64,000 bases of DNA, taken from positions 62,001 to 126,000 of the forward strand of contig NZ_JACGXN010000004.1 of NCBI RefSeq assembly GCF_014138285.1, written 5' to 3'. The notes under the pieces are model-generated. The model worked only from the letters and a program-made list of their open reading frames with translations, ran no database searches and was not told the DNA's origin. The position numbers were made by a program, and so were the translations under genes. Each line of letters opens with the position of its first letter. Position 1 is the stretch's first letter. Positions 1 through 64,000 of the stretch are shown piece by piece. This DNA is from Phyllobacterium myrsinacearum. Lineage in GTDB: Bacteria > Pseudomonadota > Alphaproteobacteria > Rhizobiales > Rhizobiaceae.

Positions 1-768
1 TCTTAACCGGATGTTTTCGGCGGGGTTTTCGATAAGGACATCAAACGGAATGCGGGCGGTAACGCCGTTTCGCGTCAATCGAATGATGCTTTCGCTGGCC
101 GCCGCCCGGATACCTCCGGAAGAGGCAATGGCGTCGAGAACACGTTCTCCGGCACCGGTCAGGGAAATACGTGCGCCGGATGCGACTTCACCGGTTACAG
201 TAACAGAATTTGCCGTGCTTCGCTGAATGGTGACCAGAGCCTGGGGTTGAACCGCCTTGCCCTCGAGTGCCGCCGCGATCTGATGTTCCACCTCGGAAGG
301 CGTGCGCCCTGCCACGGAGATACGGCCCGCATAGGGAACAGCAATGGTGCGGTCGCCCGAGACCGTTTGCGGTGGAATAGTTGTGGAGCCACCGGATGAT
401 TGCTGCAGGCCGGACGACATCATGGTGCCGCCGAACAGGCTGCCGGGAGGGGCTTCCCAAAGATTGACGCCGACTATATCGCCGACCGCAATGCGCAGGT
501 CTGTTGTTCGCGGGCCTGAGCCAAAACGATTGACCAGGCTTTCACGGGGTCGCGTTGCAGCATAGGAAAGAACAGCGTCGTTCACATCCACCATGGCATA
601 ATTGGTGTGGGTTTCGGTTTTGCGCTGCTCGATAACCTGTTTAGCGGAAGGGCCGGAACTGGGGAGGGCGCAGCCGGACAAGGCAAGGGCCAATGTCATC
701 GACATGAACAACACCGTCGATGCTGATCTCTCCGATCCGAACTGCCGATAAGGGAAACGTTGTGGCAT
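1..768 (-). CDS. Wza-type polysaccharide export lipoprotein (partial, runs off window start)
   Basis: The reverse strand is open from an ATG at 768 to the first base of the window, giving 256 codons with no stop. The product starts with a lipoprotein signal: basic N-terminus, hydrophobic run and lipobox LSGC with Cys at about residue 33. It continues with a sequence typical of the Poly_export domain (RIAVGDIVGVNLWEAP, then VPYAGRISVAGRTPSEVE) and an SLBB-like stretch (VTVTGEVASGARI). Members of this family form the periplasmic and outer-membrane channel for capsule or exopolysaccharide. The C-terminus lies outside the window. No clear ribosome binding site precedes 768, and a second ATG at 705 would leave only a short n-region. 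The adjacent AraC gene points the same way. Confidence 0.8.
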   Translation of the reverse strand, partial: MPQRFPYRQFGSERSASTVLFMSMTLALALSGCALPSSGPSAKQVIEQRKTETHTNYAMVDVNDAVLSYAATRPRESLVNRFGSGPRTTDLRIAVGDIVGVNLWEAPPGSLFGGTMMSSGLQQSSGGSTTIPPQTVSGDRTIAVPYAGRISVAGRTPSEVEHQIAAALEGKAVQPQALVTIQRSTANSVTVTGEVASGARISLTGAGERVLDAIASSGGIRAAASESIIRLTRNGVTARIPFDVLIENPAENIRLR

Positions 769-813
769 GACGCCGATTGGGTACAAAAGACCAACTCGCC
801 TTCTCAGCATGTT

Positions 814-1806
814 TTACGCGCTCTTTTCATGAAATCGCATCATAGCCGACGGGCTCATTCCATATGCGTTCCGGTACAAGGAGGAAAACCGCCCCGGATT
901 TGAAAACTGCAGATGCATGGCTAGATCCGTTACGTTTCTCGCGCTGCCGCTGACAATCGCATCATGGGCAGCCGACAATCTGTATTCGCACAGAATGTGC
1001 ATAGGGCTCGCGTCGCGATATTCCTTGAACATGCGTTGCAGGGCGCGTGAGCTGCACCCGGCAGCGGCTGCAATGTCGTCAAGCGTGATCGAGTTGTGAA
1101 TGTTTTCGCGCATGAATGCCTCGGCGCTTTGCAGATAGCGTGGCGAAATTCTGCGGGAGGATTGGTTGTTCAAGGCGCTGACATTGTCAGGCTTTGTCAT
1201 GAACAGTTTTGCAAGCAGCAACCGCTCATAAACGCTGGCCAGAACTTCCCGTCCCGAGGTTGAGGCCGCCGCTATATCTTCGCTGACGTAGCAAAGCGTC
1301 TGGTAGAGCGCGGAAGCGCTGCCGGTGCGAAAATCATGCAAGGGTGAGAATGCGAGCTCCTGAAAATAGGGCCTGCGCATCAGGCGTTCGAAATGCTCAC
1401 GCAAGGTCGGCACTGGCACCAGATATGTTACCCAGGAGCTGCCGGGATAAAGCTTGGCCTTGACGCCCGGGCGATCAAATACACTCGTAGCACTTCCGGC
1501 AGCTATGTTCTGTATCTTGCGATTCTTGGTATCAATAAGATCAATCGCGCCCTTCAGCATGAAAACAAAGCTTAATGTCGCGCCCACACCATTTGATACA
1601 ACTTCGAGTCTGCCGCTTGTCTCGCCATACACAATGGATGTTTGTTGAAGTGTGCATATTTGACGCTTGAAGCCATAGCGCCCCTGCTCGTCAGGAAAAC
1701 TAGACCAACGCCAGCTCTCGTCAATCTTCTCAATATTATTAGATATGCCGTCGCTTGAACTCGAAAGAGATCTGTATTCAGAACGTTCCATAGGATTTTT
1801 ATACAT
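814..1806 (-). CDS. AraC-family transcriptional regulator
   Basis: About 330 residues. The last 100 residues hold two helix-turn-helix motifs of the AraC/XylS type (ITLDDIAAAAGCSSRALQRM, then NVTDLAMHLQFSNPGRFSSLYR followed by GMSP). The N-terminal 200 residues resemble the AraC-binding-like domain seen in regulators of catabolic genes, so the ligand is unknown. The reading frame extends to a TTG at 1827, but GGGGGAG lies directly before the ATG at 1806, so the shorter start is preferred, although the spacing is tight. Its long upstream spacer is AT-rich with palindromes. It could control the adjacent small gene, the export gene or distant targets; nothing ties it to the siderophore genes except position. 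Confidence 0.85.
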   Translation of the reverse strand: MYKNPMERSEYRSLSSSSDGISNNIEKIDESWRWSSFPDEQGRYGFKRQICTLQQTSIVYGETSGRLEVVSNGVGATLSFVFMLKGAIDLIDTKNRKIQNIAAGSATSVFDRPGVKAKLYPGSSWVTYLVPVPTLREHFERLMRRPYFQELAFSPLHDFRTGSASALYQTLCYVSEDIAAASTSGREVLASVYERLLLAKLFMTKPDNVSALNNQSSRRISPRYLQSAEAFMRENIHNSITLDDIAAAAGCSSRALQRMFKEYRDASPMHILCEYRLSAAHDAIVSGSARNVTDLAMHLQFSNPGRFSSLYRNAYGMSPSAMMRFHEKSA

Positions 1807-1829
1807 TTCTCCCCCAAAAAAACCCAAAT

Positions 1830-2295
1830 ACCCTCAAGCAACTTCTGCACTAGAAGTCGAAGATAAACTTTAGACATTCAAGGAGTTCTAGACTACGAGG
1901 AAATTCACAGAAATAGCAACTAAAGAAATAACTTTTCTAAGTTTTTCAAATGAATTGATTAATGCCAAATTTAGATACAAATTTATGTAATCCATACAAT
2001 ACCAAACAATTGTTTCGCGTATAAGAGTTTTGAACATTATTTTCAATATGTATATTGAATATATAGATGTAAAAATGACGTTTATAATATCTGTTTGTCG
2101 TGATCTGTATATTTTTACAGAGGTTTCATGAAGTGGACGATAAAAAGGGATCCATCGACTTGTATGGATCGCACATTGACGCAAAACAGCAGTGAAGAAA
2201 GCTGGCCGATGATTGCTGCGTAATTTTATAGGGATGAAAAGGCATTCGTCGTCAGTGCATGACGTTGCAACATCGATTCTTTTGAATGATCCTGC
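1830..2295. other. AT-rich intergenic spacer with palindromes
   Basis: This 466-base stretch is visibly much richer in A and T than its neighbours. A 98-codon reverse frame at 1888-2184 has an unconvincing composition and no ribosome binding site, so no gene is called. The spacer holds an 18-base inverted repeat at 2042-2059 and a 12-base perfect palindrome (AAACAATTGTTT) at 2004-2015. It probably contains the promoter and operators of the AraC gene, which reads away from it. Confidence 0.5.
2042..2059. promoter_or_regulatory. 18-base inverted repeat, candidate operator
   Basis: TTCAATAT and ATATTGAA form perfect 8-base arms around GT. The site is about 235 bases upstream of the AraC start, inside the AT-rich spacer. 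AT-rich DNA makes such palindromes easier to find by chance, so this is only a candidate. Confidence 0.3.
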
Positions 2296-2568
2296 CTAGA
2301 TCTTGCCGTTTGGATTGAGCGGCGAAGCATCCACAGCGGCCTGAATCGTTCTTGATGTCACCGAGGGCCGGGCCCGATTGGCTGCGTCAATCATCTCGTT
2401 GGTGGGATCTCTCATGACATTATACACTACGGGCAGCGCCGCTTTCGCATATTCCCGATATGTCTGGCGGACGAACTCAGGAATATTGTCCCAGCTCTGG
2501 CTTCCAGTATATTTCTGCGAATGGATCGCCCTTGCCATGGACTCTATAAGTTTCTCATGTGTATTCAT
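2296..2568 (-). CDS. Small hypothetical protein, 90 aa
   Basis: I do not recognise a named family. The product (starts MNTHEKLIESMARAIH, ends in a basic tail) is soluble, mildly acidic to neutral, and has no signal peptide or membrane segment. Its first half has the look of small rhizobial or phage-derived proteins of the type 'MARAI...W..IPEFVRQTYREYAKAAL'. GTGAGAAG lies about six bases before the ATG at 2568 and serves as ribosome binding site. Codon use looks normal, unlike the AT-rich spacer downstream. It is flanked by spacers on both sides and so is probably transcribed alone. Confidence 0.55.
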   Translation of the reverse strand: MNTHEKLIESMARAIHSQKYTGSQSWDNIPEFVRQTYREYAKAALPVVYNVMRDPTNEMIDAANRARPSVTSRTIQAAVDASPLNPNGKI

Positions 2569-2888
2569 AAACTGCTTCTCACTTCGCTCGATACTTCCAA
2601 GGCAAAATCTTTAATTACTATGTAAGCTATATATATAGTTGAAGGGAGAGCGTTTTTATATCAGAGTAAATATCGGAAATTACCTGCTTTTCTGCAAGAG
2701 GTTTCCATAATCGTCTCAATAGAAACAAATATATGGTTAGCGTGACTGTTTTCCATATCAATCTCTGTGTTCCCAAGGCTTTTGACGATCATGGGATCGG
2801 AAGCAGTCCCACAACTCAGCGAGGCTGTCGTTTGGCACTATGGCGTATATACTGTTGAACGTGAAATCCGGCGGTGCAGAATAAATAT
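2569..2888. other. Intergenic spacer before the siderophore esterase
   Basis: No credible gene is seen in these 320 bases. They hold a 12-base perfect palindrome (CTATATATATAG, 2627-2638) near the small gene's promoter side. The spacer ends at the candidate iron operator at 2889-2903. It must contain divergent promoters for the small gene and for the esterase. Confidence 0.5.
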
Positions 2889-2903
2889 TGACCATTATGC
2901 TCA
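2889..2903. promoter_or_regulatory. Candidate RirA-type iron operator (TGA-N9-TCA) upstream of esterase
   Basis: The site reads TGACCATTATGCTCA and is preceded by T, so the first six bases TTGACC can serve as a -35 element overlapped by the operator. TGA-N9-TCA is the core described for the iron-responsive operator bound by RirA in rhizobia. The same TTGA-overlap layout recurs at 47920 and 49160. It lies 87 bases before the chosen esterase start at 2990 and argues against translation starting at 2888. Confidence 0.6.
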
Positions 2904-2989
2904 TGTTTAATAACAGCATGGCAGGTTTGCGCGGCGCAAGCCGGTCGCGGCAGAGGAATGTCGCCTTTCAGTATTGCAAGTATGGAACA

Positions 2990-3889
2990 ATGACAGCATT
3001 CCCCTCCGCATCATCGGCTACCATCGGCAACACCACCTTTCATGATGTGGTTTCGAATCAGAATGGTCAGACTTATCGGATATTTGTTTACCGCCCCGGT
3101 GGAGAGCCGCCAGAGAATGGATGGCCGATTCTCTATATGACCGATGGAAATGCAGTGATCGCCACGGCTGTGGATGCGATGAGAGCGCAGGCGAGTTATC
3201 CGAGCGGCACCAATGTGACTTACGGAGTCATTGTGACAATTGGTTACCCGGTTGACGGAGCTTATGACCCGTTACGCCGCTCATGGGATCTGGGGCCTCC
3301 TCCCGGTCAGACCTATCCACCCTTCTTTGAAAACAGTCCGGAGGTAAAGACCGGCGGTTCGGAGGAGTTTCTGACGTTCATTGAAGATCAGGTCAAACCG
3401 GTAATCGAAGCGGATATTCCGATTGATCGCAATCGCCAAGCGATCTTTGGTCATTCCTTCGGTGGACTTTTCGTTCTCTACAGCCTGTTTACGCGCCCTT
3501 CGGCTTTTACAACGTGGATTGCGGCAAGCGCATCGATCTACTGGGAGAATTGTGCGATCAACGCATTTCTTCCCCAATTTGAAGCAATGCATGCCACGCG
3601 GCCGGGTGCCGAACTTTTTCTATCCTGTGGAGAGTATGAAACGGACAAGCTGGCGCCCTTTCAGCGTGGTGCCCGCGATGAGGCAGATCGGCTGGCGCAG
3701 AAGAAGATCACGCGGAATGATGTTTATTCCGTCGAACTCATGAACCGCCTGAACAATTTGTCCGGCCAGCCAATCCGGACGGCGTTTGAAATCCACGCGG
3801 GCGAAAATCATATGTCTTTGCTGCCCGTCGCGGTTAATCGCGCAATCCAGACCGCCTTTGCCGTTGTAAAGCCGCACCAGACTGTGTGA
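2990..3889 (+). CDS. Siderophore esterase, Fes/IroE/BesA-like alpha/beta hydrolase
   Basis: A protein of about 299 residues. The nucleophile elbow GHSFGG (Ser at about 156) and a late His in GENHMSLL (about 274) match the esterase family of IroE, Fes and BesA, which hydrolyse ester bonds of trilactone siderophores to free iron. The frame extends upstream to 2888, but that part overlaps the candidate iron operator and is rich in Arg and Ser. The ATG at 2990 (MTAFPSASS) fits the family length better. There is no obvious signal peptide with this start, so a cytoplasmic site is likely. It lies 28 bases before the PPTase gene and probably shares a transcript. An esterase here implies the local siderophore contains ester bonds. 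Confidence 0.8.
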   Translation: MTAFPSASSATIGNTTFHDVVSNQNGQTYRIFVYRPGGEPPENGWPILYMTDGNAVIATAVDAMRAQASYPSGTNVTYGVIVTIGYPVDGAYDPLRRSWDLGPPPGQTYPPFFENSPEVKTGGSEEFLTFIEDQVKPVIEADIPIDRNRQAIFGHSFGGLFVLYSLFTRPSAFTTWIAASASIYWENCAINAFLPQFEAMHATRPGAELFLSCGEYETDKLAPFQRGARDEADRLAQKKITRNDVYSVELMNRLNNLSGQPIRTAFEIHAGENHMSLLPVAVNRAIQTAFAVVKPHQTV

Positions 3890-3917
3890 TGCCCCCGGAG
3901 AGAAGGACAGAGGCGAG

Positions 3918-4679
3918 ATGCTGCCATACGGTCTTCTCTTGGACCTGCCCAAAGCCAGCGCAACAGCGATTGGCGAGCATCAACCAGCAGTTGATATCTG
4001 GTGGTGGGACTATAGGTCAGGCAAAACCGATTGGAACAAGGTCAAATCGACACTCACTTTGCCGGAACAGGACCGTGCCGCAAGCTTTCGATTTGACACG
4101 GATGCTATCGGCTTCATGGCGGGACGTTATCTGCAACGCAGTGTCTTGTCGTCCTATCTCGGAGGAATTGCGGAAGGCTTGAACATTGTTACCGGAGAGC
4201 ACGGCAAGCCCTATCTTGTCGGAGAAACTGCGCTGGCATTCAATCTCAGCAATACCAATGGTCTGGCGGTGCTTGGGGTTAGCCGCGACTGTTCTGCTGT
4301 TGGGGTGGATGCGGAAACGCGATCTACGGCAATCGAGACCGGGACGTCTCAACTCATCTGTTCGGCCGCCGAATCGGCAACACTCTCCATGCTTCGTGGC
4401 CCCGAGCGTCAGTCATTACTGCTCGCCTACTGGACTTTGAAAGAGAGTTTTTTGAAAGCCACCGGCCACGGGCTGACTGTCGAGCCGCATCGTCTGAATG
4501 TACAGGTCGATACAGTAAGCCGGGAAATTCGTGTGGAACATGATCTGTCATGCGATAGGGTCAACTGGCACCACCGCCTGTTTCGGTCGCCTGAAGGTCA
4601 CATGATTGCGGTTTCAGTGCAATCCAACCGGGCAGGGCTGGTTTTCCGCCAGCACAGCCTGCCCGATTCCGCTTTCTGA
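3918..4679 (+). CDS. vbsP: 4'-phosphopantetheinyl transferase (Sfp/EntD type) for the siderophore NRPS
   Basis: A protein of 253 residues that would attach phosphopantetheine from CoA to the carrier domain of the NRPS encoded on the other strand. Family motifs are present: GKPYL with FNLSNTNGLA near 96-116, VGVDAE at 128-133 with the two Mg-binding acids, and WTLKESFLK at 172-180, matching WxxKExxxK. It follows the esterase gene and converges with the hydroxylase gene, leaving only two bases between stop codons. The name follows the vicibactin gene set, in which vbsP is the PPTase; the family call is firm, the name less so. Confidence 0.88.
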   Translation: MLPYGLLLDLPKASATAIGEHQPAVDIWWWDYRSGKTDWNKVKSTLTLPEQDRAASFRFDTDAIGFMAGRYLQRSVLSSYLGGIAEGLNIVTGEHGKPYLVGETALAFNLSNTNGLAVLGVSRDCSAVGVDAETRSTAIETGTSQLICSAAESATLSMLRGPERQSLLLAYWTLKESFLKATGHGLTVEPHRLNVQVDTVSREIRVEHDLSCDRVNWHHRLFRSPEGHMIAVSVQSNRAGLVFRQHSLPDSAF

Positions 4680-4681
4680 TT

Positions 4682-6028
4682 TTAGTAGTCCACGGCGATA
4701 GACTGGCCGAGAGTCTCGTGACCGCTCGACAGCCAGTTGACCTGCGAGTCGTGCGGCTCCAGATCAAAGTGCTCGTGGCCTGTGAGTGTGTTGATGATGT
4801 GGGCGCTGCGCCATGCCATCAGGCTCAATTGAGAATCGGCAATGCCGTGGCTGTAGCGGCCGGCATTCTGGGCAAAGATGCGATTCTGTTTGGGGCCATT
4901 CCAGTTAAGGCAATATTCGTCATTGAGAGCAGGCCGGCTGTTGCGGTCGAACTGGATGCGATCCTGCAAACCGGACAGGGCGTCGGGCAGCTTGAACTGA
5001 TATCCCGTGGCGAGAATGATCGCATCGGCGTGTGCAACCTCGACGCCGCCGTCAAAGCGGTTGCGCACAATCAGGCGATAACCGTCCTTGTCGGCCTCCA
5101 CCTGGATCACGTCGCGGTTGGGAGAGAGTTTCGCTTCGATGTCCCGGCCTTCGAGGTAACGCAGGCTGTAGAGCCGGCGGTAGATCGAATTGATTGTTGA
5201 CAGCGAAAGGCCGTCGCTGGTCAGGATCGAGGCTTTGAGTGCCTCCAGCTTCTGATCATTGTTGAGGTTGAGGTACGCATAGACATATTCCGGAGAGAAC
5301 ACCTGATTGGAGAAGGCCGTATCGTTGATCGGTTCGAAATTGTGACGTCGGCTGAACCAGTTGAGTTCCTTCAATCCGGCCTTTGCATTGAGCAGGGCTT
5401 CAACCACTTCGCCACCGCTCTGACCCCCGCCGATAATGGCGACACGTGAGACATTGAGGTCCGGCAGGCGGAACTTGGCTTCGGAATTGTGGAAGCAGCG
5501 ATCTCCGAGGAACGGCGTTGCCCATGATGGCACAAACGGGCTGGTGCCAGTTCCCAGCACAATGTTTTTCGCCGCCACGCTACCGTTGTCGAACTGCACC
5601 ATGAACCGGTCTTTGTCATGCTTGACCTCACGGACGGTGGCATCAAACGAGAGATTGTCGAGTTGTCCGGCCACCCACGCGAGATATTGCGCGAACTCTC
5701 GTCGGGGTACCGCATCGTACTGAGCATTGAGAAACGCATAAAGACGTTTGTGAGCCACGAGATAGGATACGAACGACCAGGGACTGGTCGGCATCACAGG
5801 CGTGACAAGATCCTTCAGATAGGACGATTGCAGTTCGACATCCGGGAGCATCATGCCCGGGTGCCAGTCAAAACCTGCCCGCCGCTCGTAGAAATGTGCC
5901 TTGAGGTCGCCGACGCTGTCGAGCAGGGCAGCAAGGCTCAGGTTGGAAGGTCCGACACCGATACCCGCCAGATCGAGAGTCTCGTTTGGCTGGCGCATAT
6001 GATCATTGTTCGCAAACATGGCAGTCAT
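4682..6028 (-). CDS. vbsO: Lysine/ornithine N-monooxygenase (SidA/IucD/PvdA family), VbsO-like
   Basis: A flavin- and NADPH-dependent enzyme of 448 residues that would hydroxylate the side-chain amine of ornithine or lysine, the first step to a hydroxamate. It has the FAD motif GIGVGPSN at 22-29, the IucD-like stretch HPGMMLPDVELQSSYLKDLV, the NADPH motif GGGQSGG near 200-206 and ILATGYQ further on. The C-terminal NGPKQNRIF and QLSLMAWRSA resemble the IucD branch (lysine N6-hydroxylase) more than PvdA, so the amino acid used is open. The frame extends to 6058, but AAAGGAAT precedes the ATG at 6028. It is the last gene of a three-gene operon with the MbtH and NRPS genes, the vbsGSO order of vicibactin. 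Confidence 0.85.
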   Translation of the reverse strand: MTAMFANNDHMRQPNETLDLAGIGVGPSNLSLAALLDSVGDLKAHFYERRAGFDWHPGMMLPDVELQSSYLKDLVTPVMPTSPWSFVSYLVAHKRLYAFLNAQYDAVPRREFAQYLAWVAGQLDNLSFDATVREVKHDKDRFMVQFDNGSVAAKNIVLGTGTSPFVPSWATPFLGDRCFHNSEAKFRLPDLNVSRVAIIGGGQSGGEVVEALLNAKAGLKELNWFSRRHNFEPINDTAFSNQVFSPEYVYAYLNLNNDQKLEALKASILTSDGLSLSTINSIYRRLYSLRYLEGRDIEAKLSPNRDVIQVEADKDGYRLIVRNRFDGGVEVAHADAIILATGYQFKLPDALSGLQDRIQFDRNSRPALNDEYCLNWNGPKQNRIFAQNAGRYSHGIADSQLSLMAWRSAHIINTLTGHEHFDLEPHDSQVNWLSSGHETLGQSIAVDY

Positions 6029-6064
6029 CAGAATTCCTTTCCGTGATCTTGATTCCAAAAGGCC

Positions 6065-9000
6065 CTATCGGGCCTCGTCCAGCCGGTGGGAGAGACGGCT
6101 GTGGAATGCCTGTGATCCGATTACGTGCAGATGGTTGGTGCCAGAGATAATTTCCGCCGGATTTGCTCGGGGTGAGTAGCGCCGCCAGTCGATCAGGTTG
6201 AGACCCCGATTCAGGCTGTCGTCGGCCGCCCAGGAATGGATCGGCACGTCATGCGGCTTCAGTTCGTGACGCCTGAATATCAGGGCGTTGTCGATCAGGA
6301 TCCAGAATGTGTGTTCGCGGCTGCTGATATCCGGACCGTCTGTCGGCAGCTCGTCTTTCTCGTCGCCGACAAAGCGCAGGAACTGCTCGTAGGTATCTTC
6401 GTCCATGACATTGAGCAGGCGATCCCATTCGGCCCGCATGGCGGTGCGGGACAGCCATTCCTGCACGGTTGCATGCAACTGATCGCGTTCGCCCGGCTTG
6501 AAGCGAGGCTTGGCGCCGATCGCAAATTCCGTACCGAGATCGCAAACGTCGACCATGGTGATCAGACGCAGATCGATCTCGTCGCCGAGCTTGCGCGCGG
6601 TTTCATAGGCAAGCAGACCACCCCACGACCAGCCGAGGAAATAGCAAGGCTGGCCTTTGCTTTCGCGGCGGATGTAATCCACATAACCCTGAATGATATC
6701 GTCGACGGATGACCCGATCTCCTTCTGTTCGGAGAGCGAATAGCAGATGAAGCCGGTGGCGGGCTGATCTGCGCCGAGATAGTCGACGAGTTTGACATAT
6801 TCACGGGTGCTGACGAGAAGGCCGGGGAAGCAATAGAGAACGGGTTTGGTTCCCGATGCCCGCAGCACGATCACTTCGCTGCCCGCCTCGCTATTGCCGT
6901 TTTCAACGACCTCTGCGAACGAGCGGATCGTCGGATTGTTGAACAGATCGGCAATCGTCGTCCTGTTCTGCGGCTTGCGTTGCCGCAGGGCGGTGAGAAT
7001 GCGGATAGCTCCGAGAGAATTGCCACCGATGGCGAAGAAATTGTCCTCGACGCTGATCTGACTGGTTTTCAGGATATCCTGCCAGATATCGCGGATTTCC
7101 TCCTCGATCGCATTTTCCGGCTCGACAATGTTCCGCTTCAGCGGCGTTGGTGCGGGCAGAGCGAAGCGGTCGAGCTTGCTGTTGGGATTGATCGGCATCG
7201 CCTTGAGCGGGACAATGGCCGACGGCACCATGTAGGCCGGAAGCAGGCGCTCCAGCGCCGAGTGCATCTCCGTCACATCCAGGTCAACGCCCTGTTTCGG
7301 TACGACGTAGGCCACCAGCATCTTCTGCCTCGTGGCTTCATCATCCCGCAGGACGACGAGAGCCTCGCCAACGCCGTCAAGCTGGAGCAGGGCAGCTTCA
7401 ATTTCGCCAAGCTCGATGCGGTAGCCGCGCAGCTTGACCTGATGGTCAACACGGCCCACGAATTCGACCGTGCCGTCTTCCCGCCAGCGCGTCAGGTCGC
7501 CGGAGCGATAAAGACGCCCGCCCTCCTTGGAAAACGGGTCGGGAATGAATCGGTCGGCTGTCGTATCGGCTTTGCCGATATAGCCGCGCGCCATGCCTTC
7601 ACCGGCGATGTAAAGTTCGCCCGTCACACCGACGGGGCAGGGATTGAGGTCCGGATCAAGGACGTAGACGCGGCGATTTCCGACCGCACGGCCGATCGGT
7701 GCGTAGGTGCCTTCAAATTTCTCTCCAGCGCGCACCTTCCAGACCATCGGGGTCATGATGGTTTCGGTGGGGCCGTAGCCATTGATCAGCCATTCGGACT
7801 TCAATGCTGTGGAGAGAAGATCGAATGTCTGCTGGGCAAGACCCTCTCCACCGAAGGAATAGAGCCGCATCGGTGGTGCGCTGTCGGTCAGGTCAGCCCA
7901 CTCGGCCAATTGCTGCAGATAGGTTGTCGGAATGCTGGCATTGTTGGCGCCATGCTTGCGCATGGCGGTCAGTGTTTCTTCAGGGGTCCACAGGGGCTGG
8001 TCCGGCAGAATGATGCTGCCGCCTTCCATCAGGGGATTCATCCAGCGCTCGTGACCGCCGTCGGAGCTGAAAGGCAGGAATGGCAGCTCGCGCGATTCCG
8101 CGCTCATGCCGTAGACGCGCGAGGTGTTCTGCATGTGATGGGTCAAAGGCCCATGCTCGACAGCAACGCCCTTGGGCAGTCCGGTCGAGCCCGATGTGTA
8201 CATGATGTAGGCAAGCTGGTCCTTGTGGACCTTGACCGCAGGAACGCTGTCTGGCTCCTCCGACAGGTCGAGCTTGTCAAGTTCCAGAATGACCGCATCA
8301 AGACCTTCCGGAATGCGGTCAAGCAGCCAGCTGTGCGTCAGGATAACCTTCACGCCGCCATCGCGGAGGATATGGTGGTTGCGGCTGGTCGGATGATCCG
8401 GCTCGACCGGAATATAGGCACCGCCTGCTTTGAGCGTGGCGAGAATGCCGACGATAGCCTCGGGAGAGCGTTTGACGGCGATCGCCACGCTGACGTCTGC
8501 ACCCACGCCAAGTCTGATCAGGCGGTGGGCAAGCTGGTTGGCGCTGCGGTCAAGCTTGCTGTGGCTCCAGACCTCATCGGCAAAGATGATAGCTGTCTTG
8601 TCAGGTGTCCGCTGCGCATGGGCGGCGATGTGTTCATGCACCGCCCTGTCGTCATTGACGCCTTCGTCCTCATAGGGGGCTGAGAGGATATCAAGTTCAT
8701 CGTCGGCGATAAGCTCGAGATCCTTGATGCGGATCTGTTCTCCGGCAATTCCCTGGGACAAGATCCGTGTGAAGTGGATGGCGGCGCGCTGGATCAATGC
8801 AGGTTCATAGATGTCTTCGGCATAGTCGAACAGACCTGCAAGTCCGCCGTCCGCATTCGGGGTCAAAACCAGCGCGAGTTCCGCATCCGAACGTGGAGCA
8901 ACAAAGGGTGCGTGGTCGCCGGCCAGCACGGAATGTGATGTTGGGTGGCGGAACTCGAACAGGGATTTGACGATGGCGTCCTGTTCCCGTTCCTCGTGCG

Positions 9001-10057
9001 TCTGGATTTCCTGAACCAGGCGTTCGAATGGAACAAGATTGTCGGCTCCAGCTGCCACTGCAGAAATGAGCGCGGCACAAACGTCGAGAACGGCGGCCCG
9101 CGATGTCAACTCCAATTTGAGTGGAATAATCTGCTCCGTACGGGCAATCGTCAGTTGCTCAGCCGCATTGCGGGCCGTGAGCAATGTGCCGTATTGCAAG
9201 GAATATGTGCCGCTGTAGCGCGCCAGAAGAATGGCGAAAGCAGCTGAGAGCAGCAGCTCGGCTTTCAGACCCTTCGATTGGGCATAAGTATTGACGCGGT
9301 TCCAAAGATTGGCAGCCACGGTGAACGGCACGTGTTTGCGTCTGGTACCGGCATATCCGCTCGCGTTAAAGCGGGTCGGCAGCGTCGTCGCGTTATATTC
9401 TTCGCCGATCAGATCGCGCCAATGGGCGAGTGCCGCCGTGAATGCCGATGTGTCGAGCCACGCTTCTTCGTGCAGCCCGCGCTGCAGGCTGTCGGTTTGG
9501 AGTGGCAGCAATTCCGTGCCCTCGACCAGCGCGATGAGATCACTGCGCAGGATGGCAAGCGCGGCCTCATCGCAGACGATGGGATGCAGAACAATTGTCG
9601 AGATCAGTTGATCATTGCTGGCAACGATCAATTGGTAGCGGGCGGATACACCATTCAGGAGATCAAAGGGGCGGGCGATAAAACCAGCTTTTTCCGTTTC
9701 GGCTTCCCCGGTACTCAGGGGATTGCTGTCACTGCCAACGATTTCATTCGATGGGACATCGCCCGGAAGAGAGAACTGCTCAATACGACCACCGGCAAAA
9801 CGGCGAAAGCGTGTGCGCAAGGCACTGTGCCGTTGTGCCAATCGGTCCAAGGCATCATGCAGTTGATCAAGTGCTACGTGCTGCTCCCATTGCAGGGAAA
9901 GCACCTGAAAGGGAAACACCGTGCTATTGCCGATCTGCTCCAGCGACCAGATGCGCTTTTGCGCCAATGTCAGCGGAAAGCTGTTGATCGCGCTATTGGC
10001 GATGTCATCCACCGAAGCGAGTTCATTCGTCTCGGGTTGAGCGAAGAGTTTGTTCAT
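6065..10057 (-). CDS. vbsS: Single-module NRPS (C-A-T-TE), VbsS-like siderophore synthetase
   Basis: A protein of about 1330 residues. Domains in order: condensation (about 25-450), adenylation (about 475-980; core motifs YTSGSTGLPKG, NGYGPTE, YRSGDLTRW and PNSKLDR), carrier domain (DNFFAIGGNSLG near 1005-1016, Ser for phosphopantetheine) and thioesterase (GWSWGG near 1142-1147, His near 1309). A hand alignment to GrsA gives the pocket D-G-E-S-Y-F-G-M-T-K; the leading Asp fits an alpha-amino acid. The condensation active-site motif HHxxxDG reads HPIVCDE, so the catalytic second His is Pro. One module with TE suggests iterative oligomerisation and cyclisation, as proposed for VbsS. The frame begins at TTG 10096, right after the MbtH stop; ATG 10057 is preferred. 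Confidence 0.88.
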   Translation of the reverse strand: MNKLFAQPETNELASVDDIANSAINSFPLTLAQKRIWSLEQIGNSTVFPFQVLSLQWEQHVALDQLHDALDRLAQRHSALRTRFRRFAGGRIEQFSLPGDVPSNEIVGSDSNPLSTGEAETEKAGFIARPFDLLNGVSARYQLIVASNDQLISTIVLHPIVCDEAALAILRSDLIALVEGTELLPLQTDSLQRGLHEEAWLDTSAFTAALAHWRDLIGEEYNATTLPTRFNASGYAGTRRKHVPFTVAANLWNRVNTYAQSKGLKAELLLSAAFAILLARYSGTYSLQYGTLLTARNAAEQLTIARTEQIIPLKLELTSRAAVLDVCAALISAVAAGADNLVPFERLVQEIQTHEEREQDAIVKSLFEFRHPTSHSVLAGDHAPFVAPRSDAELALVLTPNADGGLAGLFDYAEDIYEPALIQRAAIHFTRILSQGIAGEQIRIKDLELIADDELDILSAPYEDEGVNDDRAVHEHIAAHAQRTPDKTAIIFADEVWSHSKLDRSANQLAHRLIRLGVGADVSVAIAVKRSPEAIVGILATLKAGGAYIPVEPDHPTSRNHHILRDGGVKVILTHSWLLDRIPEGLDAVILELDKLDLSEEPDSVPAVKVHKDQLAYIMYTSGSTGLPKGVAVEHGPLTHHMQNTSRVYGMSAESRELPFLPFSSDGGHERWMNPLMEGGSIILPDQPLWTPEETLTAMRKHGANNASIPTTYLQQLAEWADLTDSAPPMRLYSFGGEGLAQQTFDLLSTALKSEWLINGYGPTETIMTPMVWKVRAGEKFEGTYAPIGRAVGNRRVYVLDPDLNPCPVGVTGELYIAGEGMARGYIGKADTTADRFIPDPFSKEGGRLYRSGDLTRWREDGTVEFVGRVDHQVKLRGYRIELGEIEAALLQLDGVGEALVVLRDDEATRQKMLVAYVVPKQGVDLDVTEMHSALERLLPAYMVPSAIVPLKAMPINPNSKLDRFALPAPTPLKRNIVEPENAIEEEIRDIWQDILKTSQISVEDNFFAIGGNSLGAIRILTALRQRKPQNRTTIADLFNNPTIRSFAEVVENGNSEAGSEVIVLRASGTKPVLYCFPGLLVSTREYVKLVDYLGADQPATGFICYSLSEQKEIGSSVDDIIQGYVDYIRRESKGQPCYFLGWSWGGLLAYETARKLGDEIDLRLITMVDVCDLGTEFAIGAKPRFKPGERDQLHATVQEWLSRTAMRAEWDRLLNVMDEDTYEQFLRFVGDEKDELPTDGPDISSREHTFWILIDNALIFRRHELKPHDVPIHSWAADDSLNRGLNLIDWRRYSPRANPAEIISGTNHLHVIGSQAFHSRLSHRLDEAR

Positions 10058-10096
10058 GTTGTCACCGATCTGTTGTCTGAAAGGAATGGCCGGCAA

Positions 10097-10303
10097 TCAC
10101 GCCATCGCCTGCCGCAAGGCGAGCGGCCGCGGGTCAACCCAGATTTTCTTGATTTCGACAAGGCATTCCTCGCGAGTGCCAATGAAACTTTCCTTGCTCC
10201 AGCCGATCGGCAGAGCCTTGTCATTGGACCAGACAGAATAGCGGTGTTCCTGATCGCGAACGATGCTCCAGGTCTCTGGCGACGTCTCGGCATTCGACAT
10301 CAT
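10097..10303 (-). CDS. vbsG: MbtH-like NRPS partner, VbsG-like
   Basis: A 68-residue protein with the MbtH hallmarks: YSVW, PIGW, the G-x4-C-L stretch and IWVDPRPLAL. MbtH proteins bind adenylation domains and are often needed for their folding or activity, so the partner is the NRPS directly downstream. The frame reaches 10354, but AAGGAG five bases before the ATG at 10303 fixes the start and the family length. It is the first gene of the operon vbsG-vbsS-vbsO and is driven by the candidate sigma-type promoter at 10339-10362. Confidence 0.88.
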   Translation of the reverse strand: MMSNAETSPETWSIVRDQEHRYSVWSNDKALPIGWSKESFIGTREECLVEIKKIWVDPRPLALRQAMA

Positions 10304-10338
10304 GCGGGCTCCTTGCAGAATAAAGACATGACCAAGAG

Positions 10339-10362
10339 ACGGATGAGCCCGCATCCGATTTA
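10339..10362 (-). promoter_or_regulatory. Candidate PvdS/RpoI-type ECF promoter for vbsG-vbsS-vbsO
   Basis: On the reverse strand TAAAT (10362 to 10358) is followed after exactly 16 bases by CGT (10341 to 10339). TAAAT-N16/17-CGT is the spacing described for the iron-starvation promoters of Pseudomonas PvdS. The same pair, with the same extra bases (TAAATCG and CCGTCTCT), occurs on the opposite strand at 10397-10420. It lies about 36 bases upstream of the MbtH start. The ECF sigma factor encoded at 18808-19326 is the likely reader. Confidence 0.6.
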
Positions 10363-10396
10363 AGCGGAACAGAAGAAAAATTTTTCAAAGTTTGGC

Positions 10397-10420
10397 TAAA
10401 TCGAAAGCCGCGCTGACCGT
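10397..10420 (+). promoter_or_regulatory. Candidate PvdS/RpoI-type ECF promoter for vbsA-vbsL
   Basis: TAAAT at 10397-10401 is followed after 16 bases by CGT at 10418-10420. The full context GCTAAATCG and CCGTCTCT is shared with the divergent element at 10339-10362. It lies 56 bases before the acyltransferase start at 10476, a normal distance. No TGA-N9-TCA site was found in this divergent spacer, so iron control is probably indirect through the sigma factor. Confidence 0.6.
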
Positions 10421-10475
10421 CTCTGTAGAAATCACCTTGTCAAATCTTGCCAGTGAACAGGCTGCGGAGTGCGCT

Positions 10476-11504
10476 ATGACTCTTGTTTCCAATATCACCA
10501 AAGAAACCAATGTTTCGCGGTTTCCAGCTTCGGGGCTGTCGTGTTTCCTGAAATCTGCGCAAATGAAAACGTCAGGCCAGCTGCTGGTTTTGACCGCAGC
10601 GGGGCGTTACCTTGCGGATGTTGAAACTGGGGCCAGCACCGTCCGGGTTCGGTTGCCTGATCTGAATGTGGATGAAACCGTTCCTGTTCTGGCATCAGCC
10701 ATCGAGTTCCTTTCGGCGCAGTCGCGGACGATCAACCTGGTTGAAGTCGACAATGTGCAGCCGTCGGATTTTCCACTTGGTTTACGCGCCGGCAACACGT
10801 TGACGGTTGATGTCAGGGAATTCTGGCAGTGGCCGATGCCGTGGGTCGCAAATCCTGCCTACCCGCACCCGCAGGTGCATACCCTGACCAATGGTCAGTA
10901 TCATCCCAAGCGGTCACGCAAGCCAGTCGGTACAGTCTACGAACGTTATATCCCCTGGCTTGACCAAACCCTTTCGTTCCGCGCTGCTGACCCGCAGGTG
11001 GATCTTGATCACTTCCACCGTTGGATGAATGACGAGCAGGTCAACGTGATTTGGGAAGACGGTGGGGACAGGGAAAAACACGCCGCCATTCTCGAGGACC
11101 GGCTGCAGGATCCGCATATCCTTGCCCTGATCGGCTGTTTCAATGGTGTGCCATTCGGTTATTTCGAGGTCTATTGGGCCAAGGAAAACCGCCTCGGACC
11201 CTATTACGACGCGCAGGATTACGACCGTGGTTGGCATGTGGCGATCGGCGAACCTGCCTATCGCGGCAAGCAATGGATCACCGCTTGGCTGCCCTCGCTG
11301 ATGCATTTCATGTTTCTCGATGACCCGCGTACGCAGCGTATTGTGGGTGAGCCGCGCGCCAGTCATGAGCAGCAGATCCGCAATCTCGACCGCTCCGGGT
11401 TTTCCAAAGTGAAGCACTTCGATTTTCCGCATAAGCGCGCCATGCTTGTCATGCTGCTGCGCGAACGCTTTTTCGATGACAGGCTCTGGGTCCCAGCGCC
11501 ATGA
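10476..11504 (+). CDS. vbsA: Hydroxamate siderophore acyltransferase (IucB/RhbD family), VbsA-like
   Basis: A GNAT-fold enzyme of 342 residues that would acylate the hydroxylated side chain made by the VbsO-like enzyme. The C-terminal half has the IucB-type pattern: FHRWMNDEQVNVIWEDGG, FGYFEVYWAKENRLGPYY, RGWHVAIGEPAYRGK and RIVGEPRASHEQQIRNLDRSGF. The first 130 residues are the loosely conserved N-terminal domain of the family. The frame extends to 10392, but that part overlaps the candidate promoter; GCGGAG six bases before the ATG at 10476 sets the start. In vicibactin, VbsA is reported to transfer 3-hydroxybutyryl, whose hydroxyl closes the ester linkage; the acyl group here cannot be read from sequence. 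Confidence 0.85.
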   Translation: MTLVSNITKETNVSRFPASGLSCFLKSAQMKTSGQLLVLTAAGRYLADVETGASTVRVRLPDLNVDETVPVLASAIEFLSAQSRTINLVEVDNVQPSDFPLGLRAGNTLTVDVREFWQWPMPWVANPAYPHPQVHTLTNGQYHPKRSRKPVGTVYERYIPWLDQTLSFRAADPQVDLDHFHRWMNDEQVNVIWEDGGDREKHAAILEDRLQDPHILALIGCFNGVPFGYFEVYWAKENRLGPYYDAQDYDRGWHVAIGEPAYRGKQWITAWLPSLMHFMFLDDPRTQRIVGEPRASHEQQIRNLDRSGFSKVKHFDFPHKRAMLVMLLRERFFDDRLWVPAP

Positions 11505-11598
11505 AGGCAGCCGTTGAACCGCGCCAACTGCGCAGCCAAACCGCCACATCTCATCTTCCCATCGCAACCTGCAACAACACCGTGTCTGAGAGGGCATC

Positions 11599-12786
11599 AT
11601 GAACAAATCCATGCCACCCCATGAATTCGATCCAATGGAAATGCCTGATGACCTGTTCTCGCCGGTCGAAATGGCAGCTTTCAACGCCGTCTCACCGCCA
11701 ATCTTCCAGACGTCGCTCTTTACCTATGACACCTATGAAGCGATGGAAGATGTCTTTGCCGGTCGTTCGCGCAATTACATCTATTCACGCGGTGACAATC
11801 CGACCGTGCGCGAGTTCGAGCTGCTGACAGCCCGTCTTGAAGGTGCGGAAGACGGTCGCGGCTTCTCCAGTGGTACTGCCGCGATTACCGCAACAATTCT
11901 GAGCCTCGTTGAAGCCGGCGACCGCGTGGTTGCCGTTCAGCATCTCTATAATGATATTTACCGACTGTTCGTGAAATTGCTTGCCCGGTTTGGTGTGACT
12001 GTGGATTTCGTCGATCCATCCAATCATGACGAAGTGCGCGCGGCCCTGCCCGGTGCGAAACTGCTCTATCTGGAAAACCCGACATCCATGGTTTTCGAAT
12101 TGCAGGATATCGAAGCCTTGACGACGATGGCCAAGGAATATGGGGTGACAACGGTCATCGATAATTCCTGGGCGACGCCGCTCTTTCAGAAGCCCATCCA
12201 GCATGGTGTCGATATTGTCATCCATGCGGCTTCGAAATATCTGGGCGGTCACAGCGATACAGTGGCTGGCGTTGTCGTCGGGCCACGTGATCTGATCGCC
12301 AAGATCAACAGCTCAACCTATCCCTATATAGGTGCAAAGCTCTCGCCTTTCGAGGCCTGGCTGTTGTTGCGCGGCATGCGGACTCTGAAGGTGCGGCTGA
12401 AAGAGCATATGCACAACGGGCTCGTGCTGGCCAAGCATCTGCAGCAGCACGACGATATCGCGCTTGTCCGTCATCCGGCCTTCTCGGATCATCCGGGAAA
12501 GAAGACCTTGACGGGATTCTCCGGCCTGTTTGCCTTCGACCTGAGCCCCGATATCGACGTCGCGCGTTTCGTCAATGCGTTGCGCCATATCCGTCTCGGC
12601 GTCAGTTGGGGAGGGCCGGAAACGCTCGTAGTGCCGGCCAAGGCCGCTTTGCAGATCCCTGATCGCATGACCTCCTTCGTGCGGTTTGGTGTCAATCCCC
12701 AGACGATCCGTTTCGCCGTCGGTCTCGAGGAGCCTGAAGTCATCTGGAACGACATCCAGCAGGCCCTTCACGTGGCCAAGTTGTAG
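11599..12786 (+). CDS. vbsL: PLP-dependent enzyme of the Cys/Met metabolism family in the siderophore operon
   Basis: A protein of 395 residues of fold type I, close in sequence to cystathionine gamma-synthase/beta-lyase. It shows the YSRGDNPT motif (62-69), the aromatic stacking region QHLYNDIY, VIDN with the Asp that holds the pyridine nitrogen (about 188) and the cofactor Lys in AASKYLGGH (about 213). Sulfur amino-acid metabolism would make little sense between a siderophore acyltransferase and a receptor. The vicibactin pathway needs an epimerase (VbsL) to produce the D residue, and a PLP enzyme could do it, so that role is inferred from position. The gene name is tentative. It starts 94 bases after vbsA and shares its direction. 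Confidence 0.65.
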   Translation: MNKSMPPHEFDPMEMPDDLFSPVEMAAFNAVSPPIFQTSLFTYDTYEAMEDVFAGRSRNYIYSRGDNPTVREFELLTARLEGAEDGRGFSSGTAAITATILSLVEAGDRVVAVQHLYNDIYRLFVKLLARFGVTVDFVDPSNHDEVRAALPGAKLLYLENPTSMVFELQDIEALTTMAKEYGVTTVIDNSWATPLFQKPIQHGVDIVIHAASKYLGGHSDTVAGVVVGPRDLIAKINSSTYPYIGAKLSPFEAWLLLRGMRTLKVRLKEHMHNGLVLAKHLQQHDDIALVRHPAFSDHPGKKTLTGFSGLFAFDLSPDIDVARFVNALRHIRLGVSWGGPETLVVPAKAALQIPDRMTSFVRFGVNPQTIRFAVGLEEPEVIWNDIQQALHVAKL

Positions 12787-12813
12787 ACACGACACACACA
12801 GCACAAAGTTGAT

Positions 12814-12856
12814 CAAGGCGCGGGAAAAAGGCGGACATTTCGTCGGGCGCGCCTTG
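12814..12856 (+). terminator. Weak hairpin between vbsL and the receptor gene
   Basis: CAAGGCGCG and CGCGCCTTG form perfect 9-base arms around a 25-base loop, 28 bases after the vbsL stop. No T-run follows, so it is not a classical intrinsic terminator. It could slow read-through between the sigma-driven vbsA-L transcript and the receptor operon. Confidence 0.3.
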
Positions 12857-12868
12857 ACTTCACTAAGA

Positions 12869-12883
12869 TGACAAATGTAGTCA
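12869..12883. promoter_or_regulatory. Candidate RirA-type iron operator 1 upstream of the TonB receptor
   Basis: TGACAAATGTAGTCA fits TGA-N9-TCA, and the arms extend to ATGAC and GTCAT. It lies about 70 bases before the receptor start. A second copy starts 26 bases further on. Confidence 0.55.
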
Positions 12884-12894
12884 TGTTTTGAATG

Positions 12895-12909
12895 TGAGGG
12901 TAACACTCA
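12895..12909. promoter_or_regulatory. Candidate RirA-type iron operator 2 upstream of the TonB receptor
   Basis: TGAGGGTAACACTCA fits TGA-N9-TCA and is a better palindrome than the core requires (12 of 15 positions are symmetric). Its position 45-59 bases before the receptor start suits a repressor near the -10 region or the transcription start. Confidence 0.6.
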
Positions 12910-12953
12910 TATTAAATATCAAATAGTCTCAGGGTTTTAACAGGGGTGTGGTC

Positions 12954-15143
12954 ATGCGGGGTTGCGGGGCAGTGGTTTCGAACGGGGTCAATTCTGCGGG
13001 GAGCGGCAAGCGCTTTTATGGACATCTGCTGATCACGACATCTCTGGCAACGCTCATGACCGCTGGTGTTGCAGGGGCGCAGCAGGCGCCCACCATTGAA
13101 CTCAACCCGATCATCATCAACAGCAATGATGATGCCACCGGCCCCGGTAATGGATATCTTGCCAAGAATACAACGACAGGCACGAAAACCAGCACGCCGT
13201 TACGCGAGATCCCGCAATCCATATCCGTTATCACACGCGAACAGATGGATGACCGCTCCAACCAGCGTATTGAGGATACGTTGGCGTATACAGCTGGCGT
13301 GACAGCGTCGCCTTGGGGGGTGGATGATCGATTCACTCAGGTCAATATCCGCGGCTTTGATGCGGGTTCCAATTCCATGTTCCGTGACGGGCTGCCACAA
13401 AAGACACTCGATTTTTCCGGCTTCAAGATCGAGCCCTATGGGCTGGAGCGTGTTGAAGTGTTGAAGGGCCCTGCGTCCGTTCTCTATGGTGAAAACGAAG
13501 TAGGCGGCATTATCAACGCGGTGACCAAGCGTCCGACAAAAGACCCACTTTACAGTGCTTATGCCAGCTATGGAACATTCAACAGCTATGAAGTCGGCCT
13601 CGACGCGGGCGGTCCGTTGGATAAGGACGGCATCTGGACATATCGTTTGACCGGTCTGTTCCGTGATGGCCAACAGGAAAAGGATTTTTCCGAGAATGAT
13701 CGCGTCTTCATTGCGCCAGCCATAACATGGTCACCGAGCGCTGATACCTCTTTGACAGTTCTTGCAAACTATCAGTGGGATAAGCTGACACCCAATTACT
13801 TCTTGCCTCTCGCTGGCGTTCAATATCCGGCGTCCTATGGGCAGCTTTCCCGCAGCTTTACAACCGCCGATCCGAATTTCGACCGGTTTCACGCCAATCA
13901 TGGCTCGATCGGTTATGATTTCGAACATACGTTCAACGAAGCATGGAAAATCCGTCAGAAGCTCCGTTATTCGGCTGAGGATACCGACTATCGTCATCTC
14001 TATTACAGCAATAGCATGATAGATGATCGGACTATGCCGCGTACTGCTTTTACGGTGGATCAGAAGGCATCGGCCTTTAGCGTCGACAACAATGCCGAGT
14101 ATACTTATGAGTCAGAGCGTATCAAGAATACGCTGCTCTTTGGACTTGATTACAATCGTTACACGCTCGACGGACAGAAAGGTTTCGGCAATGGCCCAAA
14201 CCTTGATATCCTGAATCCCATTTACGGTCTCGATATTGCCAATCCACCAATCTACGAGGATCTGAGACAGACAATCAGCCAAGTGGGCCTTTATGCGCAG
14301 ACCCACGCCAAGATTGATGATCACTGGGTAGTCACTTTGGGTGGGCGCCAAGCCTGGATTGACAACAAGACAAACAATCGGCTCGATCCCGCCAGTAGCT
14401 CAGACCAGTCGGATCAGGCGTTCACATGGCAGGCTGGACTTGGCTATCTCTTTGATAATGGCTTGACGCCGTATGTCAGTTATTCTGAATCTTTTAAAAC
14501 GAATATTGGCGTCGATGCGAGCGGTCAGACATTCAGTCCGACAAAGGGAACCCAATATGAAGCTGGCGTAAAATATGAGCCGGACTTCTTCCCTGGTACT
14601 GTCACGGCTTCGGTATTCCAGATCACCAAGACGAACGTTACGACGCCGGATCTCGCAGATCCTACGAACACAATACAGACTGGTGAAATCCGCCATCGCG
14701 GCTTCGAGCTTGAAAGCGTCGTCAATCTTTTTCACGGAGTAAGTCTGACGGGAAGCTACACCTATCTTGATGCGGAAATTACATCGAGCAACACGGCTGG
14801 TGAGCAGGGCAACCGCCCTTCTCTGGTTCCCGAACATCAGGCGTCTTTGTGGGCAAAGTATAATTTCGACACTGGGGTGCTGCAAGGCTTGAATGTTGGC
14901 GCAGGTGTTCGCTATGTCGGCAGCAGTTTTGGTGACAATGCCAACAAGATCAATATTGATGCCTATACACTTGTCGACGCCGAACTGAGCTATGAGAAGA
15001 ATGGGTGGAAAGGAACGCTAAAGGCGAGCAATCTTTTCGACAAGACTTACTATGGCAACTGTTCGGCGGATGCCGCTGGCGATCCTATGTGCATTTATGG
15101 CGAAGGCCGGGTTATCAAGGGCGTACTTTCAGCGAAATTTTAA
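12954..15143 (+). CDS. TonB-dependent ferric siderophore receptor (FhuA/FhuE-like)
   Basis: An outer-membrane receptor of about 729 residues for uptake of the ferric siderophore. A signal peptide ends near AGAQQA. The plug domain includes TPLREIPQSISVITREQM, VNIRGFDAG and VEVLKGPASVLYGENEVGG, and the barrel ends in the aromatic GRVIKGVLSAKF. Length and motifs fit the siderophore-receptor subfamily. The frame begins at GTG 12948, but AGGGG seven bases before the ATG at 12954 favours that start. Two candidate iron operators precede it. It heads an operon with fhuC, fhuD and fhuB, and follows the biosynthetic genes, so its ligand is probably the siderophore made here. Confidence 0.92.
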   Translation: MRGCGAVVSNGVNSAGSGKRFYGHLLITTSLATLMTAGVAGAQQAPTIELNPIIINSNDDATGPGNGYLAKNTTTGTKTSTPLREIPQSISVITREQMDDRSNQRIEDTLAYTAGVTASPWGVDDRFTQVNIRGFDAGSNSMFRDGLPQKTLDFSGFKIEPYGLERVEVLKGPASVLYGENEVGGIINAVTKRPTKDPLYSAYASYGTFNSYEVGLDAGGPLDKDGIWTYRLTGLFRDGQQEKDFSENDRVFIAPAITWSPSADTSLTVLANYQWDKLTPNYFLPLAGVQYPASYGQLSRSFTTADPNFDRFHANHGSIGYDFEHTFNEAWKIRQKLRYSAEDTDYRHLYYSNSMIDDRTMPRTAFTVDQKASAFSVDNNAEYTYESERIKNTLLFGLDYNRYTLDGQKGFGNGPNLDILNPIYGLDIANPPIYEDLRQTISQVGLYAQTHAKIDDHWVVTLGGRQAWIDNKTNNRLDPASSSDQSDQAFTWQAGLGYLFDNGLTPYVSYSESFKTNIGVDASGQTFSPTKGTQYEAGVKYEPDFFPGTVTASVFQITKTNVTTPDLADPTNTIQTGEIRHRGFELESVVNLFHGVSLTGSYTYLDAEITSSNTAGEQGNRPSLVPEHQASLWAKYNFDTGVLQGLNVGAGVRYVGSSFGDNANKINIDAYTLVDAELSYEKNGWKGTLKASNLFDKTYYGNCSADAAGDPMCIYGEGRVIKGVLSAKF

Positions 15144-15156
15144 GGTCAGGTACAAA

Positions 15157-15936
15157 ATGAACGGAACGTCTTTTTCACTTAGCGGAGTCGGTTTTGACAT
15201 TGATGGAAGAACGCTGCTTCATCCGCTGACACTGGATGTTCCGAAAGGCGAGGTCGTCGGTATTCTCGGCCATAACGGTTCGGGGAAATCGACGCTCCTG
15301 AAAATCCTCGCCCGTTTTCAGGCGCCCACGCACGGCCAGGCCGAATATCACGGCCAGCCGCTCGGATCATTCCGGCCAAAGGACTACGCCAGGAAGGTTG
15401 CCTATCTGCCGCAACAGACGCCTGACACGGACGGCATGACTGTCAGGGAAGTGGTGTCGCTCGGCCGCTATCCGTGGCACGGGGCACTTGGTCGGTTTTC
15501 CTTGACCGACCGCACCAAAGTGTCCGAGGCTCTGGAACTGACAGGTCTGACACCCTTTGCCGATCGCATCGTCGATACCTTGTCCGGCGGCGAGCGCCAG
15601 CGCGCCTTCCTCGCCATGCTCATCGCGCAGGACACGGAATGTCTTCTGCTTGACGAGCCGATCTCGGCGCTTGATATCAATCATCAAATAGAGGTGATGA
15701 GCCTCATCCAGACGCTGGCACACGAGCACAATCGCTCAGTTCTGATTGTCCTGCACGATATCAACATGGCTGCACGCTATTGCGACAGGCTGATTGCCCT
15801 TTCGGGTGGCAAGCTTGTGGCCCATGATGCAACCGACGCGCTGATCACGGCTGACAAGCTCAATGCCATTTACGGAGTTCGCATGGGTATTTTCCGGCAT
15901 CCGGAAACACAATCGCCCATCAGCTACGTTCTCTAA
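15157..15936 (+). CDS. fhuC: Ferric siderophore ABC transporter ATPase, FhuC-type
   Basis: A 259-residue ABC ATPase of the FecE/FhuC family. Walker A GHNGSGKST (about 37-45), the Q-loop YLPQQTP, signature LSGGERQR, Walker B CLLLDEP and the switch His in VLHDINMAARY are all intact. The frame extends back into the receptor gene to 15052; the ATG at 15157, 14 bases after the receptor stop and preceded by AAGGTCAGG, is the natural start. It would power the FhuB permease from the cytoplasmic side. Confidence 0.92.
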   Translation: MNGTSFSLSGVGFDIDGRTLLHPLTLDVPKGEVVGILGHNGSGKSTLLKILARFQAPTHGQAEYHGQPLGSFRPKDYARKVAYLPQQTPDTDGMTVREVVSLGRYPWHGALGRFSLTDRTKVSEALELTGLTPFADRIVDTLSGGERQRAFLAMLIAQDTECLLLDEPISALDINHQIEVMSLIQTLAHEHNRSVLIVLHDINMAARYCDRLIALSGGKLVAHDATDALITADKLNAIYGVRMGIFRHPETQSPISYVL

Positions 15937-15953
15937 GGATCGGGATTCTGGTA

Positions 15954-16823
15954 ATGGCAGCGCTGTGTCGCCGTGATTTTCTATTTGGCTCAACCGCCGC
16001 GCTCGCTTCGTTGGTGTCCGCGCGTCCGGGCAGGGCTGCAGGGCCGCGCGTGGTGTCACTCGACTACGGACTGGCGCAGACACTGATTGAATTCGGTACT
16101 CCGCCCGCGGGTCTGGTCGACACGCAAGGCTGGTACGACTGGGTCATGGAGCCACCGTTGCCGCCAGGCATTGCCAATGTCGGTTCCAGCTATGAGATCA
16201 ATATGGAAATGCTGCAATTGCTGCAGCCCGATCTCATCATCTCGACACCCTATCTTGAATGGATCAGGCCACAGCTGGAAAAAATAGCGCCAGTCAAATC
16301 TTTTCCTATCCACGCGCTTGGGTCTTCGCCCTATCCGCATATCGTGCGCGCGACGCAGGAGCTCGGTCAACTCGTGGGACGGCCGCAGCAGGCGCAGGAT
16401 CTGATTGACCGTACGGAGCGGGACCTGCAAGCGGCGAAGAAAGCGACACGCCGTCTTGCCGAACAGAAACTCGCCATCATCACGTTTCTGGATGCGCGCA
16501 ATCTCCGTGTTTACGGTCCCGGCGGTATCTTTCAGGACGTTCTCGACCGGCTCGAACTGCAAAATGCCTGGACGAAACGAACCAATGAATGGGGTTTCGG
16601 CGATGCCGGACTTGCCGATCTGATCTCCATTGGTGACAACAGGGTCTTCTACATGGATCCCGTTCCGCCGGATGTTCTTGCCGGATTGGCGGGAAGTCCT
16701 TTGTGGCAGGCCATGCCCTTTGTCCAGAAAGGGCATGCCCAGCGTATGGCGAGCGTGCTGATGTTCGGCGCATTGCCATCTGTCTCCCGCTTCGCCCGTC
16801 TTCTGGCGGAGGTAAAAGTCTAG
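15954..16823 (+). CDS. fhuD: Periplasmic ferric siderophore binding protein, FhuD-type
   Basis: A 289-residue protein of the class III binding-protein family. The N-terminus has a twin-arginine style leader (RRDFLFGS, then a hydrophobic run and AGRAA), as in FhuD of several proteobacteria. The mature part has the FhuD pattern RVVSLDYGLAQTLIEFG, then IANVGSSYEINMEMLQLLQPDLII. It lies between the ATPase and permease genes; its TAG is followed directly by the fhuB ATG. It would carry the ferric hydroxamate from the receptor to FhuB. Confidence 0.9.
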   Translation: MAALCRRDFLFGSTAALASLVSARPGRAAGPRVVSLDYGLAQTLIEFGTPPAGLVDTQGWYDWVMEPPLPPGIANVGSSYEINMEMLQLLQPDLIISTPYLEWIRPQLEKIAPVKSFPIHALGSSPYPHIVRATQELGQLVGRPQQAQDLIDRTERDLQAAKKATRRLAEQKLAIITFLDARNLRVYGPGGIFQDVLDRLELQNAWTKRTNEWGFGDAGLADLISIGDNRVFYMDPVPPDVLAGLAGSPLWQAMPFVQKGHAQRMASVLMFGALPSVSRFARLLAEVKV

Positions 16824-18821
16824 ATGCTGCGTACATCCTCATCGCAACGCCTGGTCTGGACCGGCGTCCTTTGGCTATTCGGACTTGGCGTGGCGGCTAT
16901 CAATCTTTGGCCGATGATCACCAGGCTCGGCATTCAGGCGGTTTTTCTGCCGCCATCGGCGAGCGACGGGGAGGCTGTCCTCCTGCATTACAGCCTGTTG
17001 CCGCGCCTTGCCATGTCTGCTGTCTGCGGCTTTGCGCTGGGACTTTCCGGCACACTGTTCCAGCACGTGTTGCGCAATCCGCTGGCGTCGCCCTCGACAT
17101 TGGGCGTTGAAGCCGGAGCTCAACTGGCACTTGGTATCGCAATCCTGTGGTTTCCGGCACTCCTCGGCTGGAATCGTGACTTGACCACCGCCATTGGCGG
17201 TTTCGCGGCCATGGCCATTGTTTTTGCCGTGGCGTGGCGCTTCCAGTTTCAGCCCGTCACCGTCATCCTGACGGGGCTTGTGATGGGGCTTTATTGCACA
17301 GCCATCGTGACCATTCTGGTGTTGATGAATGATCATTATCTCGCAGGCCTGTTTGTCTGGGGAGGCGGGTCCCTGAACCAGAATGATTGGCGCGATGTGA
17401 GTGCGCTCTTGCCGAAGATCGCTGTTTTTACAGCGTTTGCATTTCTGTTGGCGCGGCAGTTGAATGTGCTGACCCTGGGCGATGCGGCAAAGGGGCTGGG
17501 CATGAAGCTTCACACCACCAGAGCTCTCACCCTCGCGGTTGCCGTTGCGTTGACGACGTTTACGGTGAGTGTTGTGGGTATTATTGGCTTTCTGGGGCTT
17601 GCTTCACCTGCCATTGCCCGCGCAATCGGCGCGCGACGTATCAAGGACCGGCTGATTACAGCGCCGCTTGTTGGTGCCGGACTTCTTGTTCTGATCGATC
17701 AGATCCTGCAATTGCAATCGACGGTCACCGGTATCGTGCTCCCGACTGGTGCTGTGACCGCGCTGATCGGCGTGCCTGCCTTGTTGATCGTCATGTTGCG
17801 CCGCAAGTCCGTTGGACAGCCGACGACCGCTGCTCCGGCCATCCGAAAAAGCCGGCACCCGCAATTGCTGCTGACCATGCTTGCTGTACTCCTGATATGT
17901 GCTTGCGTTGCTGCGATCTTCGTTGGCAGGGGCGTTGATTCATCCTGGACAATTCACACCGGCAAAATGCTGGAGTCCTTGTTGCAGTGGCGATTGCCGA
18001 GATTGGTTGCGGCAATTTCGGCGGGCATGATGCTTGCTCTTGCCGGCAGCCTACTGCAGCGCCTGACCGGAAATTCCATGGCGAGCCCTGAAGTGCTTGG
18101 CGTCAGTGCTGGTACGGCCTTTGGTTTGCTTTGCGTCCTGTTTGTTGTTGCACAGCCTGACTACGGTCACCGGTTGCTTGGCGGCTTTCTCGGGGCAGCA
18201 GCGGTACTCGCGGCGCTGTTTGCCATGAGCTGGCACAAGGCACAGTCGGGCAACCAGTTTCTCATTATCGGCGTCTCGTTGAGCGCCTTTCTGACGGCGC
18301 TCGTTTCCGTCATTCTTGCGTCCGGTGACCCGCGAGCGATGTCATTGATCAGCTGGATGACCGGCTCTACCTACAGTGTTACCAGCTCTGCTGCTGTTAT
18401 CTCGCTTGTATGCGCTGTCATTGCCATGATCGCGGTTTCCGTTTTCCTTCGTCCATTGCAACACTTCGCTCTGGGTGAAATGTCGGCGCATTCGCACGGG
18501 GTCAATGTCCGGACATTCCGGATACTCATTCTTGGTTTTTCAGCCTTGCTTACCGCCATTGCCACGCTTGTCGTCGGACCATTGAGCTTTGTCGGCCTGA
18601 TGGCGCCGCATCTGGCCCAGCGTCTGGGCCTGACACGCGGTTTTCCACATCTTCTCGGAACAGCCCTGTTCGGTGCACTGCTGATGGCCGTCGCGGATTT
18701 CATCGGCCGTACGGCGTATTTCCCGTGGCAATTGCCAACGGGATTGATTGCTACCCTCCTGGGTGGGCCGGTGTTTGCGCTGTTGCTTATACGGCCGCGC
18801 AGGGCTGCTAAGCCGCTTTGA
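16824..18821 (+). CDS. fhuB: Ferric siderophore ABC permease, FhuB-type fused double permease
   Basis: A 665-residue inner-membrane protein made of two FecCD-type halves in one chain, the arrangement typical of FhuB. Each half has the LSGTLFQHVLRNPLASPSTLG / LAGSLLQRLTGNSMASPEVLG permease motif and a late GPLSFVGL or GIIGFLGL block that contacts the ATPase. It starts directly at the fhuD stop and is the last gene of the receptor-fhuCDB operon. Its final 14 bases overlap the 3' end of the sigma factor gene on the other strand. Confidence 0.93.
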   Translation: MLRTSSSQRLVWTGVLWLFGLGVAAINLWPMITRLGIQAVFLPPSASDGEAVLLHYSLLPRLAMSAVCGFALGLSGTLFQHVLRNPLASPSTLGVEAGAQLALGIAILWFPALLGWNRDLTTAIGGFAAMAIVFAVAWRFQFQPVTVILTGLVMGLYCTAIVTILVLMNDHYLAGLFVWGGGSLNQNDWRDVSALLPKIAVFTAFAFLLARQLNVLTLGDAAKGLGMKLHTTRALTLAVAVALTTFTVSVVGIIGFLGLASPAIARAIGARRIKDRLITAPLVGAGLLVLIDQILQLQSTVTGIVLPTGAVTALIGVPALLIVMLRRKSVGQPTTAAPAIRKSRHPQLLLTMLAVLLICACVAAIFVGRGVDSSWTIHTGKMLESLLQWRLPRLVAAISAGMMLALAGSLLQRLTGNSMASPEVLGVSAGTAFGLLCVLFVVAQPDYGHRLLGGFLGAAAVLAALFAMSWHKAQSGNQFLIIGVSLSAFLTALVSVILASGDPRAMSLISWMTGSTYSVTSSAAVISLVCAVIAMIAVSVFLRPLQHFALGEMSAHSHGVNVRTFRILILGFSALLTAIATLVVGPLSFVGLMAPHLAQRLGLTRGFPHLLGTALFGALLMAVADFIGRTAYFPWQLPTGLIATLLGGPVFALLLIRPRRAAKPL

Positions 18822-19326
18822 GGGATTGCTCGCAATAGCGGTGCGCATCCTTGATCATGAAATTGACAAGGGTGCGTGAAACGCCGAGCTCTTCCGCAAT
18901 ATCCTTCTGCGGAACGCCTTCGATTCGATGGCGGATGAATGCGTCATGGGTGCGCTTCGGCAGTTCCTTCAGTGATGCCAAAACCTTGTTCAATGCCTCG
19001 GTCATAACCATGCAGTCGAGAGCGTTTACGCAAGGCGCCGGCACTGAATCCACGCCGTCCATAGGCATCAGATTGTTCTTCTCGTATTGCCGCTTTCGCG
19101 CTTCATCCAGTGCAAGATTATACACCATACGGCAGGCGTATCCGACTGGACAATGAATGCAACTCGTCTGCATGGTGCAAGCTTTAACGATCGCATCGTG
19201 AAATATATCTTCCGCTTGAGCATGCGAATGAAGTACGCTTTCAGCAATAACCAATAGCTTATTTTTATATTTAATCAGTGCATCTACAAGAACATTTTCA
19301 TCATGAAGATATTGTTCTTTTGACAT
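18808..19326 (-). CDS. rpoI: ECF sigma factor of the PvdS/RpoI iron-starvation type
   Basis: A 172-residue sigma factor with region 2 (HAQAEDIFHDAIVKAC, then VYNLALDEARKR) and region 4 (HRIEGVPQKDIAEELGVSRT) and little else. Size, the short linker and siderophore context match PvdS, PbrA, FecI and rhizobial RpoI. The two divergent biosynthetic operons carry TAAAT-N16-CGT, the element used by PvdS, which makes this gene their likely activator. No FecR-like anti-sigma gene lies beside it, and the receptor lacks an obvious N-terminal signalling extension, so control is probably by iron-dependent transcription of the sigma gene itself. A 35-base perfect palindrome sits 58 bases upstream. Confidence 0.85.
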   Translation of the reverse strand: MSKEQYLHDENVLVDALIKYKNKLLVIAESVLHSHAQAEDIFHDAIVKACTMQTSCIHCPVGYACRMVYNLALDEARKRQYEKNNLMPMDGVDSVPAPCVNALDCMVMTEALNKVLASLKELPKRTHDAFIRHRIEGVPQKDIAEELGVSRTLVNFMIKDAHRYCEQSLKAA

Positions 19327-19383
19327 GATCTTTATTCTTTTTAAGAAGTTGTCGTATTGGCATTCGAGTCAGCATGTAGTGTT

Positions 19384-19418
19384 GCCATGATTATTTCAAA
19401 ATTTGAAATAATCATGGC
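19384..19418. promoter_or_regulatory. 35-base perfect palindrome upstream of the sigma factor gene
   Basis: Seventeen-base arms run without mismatch from GCCATGATTATTTC to GAAATAATCATGGC around a central A at 19401. It lies 58-92 bases before the sigma start codon. On the reverse strand TTGAAA inside it could be a -35 element. No T-run follows on either strand, so it is more likely an operator than a terminator. It does not match TGA-N9-TCA, but TGA-N5-TCA occurs in each half. Confidence 0.6.
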
Positions 19419-19652
19419 TCAACAACTGTCGCGTGTGCAGCTATACAAGAACATGAGAAAAAGAGTCAAGTTAAAGAAAACACGATTTGTAACAGAGCCG
19501 GAAAGGCGGTTTAAAACAGCAGGAAAACAAGGGTTCCCCCGTGTCTGATCAAAAAGAATCTACCGGATAGACCCATGCCGGTGGTCGACCCGGTTCACAC
19601 GGGCTGATAAGCCGGGCTGGCATAAAATTGACAATATGGATACCCGATCATC
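19419..19652. other. Spacer upstream of the sigma factor gene and the methyltransferase
   Basis: A 63-codon forward frame (19357-19548) starts before the palindrome and reads through it; it is rich in Lys and Arg and is not called. A TGA-N9-TCA match (TGAGAAAAAGAGTCA) lies at 19454-19468, about 128 bases before the sigma start. It lacks the TTGA overlap seen at other sites and may be chance. No other feature is seen. Confidence 0.4.
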
Positions 19653-20132
19653 ATGAGCCGCCTCGATAGCTTTATCCGCCGCATGACGGCCCAGCGTGAT
19701 ATCCTCAATCATATCTCAAACACCGTGAGGGAATTGCCGGGCCCCGTGCTCGAGCTCGGGTTGGGTAACGGCCGCACCTATGACCATCTGCGCGAGCGGT
19801 TCCCTGACCGGCGTATCATCGCGTTTGATCGAGCCTCCCACGCCTATAAGAGTTCCACGCCGGATCCTGAAAACATGGTGATCGGAGAGATCAAGGAGAC
19901 GGCGCAAAGTTTTGCCGGAATCAACGCGGCTCTGGTCCATGCTGATATCGGTACGGGCTATCCGGATCAGGATGCCGTTACGCTTACATGGTTGCCTCAA
20001 CTTGCGGCCGATCTGCTGGTCCCTCACGGCATCGTTGCCAGCGGTCTGGCGCTTGATCACCCGGAACTCGAACTCCTGCCTCTGCCACACAGCGTCAAAC
20101 CGGGTCGCTATTTTCTGTATCGCCGCAGGTAA
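19653..20132 (+). CDS. Class I SAM-dependent methyltransferase, short form
   Basis: A 159-residue protein with the glycine-rich SAM motif VLELGLGNGRTYDHL (about 32-46) followed by an acidic residue at the end of the second strand (IIAFDRA) and HADIGTG further on. The substrate is unknown. Small methyltransferases of this kind are conserved in rhizobia and Brucella. It is followed directly, with no gap, by the stop codon of the FkbM-like gene on the other strand. Confidence 0.7.
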   Translation: MSRLDSFIRRMTAQRDILNHISNTVRELPGPVLELGLGNGRTYDHLRERFPDRRIIAFDRASHAYKSSTPDPENMVIGEIKETAQSFAGINAALVHADIGTGYPDQDAVTLTWLPQLAADLLVPHGIVASGLALDHPELELLPLPHSVKPGRYFLYRRR

Positions 20133-21026
20133 TTATCCGAAAAGCAGCACGTCGAACTGGCCCTGATCGATCGGCAGAGCCCTGACTTTCATCGCCAAGG
20201 GTTTGCCGTGGTGAAAAACGAGACAGTCATCATAAAAACCCGTCAGGTATCTGACGAACGCTGCCGCCTGGTCTGGCCCATAAAAATTCGGTGAAAACTC
20301 GAGATACAGCGGCACTCTGCGGGAAAGCAGGACTTCCATCGAACGGCAAGCGATGGGCTCATGGCCTTCGATGTCCATCCATATCAGGCCGACCTGATTC
20401 GGTGGAACAGCGGCTTCATCAAGGATGCCGTCGACCCGGCGAACCGGTACGACGATCCTGGTGTCTGATTTGCTCTGGCGGTTCGTGCTGCTCTTTCCAT
20501 GGTTGCTGGAATGCTGGAAGAAGTCGATTTCTCCGTCGTGATCGCCTGCAGCGCAATTGACCAGCGTCACCCGGTCTTCGATTGAATTCTGGGCAATGTT
20601 CGACTTTAACAACTCGAAATTGCGCGGATCCGGTTCAACACTGATGATACGCGCGAAGGATCTGCTCAGACTGAAGTATACGGTTTGCGTGCCGATATTG
20701 CCGCCAAGTTCAAGCAGGGTAGTGCCTTCCGGCAAAAGCTGCATGTCTTTGAGGACAGACAGCAACCGGCTGACATGATGCCGCTCGAAATGCCCTTTGC
20801 GGAAGATTTTCCTGCCAATATAGTCGCTCGGTGAGAAAGTCATGACGTGATCACCGCAGTTGACCGTCATGGTCAGCACCCGCGGATCCATCGCGCTGAT
20901 CATCAGTTCACGGCCATAGCGTGTGTCGAAAAAATGTCCTGCCGCGCGGTTTCTGGCTTTCTGGAAGCCTCGCCGCCATGCCTTGATGTTTATCACCGTC
21001 CGCCCCGTGCTTATAATATACTGCAA
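20133..21026 (-). CDS. FkbM-family methyltransferase
   Basis: A 297-residue protein with the FkbM-type core: LLELGGNIGTQTVYFSL (motif I), ISVEPDPRNFELLKSNI, then VPVRRVDGILDE and GLIWMDIEGHE. Such enzymes O-methylate sugars or other small molecules, often in surface polysaccharide loci. The first 75 residues are an extension before the core. The cyclase gene lies 28 bases upstream on the same strand. Substrate unknown. Confidence 0.8.
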   Translation of the reverse strand: MQYIISTGRTVINIKAWRRGFQKARNRAAGHFFDTRYGRELMISAMDPRVLTMTVNCGDHVMTFSPSDYIGRKIFRKGHFERHHVSRLLSVLKDMQLLPEGTTLLELGGNIGTQTVYFSLSRSFARIISVEPDPRNFELLKSNIAQNSIEDRVTLVNCAAGDHDGEIDFFQHSSNHGKSSTNRQSKSDTRIVVPVRRVDGILDEAAVPPNQVGLIWMDIEGHEPIACRSMEVLLSRRVPLYLEFSPNFYGPDQAAAFVRYLTGFYDDCLVFHHGKPLAMKVRALPIDQGQFDVLLFG

Positions 21027-21054
21027 CTCTCCGCGAACAGAATATCAGGCTACG

Positions 21055-22788
21055 TCACACGAAGCGAACGCTGCTTTCCTGTGGAACGATATAAACGCGA
21101 AGGGGCAGGGCCCGTCCGCGGATAGCCACCTCACGCACGTCGAGGCCAGTCGTATCGGAACCCGCCAAGGTGATTACCGGCTCTGAAACGACGAGTGTCA
21201 CATCGAATTCCTTGGCGACAGTTTCCAGCCGACTGGCCACGTTGACCGTATCGCCAATTGCGGTCAGGCTTTTAACCGCGCCATAGCCCATGGCTCCAAC
21301 GATAGCCGGGCCGGTATGAATACCGATGGCCACGCGCAAGGGAATACTGAGTTCGCCAGCAAGTTCACCGTTGAGCCGCTCGATTTCCTTGACGATGATC
21401 GTTGCCGCTTTCAGCGCATTGCTGCAGGCGTCCGCTGCAGAGCTGTTCAGTCCGAACAGTGCCATTGCACCGTCGCCAATGAATTTGTCGAGGCGGCCGC
21501 CGGAGCGCTCTACAGCTTGACCGACAATGGCGAAGTACCGGTTGAGCAGAAAAACGATGTCATAAGGCAATCGCGCCTCGGTGAGCATGGTGAAGCTGCG
21601 GATATCGCAGAACAGGATCGCGATTTCGCGCTCACGCCCTGGACTTGCCTGCTGGCTACCCGTTGGAACAATGCTTTCAAGACTTGGGACAAGAAGCGGA
21701 ACAACACTGATATCGCTCGTCGGATGCAACTGACAGGCGAGCCGGACGCCGTGATCGGCGCCGATACGGGTCAGGGTCGCCTGTTCGATGGGCTGCGGCG
21801 GCGGCAGTGTTTCAGCCCCCTCCAGAACCTGGACACGGCACGTTGAACACCGGCCCTTGCCGCCGCACACAGCGTAATGCGGTATGCCGCCAAGCCGGCT
21901 TGCCTCGAGGACGCTGAAGCCGAGGGGTACCCGGACGCTTTGGCCATCGGCGTAGCGGATTTGGATCTGGCTGGCCCGCTCGCGCCAGCGCCGATAAACG
22001 CGCATGGCAAGAACGAGCGCGAGACCGCCGGCGAAAGCGCCATAAAGCCCGGTTTTGATGAGGAATTCGTCCTCCTTGACCTCGGTGCGTTCGGCAGGGG
22101 AGGTGTAGCGGGTGGAATTGTAATTCTTATGGCCCTGATAGCCGGACGAGGGATATTCGCCGTAACCGGAAGCGGGCGACATATTGGCGATCGTTCGACC
22201 CGTATTGGCAAAACCAAGCAGTGCAAGAACCGGCAGGAGTATGGCAACGGTCAGCAGCACGGGAGCCGCCTGCTGATACCATTGCCTGTAACGCAGCCAG
22301 AAATGCACGCCAATGCAGCCGTGACACCAGATGACAATCAGCGCGACCGTTTGTTTGATGCCATTGAAAGGCGAGGTGATCCAGAACCCCCGTATGACAG
22401 CCTCGTAGCTGTCATAGTAGTTGGATATCTCGTAGCGGATGCGTGTACCGACCACGTGCTCGATGATCAGAACGGGTATCAGCAGTCCAAGGATAATCTG
22501 CAGGGCCTCGCCAAGAGGCATATAAAGTGTACGGCGCATATAAAGCGATCGCATGACCAGAATGACATGGGTGATCGCTGCTCCGTAAAAGATCACGGTA
22601 CCAACGGGATTGCGCCAGATGAACAGAAACCAGCGGCGGCCCTCTTCAGCGGCAGAAAGTGAAATGAGATTGAGGGAATGGTTTGCCAGATGCAACGTCA
22701 GGAATGTGAGCATGATCAGGCCTGATGCCAGTCGTGCCCTGCGCAAGGACCGCTCGGAAAGCATGGGTGCTGTAGCCACTATTGTCAT
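21055..22788 (-). CDS. cyaC: Adenylate cyclase with SdhC-like diheme anchor and 2Fe-2S domain (CyaC type)
   Basis: A 577-residue protein. Residues 1-260 form about six membrane helices with His residues placed like haem ligands of succinate dehydrogenase/fumarate reductase anchors (LTLHLANH, ITHVILVMRSLY, IIEHVVGTR, WCHGCIGVHFW). Residues about 290-370 are a ferredoxin-like domain with CGGKGRCSTC and a later LACQL. The class III cyclase domain follows, with metal Asp residues in LFCDIRSFT and FIGDGAMALFG, adenine-selecting Lys and Asp (LDKFIGD, AIGDTVNVASR). This matches Sinorhizobium CyaC, reported as a cyclase with a respiratory-complex-like anchor. It would make cAMP at the inner membrane in response to quinone or redox state. 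Confidence 0.85.
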   Translation of the reverse strand: MTIVATAPMLSERSLRRARLASGLIMLTFLTLHLANHSLNLISLSAAEEGRRWFLFIWRNPVGTVIFYGAAITHVILVMRSLYMRRTLYMPLGEALQIILGLLIPVLIIEHVVGTRIRYEISNYYDSYEAVIRGFWITSPFNGIKQTVALIVIWCHGCIGVHFWLRYRQWYQQAAPVLLTVAILLPVLALLGFANTGRTIANMSPASGYGEYPSSGYQGHKNYNSTRYTSPAERTEVKEDEFLIKTGLYGAFAGGLALVLAMRVYRRWRERASQIQIRYADGQSVRVPLGFSVLEASRLGGIPHYAVCGGKGRCSTCRVQVLEGAETLPPPQPIEQATLTRIGADHGVRLACQLHPTSDISVVPLLVPSLESIVPTGSQQASPGREREIAILFCDIRSFTMLTEARLPYDIVFLLNRYFAIVGQAVERSGGRLDKFIGDGAMALFGLNSSAADACSNALKAATIIVKEIERLNGELAGELSIPLRVAIGIHTGPAIVGAMGYGAVKSLTAIGDTVNVASRLETVAKEFDVTLVVSEPVITLAGSDTTGLDVREVAIRGRALPLRVYIVPQESSVRFV

Positions 22789-23045
22789 AAATGCCGAATC
22801 AATCCCCCGCGCCTTGCCTGATATGACGTCCTTCGCACTTCATTGGAAGCTTATGCGAGCCCACCTGATTTGGCGAGCCATAGGCGTGCGTTCAAGCGCA
22901 ATGATGGCTTTTTGACAAACGGTTGCGTGATGGCGATCAAAAGATTGTTAGTGTCAGGAGGCCTGAACCGGCTATAGATTTGAAGGAATCGGCCGATATT
23001 CGCCGAAATGGTTGAAACGATTGTGAAATACTGGATCGCTTGCGC
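22789..23045. other. Divergent spacer between cyclase and glycosyltransferase genes
   Basis: These 257 bases hold the promoters for two divergent genes. No inverted repeat or operator stood out, and no gene is called. Confidence 0.4.
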
Positions 23046-24137
23046 ATGCAGGTCGCGTTTTATGCTCCCTTGAAATCACCCAGTCATCCGGTTCCCTCGG
23101 GTGACCGGCAAATGGCCCGCTTGCTGATTGCTGCGCTTCAGAAGGCTGGCCATAGCGTGGAGGTGGTTTCCGGGCTCCGCAGTTTTTCGAAGTTACCCAT
23201 TTTTGAAGACCGGCAACGTATCGCGGCCAGTGCGCAAAGGGAGATTGAACGTCTCTCGGGTCTATGGGGCGCAGATGCAAAACCCGATCTCTGGTTCTGC
23301 TACCATCCCTATTACAAGGCGCCTGATCTGATCGGTCCCGCTCTGTCGATCGCTTTGGATATTCCCTATGTCACGGCGGAAGCATCCTATTCGCCGCGCC
23401 GTAATGCCACCGGTTGGGCCGAGACGCAGATATTGGTGGCTGAAGCGGTGCGTGGTGCCTCGGTTAATCTCTGTTTTACGCAACGGGATATGAACGGTCT
23501 TGCCGCGAACATTCCAGGTGCACGACTTGCAAGGCTGAAGCCGTTTATCGATGTTGATCCCTTTCGCAGTGGGCCGGTTGCGGCTCATCCGCATAGGCTT
23601 GTGACAGTGGCGATGATGCGGCCCGGCGACAAGCTGCACAGCTATGAGATGCTGGCGAGATCTTTGTCCCTGATCGGTGACCGCGAATGGACGCTGACTA
23701 TTGTCGGCGACGGACCGGTCGAGAACGAAGTGAAAGCCCTGTTTTCAGCATTTGGCGAGCGAATAAGCTGGTTGGGCCAACGGAACGCGCAAGAGGTTGC
23801 CGCGTTGTTGGAAGAAGGTGGAATCTATGTCTGGCCCGGTTGCGGCGAAGCCTATGGGATCGCTTATCTGGAGGCGCAGGCGGCAGGTTTGCCCGTGGTT
23901 GCACAGGCGACAGCGGGTGTGCCGGAAGTGGTTCATGATGGTGTGACGGGTTTCCTCACGCACGAAAATGATGCGCAGGCCTATGCTGACGCTATCGCCA
24001 GCCTGCTCGACGATAGCGATCTTCGGTTATCAATGGGCACAGCGGCGCGCCGTTTTGTGTTGCAGGAGAGATCGCTGGAGGTTGCCGCAGGACGGCTTGA
24101 TGCGCTGCTCAAAAATGCAATGGGAGGAAGTCAATGA
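23046..24137 (+). CDS. Glycosyltransferase, GT4 type
   Basis: A protein of about 363 residues with a GT-B fold pattern: N-terminal GDRQMARLLIAALQKAGHSVEVV, C-terminal TIVGDGPVENEVKAL, ISWLGQRNAQEVAALL and the donor-binding GEAYGIAYLEAQAAGLPVVA (E-x7-E motif). Sugar and acceptor are unknown. A TTG at 23040 is also possible as start; the ATG at 23046 has GGAT at better spacing. Its stop overlaps the next start (ATGA at 24134-24137), so the two are translationally coupled. Confidence 0.85.
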   Translation: MQVAFYAPLKSPSHPVPSGDRQMARLLIAALQKAGHSVEVVSGLRSFSKLPIFEDRQRIAASAQREIERLSGLWGADAKPDLWFCYHPYYKAPDLIGPALSIALDIPYVTAEASYSPRRNATGWAETQILVAEAVRGASVNLCFTQRDMNGLAANIPGARLARLKPFIDVDPFRSGPVAAHPHRLVTVAMMRPGDKLHSYEMLARSLSLIGDREWTLTIVGDGPVENEVKALFSAFGERISWLGQRNAQEVAALLEEGGIYVWPGCGEAYGIAYLEAQAAGLPVVAQATAGVPEVVHDGVTGFLTHENDAQAYADAIASLLDDSDLRLSMGTAARRFVLQERSLEVAAGRLDALLKNAMGGSQ

Positions 24138-24895
24138 CGGACGATCCAATCTGGCAGCCCCTGCAAGCCGAGCTTGCACGTTGGATTCACGCTAATCGCA
24201 GTGCCCGATTCTGGTTGCGGGATGACGATGCTGTCGAGCCAACAGACGCGCTGGATCGCCTGCTCCAACTCGCCGGTGAATCCAAAGTGCCTCTGACACT
24301 TGCCGTGATTCCCGCGCATACGGGGGAACCGTTGGTCAAACGCCTCGAAAGCGAACGTTGGGTCTCTGTGGCGGTCCATGGCTGGTCGCACGAGAATAAT
24401 GCGCCAAAGGACCGGAAAAAACAGGAACTCGGCCCGGATCGTCCGCGCGCGCTGGTTCTTGAGCAACTGCAGGATGGTTGCAGACTTCTTGCCAAGCTCC
24501 ATCCGATACGATTTGTGCCCGTACTTGTCCCGCCATGGAACCGGATTGATCCAGCGCTGCTGCCTTATCTCGGTGATTGCGGATTCCAGGCGCTATCGGT
24601 GTTTGGAGCGGCAAAAAAGCCGGCAAATTCACTGCCTGCAGTTAACACCCATGTCGATCTGATGGACTGGCACGGCACCAAAGGTTGCCGCGACCATGCG
24701 GAACTTGTCGCCGCTATCGTGACAGAGTTGCGCCAGCGGTTTGACGGAAGTTCCGAGCCAATCGGAATTCTGACCCACCATCTTGTCCACGATGAGTCTG
24801 CATGGGCGTTCCTGAAGAAGCTTTTCCAGGTCGTGGCAAAGACGCCCGGCGGGCGCTGGCTCTCCATCAATGAGCTAATGAAGAGCCAAAGTTAA
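24134..24895 (+). CDS. Polysaccharide deacetylase-like protein
   Basis: A 253-residue protein related to NodB-fold deacetylases of the divergent rhizobial type. The metal site residues can be seen in FWLRDDDAVEP (Asp) and VAVHGWSHEN (His-x3-His), and a late LTHHLVHD supplies further His. It is coupled by ATGA overlap to the glycosyltransferase gene, which suggests a shared glycan substrate. No signal peptide is seen, so it probably works in the cytoplasm. Confidence 0.75.
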   Translation: MTDDPIWQPLQAELARWIHANRSARFWLRDDDAVEPTDALDRLLQLAGESKVPLTLAVIPAHTGEPLVKRLESERWVSVAVHGWSHENNAPKDRKKQELGPDRPRALVLEQLQDGCRLLAKLHPIRFVPVLVPPWNRIDPALLPYLGDCGFQALSVFGAAKKPANSLPAVNTHVDLMDWHGTKGCRDHAELVAAIVTELRQRFDGSSEPIGILTHHLVHDESAWAFLKKLFQVVAKTPGGRWLSINELMKSQS

Positions 24896-24897
24896 CA

Positions 24898-25728
24898 TTA
24901 GAGATCAATGATCTGACCGTCACGCGCCGCAAAAGTCCCGGCGAAGCGCTTCTTCGCCAATTGCTCAAAGCGGTCTATCTCGTCATCCGTGCGCGATGGT
25001 GCATGATGGAAGAGCGCAAGCTGGTTAACCTTTCCAGCAGCTGCCAGCTTCACGCCGTGCTGCCAGGTAGAATGGCCGTAGCCGAAGCGGCGCGGCATTT
25101 CATCTTCCGTATAGGTACAATCATACACAACGAGATCTGCTCCGTCGATCAGACCAAGCACGGCAGGATCGAGGATGCCGGCTTCATGCTCCGTGTCGTA
25201 AATGAGCGCCAGCACCTTGCCTGCCCATTCGACGCGATAGCCAATGCAACCGCCGGGATGATTAAGACTATCTGTGCGGATTGCGACACCCTCGTGCGGG
25301 GTGAGAATGTCGCCGGATCGAAAATCACGAAAGCTGAGACTTGCCTTGCAAATATCCGGCTCAACGGGAAACCATGGCGGGCGCATGAATTGGCGAACCA
25401 TTTCCCGTGTGGTCATAATACCTGAGAGATGACCGGACCAAAGCCGCACATTCATCATTGGATTGTAAAGCGGGGCGAAATAGGGCAAGCCGATAATGTG
25501 GTCATAGTGACAATGGGTGAAGATGATGTCGAGGTTGTCCACACCCTCACCGGACACGGCATCACCAGCCTGACGCAAGCCGGAGCCCCCGTCAAAAATC
25601 AGTCTATGCTCGCCGCAGCGTACTTCGATACATGACGTGTTTCCGCCATAACGTTCAAATTCGGGGCCGGATACTGGTACGCTGCCACGCGTTCCCCAGA
25701 ATTTCACCCGAAATATCTCTTCGCTCAT
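24898..25728 (-). CDS. Metallo-beta-lactamase-fold hydrolase
   Basis: A 276-residue protein starting with the FWGTRGSVPVSG pattern typical of a large family of MBL-fold phosphodiesterase-like hydrolases. Metal ligands are visible: THCHYDH (about 71-77), NHPGG, IYDTEHE and LFHHAP. Some members act on cyclic nucleotides or are linked to signalling proteins, but the substrate cannot be read here. It converges with the deacetylase gene and is divergent from the metallophosphoesterase gene. Confidence 0.8.
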   Translation of the reverse strand: MSEEIFRVKFWGTRGSVPVSGPEFERYGGNTSCIEVRCGEHRLIFDGGSGLRQAGDAVSGEGVDNLDIIFTHCHYDHIIGLPYFAPLYNPMMNVRLWSGHLSGIMTTREMVRQFMRPPWFPVEPDICKASLSFRDFRSGDILTPHEGVAIRTDSLNHPGGCIGYRVEWAGKVLALIYDTEHEAGILDPAVLGLIDGADLVVYDCTYTEDEMPRRFGYGHSTWQHGVKLAAAGKVNQLALFHHAPSRTDDEIDRFEQLAKKRFAGTFAARDGQIIDL

Positions 25729-25928
25729 ACGTTTCTCACACCCAATTCCCCGTTTTTTTGGTCATCGTAACCAAACTGCAGACGTTATGCGAGGCTTGGA
25801 TTTTGTTTTATTGGCTAAGTGCGCAATAAAAGTCTGCCATTCAGCATATGTAGGCGATAGTGATTTGTTTTTTAAGCTTTATGACAATCGCTGATACAAA
25901 TGTATAAAATCATTGGAACATCTGATTC

Positions 25929-27698
25929 ATGTCATCGGCCACATTTCCCTCCCTCGCAGTCATCGCAGATGCCCACTTTCATGATCTTTATGGCGACTAT
26001 GATTTCGCCGGAGTAGCCGCTGGTGGTCGACGTATGACGGCCCGGCGCTTGACGGACACGGTGCGTTCCACGCGGGTTTTCAACGAAAGCTATTTTGCGC
26101 TGCGCACCGCGCTTGACGATGTCGTCAGCCGGAGCATCAAGCATGTGGTGTTGCTTGGCGATTATTCCGACGATGGACAAGTCTCCACGCTCAAGGCGCT
26201 TCGGCAACTGCTGGATGGGTACACGCAAGCGCATGGGCTGATCTTCACGGCGGTTCCCGGAAATCATGATATTTTTGGCCCCAAAGGCCGGCATCACGCC
26301 AAGCGATTGTTGAATCCTGACGGCAGCTACACGATCGTGGCCAGTGACAGCGCGTTCATTGACGAGGATGCCGATGGTATGGTCGTTACGGACAAGATGT
26401 ACTGTCAGGGCTATCCGGAGGGGCTGCAGGCATTGCCTGACTTCGGATTTTTCAGGCGGGTGACGGATATTCATTGGGAAACACCCTTCGGGCTGGATGA
26501 CAATCCCGCCGGACGGCTTTACCCGATCCGCTCGGCGGACGGGACGAACGAATATCAGCTTATGGATACATCCTATCTGGTCGAGCCAATTCCAGGTCTC
26601 TGGCTACTGATGATCGATGCCAATGTATTCGTGCCGCGTGATGGTGATTTCGAGCGAGGCGATTCCGGAGCATTCATCGACAGCACCAATGCAGGCTGGA
26701 ATACTATGCTGCATCACAAGCGGTTTGTTATCGACTGGATAAAGAGTGTTTCCGCACGTGCAGAGATCGAAGGTAAGCATCTTCTTACATTTTCGCACTA
26801 CCCGATGCTGGATATTCTGGACGATACGCATGCGGATGAAAAACAACTGATCGGCAATACCAGCTCGGTCAAACGCACGCCGCTTCCTGATGTTGCCGCC
26901 GCCATGATGCAGGCCGGTGTACGGATTCATTTCAGCGGCCATCTTCACGTCAATGATACAGCGCGAGCGGAGAAGGGTGCGTCCTGGCTCGTTAACGTCG
27001 GGGTGCCGTCACTCGTCGCTTTCCCGCCTGCTTTCAAGGTCATCACCTTCATGGAACAGAGTCTGCACATCGAAACGATCAGTATTGATGATCAGCCGAT
27101 CGATCCCGTCCTGAATGACCAGTACCGCACCGAAATCAAACTGACCGGCAAGAATGTCGGGAACATGCTGGACGCCGTGGATTATGGCGCCTTCATATCC
27201 GAACACGTTGATCAACTGGTCGTGCATCGCTATCTCAGGCGGGAGTGGCCTAAGGATATTGCGCGCATATTACCGCTGCTCACTCTTGGCGATCTCCTCA
27301 CGCTCAGCCTTTTCGAGCAGCCGGTGGACATGGATGCAACAATCATTCTCGTTCATGCGGAACGCGGACGCCCCGAGACCAAAGCCAAAATACAGGCACT
27401 TCTCGCGAGTGAAGATATTGGGCTCGAGCATTTTGACAGGATGACGGCACTGGAACTTCTGGGCGACTGGTATCGCCTGCGCATGGCAAGCGAAATGGCG
27501 CTTGATCGCATATCTGCAGCAAGGCAGGAAATCTATCGGGCCCTGATCGCTGTTTTTGCTGGTTCCAATGCAATACAGATTGGCGGCGCGCAGGCACATT
27601 TTGCCCTGATGCTGCAGATGATGGGCCGCTATTTCTCTGGCCTGCCGTCACGCAATTTCAGGATCGACCTTGCTAGCGGCAGGATCGATAAAATTTGA
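25929..27698 (+). CDS. Calcineurin-like metallophosphoesterase, long form
   Basis: A 589-residue protein. The N-terminal 370 residues carry all dimetal motifs: VIADAHFHD (about 11-19), LLGDYSDDG (about 74-82), VPGNHD, TFSHYPML and FSGHLHVND. This set is shared with class III cyclic nucleotide phosphodiesterases, but those are usually near 270 residues. An extra C-terminal region of about 200 residues is unrecognised and mostly helical in appearance. No clear signal peptide. It converges with the cNMP-binding protein gene (18 bases between stops). A phosphodiesterase role for cAMP is a guess from context. Confidence 0.8.
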   Translation: MSSATFPSLAVIADAHFHDLYGDYDFAGVAAGGRRMTARRLTDTVRSTRVFNESYFALRTALDDVVSRSIKHVVLLGDYSDDGQVSTLKALRQLLDGYTQAHGLIFTAVPGNHDIFGPKGRHHAKRLLNPDGSYTIVASDSAFIDEDADGMVVTDKMYCQGYPEGLQALPDFGFFRRVTDIHWETPFGLDDNPAGRLYPIRSADGTNEYQLMDTSYLVEPIPGLWLLMIDANVFVPRDGDFERGDSGAFIDSTNAGWNTMLHHKRFVIDWIKSVSARAEIEGKHLLTFSHYPMLDILDDTHADEKQLIGNTSSVKRTPLPDVAAAMMQAGVRIHFSGHLHVNDTARAEKGASWLVNVGVPSLVAFPPAFKVITFMEQSLHIETISIDDQPIDPVLNDQYRTEIKLTGKNVGNMLDAVDYGAFISEHVDQLVVHRYLRREWPKDIARILPLLTLGDLLTLSLFEQPVDMDATIILVHAERGRPETKAKIQALLASEDIGLEHFDRMTALELLGDWYRLRMASEMALDRISAARQEIYRALIAVFAGSNAIQIGGAQAHFALMLQMMGRYFSGLPSRNFRIDLASGRIDKI

Positions 27699-27716
27699 CG
27701 CTTTGCAAAATCCGGG

Positions 27717-28166
27717 TCAGTGCTTGCTGCGCTCTTCCGACAGTTCGGCCGTCGTATGGCTTAGCCGGCTAGCCAGAACCCGCATGATCTCGATGGTCAT
27801 CTCAGGATAATCGCTCAACAGCTTGAGAAAATGTTCCTTGCTGATACGCAGGGCTTCAAGAGGCGTCGATGCGGTTACGGTGGCGGTGCGCAGCACGTCG
27901 CAGAGAATTGCAATTTCGCCAACAATGGAATCATGCTCGACTTCGGCTACCTTGATCTGGCCGCTGGGCGTATCAACGCTGACATCGGCGGTACCGGAGA
28001 GGATCACGTAGGCGGCGTCGGCCATATCTCCTTGGCGGAACAGGGCCTGATCAGCCCGATAGCTGACACGATCCGACGTAAACGCCAGAAGCTTCAGCTT
28101 TGCTGGCGCCACACCGGAAAACAGCGGAATCCGCCGCAGCATTTCGACTTCGTCTTTCAGAAGCAT
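27717..28166 (-). CDS. Stand-alone cyclic nucleotide-binding domain protein
   Basis: A 149-residue protein made of one CRP-type cNMP-binding domain. The phosphate-binding cassette VGEIAILCDVLRTATV has the expected Gly-Glu and Arg-Thr-Ala, so ligand binding looks intact. There is no DNA-binding domain, membrane segment or kinase domain, so it probably acts by contacting another protein. It lies 46 bases after the degenerate ABC exporter gene on the same strand and is likely co-transcribed, which suggests it as regulator or partner of that protein. Confidence 0.85.
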   Translation of the reverse strand: MLLKDEVEMLRRIPLFSGVAPAKLKLLAFTSDRVSYRADQALFRQGDMADAAYVILSGTADVSVDTPSGQIKVAEVEHDSIVGEIAILCDVLRTATVTASTPLEALRISKEHFLKLLSDYPEMTIEIMRVLASRLSHTTAELSEERSKH

Positions 28167-28212
28167 GAACGTCCACTACCCCAAAGTGTTATTCTACCCA
28201 CACCACAGACTA

Positions 28213-30927
28213 TTACGATACGAGTTCTTTGAATATACCGTTTTTCTCCAAAAGAGTCGCGTGGGTTCCGTCTTCAACCAAAGTCCCACGGTCGAAAACA
28301 AGGACGCGATCAAACAAGTTTGCCAGAGAAGAATTGGCCAGCACCCAGATGATTGCGGGCGCATGACCCTCTTCATGCAGGTCTTGCAAGATATTGCGCA
28401 TGATCTGATCCTGCACGCGCTGATCAAGGGCAGGCAATGGACGATTGAAGATCACATAATCAGCCCGCTTGAGCAGAGCCCTGGCGACGTTCAGTTTCTG
28501 TCGTTGCACGTTGGTAATGCGTTTTCCGCCAGAGCCGACATCGAAATCAAGTCCAATGGACAGCACGCTGTCATAAAGACCAAGCTTGTCGAAAAGGTCA
28601 CGAAGAATGACGCGTATGCGATCCGGTCCGTCTGCCTGGGTGAACCCGATTCTCCCGAAGAGAACATTGTCCATCAGGTTGGCGGACTCTATGAATTTCT
28701 TGGCATCATACCGTTCAACTACGGCTTTCAGATCATCAGGCAAATTCTTGTGGAAGCGTAGACGCGCATCAACGATCTTGGCCATGAGTTCATCGGTCAA
28801 AAGACCAAAGCGGTGTCTTGGTTCGATATAGGCAAAGCTCAAGCGGATGATACTGGACCGCTCGTCGGGAGAGGCGGCATCAAAATCGCGCCCCTGCAGC
28901 TTCTGCAACAGCAACTGATAGGTTGGGATATCATCGGCGGTCATAAATGTCAGCTGCTGGAAGAACGGATGGTCCGGTGGTAAGTCCTGGAACAGTTCTA
29001 TCGCGTTGGCCGCGATCTCAAGACCCATATTGTAAAGATCGATATTCAGACCGCTTTCCCGCAATATGGAGCGGAAATACGGATGGGCAGCAAGCTTCAA
29101 ATTGGTCATCATCGGTCGCTTTACAGTACCGAAAAGCAAATTCTCGCCAATAGTCGCCTGCGGATTGTAGGCTTTCGGTTCAAAGGGCACCACAAGCCCA
29201 TCAAGATCCTCCTCCTTGAGGCTTTTGCGCAGGGCCTGCCGAAGTTCCACAATGCGGTTTGTCAGGTCGGAATGGGTAGTCGTGTCAACCTGTGACCGAA
29301 GCGCCAGGTCGACAATATCCTGCGAGATCATGACCGCTTCAAGCACTGGCCGCACGACACTGAAAAGATCGTGGGGACCCGTGACACCCGCAGATTGATA
29401 GTCGACCCAGTCGCTGTTGAGATCAAGGTCAGGATTGCCGGCGAGGCGTGCTTCGTTGATATCCCATTTGTACTTGATCGCCTTCGCACCTTCGTACTCG
29501 ACCTTGGTCAAGGGTGCATGCTTGAGACCGTACAGGAGATTGTCGCGCAGCGATCCATGGAAGAAATAGGCATCCGAAGCAGCATAGCCGATACGACGAC
29601 CGGTAATGGATTCCGGGAGTTCAAGAATATCCTTGCCGTCAATGGTGATCCGGCCGGAGTCGGGCCAGATGAGGCGCGCAAACGCCTCGGCAATCGCTTC
29701 CCCGCCGCTGCCGCTGTTGCCGACAATCGCAACAGTCTCGCCGAGCTTGATCTCAAGCGAAACATGCTCGACGAGGCGCGCGCCGCTGTCGTCAGACAGT
29801 GTAAGATTCACCGCATTCAGCGAATGTTCCAGTTTGCCGACGGGTTCATGAACAACCGCCTGGATGTGTGGGTCCACAAGCATATCTACGTTGAACTGTT
29901 CGACAACCTGCGCATACTTGACCTGAACGTCCTGGCGTGACTGATCCCAGTCGATCAGTTCCTTCAAGGGGCCGGGCAGATCTTTATAGGCATTGATGAC
30001 AGCAACAAGCTGGCCGATATCAAGCCGGCCCTGCAAGGCGAGAACGCCGCCGATGGAATAAAACAGGAAGGGCGTCACCTGCGCGAGGAAATTGTTGATG
30101 AATTTGACCAGGAACTTCCATTGATACAGATCGTAGCGGATGGAGAAGATCAGCCCGAGACGGGCTGCAATGTCCGCGCGCTCGTAATTGGACGTATCGT
30201 TGCCGTGGATGGTGCCGATGCCATCGACAATCTCGCCTACGCGGCCTGACAGCTCGCGTGCAGTCAACTGGCGCTGACGGCCGAGCTCAAGCAATCTTTT
30301 GCGCATGCGTGGAATGACTACGCCTTGTACGGCGACGATGCCGGCCGCAATCATGCCCAGCCAGAAATTCTGCAGGATAATGAAGACGAGCGCTGTAATG
30401 GCTTGTCCGCCAAGAAGGGCAGGCTGGACAAACGCGTCACCGGTGAAACCGCCCATGGGCTCCACCTCATCCTTGATCATGGTCGCGATTTCGGCCGATT
30501 TCACCCGCTTGAACTGGCTTGGGGGAAAGCGCAGAACGCGGTCGATCAATTCAAAACGGATGCGGCGCAGCATGCGCTCGCCAAGCCGGCCCTTGTAGGT
30601 GTTGATGTAGAGCTTGAAGAGGCCGTTGATCACGACAAGCAGCAGAAACACCAGGCTCAAGGCCATCAGCATCTGGAAGCGCGTCAGCTGAAGCCCTTCA
30701 AAAAACATCACCTTGCCGAAATAGGGCAGATTGTACTGGATGCGCATGAAGGTCTGCGTCGCACCTTCCGCTTCAAATCCCGTGCCCTGTATGGGGCCGT
30801 TGACAATCTGTTTCGGCAAGTCGAACGACAGGAAATACGGGATCATCGAGGCCGCAACGACCGTCAATATCCATATTTGCTGGAACCGTGTGTTCGACCA
30901 GATGTAGCGTGTTAGACTTTTTTCCAT
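28213..30927 (-). CDS. Degenerate ABC exporter-like membrane protein with a large insertion in the ATPase domain
   Basis: About 904 residues. The first 350 resemble an ABC exporter membrane domain (about six helices). The ATPase domain (about 365-904) has lost its catalytic residues. Walker A reads GNSGSGGEA, without Lys-Ser/Thr. The signature region is VGSGGKRITNVQRQKLNVARALL-like rather than LSGGQ. Walker B is VIFNRP instead of a DE pair, and the switch His is replaced (VLANSS). Some 300 extra residues sit between Walker A and signature. A Q-loop-like phrase recurs three times: SLRDNLLYG, TIGENLLFG and NLMDNVLFG. ATP hydrolysis is therefore unlikely. The frame reaches a TTG at 31020; ATG 30927 (MEKSLTRYIW) is preferred. 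A cNMP-binding protein gene follows. Confidence 0.85.
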   Translation of the reverse strand: MEKSLTRYIWSNTRFQQIWILTVVAASMIPYFLSFDLPKQIVNGPIQGTGFEAEGATQTFMRIQYNLPYFGKVMFFEGLQLTRFQMLMALSLVFLLLVVINGLFKLYINTYKGRLGERMLRRIRFELIDRVLRFPPSQFKRVKSAEIATMIKDEVEPMGGFTGDAFVQPALLGGQAITALVFIILQNFWLGMIAAGIVAVQGVVIPRMRKRLLELGRQRQLTARELSGRVGEIVDGIGTIHGNDTSNYERADIAARLGLIFSIRYDLYQWKFLVKFINNFLAQVTPFLFYSIGGVLALQGRLDIGQLVAVINAYKDLPGPLKELIDWDQSRQDVQVKYAQVVEQFNVDMLVDPHIQAVVHEPVGKLEHSLNAVNLTLSDDSGARLVEHVSLEIKLGETVAIVGNSGSGGEAIAEAFARLIWPDSGRITIDGKDILELPESITGRRIGYAASDAYFFHGSLRDNLLYGLKHAPLTKVEYEGAKAIKYKWDINEARLAGNPDLDLNSDWVDYQSAGVTGPHDLFSVVRPVLEAVMISQDIVDLALRSQVDTTTHSDLTNRIVELRQALRKSLKEEDLDGLVVPFEPKAYNPQATIGENLLFGTVKRPMMTNLKLAAHPYFRSILRESGLNIDLYNMGLEIAANAIELFQDLPPDHPFFQQLTFMTADDIPTYQLLLQKLQGRDFDAASPDERSSIIRLSFAYIEPRHRFGLLTDELMAKIVDARLRFHKNLPDDLKAVVERYDAKKFIESANLMDNVLFGRIGFTQADGPDRIRVILRDLFDKLGLYDSVLSIGLDFDVGSGGKRITNVQRQKLNVARALLKRADYVIFNRPLPALDQRVQDQIMRNILQDLHEEGHAPAIIWVLANSSLANLFDRVLVFDRGTLVEDGTHATLLEKNGIFKELVS

Positions 30928-31224
30928 GGATAACCGTAAGCTGTCAAATAAGCTGAATTCTGAACAATTCCAATAGGTTGTATTTTGTTGAAATCCTCCT
31001 TTTGAAACCGTTTGGTGCAATGAGCTGGAGGCAAAAATGGATGGCAGTGTGTAAATTTTGCGAGACTGGCAGGAATCTCCCGAACCTTTCAGTTACCCAG
31101 TTTACAACACAGGGTAGCTGAACGCTATATGTTTGCTCCCAATTGTATGGGTGCAAATTCGGTCACGACAGGATGTCTCCACACGGTGCTGGCATACAGA
31201 AATCCCTTCAGAAAAACGACGGCA

Positions 31225-31260
31225 CTCCGACACCCGATGTTTGTCGCTGGGGTGTCGGAG
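31225..31260 (-). terminator. Intrinsic terminator after the MHS-type transporter gene
   Basis: Perfect 11-base arms (CTCCGACACCC and GGGTGTCGGAG) enclose a 14-base loop, seven bases beyond the reverse-strand stop at 31267. On that strand a TTTTT run follows after about nine bases. Confidence 0.6.
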
Positions 31261-31266
31261 GTCAGC

Positions 31267-32592
31267 TCAAGCTTTGCTTTGGACTGCGTCAGCCGTGCTC
31301 GCCGTGCCTGTTTCCGAGGCACTGTCGTCCACGGGTAGCAGGAGGCTGGATATAAGGCTCGCGCCAGCGATGAATATAAAGAGTATGGCCAGCGGTGCCC
31401 ATTGAACTCCATATTTATGCACGAGCCAGACGCCGATCATCGGAGTCAGCCCACTGAAAATGGCGCCGCTCAGGGAAGAAGACAGTGAAATCCCTGTGTA
31501 CCGCAAATGCACCGGGAAGGCGCGGGTCAGGAATGGCGCCATGACGGCGTAATGGGCCGCTAGAAACACCGTTGCCCCCAGTATGGCAATATAGATGTTC
31601 GTGAGGTTTCCAGAGACGATGAGCATCATCATTGGAATCGCAAAGATCAACGCTGCGGTCGCCATGGCAACCAGCAGAAAGCGTTCGCCATATCGGGTTG
31701 CGATATAGGAACCGGCGGGGAAGGCGAACAGCTCGACCACACCAACCCACGAGATCAGCTCCAGCATATCGGAACGATTGATCCCGAGCGACGTGGTTGT
31801 GAATGTCATCATCAATGTGGTGATGAAATAGAAGCCTGCCACGCCGAGCAGGCATAATCCCATGCCGAGCAGCAGAGACATTTTCTTTGTCTGGAATATT
31901 TCCTTGGCCGGAATGACGCTCTGGACCGATTTCTCCTTGAGGCGCTCAAGAAGTTCCGGGCTCTCATTGATCCCAGCACGAATGATGAAGGCAAAGATGA
32001 TCAGGACACCACTCAGCAGGAAGGGTACACGCCAGCCCCAACGCAGGAAATCCTCCTGAGGCAGGTCGGAGACGGTGCGGAAGGCGAGAGTCGCCAGGAT
32101 AAGCCCGACAGGACTGCCATATTGCGGGGCGGATGCCAGAAAAGTCCGCCAGCGTGGTGGCGCGTGTTCCGCCGCGATCAGAACGGCGCCACCCCATTCT
32201 CCGCCGACCGCGATGCCTTGCACCAGACGCAAGGCCACGAGAAGAATAGCTGCCGTCAATCCGATGGAATGAAAACTGGGCAGAAGGCCAATGAGAACCG
32301 TGGCGACGCCCATCAACAGCAGTGTGATGATCAGGGATTTCTTACGACCTACCTTGTCGCCAAAATGACCGAACAGCAAAGCACCGAAAGGCCGGGCGAT
32401 AAAGCCGATTGCAAAGGTTCCAAGAGACGCAAGGATGCCCATGATGGGATCGGTCGAAGCAAAGAATACATCACCAAATACAAGGGCGGCCGCCGTACCG
32501 TAGATGTAAAAATCGTACCACTCGATCATGGTGCCGACGAAGGCTCCCAAAGCCGCCCGGATAGGCTGTCTCTCAATGGTTATTTGAGTCAT
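31267..32592 (-). CDS. MFS transporter, metabolite:H+ symporter (MHS) type
   Basis: A 441-residue protein with about 12 membrane helices and the ShiA/ProP/KgtP-like signature: GTMIEWYDFYIYGTAAALVF at the start, then GHFGDKVGRKK (loop 2-3) and LRLVQGIAVGGEWGGAVLIA. Members import dicarboxylates, shikimate, betaine or related acids with protons; substrate unknown. The frame runs further upstream to 32745, but overlap with the deacetylase gene and the family start favour the ATG at 32592. It lies 32 bases after the HDAC-like gene on the same strand, so the pair may share a transcript. Confidence 0.85.
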   Translation of the reverse strand: MTQITIERQPIRAALGAFVGTMIEWYDFYIYGTAAALVFGDVFFASTDPIMGILASLGTFAIGFIARPFGALLFGHFGDKVGRKKSLIITLLLMGVATVLIGLLPSFHSIGLTAAILLVALRLVQGIAVGGEWGGAVLIAAEHAPPRWRTFLASAPQYGSPVGLILATLAFRTVSDLPQEDFLRWGWRVPFLLSGVLIIFAFIIRAGINESPELLERLKEKSVQSVIPAKEIFQTKKMSLLLGMGLCLLGVAGFYFITTLMMTFTTTSLGINRSDMLELISWVGVVELFAFPAGSYIATRYGERFLLVAMATAALIFAIPMMMLIVSGNLTNIYIAILGATVFLAAHYAVMAPFLTRAFPVHLRYTGISLSSSLSGAIFSGLTPMIGVWLVHKYGVQWAPLAILFIFIAGASLISSLLLPVDDSASETGTASTADAVQSKA

Positions 32593-32624
32593 TTCTTTGC
32601 CCCTGCTTTTCCAAAAAGTTCTGC

Positions 32625-33683
32625 CTATGACTTGCGGCGTGATGCTTGATAGGCGGCCATGAAGCGGGGTGCGGCCTCGGCGACGGCGCTCAGCGAATAG
32701 CCTCCCTCCTGAACGATGACAGCCGGCAGGTCGACGGCACCCCAAACGGCTCCGATTTCGGCATAGGCCTCCGTTGTCACCTTGAGTTTTGACAGAGGGT
32801 CATTGTGATGCGCATCCCAACCGGCTGAAATGACCAGCGCTGTCGATCCGTGCTTTACAACGGCATCGGCCAACGCGCGATTGGCTTCAATAAAGGCCTC
32901 GTCGCCGCTGCCCTCGGACAAGGGCAGATTGAGGTTGGTACCTTGGCCCGCACCGGCACCGGTTTCATCGGCATACCCGCTGTAGTGCGGATAGTAGTTC
33001 GACGGATCCGTATGGGTGGACCCGAAGAACACGTCGTCGCGCGTGTAGAAAATGGCTTGGGTGCCATCCCCGTGATGCGTATCGAAATCGATGATTGCTA
33101 CCCGATCATGCCGCTTGCGCAATTGTTGGGCGATAATGGCTGCATTGTTGAAATAGCAGAATCCTGCCGCCCGGTCGGCATAGGCGTGATGGCCGGGTGG
33201 ACGGCACAGGGCGAAAGACTCCCGGGCACCATTCAAGATGACATCGGCGGCGGCAATGGCTGTCTGGGCGGAAGCATAGGCGGAAGCGTAGGTATGCTCC
33301 ATCATCGCGCAGGAAAGGCCGTTGATGTACCAGCCAGCCTGACCAAGAATACCTGTTGGGCGCGGGCGAGGACGAGCGGCGAAATCCTGCCCAGCCCCTT
33401 GATAGGCATTGACGTTCGGCAAGACTTCGGGGCCATGATTCGGCAATTGCATGAATCTCTCATAGGCGGTCTGCAGGAAAGCGACATAGTGATCCGCGTG
33501 GACGGCACGTATGGGATCAAGTCCAGAATCGTGGGGTTCTTCCTGAGAGAAGCCCAGTTGTGTCAGGGCCTCAATCAGCGTGTGGGCCCGTGCCGGATTT
33601 TCAAGTGGGTCGGTAATCCTGCCGTTGATCATATACTGTTTGGGTTGGTGTGCCATTTGCTGGCTGGCAAAGAACAGTTTCAT
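32625..33683 (-). CDS. Histone deacetylase-like amidohydrolase (acetylpolyamine deacetylase type)
   Basis: A 352-residue zinc enzyme with all class II HDAC motifs: CRPPGHHAYADRAAGFCYFN (tandem His), DFDTHHGDGTQAIFY (zinc ligands Asp and His), SAGWDAHHNDPL (zinc Asp) and QEGGYSL (catalytic Tyr). In bacteria this family includes acetylpolyamine amidohydrolases, which remove acetyl groups from acetylputrescine and similar amines. A transporter gene lies just downstream, which could bring in the acetylated substrate. The exact substrate is unknown. Confidence 0.85.
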   Translation of the reverse strand: MKLFFASQQMAHQPKQYMINGRITDPLENPARAHTLIEALTQLGFSQEEPHDSGLDPIRAVHADHYVAFLQTAYERFMQLPNHGPEVLPNVNAYQGAGQDFAARPRPRPTGILGQAGWYINGLSCAMMEHTYASAYASAQTAIAAADVILNGARESFALCRPPGHHAYADRAAGFCYFNNAAIIAQQLRKRHDRVAIIDFDTHHGDGTQAIFYTRDDVFFGSTHTDPSNYYPHYSGYADETGAGAGQGTNLNLPLSEGSGDEAFIEANRALADAVVKHGSTALVISAGWDAHHNDPLSKLKVTTEAYAEIGAVWGAVDLPAVIVQEGGYSLSAVAEAAPRFMAAYQASRRKS

Positions 33684-33946
33684 GAATGCGGCTTCTTGAT
33701 CAGGTTACGGTGAGTCGTATTGAAAGCTTATTCACTGCGATCAGCAATGCAATCCGGAAGGTTCAGCCTGCTTTTCGGATCACCAGTCTCGACAACAGAT
33801 ACTGTGCGCGTAGCCGGAGCTCTTGCACACCGTTGGGAACCGGGTCGAGATCATGGTGGAACTTGAAATCATGCTTAACCGGAACTTAACGAGCACAACC
33901 TAGGATGTAGGAAAGGGGAAATTCCCCACGATGACGATTTCGGGGA
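33684..33946. other. Spacer between deacetylase and outer-membrane protein genes
   Basis: These 263 bases must hold divergent promoters. No strong inverted repeat or credible small gene is seen. Confidence 0.35.
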
Positions 33947-34636
33947 TTGATGATGCGTTTCAAGAGAATACTTCTTTCGGCAGCTGCTCTTCTTCCATTG
34001 CTTGGAGGACATGTTCTCGCCGCCGATCTCGGTTCAGCGACTTATCCGCAAGACGTGCCGGCATTTGTACCAGTCGAACAGGCTTCGGGCTGGTACTTGC
34101 GCGGCGATGTGGCTTACAACTTCAAATCTGACGTAAAAGCCAATGTTGATTATGTCGGAGGTACCGCACCGGCCGATTATGAAATGAAGCGTGGATTTTC
34201 CCCGTTCCTCGGCGTCGGCTATCAGTTCAACGATTATCTGCGCGGAGACGTGACGGTCGGCTATAGCCAGCGGGATACAACCTATTTCGATACCACTGCC
34301 AAACTCTGGGAGGGGATGGTGAATGCCTATGTGGATCTGGGTAAATATTATGGCATTACACCCTATGTTGGCGGCGGTGTTGGAATCGCCAACGTCAATT
34401 ACGATTTCGTGGGCCCCGTCTATTCCGGGCTCACATCCAGTGACACCAACCGTTTTGCATGGGCACTCATGGCGGGTGTGGCCGTTGACGTAACCCCAAA
34501 TCTCAAACTGGATCTGGGTTATCGCTATTCAGACATCAATGGTGCGGATTTGTATAAGGCGGGCGATGTGACGGTTCGTGACAACGGAATCAAAACCCAT
34601 CAGCTTCGTGCAGGTGTACGTTTCAGCACCTGGTAG
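33947..34636 (+). CDS. Outer-membrane beta-barrel protein, Omp25/Omp31-like
   Basis: A 229-residue protein with a cleavable signal peptide (MMRFKRILLSAAALLPLL, cleavage near VLAADL). The mature part has alternating aromatic/hydrophobic strands of an eight-stranded barrel (GWYLRGDVAYNFKSD, FLGVGYQFNDYLRGDVTVGY, GITPYVGGGVGIANVNYDF) and ends in an aromatic-terminated strand (LRAGVRFSTW). This is the pattern of the major surface proteins of rhizobia and Brucella. It stands alone between converging and diverging neighbours. Confidence 0.85.
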   Translation: MMMRFKRILLSAAALLPLLGGHVLAADLGSATYPQDVPAFVPVEQASGWYLRGDVAYNFKSDVKANVDYVGGTAPADYEMKRGFSPFLGVGYQFNDYLRGDVTVGYSQRDTTYFDTTAKLWEGMVNAYVDLGKYYGITPYVGGGVGIANVNYDFVGPVYSGLTSSDTNRFAWALMAGVAVDVTPNLKLDLGYRYSDINGADLYKAGDVTVRDNGIKTHQLRAGVRFSTW

Positions 34637-34666
34637 GGATCGGCAGCTCAGGCGTATCGCGGAGTC

Positions 34667-36133
34667 TCATCCCTCCATGGGCACGGGGTCATCTGCATTG
34701 CTGCTGCCTGTGTTGGCAAGCCACAGAGACAGCACACCACACAGCACCAACAGAAAGACATTGCAGCCAAGCGCAACGCTGAAGGCGTATTGATAGCTCG
34801 CGATGTTCTGGCCTGACCCGAGTGCTGTATAGAAGATGCCGCCTATGATGGCGATGCCGAGGGCTGCTCCGACCTGAAATGTTGATATCATGAGGCCGGA
34901 GACCAATCCGGCGTGCCTCTGGTCGACTCCGCCGATGACAGCCTTGATGATGGATGGCAGCACCATGCCAAAACCGAGGCCTGCGCAGAAAAGGCCGAAA
35001 TCCATCCCCCATGCAAATCGGGGCAGACTGACGGCAATGATCACACCGCCAAAACCCAGAACCTGAAGCGCAAAACCGAGAGCGAGGGCACGGGTGCCAA
35101 GCGCTTGCATCACACGGGATGAAACCAGAGATCCCGCGAAGAATCCCCCCGCGAAAGGCAATGTTGCCAGTCCGGCTTCTAGGGCCGTCAAATGCAACCC
35201 TCCCTGAAGATAGACCGAGAAGGTCAGGTAAAAGGAGGACAACATGTAAAATGCCAGGGCGATGATGACGCCTATAACAAAAGCGCCATCCCTGAACAGG
35301 GAAAGTTCGACCAGCGGGTCGCCGCCGCGCGCGGATATCTTTGCCTCAAAACGGATGAATGCGATCAAGACGATCGGACATAGGATGAGCATGGCAAGTA
35401 TCCACATCGGCCAGCCGGTTTCCCTGCCTTCAACCAGCGGGTAGACCAGCAACCCCAACGTGAGTGACAGAAGGGCGATACCGCCAAAATCGAGTTTCTG
35501 GGCATGTGACGAGCGGGAATCACGCAGGTAGAAAACGCTGCCGATGAAAGCTGCGCACCCGATCGGCACATTGATGAGGAAAATTGCTTGCCATGTCAGC
35601 CCAAAAGGCTGCGAAGACACCAGTACCCCGCCGAGTATCTGGCCGCTGATATTGGCAAACCCGAAAGTGGCGCCGTAAAGGCCGAGAGCACGGCTCTGTT
35701 CTGCCGCCGGAAACAGCACCCGTATCGATGCCAGAATCTGTGGCGTCATCATCGTGGCGGTCAAACCCTGCAGGATTCGACCGAGAATTAGGATCGAAGG
35801 CGACCAAGCCACACTGCAAACGACCGATGCAAGGGTAAACCCTGCAACGCCGGTCATGAAAAACCGCTTGCGCCCGAACAGGTCTCCAAGCCGCCCACCG
35901 GTGATCAGGAATACGGCATAGGTGGCAGCATAGGCCGAGATGACAAATTGCACCTCGCTTGACGATGCACCAAGGCTCTCACGGATTGTGGGGAGTGCCA
36001 GATTGACAACGTTGAAGTCGAGGAAAGGCAAAAAGGCACCCGTCAGCAGGACAGCCAGGGCGAGCCACCGGCGCGGGTCGGTATCCGTTTCCTGGACGAT
36101 GTGCCCGCTTGTGATTTCCATCTGCACGTTCAT
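34667..36133 (-). CDS. MFS drug efflux transporter, DHA2 (14-helix) type
   Basis: A 488-residue protein with about 14 membrane helices. The N-terminal part has LAVLLTGAFLPFLDFNVVNLALP and GGRLGDLFGRKRFF, characteristic of the EmrB/QacA group of proton-driven exporters. AAGGAG seven bases before the ATG at 36133 defines the start, although the frame continues to 36160. It is divergent from a LysR regulator gene, a common arrangement for inducible efflux, with a palindromic candidate operator between them. Confidence 0.88.
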   Translation of the reverse strand: MNVQMEITSGHIVQETDTDPRRWLALAVLLTGAFLPFLDFNVVNLALPTIRESLGASSSEVQFVISAYAATYAVFLITGGRLGDLFGRKRFFMTGVAGFTLASVVCSVAWSPSILILGRILQGLTATMMTPQILASIRVLFPAAEQSRALGLYGATFGFANISGQILGGVLVSSQPFGLTWQAIFLINVPIGCAAFIGSVFYLRDSRSSHAQKLDFGGIALLSLTLGLLVYPLVEGRETGWPMWILAMLILCPIVLIAFIRFEAKISARGGDPLVELSLFRDGAFVIGVIIALAFYMLSSFYLTFSVYLQGGLHLTALEAGLATLPFAGGFFAGSLVSSRVMQALGTRALALGFALQVLGFGGVIIAVSLPRFAWGMDFGLFCAGLGFGMVLPSIIKAVIGGVDQRHAGLVSGLMISTFQVGAALGIAIIGGIFYTALGSGQNIASYQYAFSVALGCNVFLLVLCGVLSLWLANTGSSNADDPVPMEG

Positions 36134-36195
36134 CAATGGCTCCTTGCCCTTCGGCGGCATACAGCGATTGTAACGGTCGTAGATCTATAATAAAA

Positions 36196-36215
36196 TGATA
36201 TGTATAACTATATCA
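36196..36215. promoter_or_regulatory. Candidate LysR operator between efflux and LysR genes
   Basis: TGATAT and ATATCA form perfect 6-base arms around eight bases (GTATAACT). The site is 22 bases before the LysR start and 63 bases before the efflux start, so one bound regulator could act on both. Confidence 0.45.
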
Positions 36216-36237
36216 GTGATAACAATATGGTATTCAC

Positions 36238-37083
36238 ATGATCACCCTCGATGTTGATTCAGTTCAGGCATTTGTTCTGGTTGCGGATCTGCGCAGCTTC
36301 ACGAAAGCAGCTGAAGCGCTTGATACGTCGCAGGCTGCCGTGAGCGTAAAACTGAAGCGGCTGGAAGAGAAATTGGGGCAAAAGCTCATCGAGCGGACGC
36401 CCCGCCTTGTTCGCCTGTCTGTACAGGGTGCGGCGTTTCTCGAAGCAGGGCGCGCGTTTCTCGCCGCGCACGAGCGCGCTGTTGCAGGTCTTTCCTCACA
36501 GCCGCGCAGGCTGGCTCTTGGCATCAACGTACACGTCGCGGGCCCGGAACTGCCGGTTCTGCTGGCGCGGTTGAACGCCCATGATCCGGCCCTGTGCATG
36601 GAAGTACATGTCGACACATCCCGTGATTTGCTGGCTGCCTACGACAAGGGTTCGCTGGATGCTGTCATTGTCCGCCGTGAAGACAACCGGCGGGACGGCG
36701 AGGTCTTGTCGCAAGACCGGTTTGGCTGGTTTGCGTCGCCCGATTTCCAGCGCAGGGACCACGAGCCGCTTCGTCTCGCTTCGTTGGCATCCTCGTGCGG
36801 TGTCCGGTCGATTGCTACACGCGCTCTTGATGCGGCTGATATAGCGTGGACGGAGGTTTTCGTTGGCGGCGGCATGGCGGCAGTGGGTGCCGCGGTTTCC
36901 ATCGGGCTTGCGGTTGCTGCACTGGCCCGGCGCGTTGCTCCGATCGGGACCGTGGAGGTTGGAGAGCGGCTTGGCTTGCCACGACTTCCGGAGTTTGACA
37001 TCGTCATGCACTCGTCCTTGTCCGATGCGCGTTCTCGCGGTGCCTTGCGAACCCTTGCGACTGCTTTTCGGGATCATAGATAG
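36238..37083 (+). CDS. LysR-family transcriptional regulator
   Basis: A 281-residue regulator with the N-terminal winged helix (SFTKAAEALDTSQAAVSVKLKRLEEKLGQKLIERT, in two overlapping helices) and a substrate-binding-like effector domain. It is divergent from the DHA2 efflux gene, its likely target, and followed eight bases later by a VOC-family gene in the same direction. Confidence 0.88.
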   Translation: MITLDVDSVQAFVLVADLRSFTKAAEALDTSQAAVSVKLKRLEEKLGQKLIERTPRLVRLSVQGAAFLEAGRAFLAAHERAVAGLSSQPRRLALGINVHVAGPELPVLLARLNAHDPALCMEVHVDTSRDLLAAYDKGSLDAVIVRREDNRRDGEVLSQDRFGWFASPDFQRRDHEPLRLASLASSCGVRSIATRALDAADIAWTEVFVGGGMAAVGAAVSIGLAVAALARRVAPIGTVEVGERLGLPRLPEFDIVMHSSLSDARSRGALRTLATAFRDHR

Positions 37084-37091
37084 GAATACCG

Positions 37092-37475
37092 ATGTTCTCA
37101 CGTTTTCATCATGTCGCAATCATCTGCGGGGATTACGATCGTTCCAAGCAATTCTACGTCGAGAAGCTTGGCTATCAGATTATCGATGAAAACTGGCGGC
37201 CGGACAGCCAGTCATGGAAGTGTGATCTGAAGTCGGGCGACACCCAGATCGAGCTGTTTCACTTTCCGCAGTCCCCGGTACGTCCGTCGCGCCCGGAAGC
37301 GCGCGGGCTTCGCCATCTTGCCTTCGCCGTTACGTCGGTGGCTGATACACTGGTCTGGTTGCAGGCAAGGGATATTGAGACTGAGCCGGTCCGGATCGAT
37401 CCCTATACCAAGCGTGCCTTCACATTCTTTACCGATCCCGATGGTCTGCCCATCGAGATTTATGAGACAGGTTGA
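37092..37475 (+). CDS. VOC-family metalloprotein (YaeR/glyoxalase I-like)
   Basis: A 127-residue protein of the vicinal oxygen chelate fold with paired beta-alpha-beta repeats. The four metal ligands expected of glyoxalase-like proteins are visible: His in RFHHVAII, Glu in IELFHF, His in LRHLAFAV and Glu in IEIYE. Function could be a lyase or resistance enzyme. AGGA precedes the ATG by a few bases; it follows the LysR gene by eight bases and is probably co-transcribed. Confidence 0.8.
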   Translation: MFSRFHHVAIICGDYDRSKQFYVEKLGYQIIDENWRPDSQSWKCDLKSGDTQIELFHFPQSPVRPSRPEARGLRHLAFAVTSVADTLVWLQARDIETEPVRIDPYTKRAFTFFTDPDGLPIEIYETG

Positions 37476-37545
37476 GGAATAGGGAACCAACTGCCACCAG
37501 GGCGGTTATCCGCCTAGAATGCTTTAGACGTCCGGGGAGAATGTT

Positions 37546-38349
37546 ATGGATCTGCAACTGGCCAACAAGACAGCACTGGTTACCGGGTCAACTGCCGGAA
37601 TCGGACTGGCAATCGCCAAACGTCTGGCGGCGGAGCGTGCCCATGTTGCCATTGTCGGGCGCTCGCAATCCAAGCTGGATGAGGCGTTTGCCGCAGTGGT
37701 TGAAGCTGCTTCTCCGGACGCTAAATCCGGTGTCCGTGCCATCCTCGCCGATGCGGGTACAGCTGAAGGTGCGGCGGTGCTCGCGGCCGAGATCCCCACG
37801 GTCGACATTCTGATCAATAATCTCGGCATCTATGAGTCCAAACCCTTTGCCGACATTTCCGACGCGGACTGGCGCAGGTTCTTCGAAATTAATGTGCTCG
37901 GTGGCGCACGTCTGGCCCGCCAGTATTTTCCCGGTATGCTGGAAAGAAACTGGGGACGGATTATCTTCGTTGCCAGTGACTCCGCGCTCGTCATCCCGCC
38001 GGATATGATCCACTACGGAATGACCAAGACCGCGCAGCTTGCGATATCGCGTGGCCTTGCCGGATTGACCAAGGGCACAAAAGTCACCGTCAATTCGATC
38101 CTGCCCGGCAGCACGCGCTCGGAGGGTATTGTCGACTTTCTGAAGAGTGTTGTCAGCAATCCCGATGCTTCGCCTGAAGATATGGAAGCCGAGTTTTTCC
38201 AGAAAGAGCGCCCGACGTCGTTGATTCAGCGGATGATCGAGCCTGAAGAGATTGCCAATCTCGCCGCCTATGTGGCCAGTCCGCTTTCGGCCGCCACAAA
38301 CGGAGCGGCTTTGCGGGTGGATGGGGGAATTACACCGACAATCGCCTAG
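37546..38349 (+). CDS. Short-chain dehydrogenase/reductase
   Basis: A 267-residue classical SDR. Cofactor motif TGSTAGIG (about 14-21), NNLG in place of NNAG, Ser in VASDSAL and the YGMTK active-site pair are present. The C-terminus ends GAALRVDGGITPTIA. GGGGAG seven bases before the ATG gives a strong start. Its last four bases overlap the converging LysR gene. Substrate unknown. Confidence 0.85.
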   Translation: MDLQLANKTALVTGSTAGIGLAIAKRLAAERAHVAIVGRSQSKLDEAFAAVVEAASPDAKSGVRAILADAGTAEGAAVLAAEIPTVDILINNLGIYESKPFADISDADWRRFFEINVLGGARLARQYFPGMLERNWGRIIFVASDSALVIPPDMIHYGMTKTAQLAISRGLAGLTKGTKVTVNSILPGSTRSEGIVDFLKSVVSNPDASPEDMEAEFFQKERPTSLIQRMIEPEEIANLAAYVASPLSAATNGAALRVDGGITPTIA

Positions 38350-39230
38350 GCCGTAAACTCTCGCGATATCCAATCTATGAAGACGCGGACGCGCGGAGAG
38401 AGCTGTCTGTTGCGTGGATAAAGCAGGGATACAGGCGTGGGTGAGAGTGGAAAGTCCGGGAGAATCTGGATGAGCGTACCCGCTGCAAGGTCAGCTTCGG
38501 CGTGGTAGCGCGGAATCTGGATAAGTCCGAGGCCCAACCGTGCAGCAGTGGCAAAGCTCTCCGCAGCATTCACCCAGACAGGCGCCGGCAATGTGATGAA
38601 GCGGACGCTGCCGTTCACGATGAACTCGAGCGGCAGAACTCCGCCTGTCGCCGTCGAGCGAAAGCCGACCATCTGGTGTCCGGCAAGTCTATCCGGATGC
38701 TCCGGCATGCCGAACCTCTCGATGTAACCGGGAGAGGCCAGCGTTATCTCTTCCAGCATCCCCACGCGCTTTGCGATCATGTCGCTGTCGGAGAGATCAC
38801 CGACGCGCAGCACGCAATCGACACCCTCACGCACAAGGTCAACGAGCCTGTCGCCCTCGCTCATGTAGAACTGAATTTCGGGATAGGTCCGCAGGAATGC
38901 CGGTAATCCGGGCAGAAGAAAGTGCCGCGCCAGCGTTCCGTGCACGTCTACCCGCAGCGGACCTTTTGGTTTCGCCCCGGCAAACGCGCCTTCGGCATCC
39001 TCAATGTCAGCCAGAATCGCCAGGCAGCGCTGGTAATAGGCCTCGCCGTCCAGCGTTGGGCTCACGTGCCGGGTGGTCCGTTGCAACAGGCCGATGCCAA
39101 GGCGCGCCTCCAACTGCTGAACTGCGTTGGTCACGGTCGAGCGCGGCAATCCGACATCCTCTGCCGCCAGTGTGAAACTGCGGCGTTCGACGACACGGGC
39201 GAAAACCCGCATGGCATCCAATGTGTCCAT
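38346..39230 (-). CDS. LysR-family transcriptional regulator
   Basis: A regulator of about 294 residues of the CrgA/AaeR-like group: DAMRVFARVVERRSFTLAAE, then LPRSTVTNAVQQLEARLG. An upstream ATG at 39239 adds three residues; the ATG at 39230 is the usual family start. It is divergent from the FabG-like SDR gene, which is its likely target along with the SDR that follows. Confidence 0.85.
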   Translation of the reverse strand: MDTLDAMRVFARVVERRSFTLAAEDVGLPRSTVTNAVQQLEARLGIGLLQRTTRHVSPTLDGEAYYQRCLAILADIEDAEGAFAGAKPKGPLRVDVHGTLARHFLLPGLPAFLRTYPEIQFYMSEGDRLVDLVREGVDCVLRVGDLSDSDMIAKRVGMLEEITLASPGYIERFGMPEHPDRLAGHQMVGFRSTATGGVLPLEFIVNGSVRFITLPAPVWVNAAESFATAARLGLGLIQIPRYHAEADLAAGTLIQILPDFPLSPTPVSLLYPRNRQLSPRVRVFIDWISREFTA

Positions 39231-39270
39231 TATTCTCATTTCTCGAATAGTGATGCCAATTATCGCATGA

Positions 39271-39286
39271 TTATCCCAAGAGATAA
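39271..39286. promoter_or_regulatory. Candidate LysR site in the LysR-SDR divergent spacer
   Basis: TTATC and GATAA form 5-base arms around CCAAGA, 41 bases upstream of the LysR ATG at 39230 and 58 bases upstream of the SDR start. Short arms make this weak evidence. Confidence 0.25.
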
Positions 39287-39343
39287 ATGGAGCATGGTGC
39301 CTTCATCAACAGCGCTGCGGCGCAGACATGAAGGAGAAAGACC

Positions 39344-40084
39344 ATGACACAAGTTAAAAAGAAGATCGCAATTGTGACCGGCGCGTCCCGCGGTATCGGT
39401 GCAGCCATTGCCGGGCGCCTGGCTTCGGACGGTTTCACCGTCGTCATCAATTATTCCGGAGACGCTGCACCGGCTGAAGAACTGGCCCGTGAGATCGAAG
39501 AGACGGGCGGTACCGCTTTGACCGCCAAGGCTGACGTCAGTGATGCACAGGCAGTAGCCCGCATGTTCGATGCGGCGGAAACTGCATTCGGTGGTGTCGA
39601 CGTGCTCGTCAACAATGCCGGAATTCTCAAGACGCTTCCATTGGCCGAAACCAGTGACGAGGAGTATGACCGTCATTTTGGCATCAACGTCAAGGGAACG
39701 TTCAACACCTTGCGCGAAGCCGCCAAACGCCTGAACGATGGGGGGCGGATTGTCAATTTCTCCAGCACCACCCTTGCACTGAACATGCCGGGTTATGCGG
39801 TTTATAACGGCACCAAAGCGGCTGTCGAGGCGTTCACACACGTCTTTGCCAAGGAACTGCGCGGCCGCAACATTACGGTCAATGCAGTGGCTCCTGGTCC
39901 AATTGCCACGGACCTTTTCCTCAACGGCAAGAGCGACGAGCTTGTCGCCCAATTTGCCAAGATGCCGCCGCTCGAGCGGCTGGGCCAGCCCGACGATATC
40001 GCCAGCGTGGTTTCCTTCCTTGTCGGCCCTGACGCTGGCTGGATCAACGGCCAGATCGTTCGCGCCAATGGCGGTGTCGCCTGA
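39344..40084 (+). CDS. Short-chain dehydrogenase/reductase, FabG-like
   Basis: A 246-residue classical SDR with TGASRGIG (about 13-20), NNAGIL, Ser in VNFSSTT and YNGTK, ending GQIVRANGGVA. Such enzymes often reduce 3-oxo-acyl or xenobiotic carbonyls with NADPH. AAGGAG precedes the ATG. It is the first gene of a likely pair with the SDR 49 bases downstream. Confidence 0.85.
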   Translation: MTQVKKKIAIVTGASRGIGAAIAGRLASDGFTVVINYSGDAAPAEELAREIEETGGTALTAKADVSDAQAVARMFDAAETAFGGVDVLVNNAGILKTLPLAETSDEEYDRHFGINVKGTFNTLREAAKRLNDGGRIVNFSSTTLALNMPGYAVYNGTKAAVEAFTHVFAKELRGRNITVNAVAPGPIATDLFLNGKSDELVAQFAKMPPLERLGQPDDIASVVSFLVGPDAGWINGQIVRANGGVA

Positions 40085-40133
40085 TGAACCTCTTCCAACA
40101 CTCAACAATCAAGAAACCAGAAGGACTATTATC

Positions 40134-41039
40134 ATGAGCAAGCAAGTTATTGTTGTCACCGGCGCTTCCAGCGGTTTCGGCGCTCTTACGGCACGCGCTC
40201 TGGCACAGGCAGGCCATACGGTTTACGCCGGAATGCGGGCGACAGAAGGGCGTAACGCACCACAGGTCGCCGATGCGGCCGCCTTTGCGGCCGAGCATCG
40301 CGTCGATCTCCGATCGGTGGAACTGGATGTTGCTTCTGACGCTTCCGTGGAAGCGGGAATCGCAAAGATCATCGCTGATGCGGGACGTCTCGATGTGATC
40401 ATGCACAATGCCGGCCATATGTCGTTCGGTCCCGCTGAAGCCTTCACACCGGAACAGTTCGCCGAACTTTATGATGTCAACGTGCTGTCGACACAGCGGG
40501 TCAATCGTGCTGCGCTTCCCTATCTGCGCAAACAGGGCAAGGGGCTCGTCGTCTGGGTTTCTTCATCCAGTACGAGGGGCGGCACGCCGCCGTATCTGTC
40601 GCCCTATTTTGCCGCCAAGGCAGCAATGGATTCACTCGCTGTATCCTACGCTGCAGAACTTACCCGCTGGGGCATCGAAACGGCGATCATCGTCCCGGGT
40701 GCTTTCACGAAGGGCACCAATCACTTTGCCCATTCGGGATCGCCCGCCGACAAGGAGCGTGCTGCAGAATACAACGAAGGACCTTATGCTGGTGTGCCGG
40801 AGAAAGCCCTACAGGGTCTCGCCGCTCTGGAGCCCGCCGATGCGGACGCGGGTGCTGTCGCCACGGCCATTGTCGATGTGGTTGCCATGCCGTTCGGAAC
40901 CCGTCCATTCCGCACCCATATCGATCCCTCGCAGGATGGCGCGGAAATCGTCAACGGTGTTGCGGACCGCGTCCGTGCCGAAATGTTCAGGCGCATTGGC
41001 CTTGAAGACCTGCTGAAGCCGGCCAAAGCCAGCGCATAG
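40134..41039 (+). CDS. Short-chain dehydrogenase/reductase
   Basis: A 301-residue SDR with TGASSGFG (about 9-16), HNAGH replacing NNAG, VSSSSTRG and YFAAK. The open frame extends 113 codons upstream into the previous gene, but AAGGA before the ATG at 40134 and the family start fix the gene. The long C-terminal part resembles SDRs acting on larger substrates. Likely co-transcribed with the FabG-like gene before it and the small membrane protein after it. Confidence 0.85.
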   Translation: MSKQVIVVTGASSGFGALTARALAQAGHTVYAGMRATEGRNAPQVADAAAFAAEHRVDLRSVELDVASDASVEAGIAKIIADAGRLDVIMHNAGHMSFGPAEAFTPEQFAELYDVNVLSTQRVNRAALPYLRKQGKGLVVWVSSSSTRGGTPPYLSPYFAAKAAMDSLAVSYAAELTRWGIETAIIVPGAFTKGTNHFAHSGSPADKERAAEYNEGPYAGVPEKALQGLAALEPADADAGAVATAIVDVVAMPFGTRPFRTHIDPSQDGAEIVNGVADRVRAEMFRRIGLEDLLKPAKASA

Positions 41040-41062
41040 CGCAATCCACCCCAACAGCCAGC

Positions 41063-41524
41063 ATGTTGCGGCTGGCTGCTGCCGTCACCGCAGCAATTGC
41101 CGCTACCGCCGCCGCCAGCGTTGGCTGGCCTGTCTGGGTTATGTTTATGGGGTGGGTCGCATTTTTCACCCGGGGTGTCTCAGCAAAGGACGCACTGTTC
41201 AGCTACCTTTGTCTCGTGATCGGCGTTGCCTTCGGCATGAGCGCCGCCCTCGGAGTGGGCACATTGTTGCCGCTCATCGGTCCGCTCGCCTTTGGCCCAG
41301 TGGTCTTCGTCGTTGCCATCATTGTCCTGTCGCTTCGTGCGGTGCCACACCTCAACAATGTACCGAGCTATTTCCTCGGGCTGATCACCTTCTTTGCGGC
41401 GCACCTTGAGCCGGGCTTTCTTGCGTTTTCCGAGCTGGCGGCAGTCAGCGGGTTGGGCAGTTTTGCCGCGTGGCTGGCCCATACATGGCAAAAAAAGATC
41501 GTGCGGCGTTCGAAAGCTGTTTAG
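41063..41524 (+). CDS. DUF1097-family small membrane protein
   Basis: A 153-residue protein with about five membrane helices and little else; the pattern (GWPVWVMFMGWVAFFTRG, then FLGLITFFAAH) is that of the DUF1097/YcdZ family. Function unknown. It starts 23 bases after the SDR stop and is probably the last gene of that operon. Confidence 0.7.
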   Translation: MLRLAAAVTAAIAATAAASVGWPVWVMFMGWVAFFTRGVSAKDALFSYLCLVIGVAFGMSAALGVGTLLPLIGPLAFGPVVFVVAIIVLSLRAVPHLNNVPSYFLGLITFFAAHLEPGFLAFSELAAVSGLGSFAAWLAHTWQKKIVRRSKAV

Positions 41525-41658
41525 GTCGCCTGAACGCTGGTCTACAGCTTGTCCTGTGTGGAATTAGGTTATGTCTGGAGCAATCTTGCCTATATGGGTT
41601 GAACTGGGGCAAACCATGCGGCACAGAGTGGGAAATCATCAAAAACCAAAGGGCGGAC

Positions 41659-43407
41659 GTGCATCACGAAGTTTCCTTAATAGCCACAGTGGCAGTCAGT
41701 TTTGTTTTTGCAGCCGTATTCGGATATCTCGCGGACCGTCTGCGGCTGCCGCCGCTGGTCGGTTATCTCGTTGCCGGGATACTGATGGGCCCCTTTACGC
41801 CGGGGTTCATTGCCGACGGTGCTCTTGCCGGTCAGCTTGCGGAAATGGGCGTTATTCTTCTGATGTTTGGTGTTGGACTGCATTTCTCGGCTTCTGAATT
41901 GCTGGCCGTTCGAGGGGTTGCGGTTCCGGGCGCTATTGCCCAGATCGTGCTTGCCACACTGCTTGGTGTCGGGCTGAGCGCGCTGTGGGGCTGGGGAATC
42001 GGTGCCGGGCTGGTGCTTGGCCTCAGTCTGTCGGTAGCTAGCACCGTTGTTTTGCTCAAGGCGCTGGAAGAACGCAATCTGGTGAATTCCGCAAATGGAC
42101 GCGTGGCGGTCGGTTGGCTGATCGTTGAAGACCTCGCGATGGTTCTGGCGCTCGTGCTGCTGCCAGCGTTGGCAGAAATTCTCGGCGCGCATGCCACTGG
42201 CACAGCGGGACAGGCCGCGGCCGGGATGCCGCTTGCACTGACGATTGCGATAACCCTGCTCAAGGTCGGGGCTTTCGCCGTGATGGCAATCTTCCTTGGG
42301 CCGAAAGTGGTGCCTTGGCTTCTCACTTTGGTGGCGCGCACCGGTTCAACCGAGCTCTTCACCCTTTCGGTTCTGGCGATAGCGCTGGGTATTGCCTTCG
42401 GGGCCACGGAAATATTCGGGGTTTCGTTTGCTCTCGGTGCTTTTTTTGCTGGTGTCGTGATGAGCGAGTCGAACCTTAGCCATAGGGCGGCGGCCGATTC
42501 GCTACCGTTGCAGAATGCATTCTCCGTCCTGTTTTTCATATCGGTCGGCATGCTGTTTGATCCGTCCATTCTCGTTCGGGAACCCATGGCCGTGATGGCG
42601 GCTCTTGCGCTCATCATCTTTGGCAAATCCCTGATTGCATTTTGCATCGTGCTTTTGCTGCGTTTCCCGGTCGGCATGGGATTGACCGTGGCGGCGAGCC
42701 TCGCGCAGATCGGGGAGTTCTCGTTCATTCTCGCTGGTCTCGGTGTTTCGCTGGGCCTCCTGCCACGCGAAGGTCAGGACATTATCCTGGCGGGAGCGAT
42801 CCTCTCCATCACCATCAATCCACTTGTGTTCTTCGCAGCCGAGATTGGGGAAAAGGCATTCCATCGCAAGTGGCCTGCATTCTTTGCAAGTTATGGTGCG
42901 AAGAGGCAGGGAGCACTTGCTCGCGAGCTTGGCGATATCCGGGCCATCAGCGATGAGAGGAACCGTCAACATCAGCTTAAAATGCAGCAGTTGATCGACA
43001 CCTTCCCGTTGTTTGCACAGGTGGATGAACATGCACAGGAGGAGCTTTTGTTGCTGTTCAAACCCAAATCGGCATCTCCGGGCGAGCGAATCATACGGAT
43101 CGGAGATCGTGGTGACGGCATGTATTTCATTGCCTCCGGGGCAGTGGAGGTCCAGCTTGATGATGAACCGGTGCGTCTGGAGCCCGGAGCATTCTTCGGC
43201 GAAATGGCATTGTTGAGTGGTGGCCGCCGGACGGCCGACGTTGTCGCCATCGATTTTTGCGATTTTCTCATTCTTGACCGTCGTGATTTCAACGTCTTCA
43301 TGTCACGGCATCCGGCGTTGCGTACGGCAGTCAGCAACATGGCGCGGGAAAGGGCGGAAATGAACACCTTGCGGCGAAATCCGGACCAGACATCCGGTGC
43401 AGCGTAA
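41659..43407 (+). CDS. CPA2-type cation:proton antiporter with C-terminal cyclic nucleotide-binding domain
   Basis: About 582 residues. The first 390 form a KefB/YbaL-like antiporter domain of about 12 helices (LRLPPLVGYLVAGILMGPF, LLMFGVGLHFS, LAQIGEFSFIL). After a linker (about 415-445) comes a cNMP-binding domain: FPLFAQVDEHAQEELLLLF, then GERIIRIGDRGDGMYFI and the cassette FFGEMALLSGGRRTADV with Gly-Glu and Arg-Thr-Ala. The usual TrkA-N/RCK domain is absent. The frame opens at 41470 inside the DUF1097 gene; the GTG at 41659 (VHHEVSLIATVAVSF) with AAAGGG upstream is the family start. cAMP may gate K+ or Na+ exchange. Confidence 0.85.
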   Translation: MHHEVSLIATVAVSFVFAAVFGYLADRLRLPPLVGYLVAGILMGPFTPGFIADGALAGQLAEMGVILLMFGVGLHFSASELLAVRGVAVPGAIAQIVLATLLGVGLSALWGWGIGAGLVLGLSLSVASTVVLLKALEERNLVNSANGRVAVGWLIVEDLAMVLALVLLPALAEILGAHATGTAGQAAAGMPLALTIAITLLKVGAFAVMAIFLGPKVVPWLLTLVARTGSTELFTLSVLAIALGIAFGATEIFGVSFALGAFFAGVVMSESNLSHRAAADSLPLQNAFSVLFFISVGMLFDPSILVREPMAVMAALALIIFGKSLIAFCIVLLLRFPVGMGLTVAASLAQIGEFSFILAGLGVSLGLLPREGQDIILAGAILSITINPLVFFAAEIGEKAFHRKWPAFFASYGAKRQGALARELGDIRAISDERNRQHQLKMQQLIDTFPLFAQVDEHAQEELLLLFKPKSASPGERIIRIGDRGDGMYFIASGAVEVQLDDEPVRLEPGAFFGEMALLSGGRRTADVVAIDFCDFLILDRRDFNVFMSRHPALRTAVSNMARERAEMNTLRRNPDQTSGAA

Positions 43408-43449
43408 TCAGGCGCCGGCGTGCTGTTGTTTTGCATGAGGCCCGTGTGC

Positions 43450-43483
43450 CGGGCGAGGGCGACCGCCGGAGTGCGATCGCCCG
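43450..43483. terminator. Possible bidirectional terminator hairpin
   Basis: CGGGCGA and TCGCCCG form perfect 7-base arms between the converging antiporter and acid phosphatase genes. The loop is 20 bases and no strong T-run follows, so support is moderate. Confidence 0.35.
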
Positions 43484-43537
43484 TTACGATTCCTTATCAA
43501 ACAAGACGGGCATGTCGTGGCAGACTACCTGATCATG

Positions 43538-44239
43538 TCAGGCGCCGCCGAGCCCCAAACTTGCACGCAGTTCTGCTTTTGCTGGCTCATATTCGGCTTT
43601 AAAGTCATCATGCTTCATGATCGTCGCTGCAATGACACTGCCGGAAATCCTGCCCATTTCCACATCTGAGCGGTAGTGAATGCCACCGACGATACGGTTG
43701 TTGCCGTATTCCCAGGCACGGGCCATGATTTCCGCCTTCTTTTCCGGAACCATATCTGACAGAACGATGCCCATGAGCGTGCCAAGCGTTGTATGGCCGG
43801 ATGGCCATGCACCGGAGTTGGAAAGCTTCACTGCAGGCTTGACGAGATCGCTTAACTGATGCGGGCGGGGGCGTTTGAATACATCCTTTGCGGGATCGAC
43901 CACGGCACCCTCCGTCTCGACAATCCGGTCGAAAAATGCTGCCAGTTTCGGCAGTTTGTCCTTGTTGAACTCAGGTCCCATGACATCGGCAAACCGCCAG
44001 ACATCTTCCTCTGCGTCGGCCTGCGCCCGTGCAACCATTTCCGGCGTCCGCGTGACCTGTAATGTGAGAATTTCGCCCAATTCCGCTTTGGTCTGTTGGG
44101 AGTCGTTAGCGGGCGGAGGGGGCAAAATCGTCAAAAGATCGATCTCCTTGTTGTCACTGAAGGGTTTGGCATCACTGGCATAAGCTGCGGTAAGGCCTAC
44201 AAAAACAAATGCTGTCAGCAGACTGAGAAATCTACGCAT
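43538..44239 (-). CDS. Class A nonspecific acid phosphatase (PAP2 superfamily)
   Basis: A secreted protein of about 233 residues. Signal peptide MRRFLSLLTAFVFVGLTA cleaves near YASDA. The PAP2 motifs are complete: KRPRPHQ, GAWPSGHTT (nucleophile region His) and EYGNNRIVGGIHYRSDVEMG (catalytic His). Class A enzymes hydrolyse phosphomonoesters in the periplasm. The frame reaches 44275; the ATG at 44239 with GAGGA upstream gives a proper signal peptide. Confidence 0.87.
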   Translation of the reverse strand: MRRFLSLLTAFVFVGLTAAYASDAKPFSDNKEIDLLTILPPPPANDSQQTKAELGEILTLQVTRTPEMVARAQADAEEDVWRFADVMGPEFNKDKLPKLAAFFDRIVETEGAVVDPAKDVFKRPRPHQLSDLVKPAVKLSNSGAWPSGHTTLGTLMGIVLSDMVPEKKAEIMARAWEYGNNRIVGGIHYRSDVEMGRISGSVIAATIMKHDDFKAEYEPAKAELRASLGLGGA

Positions 44240-44445
44240 GAAATGGTCCTCGTTGGGGTGATCGCGGGAGATCAATCATGCGCCCGCCGGATGTCATGCC
44301 TGTGACACATTGGGACGGTTGAACGCAGATGGCATCGCGAAGAGCCATCCCGGTGGCAAGAAGACGCATGGAGAGGGAATTTGTTTCCATTGTGTGGTCC
44401 GCTGGCGAAATATAACGAGGGTTGGGAGCTGCCAGGTCGAACGCC

Positions 44446-46530
44446 ATGATTCCATATCTTCAAAAGATCGCCGAACATCCAGCCTGGCCCGGTAGGACGG
44501 CTTGGGTATTCGCGCTCAGAACCAACGCCGCGGCACTCTTTGCGCTCATGGTTGCCTTTGCGCTGAACCTGCAGCAACCGCAATGGGCGATGATGACAGT
44601 CTTCATCGTGTCACAACCCATTGCCGGCATGGTCATCAGCAAAGGCTTGTTCCGCCTTGCCGGAACGCTGATCGGCGCGCTGGCTGCCGTAGCCATCACC
44701 GCGGCGACGGGCGATACACAATGGCTTTTCGTTGCTTCGATCGCTCTGTGGGTGGCGCTGTGTACCTTTGCGGCATCGATGCTGCGCAACCCGGAATCCT
44801 ATGGTGCAGCCCTTGCTGGTTATACCGCCGTGATTATCGCATTGCCTGCCTTTGGCCAGTCGCATCTGTTGATCGAAGTCGCCTATGCCCGTTGCACGGA
44901 AATCATGCTCGGTATTGTCTGTGCCGGTATTGCCAGCCGGTTCTTTCAGCCGCAGCTTGCGCGAACGGCTCTGGTAGAAGGGCTGGAAAACTGCATTGCC
45001 GATCTGGCGCGATACACCAGCGATGCCATTGCTGGCAGCGACTCTGGTCAACTGAAAACTGCCCATAGAAAGCTGATCGCCGATACGCAAGCCCTTGCTG
45101 CCATGCGTGCCCACGCCCGCCTGGAGGCGCCAAGCCTCGTTACCCACGGCCGGCATTCCCGGCATACGGTGGGGCATCTCATGTCTTGCCTGTCGATCGT
45201 GAATATTCTTGTCGCTCACCGGACGTCGTCCGATGAAACATGGCGTAATCTGCGTGATAAGCTTGGAAGACTGCTGGATGCCATGGCAAACGACTTCAAG
45301 CTAGGCGCCAGCGGAAACTGGCTGGGTGAACTGGACGTCATCGGGGAGGAGATTGTCGAGCTCAAGAACAAACCCTGGGGCGATGACCGGATCGGCATGA
45401 TGGCCCGTTTGACATTGCTTGGTGAGTTTATTGACGGCTTCAAGGCAACGTTGAATGGTCTTTCTGCGCTGCAAAGCCGTTCGCAATATATCGCTGGAGG
45501 CAGAAAAGCGCCGGCATTGCCCGTCTATCGCGATCACAACACGGCGCTGGTCAATGCGATCAGGGCGATTGTTGCAACAACCCTTATGACCGCCTACTGG
45601 ATGCAGACGAAACATACAGATGCCGCGGCGGCAGCGATCATCGTGGCGGTGGTTTGCAGTCTTTTCGCGTCGATGCCAAATCCGCTTCAGACGAGTTGGG
45701 GATTTTTCAGGGGCACTCTTTATGCAGTCCCTTTTGCATTTGTTCTCAGTCAGCTGATCCTGCCTTATTTCCCCGGACTTTTCTGGTTCTCCATTTTCAT
45801 CGTTCCTGTCCTCGTGCCTGCCGCTATTCTGATGGCCGATCCCCGGTATGTCGGCCCGGCAACCGCTTTTTCCATCAATTTTATCGTCTTTCTGAAACCG
45901 CACGAGACAATGGCATTCGCCCCGTCTATTTTTATCGAAACTTCCCTGTCGGTTCTGATTGGCGTGCTCATAGGCATTCTGGTTTTCATTGTCGTTTTGC
46001 CCAAGCGGACGCAAGTGACGGTGAATCGGATGATTGGTGCCCTGCGAACGGACATTGTTCGTCTTTGTTTGCGTGACCGGGTGCCAAACGCATCGGCGTT
46101 CAACAGTCTTGCCTATGATCGTATCAATCAGTTGATGCCCATCCTGCGGACGATGCGAGGTGCGGGAGAGACAGTGTTGGATGATGCCTTGTCGTCGGTG
46201 ACACTGGGAGCGGAAATCATCCGCTTGCGTCGACTGTTGTTGTGGGGCCGGCTGGACCACGGCATAGCCGATCACGTCTCGGAAAATCTCGCGCAGCTGG
46301 CAAGAACGATCAGTTTGCAGACGAGGGATCCGGGCCTGATTGCGGAGTATGTCGCTTCAGCGCGCTCGGTCGCTGCAGGCATTCCACCGGTCTCTGCCAA
46401 CGCGTTGGCATTACAAGCGGCTGCATCTCTCCGTTTGATTGCTGTCATGATCGAAGATCACCCGTCTCTGGCCTTGGGTACCAAGCCAAGTGAAGGCAAG
46501 AGAGATTTCCTTCAGTGGCCATCCTTCTGA
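44446..46530 (+). CDS. FUSC-family (aromatic acid exporter-like) membrane protein
   Basis: A 694-residue protein with two clusters of about six helices each, separated and followed by cytoplasmic regions: the YccS/AaeB layout. Typical stretches are LQQPQWAMMTVFIVSQP with FRLAGTLIGALAAV in the first half and a matching cluster at about 385-530. Family members export aromatic acids or other toxic compounds. A TTG at 44422 is possible as start, but the ATG at 44446 matches the family better. Confidence 0.82.
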   Translation: MIPYLQKIAEHPAWPGRTAWVFALRTNAAALFALMVAFALNLQQPQWAMMTVFIVSQPIAGMVISKGLFRLAGTLIGALAAVAITAATGDTQWLFVASIALWVALCTFAASMLRNPESYGAALAGYTAVIIALPAFGQSHLLIEVAYARCTEIMLGIVCAGIASRFFQPQLARTALVEGLENCIADLARYTSDAIAGSDSGQLKTAHRKLIADTQALAAMRAHARLEAPSLVTHGRHSRHTVGHLMSCLSIVNILVAHRTSSDETWRNLRDKLGRLLDAMANDFKLGASGNWLGELDVIGEEIVELKNKPWGDDRIGMMARLTLLGEFIDGFKATLNGLSALQSRSQYIAGGRKAPALPVYRDHNTALVNAIRAIVATTLMTAYWMQTKHTDAAAAAIIVAVVCSLFASMPNPLQTSWGFFRGTLYAVPFAFVLSQLILPYFPGLFWFSIFIVPVLVPAAILMADPRYVGPATAFSINFIVFLKPHETMAFAPSIFIETSLSVLIGVLIGILVFIVVLPKRTQVTVNRMIGALRTDIVRLCLRDRVPNASAFNSLAYDRINQLMPILRTMRGAGETVLDDALSSVTLGAEIIRLRRLLLWGRLDHGIADHVSENLAQLARTISLQTRDPGLIAEYVASARSVAAGIPPVSANALALQAAASLRLIAVMIEDHPSLALGTKPSEGKRDFLQWPSF

Positions 46531-46595
46531 CGCCAATGTTTGCAAGCGTCGTTTTGTCTCTTGGGTAATAGCTTCACTTTCACTATTCGCCTATC

Positions 46596-47822
46596 ATGAT
46601 TTCAATGGCTTATGATTCTGCAAACTATTCCCTGAAAGAGCTGCTTCGCCCCATTGTGGCTGCGGAAGACGCGTTGGCACGGCTGGACGAGAAGGTGGCG
46701 CGCAAGGGTGATTTCGGTGAGCTCGGTAGCCGCCAGTCGAGGGATGGACTGCTGCGCGAGAACGAAGGCTGGATTGCGCGTTCGCATTTCATGGAGGCCT
46801 GCAACGCGCTCTGGCTGGCAGGCGAGCTTGTGCACGTGGAGGATCTGGTCCTCCATGATGCCCGCATGGATATCAGAACACCGACGCACGAACTCACGCG
46901 TGCCCATGCAATCTTGCGGACTCGCCGCCAGATTGCTGCCAGCCCGGCACAATGGGCACTGAGCGCCAAGGGTATTGCCAGTTTGCGCGGCCGGTGGGGA
47001 GCTGACGCCCTTCTCGCACCTGTTGCGAGCGAACCGCAGAGGCGGCAAGAGGTCGATATTCCGCCGGAATCCAGCTCCGAAGCGGAAAATGCCTTTGAAG
47101 AAGAACTGGCGCGGCTGGATGCGTTGCTCAACCGTTCAGAACGTCTGCTGAATCAAGCTGCTACCGGTGAGAAACCATCGCCAGAAACAAATGGCAAGCC
47201 GCAGCCCAGGGGCAGGGGGGCTTCTGCAAGGGACGAAACGCCGGACGGCGACCCCCTCGTTTATGACCCCGACTGGGATGAAGACGGGCGCATGGAGCAA
47301 TGGTTCTTGGTGATGGACCGGACCCGTGATTTGCCGCCTATGCTGGCGGCGGCGTTGCTTTGGGATGCCTGGGAAGAAATCGAGCCATTGCAGCACCAGC
47401 ACTGGCTCGGCCCTATGCTCGTCGCCTCAATGCTGCGTGAGCGTTTGAAGACGCGCGCCCACTTGCCGGCTTTCAATGCCGGATTGCGCACCATCCCGCG
47501 TGATCGTCGCCGTGCCCGTAATCCCAACACCCGGCTCACAGCATTTCTTGAGGCGGCGCACACATCTGCGACGGCCAGTTTGAAAGAAATTGACCGTCTG
47601 ACTCTTGCCCGGGTTCAGATGGAACGGAAACTGAAGGATCGGCGTTCGACGTCCAGCCTGCCGGGCATGATTGATCTGATTTTATCACGGCCGATGGTTT
47701 CAACTGCCCTGATTGCAAAAGAGCTGAAAGTGACACCACGTGGTGCTCTGAACCTTATTGCCGAACTGGGCGTGCGCGAAATGACGGGCAGAGGTCGTTA
47801 CCGTGCGTGGGGTATCGTCTGA
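46596..47822 (+). CDS. DUF1612/RHE_PE00001-family protein with C-terminal helix-turn-helix
   Basis: A 408-residue protein. The N-terminal half (LVHVEDLVLHDARMDIRTPTHELTRAHAILRTRR, in two blocks) and the C-terminal LPGMIDLILSRPMVSTALIAKELKVTPRGALNLIAELGVREMTGRG-like block, a winged helix-turn-helix, match a family annotated mainly on rhizobial plasmids, some near repABC or integrative DNA. The middle part is charged and variable. No partner genes are near. It probably binds DNA, but its role is not established. Confidence 0.75.
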   Translation: MISMAYDSANYSLKELLRPIVAAEDALARLDEKVARKGDFGELGSRQSRDGLLRENEGWIARSHFMEACNALWLAGELVHVEDLVLHDARMDIRTPTHELTRAHAILRTRRQIAASPAQWALSAKGIASLRGRWGADALLAPVASEPQRRQEVDIPPESSSEAENAFEEELARLDALLNRSERLLNQAATGEKPSPETNGKPQPRGRGASARDETPDGDPLVYDPDWDEDGRMEQWFLVMDRTRDLPPMLAAALLWDAWEEIEPLQHQHWLGPMLVASMLRERLKTRAHLPAFNAGLRTIPRDRRRARNPNTRLTAFLEAAHTSATASLKEIDRLTLARVQMERKLKDRRSTSSLPGMIDLILSRPMVSTALIAKELKVTPRGALNLIAELGVREMTGRGRYRAWGIV

Positions 47823-47919
47823 GAGGCATACGCAGCTCAACGCACGCGTGATCGTTCTCGTGCCTCGATCCGAGTCCTGCGGACATCTGTCGCATATGAG
47901 ATTTTTTCGTATTAATACT

Positions 47920-47934
47920 TGACTAAATCAATCA
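47920..47934. promoter_or_regulatory. Candidate RirA-type iron operator upstream of the siderophore reductase
   Basis: TGACTAAATCAATCA fits TGA-N9-TCA and overlaps a TTGACT -35-like element (47919-47924). It lies 81 bases before the reductase start. Confidence 0.65.
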
Positions 47935-48014
47935 TCTTTTATTAGGGTCCCGGCACCTTGTTCTGCGAACCTCTGATGGGCTTGCAGCAGGAGGAAAGTG
48001 CCAGGAGAATACCC

Positions 48015-49109
48015 ATGTCCGCCATGTCGAATGTTCTGAGCAGCTCCGCTGCGGTCAAACTCCATGCGCCCCAAGATATGCTCGACAAACTTTGCAATGT
48101 GTTTGCCGAACATGCGCGCGTCGAACGCGATGATCTGCAGGGACGTATTGAGATGTACTATGGCAAAGCGCATCTGACCATTGCCGGTGATGTGCTGTCG
48201 ATGGATGTTGAGGCAGACGACGAAACATCGCTGGCCTATGTCCGCATGGTTCTGGCTGACAATCTTTTGACCTTCGCGGGTGAGGAGAAGCCTCAATTGT
48301 CATGGATGGGCGACGGCCTGACCAGCACCGATCTTCCCTATTTTCGCGAAATGCGAGTGGTGAGTGCCTACGATCTGACACCGCACATGCGACGCGTGCG
48401 ACTGCGTGGGGAGAACCTGGCCCGTTTTGCGGTGGGTGGTCTGCATATCCGCCTGCTGTTCGTGTCTGAAGGCAGAAAGCCGGTGTGGCCAACAATGGGT
48501 CGCGATGGTCGGCCGGTTTGGCCCGACGGCGAGGATGCGCTGATTGCCCGCGTTTACACGATCCGCAATATCGATGTGAACAGCGGTGAAGTTGATATCG
48601 ATATGGTCGTTCATCCCGGGAATGACACGCCGGGTGCAACGTGGGCGCTCAACGCCAAACCGGGTGACATCGTCGGTATGACAGGGCCGGGTGGGGGAGG
48701 TGTTTTGGATGCGCCCCAGCACCTTCTGGTCGGGGATGAAACGGCCCTGCCGGCCATCGGCCGTATCCTGGAGGCTTTGCCATCGGACGCGAAAGCAACC
48801 GTCATTCTTGAGGTTGACGGACCTGCGGATCAGCTGGCTCTGAAATCTCCCGCATCGATCGATGTGCACTGGCATTATCGCTTGGGAGCACCGGCCGGAA
48901 CAACCGGCAGACTGGCGGAAATGATCCAGACACTCGATTCATCGGTTCTTTCATCCGATACGTTTGTCTGGGTTGGTTGCGAATTCGCCGATTTCAAGCA
49001 AATCCGGGCCTATCTGCGCAAGGAGCGCAAGCACGAGCGCTCAAAACACCACGTTGTTGCCTACTGGCGACGGGGATTTGACGGCGACAATGCCCGTCAG
49101 AGTGATTGA
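48015..49109 (+). CDS. DUF2218 plus siderophore-interacting protein (ferric siderophore reductase)
   Basis: A 364-residue cytoplasmic protein. Residues about 10-95 match DUF2218; then an FAD-binding domain (HMRRVRLRGENLARF, RVYTIRNID, GPGGGGVLD) and the SIP domain (HLLVGDETALPAIGRIL, TFVWVGCEFADFKQIRAYLR, HHVVAYWRRG) follow. SIP proteins such as ViuB reduce ferric siderophores with flavin to release Fe(II). AGGAG eight bases before the ATG at 48015 overrides the longer frame. With the esterase it gives two ways to free iron from the siderophore. A candidate iron operator precedes it. Confidence 0.88.
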   Translation: MSAMSNVLSSSAAVKLHAPQDMLDKLCNVFAEHARVERDDLQGRIEMYYGKAHLTIAGDVLSMDVEADDETSLAYVRMVLADNLLTFAGEEKPQLSWMGDGLTSTDLPYFREMRVVSAYDLTPHMRRVRLRGENLARFAVGGLHIRLLFVSEGRKPVWPTMGRDGRPVWPDGEDALIARVYTIRNIDVNSGEVDIDMVVHPGNDTPGATWALNAKPGDIVGMTGPGGGGVLDAPQHLLVGDETALPAIGRILEALPSDAKATVILEVDGPADQLALKSPASIDVHWHYRLGAPAGTTGRLAEMIQTLDSSVLSSDTFVWVGCEFADFKQIRAYLRKERKHERSKHHVVAYWRRGFDGDNARQSD

Positions 49110-49146
49110 GCAACCCCAACACGCGGGCTTTTAAAGCCGGGGTTGC
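49110..49146 (+). terminator. Hairpin after the siderophore reductase gene
   Basis: GCAACCCC and GGGGTTGC form 8-base arms directly after the TGA; an inner GGCTTTTAAAGCC palindrome occupies the loop. No T-run follows, so it may be a weak terminator or a 3' stabilising structure. Confidence 0.45.
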
Positions 49147-49159
49147 GGAAGTTATTAGT

Positions 49160-49174
49160 TGATTATTATACTCA
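49160..49174. promoter_or_regulatory. Candidate RirA-type iron operator upstream of exbB-exbD-tonB
   Basis: TGATTATTATACTCA fits TGA-N9-TCA and overlaps TTGATT (49159-49164) as a -35-like element. It lies 116 bases before the exbB start. Confidence 0.6.
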
Positions 49175-49289
49175 GGAATATTAAAGCCGCTCCATCTGAT
49201 GAACCGCCATACGTTGGAGCCACCTGGGTACAGACAGACTTTCCCGGCTTGGTGGCCGAGATGGCGGAAGAAGCGAAAGACAGCAAGCC

Positions 49290-50315
49290 ATGCGGAAAAG
49301 TACAGACAGGTTTTCTCCAATGCGGAATGTTTCGGCAGGGATCCGGGCAAGTGCCTTAATGTCCGTCCTGTTATTGTCCTTGATGGCCCCGGCCATGGCG
49401 CAGGAGACCGCTCCTCAAGCCCCGCAGGCGGAAACATCCCAATCACAACCAGCGCCGCAAACCGGCCAGGCTCCGGCATCGCCGGTTGCCCCTGCCGCGC
49501 AATCAGCGCCTGCAACCCCCGCTCCCGCACCTGTTGTAAACCCGGCCCCATCGCCGACCGCCGCAGTACCGGCGGCACCGGCCTCGGTAAGCAAGGCCAG
49601 TCTGCCACACAATCTGTCTCCATGGGGCATGTTCATGGCGGCGGACTGGGTGGTGAAGGGCGTCATGATCGGTCTGGCCTTTGCTTCTCTTGTGACGTGG
49701 ACTGTCTGGCTCGCCAAGACGCTGGAACTTGCCGGAGCAAGGCTGCGGGCCTATCGCGCGCTGAATGCCATCGGCAATGCACGCACTCTGCGCGATGCGG
49801 AACAGGCGCTTGAAGGGCGTGGTGGGCCGGGCGCGCAACTGGTCAACGCTGCCCGTGAGGAAGTGCGCATGTCGCAGGAAGCGCAGAACTACGCCGGTGC
49901 CGACGGTTTGAAGGAACGTGTTGCCTCGCGTCTGTCGCGCATCGAAGCGCAAGCCGGTCGCCGCATGAGCCGTGGAACGGGCGTGCTCGCTACAATCGGA
50001 TCAACGGCTCCCTTCGTTGGTCTCTTCGGCACGGTGTGGGGCATCATGAATTCCTTCATCGGTATTTCGGAATCCCAGACGACCAATCTCGCAATTGTCG
50101 CCCCCGGTATCGCCGAAGCGTTGCTTGCTACGGCCATCGGCCTTGTTGCGGCTATCCCGGCAGTTGTCATCTACAACGTCTTTGCCCGATCGATCACCGG
50201 TTACCGCCAACTGCTGGCTGATGCCTCGGCTGGCGTTGAACGCCTTGTCAGCCGTGATGTGGATTTTGCGCTAGTGCCGCCGGTACATCAGCCTCGCGCT
50301 GCAGCAGCAGAATAA
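49290..50315 (+). CDS. exbB: TonB-system energiser ExbB with Pro/Ala-rich N-terminal extension
   Basis: A 341-residue protein. A signal-like segment ([18 protein letters not shown]) is followed by about 65 residues rich in Pro, Ala and Gln, then the ExbB core with three membrane helices: [43 protein letters not shown] and [21 protein letters not shown]. The long extension is common in rhizobial ExbB. It would form, with ExbD, the proton channel that powers TonB. A second Met at 49320 is an alternative start. Confidence 0.93.
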
Positions 50316-50327
50316 AGGTTAGAGATC

Positions 50328-50792
50328 ATGGCTGGCGGTATCAGACACAATGTTTCTGACGACGAATTGCAGGAAAACCACGAAATCAACGTGACGCCTT
50401 TTATCGACGTCATGCTCGTTCTGCTGATCATTTTCATGGTGGCAGCACCGCTTGCAACCGTTGATATCAATGTCGATCTACCGGCGTCGACGGCAGCGCC
50501 TGCCACGCGTCCCGAGCAACCGCTCTATCTGACGCTGAAAGAGGATCATACGATCGCCATCGTCAATGACACGGTGACGAAAGAAACACTTGGTGCGTTT
50601 CTTGACCAGAAGACACAGGGTGACAAGGAGACACGCGTATTCCTGCGTGCTGATCGTGCCGTGGATTACGGTGCGTTGATGGATTTGATGAACACGTTGC
50701 GCGACAACGGCTATCTCAAGATCGCGCTGGTCGGGCTTGAAAGTGCACCATCAGTGCCGGCAACACCGTCTCCCACTGGAAGTGCGCAGTAA
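50328..50792 (+). CDS. exbD: TonB-system energiser ExbD
   Basis: A 154-residue protein with one N-terminal membrane helix preceded by the family signature HEINVTPFIDVMLVLLIIFM, whose Asp is the proton-carrying residue, and a periplasmic domain. It lies 12 bases after exbB, and its stop shares one base with the tonB start. Confidence 0.94.
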   Translation: MAGGIRHNVSDDELQENHEINVTPFIDVMLVLLIIFMVAAPLATVDINVDLPASTAAPATRPEQPLYLTLKEDHTIAIVNDTVTKETLGAFLDQKTQGDKETRVFLRADRAVDYGALMDLMNTLRDNGYLKIALVGLESAPSVPATPSPTGSAQ

Positions 50793-51655
50793 TGTCCGGT
50801 GAACGAGCCGCACCCAGGGCCGGTCAGTTTCAGCTGAACTGGCGCGAGATCGGATTGTGGTCCGCTGCCGGGATTGTGATGGTTGGTCTGCACGCCGGTG
50901 CAGGTTGGTACGGGTACAGTTACCAGCCCGAGACGGAAGTGGGCGATGTTGCGGCCGCTGTGATGATCGATATGGAGCCGCTGCCAGCGCCAGTTGTACC
51001 GGAAGCTGTCGCCGAACTACCTCCTGTTGAGCCCGAACAGATCACACCGGAGCCCGTTCAGCAGGAGGCACAGGCTCCTGAAATCCAAGAGGAAAAGCCG
51101 GTTGAACCCGAGCCGGAGCCTCAACCCGTCGAGGAACCGACACCTGAGGAGCAGGTTGTACCGGAGGAAGTCAAACCGGAGGAAACGGTAGAACTTCCAA
51201 AGGTGGAAGTGCCGCTGCCTGTTGTCAAACCGGAACCGAAGAAACCGGATGAACCCAAAAAGGACGTTCCGAAGAAAGTTGTCCGCAAACCGGTGAAGAC
51301 GCAGGTTGCTGATGTCAAAGCCGATACTGTAACGGAAGCCAAGCAACAGCCGAGCGTGTCGAGAGCCAGCGCTGCGCGTGCAGCGCAGACTTGGAGTGAA
51401 AAAGTAAACTCCTATCTGGCGCGGTACGCCCGACGCGCAGGGGGGCGCAATCGGGGAGCAGGTAACGTGCGAATAACATTCACCTTAACCCGGGACGGTA
51501 ACATTGTATCTTCTAGCATAACGGGCAGTTCCGGTAATCCAGAGGTTGACAAATATGCACTTGAAACAGTGCGTAAAGCGTCGCCTGCTCCTGCCGCGCC
51601 AGACGATTACGTTGGTTTGCGTGCGTCCATGACTGTTCCCATTACCATCCAATGA
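50792..51655 (+). CDS. tonB: TonB energy transducer
   Basis: A 287-residue protein: a membrane anchor near residues 25-45, a long periplasmic spacer (about 60-180) dominated by Glu-Pro and Lys-Pro, and the C-terminal TonB domain (RITFTLTRDGNIVSSSITGS, VDKYALETVRKASPAPAAP). It spans the periplasm to open the receptor plug. It converges with the GMC gene; the stop codons are adjacent. With exbB and exbD it forms one operon behind the candidate iron operator. Confidence 0.94.
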   Translation: MSGERAAPRAGQFQLNWREIGLWSAAGIVMVGLHAGAGWYGYSYQPETEVGDVAAAVMIDMEPLPAPVVPEAVAELPPVEPEQITPEPVQQEAQAPEIQEEKPVEPEPEPQPVEEPTPEEQVVPEEVKPEETVELPKVEVPLPVVKPEPKKPDEPKKDVPKKVVRKPVKTQVADVKADTVTEAKQQPSVSRASAARAAQTWSEKVNSYLARYARRAGGRNRGAGNVRITFTLTRDGNIVSSSITGSSGNPEVDKYALETVRKASPAPAAPDDYVGLRASMTVPITIQ

Positions 51656-53248
51656 TCAAGCGCGGCCGATCATCTCGGCAGCCTTTTCGGCAATCATGAT
51701 TGTCGGCGAATTGGTGTTGCCGGAGGTGATGGATGGCATCACCGATGCGTCGGCGATGCGCAGTCCCTTTATGCCGCGCACGCGCAGCTGCGGATCGACC
51801 ACTGACTCCTGATCGGCGCCCATGCGGCAGGTGCCAACGGGGTGAAAGATAGTCGTGCCTATGGCACCGGCGGCTTCGACGAGTTCCGCTTCGCTTTGAT
51901 ATTCCGGTCCCGGTTTGAACTCTTCGGGTCTGTAGCGCTGCAAAGGTTTCTGCGCGACGATATTGCGCGTGATGCGGATTGAATCCGCGGCAACGCGTCG
52001 ATCGCTCTCGGTTGCAAGGTAATTGGGCCGGATAGCCGGATGGGCGCGATAGTCAGGCGATTTCACATGAATCGAACCGCGGCTTTCCGGCCGGAGATTG
52101 CAGACGCTGGCGGTAAAGGCCGGAAAGGGATGGACGTTCTCCCCGAACTTCTCCAATGAAAGCGGCTGCACATGATATTGCAGGTTTGCAGTTTCAAAAG
52201 ATGGATCGGAACGGGTGAACACACCGAGCTGACTTGGCGCCATCGACATCGGCCCGGATTGGTTGAAGAGATACTCCAGAGCGATCGAGGCCTTGCCAAG
52301 CAGGCGGTTGGCCTTTTCGTTGAGCGTCGGAATGCCCGTCACCTTATAAGCGCAGCGCAATTGCAGATGGTCCTGCAGATTTTCACCGACGGAACGCCGT
52401 TCGAGAACCGGCGTGATACCGGCATTCTGCAGGATGTCTCCACGTCCGATGCCTGACAATTCAAGAACTTGCGGCGAACCGACTGCGCCGGCCGCCAGGA
52501 TCACTTCGCGGCGGCACTGGATCGTCCGGATCGTTCCTGCCTGCTCGATCTCGACACCCTTGGCAGTCAAGTCTTCCAGAAGAAGCTTGCGGACATGAGC
52601 GCCGGTCTCGACTGTCAGGTTCGGGCGCTTCTTTGCTGGACGAAGGAAGGCTTTTGCCGTGTTCCAGCGAATGCCGCGTTTCTGGTTCACTTTGAAATAG
52701 GAGCTGCCCTCATTGTCACCGCGGTTGAAATCGTCCGTGCGCGGGATTCCCGCCGCCTCGGCTGCATCCCTGAAAGCATCCAGAATATCCCAGTGCAAGC
52801 GCGCTTCTTCCACCCGCCATTCGCCGCCGGATCCGTGAAAATCGTCGGCACCGAGATAATAATCTTCTGATTTGCGGAAATACGGCAGGACATCGTCCCA
52901 TCCCCATCCCGTACATCCATCTTGGCGCCACAGATCGTAATCGCGGGACTGGCCGCGCATGTAGATCATGCCATTGATCGACGAACAGCCGCCCAGCACC
53001 TTCCCGCGCGGATAGTTCAGAATGCGGCCATTGAGACCGGGTTCGGCCTCGGTTGAGAAACACCAGTCCGTCCGGGGATTGGAAATGCAATAGAGATACC
53101 CGACCGGAATATGAATCCAGGGATAATCGTCCTTGCCGCCCGCCTCAAGGAGAAGGACCGATACATTCCGATCCTCCGACAACCTGTTGGCCAAGGTACA
53201 GCCTGCCGTGCCTGCCCCGACGATGATGTAGTCATAGCTGCCTGTCAT
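51656..53248 (-). CDS. GMC-family FAD alcohol dehydrogenase (choline dehydrogenase-like)
   Basis: A 530-residue flavoprotein. It has the FAD motif YIIVGAGTAGCTLANRLSE at the start, the GMC signature PRGKVLGGCSSINGMIYMRG, AAGAVGSPQVLELSGIG, and the active-site region TIFHPVGTCRMG with a second region ASVMPSITSGNTNSPTIMIAE. It would oxidise an alcohol to an aldehyde. The frame reaches 53422, but the ATG at 53248 fits the family and sits one base after the LivM stop, so it is translationally coupled as the last gene of the Liv operon. The transported compound may be its substrate or precursor. Confidence 0.87.
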   Translation of the reverse strand: MTGSYDYIIVGAGTAGCTLANRLSEDRNVSVLLLEAGGKDDYPWIHIPVGYLYCISNPRTDWCFSTEAEPGLNGRILNYPRGKVLGGCSSINGMIYMRGQSRDYDLWRQDGCTGWGWDDVLPYFRKSEDYYLGADDFHGSGGEWRVEEARLHWDILDAFRDAAEAAGIPRTDDFNRGDNEGSSYFKVNQKRGIRWNTAKAFLRPAKKRPNLTVETGAHVRKLLLEDLTAKGVEIEQAGTIRTIQCRREVILAAGAVGSPQVLELSGIGRGDILQNAGITPVLERRSVGENLQDHLQLRCAYKVTGIPTLNEKANRLLGKASIALEYLFNQSGPMSMAPSQLGVFTRSDPSFETANLQYHVQPLSLEKFGENVHPFPAFTASVCNLRPESRGSIHVKSPDYRAHPAIRPNYLATESDRRVAADSIRITRNIVAQKPLQRYRPEEFKPGPEYQSEAELVEAAGAIGTTIFHPVGTCRMGADQESVVDPQLRVRGIKGLRIADASVMPSITSGNTNSPTIMIAEKAAEMIGRA

Positions 53249-53249
53249 G

Positions 53250-54233
53250 TCAGTGCTCGGAGCTGCTCTCGAGTTTCTTGCCGAGACGCGAGGCATAAAG
53301 CTCTCCGATAACGCCGCGGCGGAAGATGAGCACACAGACCATGAAGATAATGCCGGTGATGACCGTGACGGGAAATTCCGACGTGGCGAGATAATTTTCC
53401 AGCGCGGAGACAAAGCCGGCACCGATGATCGGACCGACCAGTGTGCCGATACCGCCGAGAAGCGTCATCAGCACGACTTCACCTGACATCTGCCAGCTCA
53501 CATCGGTTAGCGTCGCGAACTGAAAGACAATGGCCTTCAGACCGCCCGCCAGACCGGTGAGCGCCGCTGACATGACAAAGGCAGCGAGTTTGTAGCGCGC
53601 AACCGAATAGCCCAGCGAAATGGCGCGGTTCTCGTTTTCCCGGACGGATTTAAGAATCATGCCGAAGGGCGAGTTGATGATGCGCCAGATGATGAAAACA
53701 CCGATCAGGAAGACCGCCAGCACGAAGAAGTACATGTTAAGCGGGTCGTTCAGGTCAATGAACCCGAAGAGCTTACCGCGCGGCACGCCTTGAATACCGT
53801 CTTCGCCCTTTGTGAAGGATGCCTGCAGGCAGAAGAAGAAAAACATCTGTGACAGGGCAAGGGTGATCATGGTCGAGTAGATGCCCTGACGCCGGATCGC
53901 GAAAAAACCGATGATCAGGCCGAGTATTGCAGCGCCGAAGACGCCAAGCAGAATGCCAAGCTCCGGCGGAAATCCCCATTCCTTGACAGAATGGGCGGTG
54001 AAATAGGCGGCTCCGCCGAAGAATGCCGCATGGCCGAAAGAGAGAATTCCCGTGTAACCAAGAAGCAGGTTGAAGGCACAGGCAAACAGCGCAAAGCACA
54101 GCACCTTCATGAGGAAGACCGGGTAGAAATGGAATGGGGCCAAAATCAGCAATGCAACGCCGATGAGGATCAGCACCATTTCAAGGGTGAAGAACTTGTT
54201 CTTCTGAACAGAAGATACGGTTGTATCGGTCAT
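53250..54233 (-). CDS. livM: Branched-chain amino-acid type ABC permease LivM
   Basis: A 327-residue membrane protein of the LivM family: FNLLLGYTGILSFGHAAFFGGAAY, later VRENENRAISLGYSVARYKLAAFVMSAALTGLAG in two blocks, and TLLGGIGTLVGPIIGA. GGGAGG six bases before the ATG at 54233 marks the start; this ATG lies one base from the LivH stop. It forms the inner-membrane channel with LivH. Confidence 0.92.
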   Translation of the reverse strand: MTDTTVSSVQKNKFFTLEMVLILIGVALLILAPFHFYPVFLMKVLCFALFACAFNLLLGYTGILSFGHAAFFGGAAYFTAHSVKEWGFPPELGILLGVFGAAILGLIIGFFAIRRQGIYSTMITLALSQMFFFFCLQASFTKGEDGIQGVPRGKLFGFIDLNDPLNMYFFVLAVFLIGVFIIWRIINSPFGMILKSVRENENRAISLGYSVARYKLAAFVMSAALTGLAGGLKAIVFQFATLTDVSWQMSGEVVLMTLLGGIGTLVGPIIGAGFVSALENYLATSEFPVTVITGIIFMVCVLIFRRGVIGELYASRLGKKLESSSEH

Positions 54234-54234
54234 T

Positions 54235-55116
54235 TCAGACCTCCCTTCCGAACAGGCCTGCCGGACGGACAAGCAGAACAATCGCCATGATGACGAAGAT
54301 CACGATGTTGGACGCTTCGGGGTAGAACACTTTGGTCAGCCCTTCGAAGATTCCGAGCATGTAACCAGTGACGATGGCACCGAGAATGGAGCCCATGCCA
54401 CCGACGACAACCACGGCGAAAACGACAATGATCAGATTTGAGCCCATCAGCGGGCTAACCTGATAAATCGGTGCGGCCATGATGCCTGCGAGACCGGCAA
54501 GTCCTGCCCCAAGGCCATAGGTGAAGGTCAGGAGCAGCGGCACGTTGATGCCGAAGGCCCGAACGAGTGTAGGGTTTTCTGTGGCAGCCCGCAGATAGGA
54601 ACCCAGCCGGGTCTTTTCGATCAGCAGCCATGTGCCAAGACAGATAGCAAGCGAGGCAAGTACAACCCACGCGCGATATTTCGGCAGGAACATGAAACCG
54701 AGATTATACCCCCCAGCAAGGGCAGAGGGCACCGCATAGGGTTGACCCGCTGCACCGTAATAATAGCGGAACGTACCCTCGATCACGAGGGCGAGACCGA
54801 AGGTAAAGAGCAGCCCATACAGGTGATCTAGGTTATAGAGGCGCGAAAGCGCGACGCGCTCGACCAGTGCACCCGCGACGCCGACCACAATCGGCGCGAG
54901 AAGCAGGGCGGGCCAATAGCCGATGCCGAGCTGCGCAAGCAGGAGATAGCCGATGAAAGCGCCAAGCATGTATTGGGCGCCATGGGCGAAATTGATCACG
55001 CGCAACAGACCGAAGATGATCGCCAGACCAAGGCTGAGCATGGCATAGAACGAGCCGTTGATCAGGCCAATCAGCAATTGTCCGAACAGGGCTTGCATGG
55101 GTATCCCGAAAATCAT
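54235..55116 (-). CDS. livH: Branched-chain amino-acid type ABC permease LivH
   Basis: A 293-residue membrane protein of the LivH family: LIGLINGSFYAMLSLGLAII, RVINFAHGAQYMLGAF, and VVVGGMGSILGAIVTGYMLG. It lies two bases after LivF and is coupled to LivM downstream. Confidence 0.92.
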   Translation of the reverse strand: MIFGIPMQALFGQLLIGLINGSFYAMLSLGLAIIFGLLRVINFAHGAQYMLGAFIGYLLLAQLGIGYWPALLLAPIVVGVAGALVERVALSRLYNLDHLYGLLFTFGLALVIEGTFRYYYGAAGQPYAVPSALAGGYNLGFMFLPKYRAWVVLASLAICLGTWLLIEKTRLGSYLRAATENPTLVRAFGINVPLLLTFTYGLGAGLAGLAGIMAAPIYQVSPLMGSNLIIVVFAVVVVGGMGSILGAIVTGYMLGIFEGLTKVFYPEASNIVIFVIMAIVLLVRPAGLFGREV

Positions 55117-55118
55117 GA

Positions 55119-55829
55119 TCAGACTCCCAGTGCTTCGTTGAGCATGGCCATACGGTCCGGCAACTCCCGGACATGGAAATCGTCGATGATCTTGCCGTGG
55201 TCCACCAGATAAAATCGGTCTGCGACCTTGCTGGCGAAACGGAAGTTCTGTTCGACGAGAAGGATGGTCATACCGCGTTGCTTCAGGGTGACCAGCACTT
55301 CGCCGATGCGTTGGACGATAACGGGGGCAAGGCCTTCGGTGGGCTCATCAAGCAGCAGTAATTTGACGCCCGTGCGCAGGATGCGGGCAATTGCCAGCAT
55401 CTGCTGTTCGCCGCCCGACAATTTCGTTCCGGGGCTGTTGCGCCGCTCCTTCAGATTGGGAAACAGGTCGTATATCTCTGATATCGACATACCGCCTTTG
55501 GCAACGATGGGTGGCAGGTTGAGATTTTCATCGACAGAAAGCGTGGCGAAGATACCGCGTTCCTCCGGCACGAAGCCAATGCCCGCATGGGCCGTGCGGT
55601 GCAAAGGCACACGCATCATATCCTTGCCGTTAAACGTAATGCTGCCCGTGCGCTTGCGGATAATGCCCATGATCGAGCGCAGGGTGGTGGTTTTGCCGAC
55701 ACCGTTGCGGCCCAGAAGCGTGACGGTCTCGCCCTCATGAATGTCAAGATTGATGCCATGCAACGCATGGCCTTCACCATACCAGGCGTGAAGATCGCGG
55801 ACGGCGAGAAGGGGTTTGGTATCAGTCAT
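55119..55829 (-). CDS. livF: Branched-chain amino-acid type ABC ATPase LivF
   Basis: A 236-residue ATPase with intact Walker A (GRNGVGKTT), Q-loop region PEERGIF, signature LSGGEQQ, Walker B LLLLDEPTEG and VEQNF in place of the switch His, as is normal for LivF. The frame reaches 55910; the ATG at 55829 matches the family and overlaps the LivG stop by eight bases. Confidence 0.92.
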   Translation of the reverse strand: MTDTKPLLAVRDLHAWYGEGHALHGINLDIHEGETVTLLGRNGVGKTTTLRSIMGIIRKRTGSITFNGKDMMRVPLHRTAHAGIGFVPEERGIFATLSVDENLNLPPIVAKGGMSISEIYDLFPNLKERRNSPGTKLSGGEQQMLAIARILRTGVKLLLLDEPTEGLAPVIVQRIGEVLVTLKQRGMTILLVEQNFRFASKVADRFYLVDHGKIIDDFHVRELPDRMAMLNEALGV

Positions 55830-56643
55830 GTTCGGTCCCCATATAGGCCACGCGCACCCGTTCATCCTGGCTGACAGTCTGATAGTCGCCGGAGATGAGG
55901 ATCTCGCCACGTTGAAGGACGGTCACCTGATCGCAAAGGTCTGCCACAACCTTCAGATTATGTTCCACCATCAGAATGGCACGGTCGCGGGCGACTTCGC
56001 GGATGATGTCTGAAACGATATGCACATCCTCGTGGCCCATGCCTGCCATGGGTTCGTCCAGCAACAGCACCTTCGGGTCGAGCGCCAGCGTGGTTGCAAT
56101 CTCCAGAACACGTTTGCGGCCATAGGAGAGGTCGGCGGCGAGCTTGTTGCGGGCGTCCTGCAGACCGACAGCGCTGATCAGTTCCATGGCGCGATCATTC
56201 AGCCGGTTGAGCGCACTGGTCGGCAGCCAGAACTGGGTGGAGAGTCCGCCCGGGCGCTGTAGCGCAACGCGTACATTGTCGAGGACCGTCAGATGCGGGA
56301 AAACCGCTGAAATCTGGAATGAGCGGACCAGCCCCATGCGGGCAACCTTGGCCGGATCGGTTCTGGTGATGTCATGATCAAGGAGGGTGATCGTGCCGCT
56401 TGATGGCTGCAGAAATTTGGTCAGAAGATTGAAGACAGTGGTCTTTCCTGCACCGTTCGGGCCGATCAGAGCATGGACTTTGGCGTGATGAACATCCAGA
56501 TCGACATTGTTGACGGCGATGAAACCACCAAAGTCCCGGCGCAGGCCACGGGCGGAGAGAACCACCCGGGATCCGGCGTTACCGGCGTTCTCGGGGGAGG
56601 TATGTCCTCCCCCGAATGCCGTGTTTGTCAGCGAAGCTGTCAT
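55822..56643 (-). CDS. livG: Branched-chain amino-acid type ABC ATPase LivG
   Basis: A 273-residue ATPase with Walker A (GPNGAGKTT), Q-loop FQISAVFP, the family-type signature LSYGRKR, Walker B VLLLDEPMAG and the switch His in VEHNL. About 25 extra residues precede the domain. It starts five bases after the binding-protein gene. Confidence 0.92.
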   Translation of the reverse strand: MTASLTNTAFGGGHTSPENAGNAGSRVVLSARGLRRDFGGFIAVNNVDLDVHHAKVHALIGPNGAGKTTVFNLLTKFLQPSSGTITLLDHDITRTDPAKVARMGLVRSFQISAVFPHLTVLDNVRVALQRPGGLSTQFWLPTSALNRLNDRAMELISAVGLQDARNKLAADLSYGRKRVLEIATTLALDPKVLLLDEPMAGMGHEDVHIVSDIIREVARDRAILMVEHNLKVVADLCDQVTVLQRGEILISGDYQTVSQDERVRVAYMGTEHD

Positions 56644-56648
56644 ATGGA

Positions 56649-57854
56649 CTACTTGGCCAGATCGCAGCCGCTTTCGGCTGGCTTCATATAGGCTTCAGCT
56701 CCAGGAACCGTGGCGAGCACCTTGTAATAGTCCCATGGTTCCTTGCTTTCCGATGGCTTCTTGACTTCCATCAGATAGACATCGCTGATCAGGCGGCCGT
56801 TGGCCCCGACCTTGGCGCCGCGCCCGAAAACATCGTCGACGGGCATTTCGTGCATGGCAGCGGCAACTTTTTCGGTGTCATCAGTTCCAGCTTTCTGAAT
56901 GGCTTTCAGATACTGCATGACGCCTGAATAGGTAGCAGCCTGGATCATGTTCGGCATACGGCCCGTGCGCTTGAAGAACTTGCGTCCGAACTCGCGGGAC
57001 TGGTCGTCGCGATCCCAGTAGAAGCTTTCTGTCAGGGTCAGGCCCTGTGCTGCTTCAAGTCCGAGACCGTGCACCTCCGCCAGGGTGAACAACAAGGCGG
57101 CCAGGCGCTGGCCGCCGGATACGATACCAAATTCAGCGGCCTGTTTGATGGCGTTTGCCGTATCCAGTCCGGCATTGGCAAGTCCGATCACCTTCGCGCC
57201 GGACGACTGTGCCTGAAGCAGGAACGAGGAGTAATCGCTTGTCGCAAGCGGATGGCGTACCGACCCGACAATCTTGCCACCCTTTGAAGTGACATACTTG
57301 CTCGTCTGCTCTTCCAGTGAATAGCCGAAAGCATAATCGGCAGTCAGGAAGAACCAGGTGTCACCACCCTGTTTCACCAGCGCGCCGCCGGTGCCGACAG
57401 CGAGAGCATGGGTGTCATAGGCCCAGTGAAAACCGTAGGGCGAGCACTGCTTGCCGGTCAGTTCGGCCGTGGCCGCACCGGTCACAAGATCAATCTTCTT
57501 CTTTTCCTTGGAAATGCCCTGTACGGCGAGTGCAACAGATGACGTGGTCAGCTCCATGATCGAGTCGACCTGTTCGGTGTCATACCACTGGCGGGCAATG
57601 TTGGAGGCGATGTCAGGCTTGTTCTGATGGTCGGCCGTTATGATCTCGATCGGTGCATCCAGCACCTTGCCGCCAAAATCCTCCGCAGCCATCTTTGCGG
57701 CTTCGTAAGACCACTTGCCGCCAAAATCCGCGTAGACGCCGGATTGATCGTTCAAGATGCCGATCTTGACCTTGCCGTCGGAAATCTCTGCACTTGCCGC
57801 AGGCATAACGGTTGCGGCCATGAGAGCTGCAGTTGCAATTGCCAATAATTTCAT
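56649..57854 (-). CDS. Periplasmic substrate-binding protein, LivK-type
   Basis: A 401-residue protein with a clear signal peptide (MKLLAIATAALMAATVMPAA, cleavage near ASAEI) and the Peripla_BP_6 fold (VKIGILNDQSGVYADFGG, EIITADHQNKPD, later YDTHALAVGTGGALVKQGG). The ligand is unknown: this family binds amino acids, amides, aromatic acids and others. GGGAGG before the ATG is a strong ribosome binding site. It is the first gene of the operon binding protein-livG-F-H-M-GMC. Confidence 0.9.
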   Translation of the reverse strand: MKLLAIATAALMAATVMPAASAEISDGKVKIGILNDQSGVYADFGGKWSYEAAKMAAEDFGGKVLDAPIEIITADHQNKPDIASNIARQWYDTEQVDSIMELTTSSVALAVQGISKEKKKIDLVTGAATAELTGKQCSPYGFHWAYDTHALAVGTGGALVKQGGDTWFFLTADYAFGYSLEEQTSKYVTSKGGKIVGSVRHPLATSDYSSFLLQAQSSGAKVIGLANAGLDTANAIKQAAEFGIVSGGQRLAALLFTLAEVHGLGLEAAQGLTLTESFYWDRDDQSREFGRKFFKRTGRMPNMIQAATYSGVMQYLKAIQKAGTDDTEKVAAAMHEMPVDDVFGRGAKVGANGRLISDVYLMEVKKPSESKEPWDYYKVLATVPGAEAYMKPAESGCDLAK

Positions 57855-58157
57855 TCTGTTCTCCTCCCAAAGAAATGCCGCTCACAGGATCATCGCATGA
57901 TGGACCGTCGCGGACTTGATCGTCTCGATTGAAAATGACCCAAAGCCATGACGCAGAGATGTCTGCGCCCAAGCGGTTCGGTTCTCCTCCTCAATCCGGT
58001 CAGCTATTCCTCCCGCCGGATAATTCTTGCCCCTATGATTGTCCCGTTTGTCGTTGCAGGCAACCATTCGTTGAAAAAACTGTAGCATTGACAAATAAGT
58101 ACACAAACACCTATTTTTGCACAGAATAAGTACAAAAATGTACATGCGAGGTAAGGC
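57855..58157. other. Divergent spacer between the Liv operon and its LysR gene
   Basis: These 303 bases hold the operon promoter and the LysR promoter. The half next to LysR carries repeated AAGTAC elements (see 58094-58144). No gene is called. Confidence 0.5.
58094..58144. promoter_or_regulatory. Repeated GTAC-core sites upstream of the LysR gene
   Basis: AATAAGTACA occurs at 58094-58103 and again at 58125-58134, 31 bases apart (three helical turns). A TGTACA palindrome follows at 58139-58144, 14 bases before the LysR GTG. The arrangement fits a LysR-type regulator that controls itself and the divergent Liv operon. Confidence 0.5.
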
Positions 58158-59069
58158 GTGCGGCAATATACGTGGGATGATTTGCAGTACTTTCTGGCGG
58201 TGGCGCGGACCGGCCAGCTCACGACGGCGGCCCGTCGGCTGCGCACCAACCATGTTACTGTTTCCCGGCGGATTGACCGATTGGAGGAGGCACTTTCGGC
58301 GCGTCTGTTTGAACGAAACCCGCGCGGTTACATCCTGACCGCATTGGGCGAGAAGCTGATCGAATCCGCTGAAATCATGGAGCGCGAAGCGGAGCGGTTT
58401 CAGAATGAAGCGTCCGGCGGAACGGTGTCACTCAGCGGTGTCGTGCGCCTGAGCATTCTGGAGGGCATCGCCAATTTTTTTCTGGCAAACCGGCTCCCCA
58501 TTATGGCGAAGTCCTATCCCAGTCTTTCCGTGGAGATGGTGACGATCCAACAGATTGTCTCGCTGTCGCGCCGTGAGGCCGATCTGTCGATTACCTTGAA
58601 CGCGACGCGCACCGGTCCGTACCATCAGGAAAAGCTGATGCCCTATCGCCTGTTCATTTATGGGGCGCAGGAATACCTTGCGCAGCATCCCGTAATCCGG
58701 GAGCGCTCGGATCTGTCCGGTCACCGGTTCATTGGCTACATCGAGGACATGATTTTCACGCCGGGCCTGGACTATATGCGCGAAATCCTGCCCGGCTTGC
58801 GGCCCGCCTATCAGAGTTCGAGTGTCTTTGCCCAGTTGAGTGCTGCCCGCTCGGGGTTTGGACTTTGCATTCTGCCCTATTTCATTGCGTATAATTATCC
58901 GGAACTGGTGCCTGTCTTGCCAAAGGAAATGCATCTCAATCGCGATTACTGGCTCATCTGCCATGAGGATATTGTCAACACACCACGCATTCGCGTGCTC
59001 AGTGATTTCATCCGGTCAGAGGTTGGCAGTCAGGTGGAAATTTTTGGTGGCTATCCCTTGCTCGGCTGA
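58158..59069 (+). CDS. LysR-family transcriptional regulator
   Basis: A 303-residue regulator: DLQYFLAVARTGQLTTAARR, then NHVTVSRRIDRLEEALSARLF, and an effector domain. The GTG at 58158 follows GAGGTAAGGC. Divergence from the binding-protein gene makes the Liv operon its likely target. Its last 19 bases overlap the 3' end of the oxidase gene on the other strand. Confidence 0.87.
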   Translation: MRQYTWDDLQYFLAVARTGQLTTAARRLRTNHVTVSRRIDRLEEALSARLFERNPRGYILTALGEKLIESAEIMEREAERFQNEASGGTVSLSGVVRLSILEGIANFFLANRLPIMAKSYPSLSVEMVTIQQIVSLSRREADLSITLNATRTGPYHQEKLMPYRLFIYGAQEYLAQHPVIRERSDLSGHRFIGYIEDMIFTPGLDYMREILPGLRPAYQSSSVFAQLSAARSGFGLCILPYFIAYNYPELVPVLPKEMHLNRDYWLICHEDIVNTPRIRVLSDFIRSEVGSQVEIFGGYPLLG

Positions 59070-60175
59070 AAGCGCGTCGCGGCAAGGCGAGGTGCAATTT
59101 TTGCCAGACCGTCCGGCAAGGATTGCTGGCGAATGAGCATTGCAGCAAATTGCGAGAGGGCAGGAGCGGTCTGGATGCCGTAGCCGCCCTGTCCGGCAAG
59201 CCAGAAGAACCCGTCAACTTCGCCGTCGAAACCGGCGACGGGTGTGCGGTCCGGCGCGAAGGTGCGCAAGCCAGCCCAGCTCCGCTCGACGCGGTTGACC
59301 GGCGTGATCACTGCCTGTTCGTAACGGTAGAGACCCTCGGCGAGGATCATGTCATCGACATAGGCGTCGTGCGGTTCAACGGGAATTTCATCGCACGGGG
59401 AGACGAACAATCGACCGCCATCCGGCTTCAAGTACCATGAGTCGTTGGCGTCATCGACCACCGGCCAGCCACGCGTGTCGTAACCTTCCGGCGGAGGCAG
59501 CACGGCCACCGAACGGCGCATGGGTGTAAAGCTGAGCGGCTTGCTGCCGAAGAGACCTGCTATAACATCCGCCCACGCGCCGGAGGCGTTGACGACCGTT
59601 TTGGCACGGAATATCCGATCCGGCGTCTCGATCAGCCAACAACCGTTCGTGCGGCTCGCACGAACGACCTCACTGGACGTGTGAAGTTCAACACCGAGAG
59701 CCGCTGCCTTGCGCAGCCACCCCTGATGCAGGGCGTTGACATCGATGTCCTGTGCTTCGGCCTGATAGCAGGCCGCCTTGATATGATCGCGGTTGAGGAT
59801 AGGCACCATTTCCACGGCATGATCCACACTGATCTCCTCGACATTGATACCGTTCCGGATCAGGTCGTGGCAACGTTCGATGCCTGTCTCATCGGCAATA
59901 GTCAGTGCTCCGCGCCGCGTCAGCAGCGGTTCGGGAAACAGATTCACATCGCGCTGCTGAAACATAGGGGCACTGAAATGGTTGAGCGTCCGAATGACGT
60001 CATTGCCGTAATTAGGCAGGAATATCGCAACCGAGCGTCCTGTCGAATGGTAGGCTGGCTGGTTCTCGCGCTCGACGATGATGACCTTGTGTGTACTGGC
60101 GAGTTCGGCAGCGACGCCAACACCCGCAATCCCGGCGCCGATAACGAGAACGTCTGTATCGATTGTTTCGGTCAT
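59051..60175 (-). CDS. FAD-dependent amine/D-amino acid oxidase (DAO family)
   Basis: A 374-residue flavoprotein with the FAD motif VLVIGAGIAGVGVAAELA, an acid at the end of the second strand (IIVERE), STGRSVAIF and a late FFWLAGQGGYGIQTAPAL. Such enzymes oxidise secondary or primary amines and D-amino acids. It is the last gene of the ABC-amidase-oxidase operon, with ATGA overlap to the amidase gene, so it probably acts after the amidase on the imported compound. Confidence 0.85.
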   Translation of the reverse strand: MTETIDTDVLVIGAGIAGVGVAAELASTHKVIIVERENQPAYHSTGRSVAIFLPNYGNDVIRTLNHFSAPMFQQRDVNLFPEPLLTRRGALTIADETGIERCHDLIRNGINVEEISVDHAVEMVPILNRDHIKAACYQAEAQDIDVNALHQGWLRKAAALGVELHTSSEVVRASRTNGCWLIETPDRIFRAKTVVNASGAWADVIAGLFGSKPLSFTPMRRSVAVLPPPEGYDTRGWPVVDDANDSWYLKPDGGRLFVSPCDEIPVEPHDAYVDDMILAEGLYRYEQAVITPVNRVERSWAGLRTFAPDRTPVAGFDGEVDGFFWLAGQGGYGIQTAPALSQFAAMLIRQQSLPDGLAKIAPRLAATRFQPSKG

Positions 60176-60951
60176 ATCCGTGTCAGGTCTTTCAGATAGG
60201 GATTGCCGTCAATGGAAGCGGCAAAAGCATGCCGGTCAATGTCGGCAAAAAGCAGGTGTTCATCCGCGTTCGAGCAGGCCGCAATGAGACTGCCGTCCGG
60301 CGCGGCAATACGCGACAGGCCCGCAAAGGTGAAGCGTTCGTCGCTGCCCGCGTGGTTGACATAGGCCACGAATATCTGGTTCTCGAAAGCCCGGACCTGA
60401 ATCATGTGCGCGGCAATGAATTCCCCCGACGGACCTGCGGGGAGGGCTGTGGGCACGAGAATGATTTGGGCCCCAGCCAGAGCAAGCCGGCGGACATTCT
60501 CAGGAAATTCTACGTCATAGCAGATAAGTATCCCCAGCTTGAGCCCGGCAAGCTGGACAAGGCAGCTGGCTGGCTTTGCCGCGGTGAACAGGGCCCGCTC
60601 ATAATCGCCGTAAAGATGCGATTTCCTGTAGACGGCAGGTTGGGCGTCACCGCAGACAAAAGCTGCGCTGTTATGCACGTGATCGCCATGCCGTTCCGCA
60701 AAGCCCGCAACAATGGCTATGGCATTGGCTCTCGATATGTCCCGCAATCGGCTGATCTGGCTGCCGTTTGCAGGTTCAGCCAACGCTATGATCGCTTCCC
60801 CCGCACCATAACCGGTCAAGGCTAGTTCCGGTGCCACCAGCAGATCGGCGCCAGCTTCGGCCGCATCTTTTGCGGCTTGCTCGATGCGCGCCAGATTGGC
60901 ATCGACATCACCGCAAATCGCCTGCATCTGGAGCGCTGCCATCCGCATCAT
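60172..60951 (-). CDS. Carbon-nitrogen hydrolase (nitrilase superfamily amidase)
   Basis: A 259-residue protein with the Glu-Lys-Cys triad: APELALTGYG, YRKSHLYGDYE and LICYDVEFPE. This is the branch of amidases and N-carbamoyl hydrolases rather than true nitrilases. It is coupled by 4-base overlaps to the permease before it and the oxidase after it. A plausible route is import, amide cleavage, then oxidation of the freed amine. Confidence 0.85.
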   Translation of the reverse strand: MMRMAALQMQAICGDVDANLARIEQAAKDAAEAGADLLVAPELALTGYGAGEAIIALAEPANGSQISRLRDISRANAIAIVAGFAERHGDHVHNSAAFVCGDAQPAVYRKSHLYGDYERALFTAAKPASCLVQLAGLKLGILICYDVEFPENVRRLALAGAQIILVPTALPAGPSGEFIAAHMIQVRAFENQIFVAYVNHAGSDERFTFAGLSRIAAPDGSLIAACSNADEHLLFADIDRHAFAASIDGNPYLKDLTRI

Positions 60952-61748
60952 TTGTCATCCGTGGCCATGGCGCCAAGCAGTTTGGGTAGGTCACCGAACT
61001 TGGCGACGAGTGAAAAAATCACTGCGGCCGTAGCAACAAATAGGATCGTTACCGAAGCCATCGTGGGTGTGTAACCATAGCGAAGCGCGTTGAAAATCTT
61101 GATGGGGAGTGTTTCCAGCGTGAAACCGACGGTCATGTAGGCAACGATATACTCGTTGAGCGACAGCACGAAAGCGAAGGCGTAGCCTGAAACCAGATAG
61201 GGCAGGATGAGAGGCAGGATGACCGTGCGAAAAATGGTGCGATCATTGGCGCCCATTGTTGCGGCAGCCTCGACGAATGAGCGGTCAATGGCCGAAAATC
61301 CGAGCGACAGGGTCACCAGTGGCAATGTCACAAAGAAAATTGCATGGCCGATGACAGCGGTCCATGGCTGGCCGTAGAAACCGGTGGTGGCCCAGAATGT
61401 CAGCAGACCAAGCGCAGTGATGACAGGCGGCAGCGTGAACGGTGCAATGCCGAGGACCTGAAAAACATTTGCCCAGGGCGCAATGCGCCGCCACAGAAAC
61501 CACGAGAGTGGCAGCGCAATAAGCACGGCCAATGCCGCCGATGTGGTGGCAAGCAGGACCGAGGCAAACAGGGCACTGCGCCACTCCGGGTTCAGGAAAA
61601 TTTCACCGTACCAGCCCAGCGAAAAGCCTTGAGGCGGAAAGGCCAGCGTCTGCTTTGCGTTGACCGATACGCCTGCAACCACGATGAGTGGAAGGGCCAG
61701 AAACAGCCCTATGGCGAAGAAATAAAAGCGCCTGAGCCAGGTGATCAT
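60948..61748 (-). CDS. ABC permease, polyamine/iron family, PotC-like
   Basis: A 266-residue protein with six helices and the binding-protein-dependent permease motif EAAATMGANDRTIFRTVILPLILP. The frame reaches 61892; the ATG at 61748 with GGGAG upstream overlaps the previous stop by four bases. Second permease of the transporter. Confidence 0.88.
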   Translation of the reverse strand: MITWLRRFYFFAIGLFLALPLIVVAGVSVNAKQTLAFPPQGFSLGWYGEIFLNPEWRSALFASVLLATTSAALAVLIALPLSWFLWRRIAPWANVFQVLGIAPFTLPPVITALGLLTFWATTGFYGQPWTAVIGHAIFFVTLPLVTLSLGFSAIDRSFVEAAATMGANDRTIFRTVILPLILPYLVSGYAFAFVLSLNEYIVAYMTVGFTLETLPIKIFNALRYGYTPTMASVTILFVATAAVIFSLVAKFGDLPKLLGAMATDDK

Positions 61749-62599
61749 GCCTTTTCTCCCTTGCGGCCGATCAGCAAAGTGAGAGCGACGAGACCAAGTG
61801 TTACAAGCACCAGAAACACGGCCATGGCCGCCGCAAACGGCATGTTGGACTGGTAAATGGCCTGATCGGTGATGAGAACGGAGAGCGTCCAATGCTGCGG
61901 CCTGCCAAGAATCTGCGGTAGCAGATACGAGCCCAGCGCGAAGATGAAAACCATGATCAGCGTTGCCATGATCGTGTTGCGCAGTGCCGGCACAAGCACG
62001 TTGAAAAAAGCTCGTACGGGCGACGAACCCAGTGTCCGCGCGGCCTCCATCAGTGTTGGGTCAAGTCGGACAAGGGCGGGATAAAGAACGAGGACCGTAT
62101 AGGGAAGGGCCTGATAGACCATTCCCGTCAGCACCGCCCCGAAACTCGGCGACAGTGCGACAGCCTGTTTCATCAAGCCGAGTTGAACAAGAATGTTGGT
62201 GATCCCGGCCGTCCGCGAAAACAGGGTGGACCAGGCAAAGCCGATGATGACTTCCGACAGCGAAAGCACCGAGAGCAGGGCAACGAGCCATATCACCTGC
62301 AACCGACGCGGCAATTTTGAAAGGAGATAGGTGAAGGGCAGAGCAAGAACAACACAACACACGGCAACTGTGACGGCCAGCATCAGCGAGAAGCCGAGAA
62401 CACCACCGAAGAAGACGGTAAGAAAACGCTCGTAGTTGGAAAGGACAAAAGCGGGCGTATAGAAGCCGCCTTGCTGGCGCTGGAAGAAGCTCACCGCGAT
62501 CATTGTGCCGAATGGCACCACGAAAAACACCAGCAGCATACCCGCAGGAAAAAACAGCGGCCCGTAATCGGCTATGGATTGGGGGGCTTCGCGCTTCAT
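61745..62599 (-). CDS. ABC permease, polyamine/iron family, PotB-like
   Basis: A 284-residue protein with six helices and the motif EAARTLGSSPVRAFFNVLVPALRN. It overlaps the ATPase stop by four bases at its start and the PotC-like start by four at its end. Confidence 0.88.
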   Translation of the reverse strand: MKREAPQSIADYGPLFFPAGMLLVFFVVPFGTMIAVSFFQRQQGGFYTPAFVLSNYERFLTVFFGGVLGFSLMLAVTVAVCCVVLALPFTYLLSKLPRRLQVIWLVALLSVLSLSEVIIGFAWSTLFSRTAGITNILVQLGLMKQAVALSPSFGAVLTGMVYQALPYTVLVLYPALVRLDPTLMEAARTLGSSPVRAFFNVLVPALRNTIMATLIMVFIFALGSYLLPQILGRPQHWTLSVLITDQAIYQSNMPFAAAMAVFLVLVTLGLVALTLLIGRKGEKA

Positions 62600-63633
62600 T
62601 GCTTCAGCACCACACAGACCTCAGGTGCAAGCACGATGCCGACCTGTTGTCCTGCCGTAACGTCGGGGCGGGCACGCGGGGTGGAGACCGCAACGATCTG
62701 CTTGCCGCCCGCTTCCACGAAGGTTTCGATCGTACCGCCAAGATCACGCACGAAGGTCACAGTGCCGGTAATGGCTCCGTTACCCGGTGCTGTCAGGTGC
62801 ACATCTTCAGGCCGCACGGAAATCGTTGCCTTCTGTAAGCCTGATGGCAGGACAAGACCGGGCACGCCATGTCCAAACACCGAAGCCAGCCCAGAATTAT
62901 CAGCAGTCGTCTCGATGAGATTTGTCGATCCGATGAAATCCGCAACAAACGTATCGGCGGGCTTGCGGTAAATCTCGATCGGTGAGGCAGCCTGACGAAT
63001 ATGGCCGCCATTCATGACCACCACCGTATCGGCCATGGTCATGGCTTCGCGCTGATCGTGCGTAACGACAATGGTTGTGATGCCAAGTTTCTGCTGCAGC
63101 TGCCGCAACTCCACTTGCATCGCTTCACGCAGTTTTGCATCCAGTGCGGACAGTGGCTCGTCCAGCAGGAACAGCTTGGGTGAAAGTGCCAGGGCACGGG
63201 CGATAGCCACGCGCTGGCGTTGACCGCCGGATAGTTTCGAAACGGGCCGGTCGCCATAGCCGGCCAAGTGAATCAGAGACAGAAGCTCGTCGACACGCTT
63301 TTTCTGCTCTTCGCGGCTTTTGCCACGGATGCGCAGGGGATAGGCGATATTCTCACCAACGCTCAAATGCGGGAACAGGGCCAGTGACTGGAACACCATG
63401 CCGAGATTGCGCTTGTGCGTCGGCACTTTGGTGATGTCTTCGTCATCAAGCAGAATGGAACCGCCGGTTGGATCGTCGAGCCCGGCAATCATCCGCAGAA
63501 GCGTGGTCTTGCCACAGCCCGACGGCCCAAGCATGCATACAAACGTGCCGTGCGGCACGGAAAGCTGCACGTTCTCTACAGCAGTAAATGTACCAAACTG
63601 CTTGGTGACACCGTTCAGAACCAGTCCGGACAT
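62596..63633 (-). CDS. ABC ATPase, PotA-like
   Basis: A 345-residue ATPase with Walker A (GPSGCGKTT), Q-loop VFQSLALFP, signature LSGGQRQR, Walker B FLLDEPLSALD, switch His in VTHDQ, and a C-terminal TOBE-type domain (ISVRPEDVHL). GAGGG precedes the ATG at 63633, the preferred start over 63702. An intrinsic terminator lies between it and the binding-protein gene. Confidence 0.9.
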   Translation of the reverse strand: MSGLVLNGVTKQFGTFTAVENVQLSVPHGTFVCMLGPSGCGKTTLLRMIAGLDDPTGGSILLDDEDITKVPTHKRNLGMVFQSLALFPHLSVGENIAYPLRIRGKSREEQKKRVDELLSLIHLAGYGDRPVSKLSGGQRQRVAIARALALSPKLFLLDEPLSALDAKLREAMQVELRQLQQKLGITTIVVTHDQREAMTMADTVVVMNGGHIRQAASPIEIYRKPADTFVADFIGSTNLIETTADNSGLASVFGHGVPGLVLPSGLQKATISVRPEDVHLTAPGNGAITGTVTFVRDLGGTIETFVEAGGKQIVAVSTPRARPDVTAGQQVGIVLAPEVCVVLKQ

Positions 63634-63666
63634 TGAGCCCTCGTTTCGTTCATCGTCGTTAAAAAG

Positions 63667-63693
63667 AAACCCGGTTCGGAATAGGCCGGGTTT
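63667..63693 (-). terminator. Intrinsic terminator/attenuator between binding-protein and ATPase genes
   Basis: AAACCCGG and CCGGGTTT form 8-base arms around an 11-base loop; on the reverse strand CTTTTT follows at once. Placed after the binding-protein gene, it would leave that gene expressed more than the rest of the operon. Confidence 0.65.
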
Positions 63694-63723
63694 CACATTC
63701 ATACAATCCGGCAGGAAACACTA

Positions 63724-64000
63724 TCAGCCAACGATCAATTCAGTCCATTTCTGATTGAGGAAGTCGGCTTTACTCGTCAGGAGATCATAACGCGGCAGGA
63801 TCGGTTCGATATCCGATGAAACGGCCGCAAACTCCTTGTCGCTCAGATCAAGCAATTCACGCTTGACCGTTGGTGCTGTTCCCACCTTGCGCGACAATGT
63901 TGCCTGAATGGCCGGCTGGCTCATGTAATCGATGAAGATATGAGCCTCGTCGACCTTTTTTGAAGCACGCGACAGTGCCCAGCAACCGGAATCCTGAATG
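63724..64000 (-). CDS. Periplasmic solute-binding protein, PotD/PotF-like (partial, C-terminal 91 aa)
   Basis: The frame is open to the window end. The visible part reads IQDSGCWALSRASKKVDEAH, then IFIDYMSQPAIQATL, the typical C-terminal block of polyamine-type binding proteins. It ends in WTELIVG. It would deliver the substrate to the PotB/PotC-like permeases encoded downstream. The ligand pocket lies outside the window. Confidence 0.8.
   Translation of the reverse strand, partial: IQDSGCWALSRASKKVDEAHIFIDYMSQPAIQATLSRKVGTAPTVKRELLDLSDKEFAAVSSDIEPILPRYDLLTSKADFLNQKWTELIVG

Follow-up and report, generated by a model that had tools for sequence, protein, structure and literature searches.

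The gene at positions 28213–30927 of the window (the whole 64,000-nucleotide stretch of Phyllobacterium myrsinacearum DNA analysed here) encodes a member of what appears to be a dedicated family of Alphaproteobacteria, in which an ABCB-like exporter carries a pseudo-ATPase NBD and may serve a surface-glycan pathway as an ATP-independent, cyclic-nucleotide-responsive gate or scaffold. We give this reading a probability of roughly 0.45, and it includes the proposition that the pseudo-exporter no longer runs on ATP hydrolysis. The sequence features that led to it are motif degeneration, purifying selection, a repeat-derived insert, pairing or fusion with a cyclic-nucleotide-binding (cNMP) domain, and co-inheritance with a GT28-like glycosyltransferase; from these we infer the rest. 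Literature searches found no description of the family, in line with the preliminary description of this DNA, which knew of no function for such a protein.

The gene comprises 904 codons on the minus strand, with an ATG at 30927 (protein start MEKSLTRYIW) and a stop codon ending at 28213. Residues M1, E2, S4 and L5 are invariant across 80 aligned sequences (the window copy and 79 relatives). Two Pfam domains score above cut-off: ABC_membrane at 1.1e-16, and ABC_tran at 1.1e-12 over the initial portion of the NBD. An ABC exporter fold, with an ABC_membrane TMD followed by an ABC NBD, is indicated by these matches and by PDB profile matches, the family profile scoring 2e-79 to 6e-52 against PDB exporters among the 60 matches listed. 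The gene and its motif remnants are located as follows:

28213..30927, minus strand: pseudo-ABC exporter, 904 aa, TMD plus degenerate NBD with an internal repeat insert (frame, Pfam, alignment)
29893..30927, minus strand: transmembrane domain (TMD), residues 1–345, the best conserved part of the family (Pfam ABC_membrane at residues 87–311; mean pairwise identity 51.6%)
29698..29721, minus strand: Walker A remnant GNSGSGGE, residues 403–410 (alignment)
28495..28521, minus strand: signature remnant RITNVQRQK, residues 803–811 (alignment)
28435..28458, minus strand: Walker B remnant YVIFNRPL, residues 824–831 (alignment)
28327..28353, minus strand: switch-region remnant IIWVLANSS, residues 859–867 (alignment)

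Alignment bears out the earlier observation that the Walker A Lys, signature, Walker B Asp-Glu and switch His are gone from the window copy. Its Walker A has Gly for Lys and Glu for Ser/Thr, ITNVQ stands in place of LSGGQ and YVIFNR in place of the motif ending in DE, and the switch His is replaced (WVLAN). The Q-loop Gln is also lost, to Ser, which the preliminary description did not list. None of eight diagnostic NBD residues is left in this copy, and degeneration is common to the family: all eight occur in none of 93 non-redundant members, the best of which has six. The hallmarks of an ATP-driven ABC transporter (Walker A Lys, LSGGQ, Walker B Asp-Glu, switch His) were accordingly not found as a set in these 93 representatives. 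The earlier wording that all elements were "lost at once" holds for the window copy; across the family, however, the losses are graded, with the Walker A Lys surviving in 51 of 93 representatives, the catalytic Glu in 43 and the switch His in 25. At least 8–27 changes per diagnostic site were counted on the family tree, although support is lacking for 40 of its 104 inner branches. As a control, seven residues were followed in the 30 best loci of each of two canonical exporter families, and were kept in 30/30 and 30/30. Paralogous exporters of the same genome have all eight residues in 13 of 14 cases and seven in the remaining one. This set consists of 17 matches less three, namely the gene itself, a locus without a Walker A match (L277) and a third (L275) that retains GPSAAGKS, SGGQ, DE and IAH.

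The preliminary description also took the frame, intact over 900 codons, to be under selection, and whole-gene dN/dS agrees with this: of 12 comparisons one is saturated and the other 11 give 0.014–0.116. Regional values are at most 0.151 wherever computable, and frames of ~900 codons are open in nearly all family members, with an internal stop in one listed match. Decay to a pseudogene would account for the absence of all eight diagnostic residues from the window copy, but open frames throughout the family and low dN/dS leave this explanation with a negligible probability, and we reject it. The case that had been named against the original proposal, intact-motif homologues together with decay of this copy, was not encountered, because selection is strong, degeneration is family-wide and no intact-motif, insert-bearing homologue was found in the sets examined.

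The NBD has in addition been enlarged. An insertion of about 300 residues had been noted previously; it is real, and corresponds to a net NBD gain of ~250 residues, the columns of residues 470–745 holding a median of 276 residues in the family (range 249–310, 93 members) versus 24 in four canonical exporters.

28567..29520, minus strand: insert-bearing region, residues 470–787, mostly without canonical columns (alignment)
28981..29292, minus strand: repeat unit, residues ~546–649, with ...AYNPQATIGENLLFG (hhalign against the next unit 98.8%, E 8.8e-16)
28453..28812, minus strand: repeat unit, residues ~706–825, equivalent to the canonical Q-loop/helical region (hhalign against own-genome exporters 99.1%, E 4.7e-18)

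These profile matches indicate that the insert is largely a repetition of the NBD's own Q-loop/helical region, a relationship that had been overlooked. For other regions that do not overlap, the hhalign probability is at most 0.4%. Compared directly with canonical exporters, the unit at ~546–649 gives a weak match (hhalign 9.4%). A search of 398 genomes of the phylum with the insert profile yielded, among the matches listed, 36 that are full or near-full, with E values no worse than 1.1e-45 and confined to the class to which the window belongs; beyond these, matches fall to 1.1e-15 and cover the canonical tail only, and no intact-motif, insert-bearing ancestor was found in this search. A further subfamily retrieved in this way (L286–L290) appears by eye even more degenerate. 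Two AlphaFold2 models are of low confidence (mean pLDDT 57.9 and 65.2), probably because the input alignment held close relatives only (L001–L080). Foldseek ranks exporter NBDs first, with ComA (3vx4) at E 7.1e-6; the TM-scores are low.

Conservation within the family is shifted towards the membrane. Mean pairwise identity is 51.6% for the TMD and 37.2% for the NBD, whereas two canonical exporter families display the reverse pattern (TMD 54.3 and NBD 65.7; TMD 44.4 and NBD 61.9). The polar TMD residues R219, R224, K271, K275, N278, K315 and D316 are each retained in 84 to 93 of the 93 members, and include residues that differ from those usual in paralogues.

Immediately downstream of the exporter lies its putative partner:

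27717..28166, minus strand: exporter partner of 149 aa, a cNMP-binding domain protein containing the cassette GEIAILCDVLRTAT (Pfam cNMP_binding 1.5e-20)

Of 119 loci, 96 have a cNMP homologue downstream of the exporter, within 800 bases and in the same orientation; in 14 the domain is fused to the exporter, and six show no cNMP gene. The phosphate-binding cassette pattern is present in the window partner and in 80 of the 96 adjacent homologues. Having both the cNMP fold and the cassette, the partner, which the preliminary description had passed over, is a predicted cNMP-binding protein. It matches TIGR03896 at 9.6e-12 with 44.9 bits, under the cut-off of 161.05. A cyclase is near the pseudo-exporter in 8 of 95 loci, as is an MBL hydrolase. 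A Pycsar-like defence system was considered and rejected, since PADLOC matches only the cNMP and cyclase proteins and not the exporter, and given how few loci have a cyclase nearby.

On the other side of the partner the window contains the following genes:

21055..22788, minus strand: 2Fe-2S plus class III cyclase protein (domain match; cyclase near in 8/95 loci)
23040..24137, plus strand: GT4 glycosyltransferase, matching best the conserved cluster's second GT4 (domain and neighbourhood comparison)
24134..24895, plus strand: polysaccharide-deacetylase-like protein, conserved-cluster member (Pfam 0.00019, below the curated cut-off; neighbour in 38/95 loci)
24898..25728, minus strand: MBL-fold hydrolase (phosphodiesterase/RNase Z-like), occasional neighbour (8/95 loci)
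25929..27698, plus strand: calcineurin-like phosphoesterase (neighbour in two Phyllobacterium loci, L001 and L020; no match in the 95-locus count)

The exporter usually lies inside a glycosyltransferase cluster, and GT28-like, GT4 and second GT4 genes are all found in 64 of 95 loci. Of the 385 genomes sampled from the class, 129 contain a family member, and the distribution follows that of the GT28-like gene: 125 genomes have both, 4 the exporter only, 6 the glycosyltransferase only and 250 neither (genome lists compiled by hand; counts uncorrected for kinship). The GT28-like cut-off was loose (1e-15), and four matches are weaker than 1e-50, two in genomes scored as having both (G071, G210) and two in genomes scored as having the glycosyltransferase only (G064, G284); without them the counts are 123, 6, 4 and 252 of 385. 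Within one family of 73 genomes, tallied by reading tables, they are 34, 1, 0 and 38. In 142 genomes, likewise listed by hand, the phi coefficient is 0.935, and two control exporter families give 0.446 and 0.124. The best GT28-like match is unlinked in 35 of the 125 genomes, being on another contig (25) or at least 17 kb away on the same contig (10); these cases were listed by eye, and separate contigs may be mere assembly breaks. The genome of the window itself has a GT28-GT4-GT28 trio on another contig. Hence exporter and GT28-like gene appear to be inherited together almost perfectly, also when unlinked, an association missing from the preliminary description. Such co-inheritance shows a shared pathway, and is not evidence of transport. 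The gene pRL110056, which by its numbering should lie near the glycosyltransferase cluster, is described in PMC11103875 as an O-antigen enzyme with importance in root colonisation. Two cluster genes carry the names redA/redB in R. etli; a literature search found no paper on these R. etli genes.

The glycosyltransferase and cNMP-domain pairing would fit equally well if the protein did not transport at all, its membrane part anchoring glycosyltransferases and the cNMP protein at the inner membrane and relaying a signal. The loss of catalytic residues from the NBD is also consistent with such a scaffold or sensor. However, the whole TMD is the most conserved part, including polar residues uncommon in paralogues. 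An anchor would hardly seem to require so much constraint, and we regard this possibility as somewhat doubtful. A slow ATP-dependent exporter, binding ATP without hydrolysis or hydrolysing it through unusual residues, draws support from the graded nature of the losses: with the Walker A Lys retained in 51 of 93 members, some lineages may have kept the ability to bind ATP, and the retained Glu and His and the best member's six residues point the same way. Against this, the window copy has none of the eight residues, the Mg2+-ligand Ser/Thr of Walker A is nearly gone (present in 7/93, Glu or Asp in 71/93) and the second signature Gly is retained in 11/93, making such an exporter improbable.

It is less probable still that the protein forms the dead half of a heterodimer, with a normal half-transporter encoded elsewhere. 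Other half-exporters exist in the genome, and 42 of the 44 sampled genomes with the pseudo-exporter also carry one of the two control exporter families, which might thus supply a partner. Degenerate sites are well known in heterodimeric exporters: in TM287/288, TAP and CFTR, degenerate NBD residues are kept by selection (PMC7756269), as they are here. Those exporters nevertheless keep one consensus site, whereas loss of Walker A, Walker B and signature from one half would damage both composite sites, so that neither could be complete with a pseudo-exporter subunit. A normal half-transporter next door is rejected, since just two of the 119 loci (L237, L247) have a further ABC match in the vicinity.

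A receptor, a scaffold and a channel, the roles put forward in the preliminary description, are all still conceivable. For the favoured gate or scaffold, we propose that the NBD became a pseudo-ATPase and was enlarged by copying its own Q-loop/helical region while the TMD stayed under the strongest constraint. The cNMP domain, as partner or fusion, would dock on the pseudo-NBD, and bound cyclic nucleotide would replace ATP as the switch of the TMD. The switched membrane part might then pass, gate or position the glycosyltransferase product or a lipid-linked precursor, such that a surface glycan would be made or exported upon a cyclic-nucleotide signal. A bolder version, which we consider rather unlikely, is that a class of the ABC fold has swapped ATP for cyclic nucleotide, with the pseudo-NBD, remodelled through repetition of its helical region, as a cNMP docking platform and the TMD as a cyclic-nucleotide-gated, ATP-independent translocator of surface glycan or precursor. 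ABC exporters are regarded as ATP-driven, and a family this widespread in the class makes an ATP-free, second-messenger-switched exporter fold testable. Furthermore, the co-inherited glycosyltransferase offers a handle on a surface-glycan pathway, apparently without a name so far, in plant symbionts and further Alphaproteobacteria.

Compared with known systems, the family shares the TMD and NBD fold, by sequence, with ABCB-like (type IV) exporters such as MsbA and PCAT1, and differs in its degenerate ATPase motifs, ~250 extra NBD residues, cNMP partner and the shift of constraint to the TMD. SbmA/BacA-type transporters have an ABC-exporter-like membrane part that runs without ATP and have no NBD, whereas the pseudo-exporter family keeps and enlarges a pseudo-NBD. 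In cyclic-nucleotide-linked bacteriocin exporters a cNMP-binding domain likewise accompanies an ABC exporter; these are peptidase-bearing and catalytically normal, whereas Pfam finds no peptidase domain in the window protein, and its scores fall below the cut-offs of the bacteriocin exporter models (TIGR03796, 160.8 bits against 853.3; TIGR01193, 136.3 against 523.85). Sinorhizobium meliloti MsbA2 is, according to PMC3687685 and PMC12239276, an ABC exporter beside glycosyltransferases for which export of an unknown polysaccharide is proposed, a gene arrangement that the present family shares. Identity with MsbA2 was rejected by position, the MsbA2 operon fragment lying at ~938 kb of pSymB (strain 1021) and the family homologue at 841.7 kb of pSymB (strain 2011). 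In the plasmid records listed, annotated family members are mostly entered as "ABC transporter ATP-binding protein".

The gene under study, an ABCB-like exporter with a degenerate ATPase domain (NBD) termed the pseudo-exporter here, is carried by a 5.97 Mb genome:

28213-30927, minus strand: pseudo-exporter, 904 residues

Its N-terminal part matches the ABC exporter membrane domain (Pfam, 1.1e-16), and the ATPase domain is matched over its first part only (1.1e-12). The preliminary description reported loss of the Walker A lysine, signature, Walker B Asp-Glu and switch His; this is borne out, and the Q-loop Gln is additionally gone. Among named relatives, the search placed a Phyllobacterium protein closest (97% identity, full length). 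Residues 52-84 form a loop for which half or more of the paralogues, the other ABC exporters of this genome, lack a column.

The family was matched in 129 of 385 sampled genomes of the class (E 1e-60 or better). A phylum sample gave 27 matching genomes out of 398 at 1e-50, every one in the same class. Matches at 1e-50 were found in 262 plasmid records, mainly of Rhizobium (144) and Sinorhizobium (80), and a scan of named genomes (tblastn, E 1e-3) returned 371 related stretches, the best 80 of which were kept. The resulting set holds 206 distinct sequences, each 850 aa or longer, the window's included, leaving out shorter sequences, locus L255 and short loci superseded by longer-flank versions; it was reduced to 93 representatives below 70% identity. 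Motif loss proved common to these homologues, with none of the 93 retaining all eight diagnostic NBD motif residues. The number retained is zero in 13 representatives, one in 19, two in 14, three in 25, four in 10, five in 11 and six in a single one. An acidic residue, Glu or Asp, replaces the Walker A Ser/Thr, which is a Mg2+ ligand, in 71 of the 93. All eight residues are present in 13 of the 14 own-genome paralogues and seven in the other. Two canonical exporter families of the class, each sampled as its 30 best loci, have the Walker A Lys and Ser/Thr, signature Ser and Gly, Walker B Asp and Glu, and the His in 30/30.

A quick tree of the transmembrane domain (TMD) separates the 93 members from the 14 paralogues by one branch (support 100), but the paralogues sit on very long branches and 40 of the 104 inner branches lack support. 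Each diagnostic site requires at least 8 to 27 changes on this tree, counts that do not distinguish gain from loss. Hence, the motifs seem to have decayed repeatedly and by degrees, not in a single event, and the earlier proposal that the elements were lost at once does not hold for a family whose representatives keep zero to six of the eight residues.

That the protein is under selection, as had been proposed, is upheld by whole-gene dN/dS values of 0.014 to 0.116 in 11 of 12 comparisons of the window gene with seven Phyllobacterium, two Rhizobiales and three Rhizobium sequences (dS being saturated for the whole gene of locus L009 and in several insert comparisons). The highest regional value was 0.151. 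Mean pairwise identity within the family is 51.6% for the TMD, 37.2% for the canonical NBD part and 38.9% for the insert, whereas the canonical families show the opposite order (TMD versus NBD, 54.3 vs 65.7% and 44.4 vs 61.9%). Judged by these identities, constraint is shifted from the ATPase part to the membrane part, the most constrained region. Charged or amide residues including R219, R224, K271, K275, N278, K315 and D316 are conserved across the family (84 to 93 of the 93 representatives); these seven differ from the commonest paralogue residue (four commonest residues compared).

The insertion put at about 300 residues in the preliminary description is a real NBD insert, but the net gain is about 250 (family median 276, range 249-310, versus 24 in four canonical exporters). 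Profile comparison matched residues ~546-649 to 706-825 (98.8% probability, E 8.8e-16), and 706-825 to the canonical Q-loop/helical region of the paralogues (99.1%, E 4.7e-18). Residues 438-545 matched that region at 96.7% and the two repeats at 80.3% and 72.9%. The origin of unit 546-649 was read via its sister unit because its direct match to the canonical region is weak (9.4%, E 8.8e-4). Of six further stretches of the protein compared with the two units, five scored no higher than 0.4% with each. The remaining one, 650-705, shares residues with one unit because of how the two were delimited, and borders on the other. In a moderate AlphaFold2 model of the NBD both units run strand-helix-strand-helix in order, and Foldseek aligned the model with exporter NBDs (best ComA, 7.1e-6) at low TM-scores. 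The helical region therefore seems to be present in three copies, and much of the insert is, on these profiles, not foreign. All 36 full or near-full insert matches listed fall within the class, and the next (1.1e-15) covers the canonical tail alone. Loci L286-L290 represent a more divergent subfamily from genomes of the same order: the insert is shared, the TMD is strongly diverged, and intact motifs are absent by eye. One genome, G528, carries both subfamilies.

Downstream of the pseudo-exporter lies a gene for a 149 aa cyclic-nucleotide (cNMP)-binding protein (Pfam 1.5e-20), and most loci carry such a domain: among 119 diverse loci, 96 have a homologue within 800 bases on the same strand and 13 have the domain fused to the exporter C-terminus. 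Locus L239, set aside from this count because its contig ends, shows a fused domain in Pfam and makes 14. Of the remaining nine, three have a cNMP match in an overlapping longer frame and no cNMP gene was found in six. Nine long members were checked with Pfam: seven have the fused domain, and in the other two the reading frame is extended N-terminally. All 11 fused representatives fall in one 13-row group of the tree with two unfused members (support 95), ten of them forming their own group (support 88). The phosphate-binding cassette pattern occurs in 80 of the 96 adjacent proteins and is missing from 16; all eight of these that were inspected keep Arg there. Genomes G331 (L236, L240), G154 (L237, L238, L291) and G780 have two or three pseudo-exporter copies each; in G331 and G154 the copies carry a fused cNMP domain and might pair as heterodimers.

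The usual setting of the pseudo-exporter is a glycan gene cluster, mostly divergent. Neighbours were counted in the 95 of 119 loci flanked by 5.5 kb or more on either side:

GT28-like glycosyltransferase: 68/95
GT4 glycosyltransferase: 67/95
second GT4: 66/95
second GT28-like: 63/95
histidine phosphatase: 57/95
polysaccharide deacetylase: 38/95

The GT28-like gene and both GT4 genes occur jointly in 64. Three genes of the glycosyltransferase cluster lie just upstream of the exporter and co-directional with it in R. etli CIAT 652 and R. johnstonii 3841. The window holds one GT4 and a deacetylase-like gene, and the GT28-GT4-GT28 trio of its genome is on a different contig (C5:175128-178736). On S. 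meliloti 2011 pSymB (L257:8643-16106), GT4 and GT28-like genes precede the exporter and cNMP gene and an FkbM-type methyltransferase follows them, a region without annotation in the plasmid table.

The GT28-like gene (cut-off E 1e-15) is present in 131 of the same 385 class genomes and is co-inherited with the exporter: 125 genomes have both, 4 the exporter only, 6 the glycosyltransferase only and 250 neither (123, 6, 4 and 252 without four genomes with GT28-like matches weaker than 1e-50), counts that are uncorrected for phylogeny and inflated by shared ancestry. The best GT28-like match is unlinked in 35 of the 125, on another contig in 25 (some perhaps assembly breaks) and on the same contig but 17 kb or more distant in 10. 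In a single taxonomic family where the exporter is patchy (n=73, E 1e-60) the corresponding counts are 34, 1, 0 and 38, the lone exporter-only genome, G793, being 88% complete. Given the unlinked cases and this patchy family, ancestry by itself seems not to explain the association. As a control across 142 genomes, phi between the exporter and the GT28-like gene was 0.935, compared with 0.446 and 0.124 for the exporter against two canonical exporter families (cut-off 1e-120).

It is conceivable that the pseudo-exporter pairs, as half of a heterodimer, with a normal exporter whose gene lies elsewhere in the genome, and one control exporter family does occur in 42 of 44 sampled genomes having it; we consider this improbable. 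We favour a model in which the cNMP domain would take ATP's place as the switch, and the membrane part would gate, move or position a glycan product.

In the available portions of the literature on degenerate or cNMP-linked ABC exporters, and of open papers searched by locus tag and gene name, no description of the family was found. A review of degenerate sites covers exporters with a single such site and, in its accessible text, names none with all sites lost (PMC7756269). A root-colonisation study names pRL110056 as an O-antigen enzyme (PMC11103875); as far as the available text goes, it shares a plasmid with the R. johnstonii homologue, and its membership of the glycan cluster is conjectured from gene numbering only. 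Papers on MsbA2 of S. meliloti treat, in their accessible parts, a different gene (PMC3687685, PMC12239276), and identity of the two was rejected by map position.

Other neighbours in the window are:

21055-22788, minus strand: 2Fe-2S ferredoxin-type and class III adenylate/guanylate cyclase protein
24898-25728, minus strand: MBL-fold hydrolase, between cNMP gene and cyclase
25929-27698, plus strand: calcineurin-like phosphoesterase, between cNMP gene and cyclase
32625-33683, minus strand: histone-deacetylase-fold protein (Pfam 2.7e-74), upstream

The first is possibly a redox-sensing cyclase, and the MBL-fold hydrolase weakly resembles models of cyclic-nucleotide phosphodiesterase and RNase Z. 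A cyclase lies near the pseudo-exporter in 8/95 loci, the MBL hydrolase likewise in 8/95 and the calcineurin-like phosphoesterase in 0/95; these uncommon neighbours should not be over-read. The histone-deacetylase-fold gene, which overlaps an MFS transporter frame in its long form, is an uncommon neighbour among the loci listed and adjoins the exporter in locus L001.
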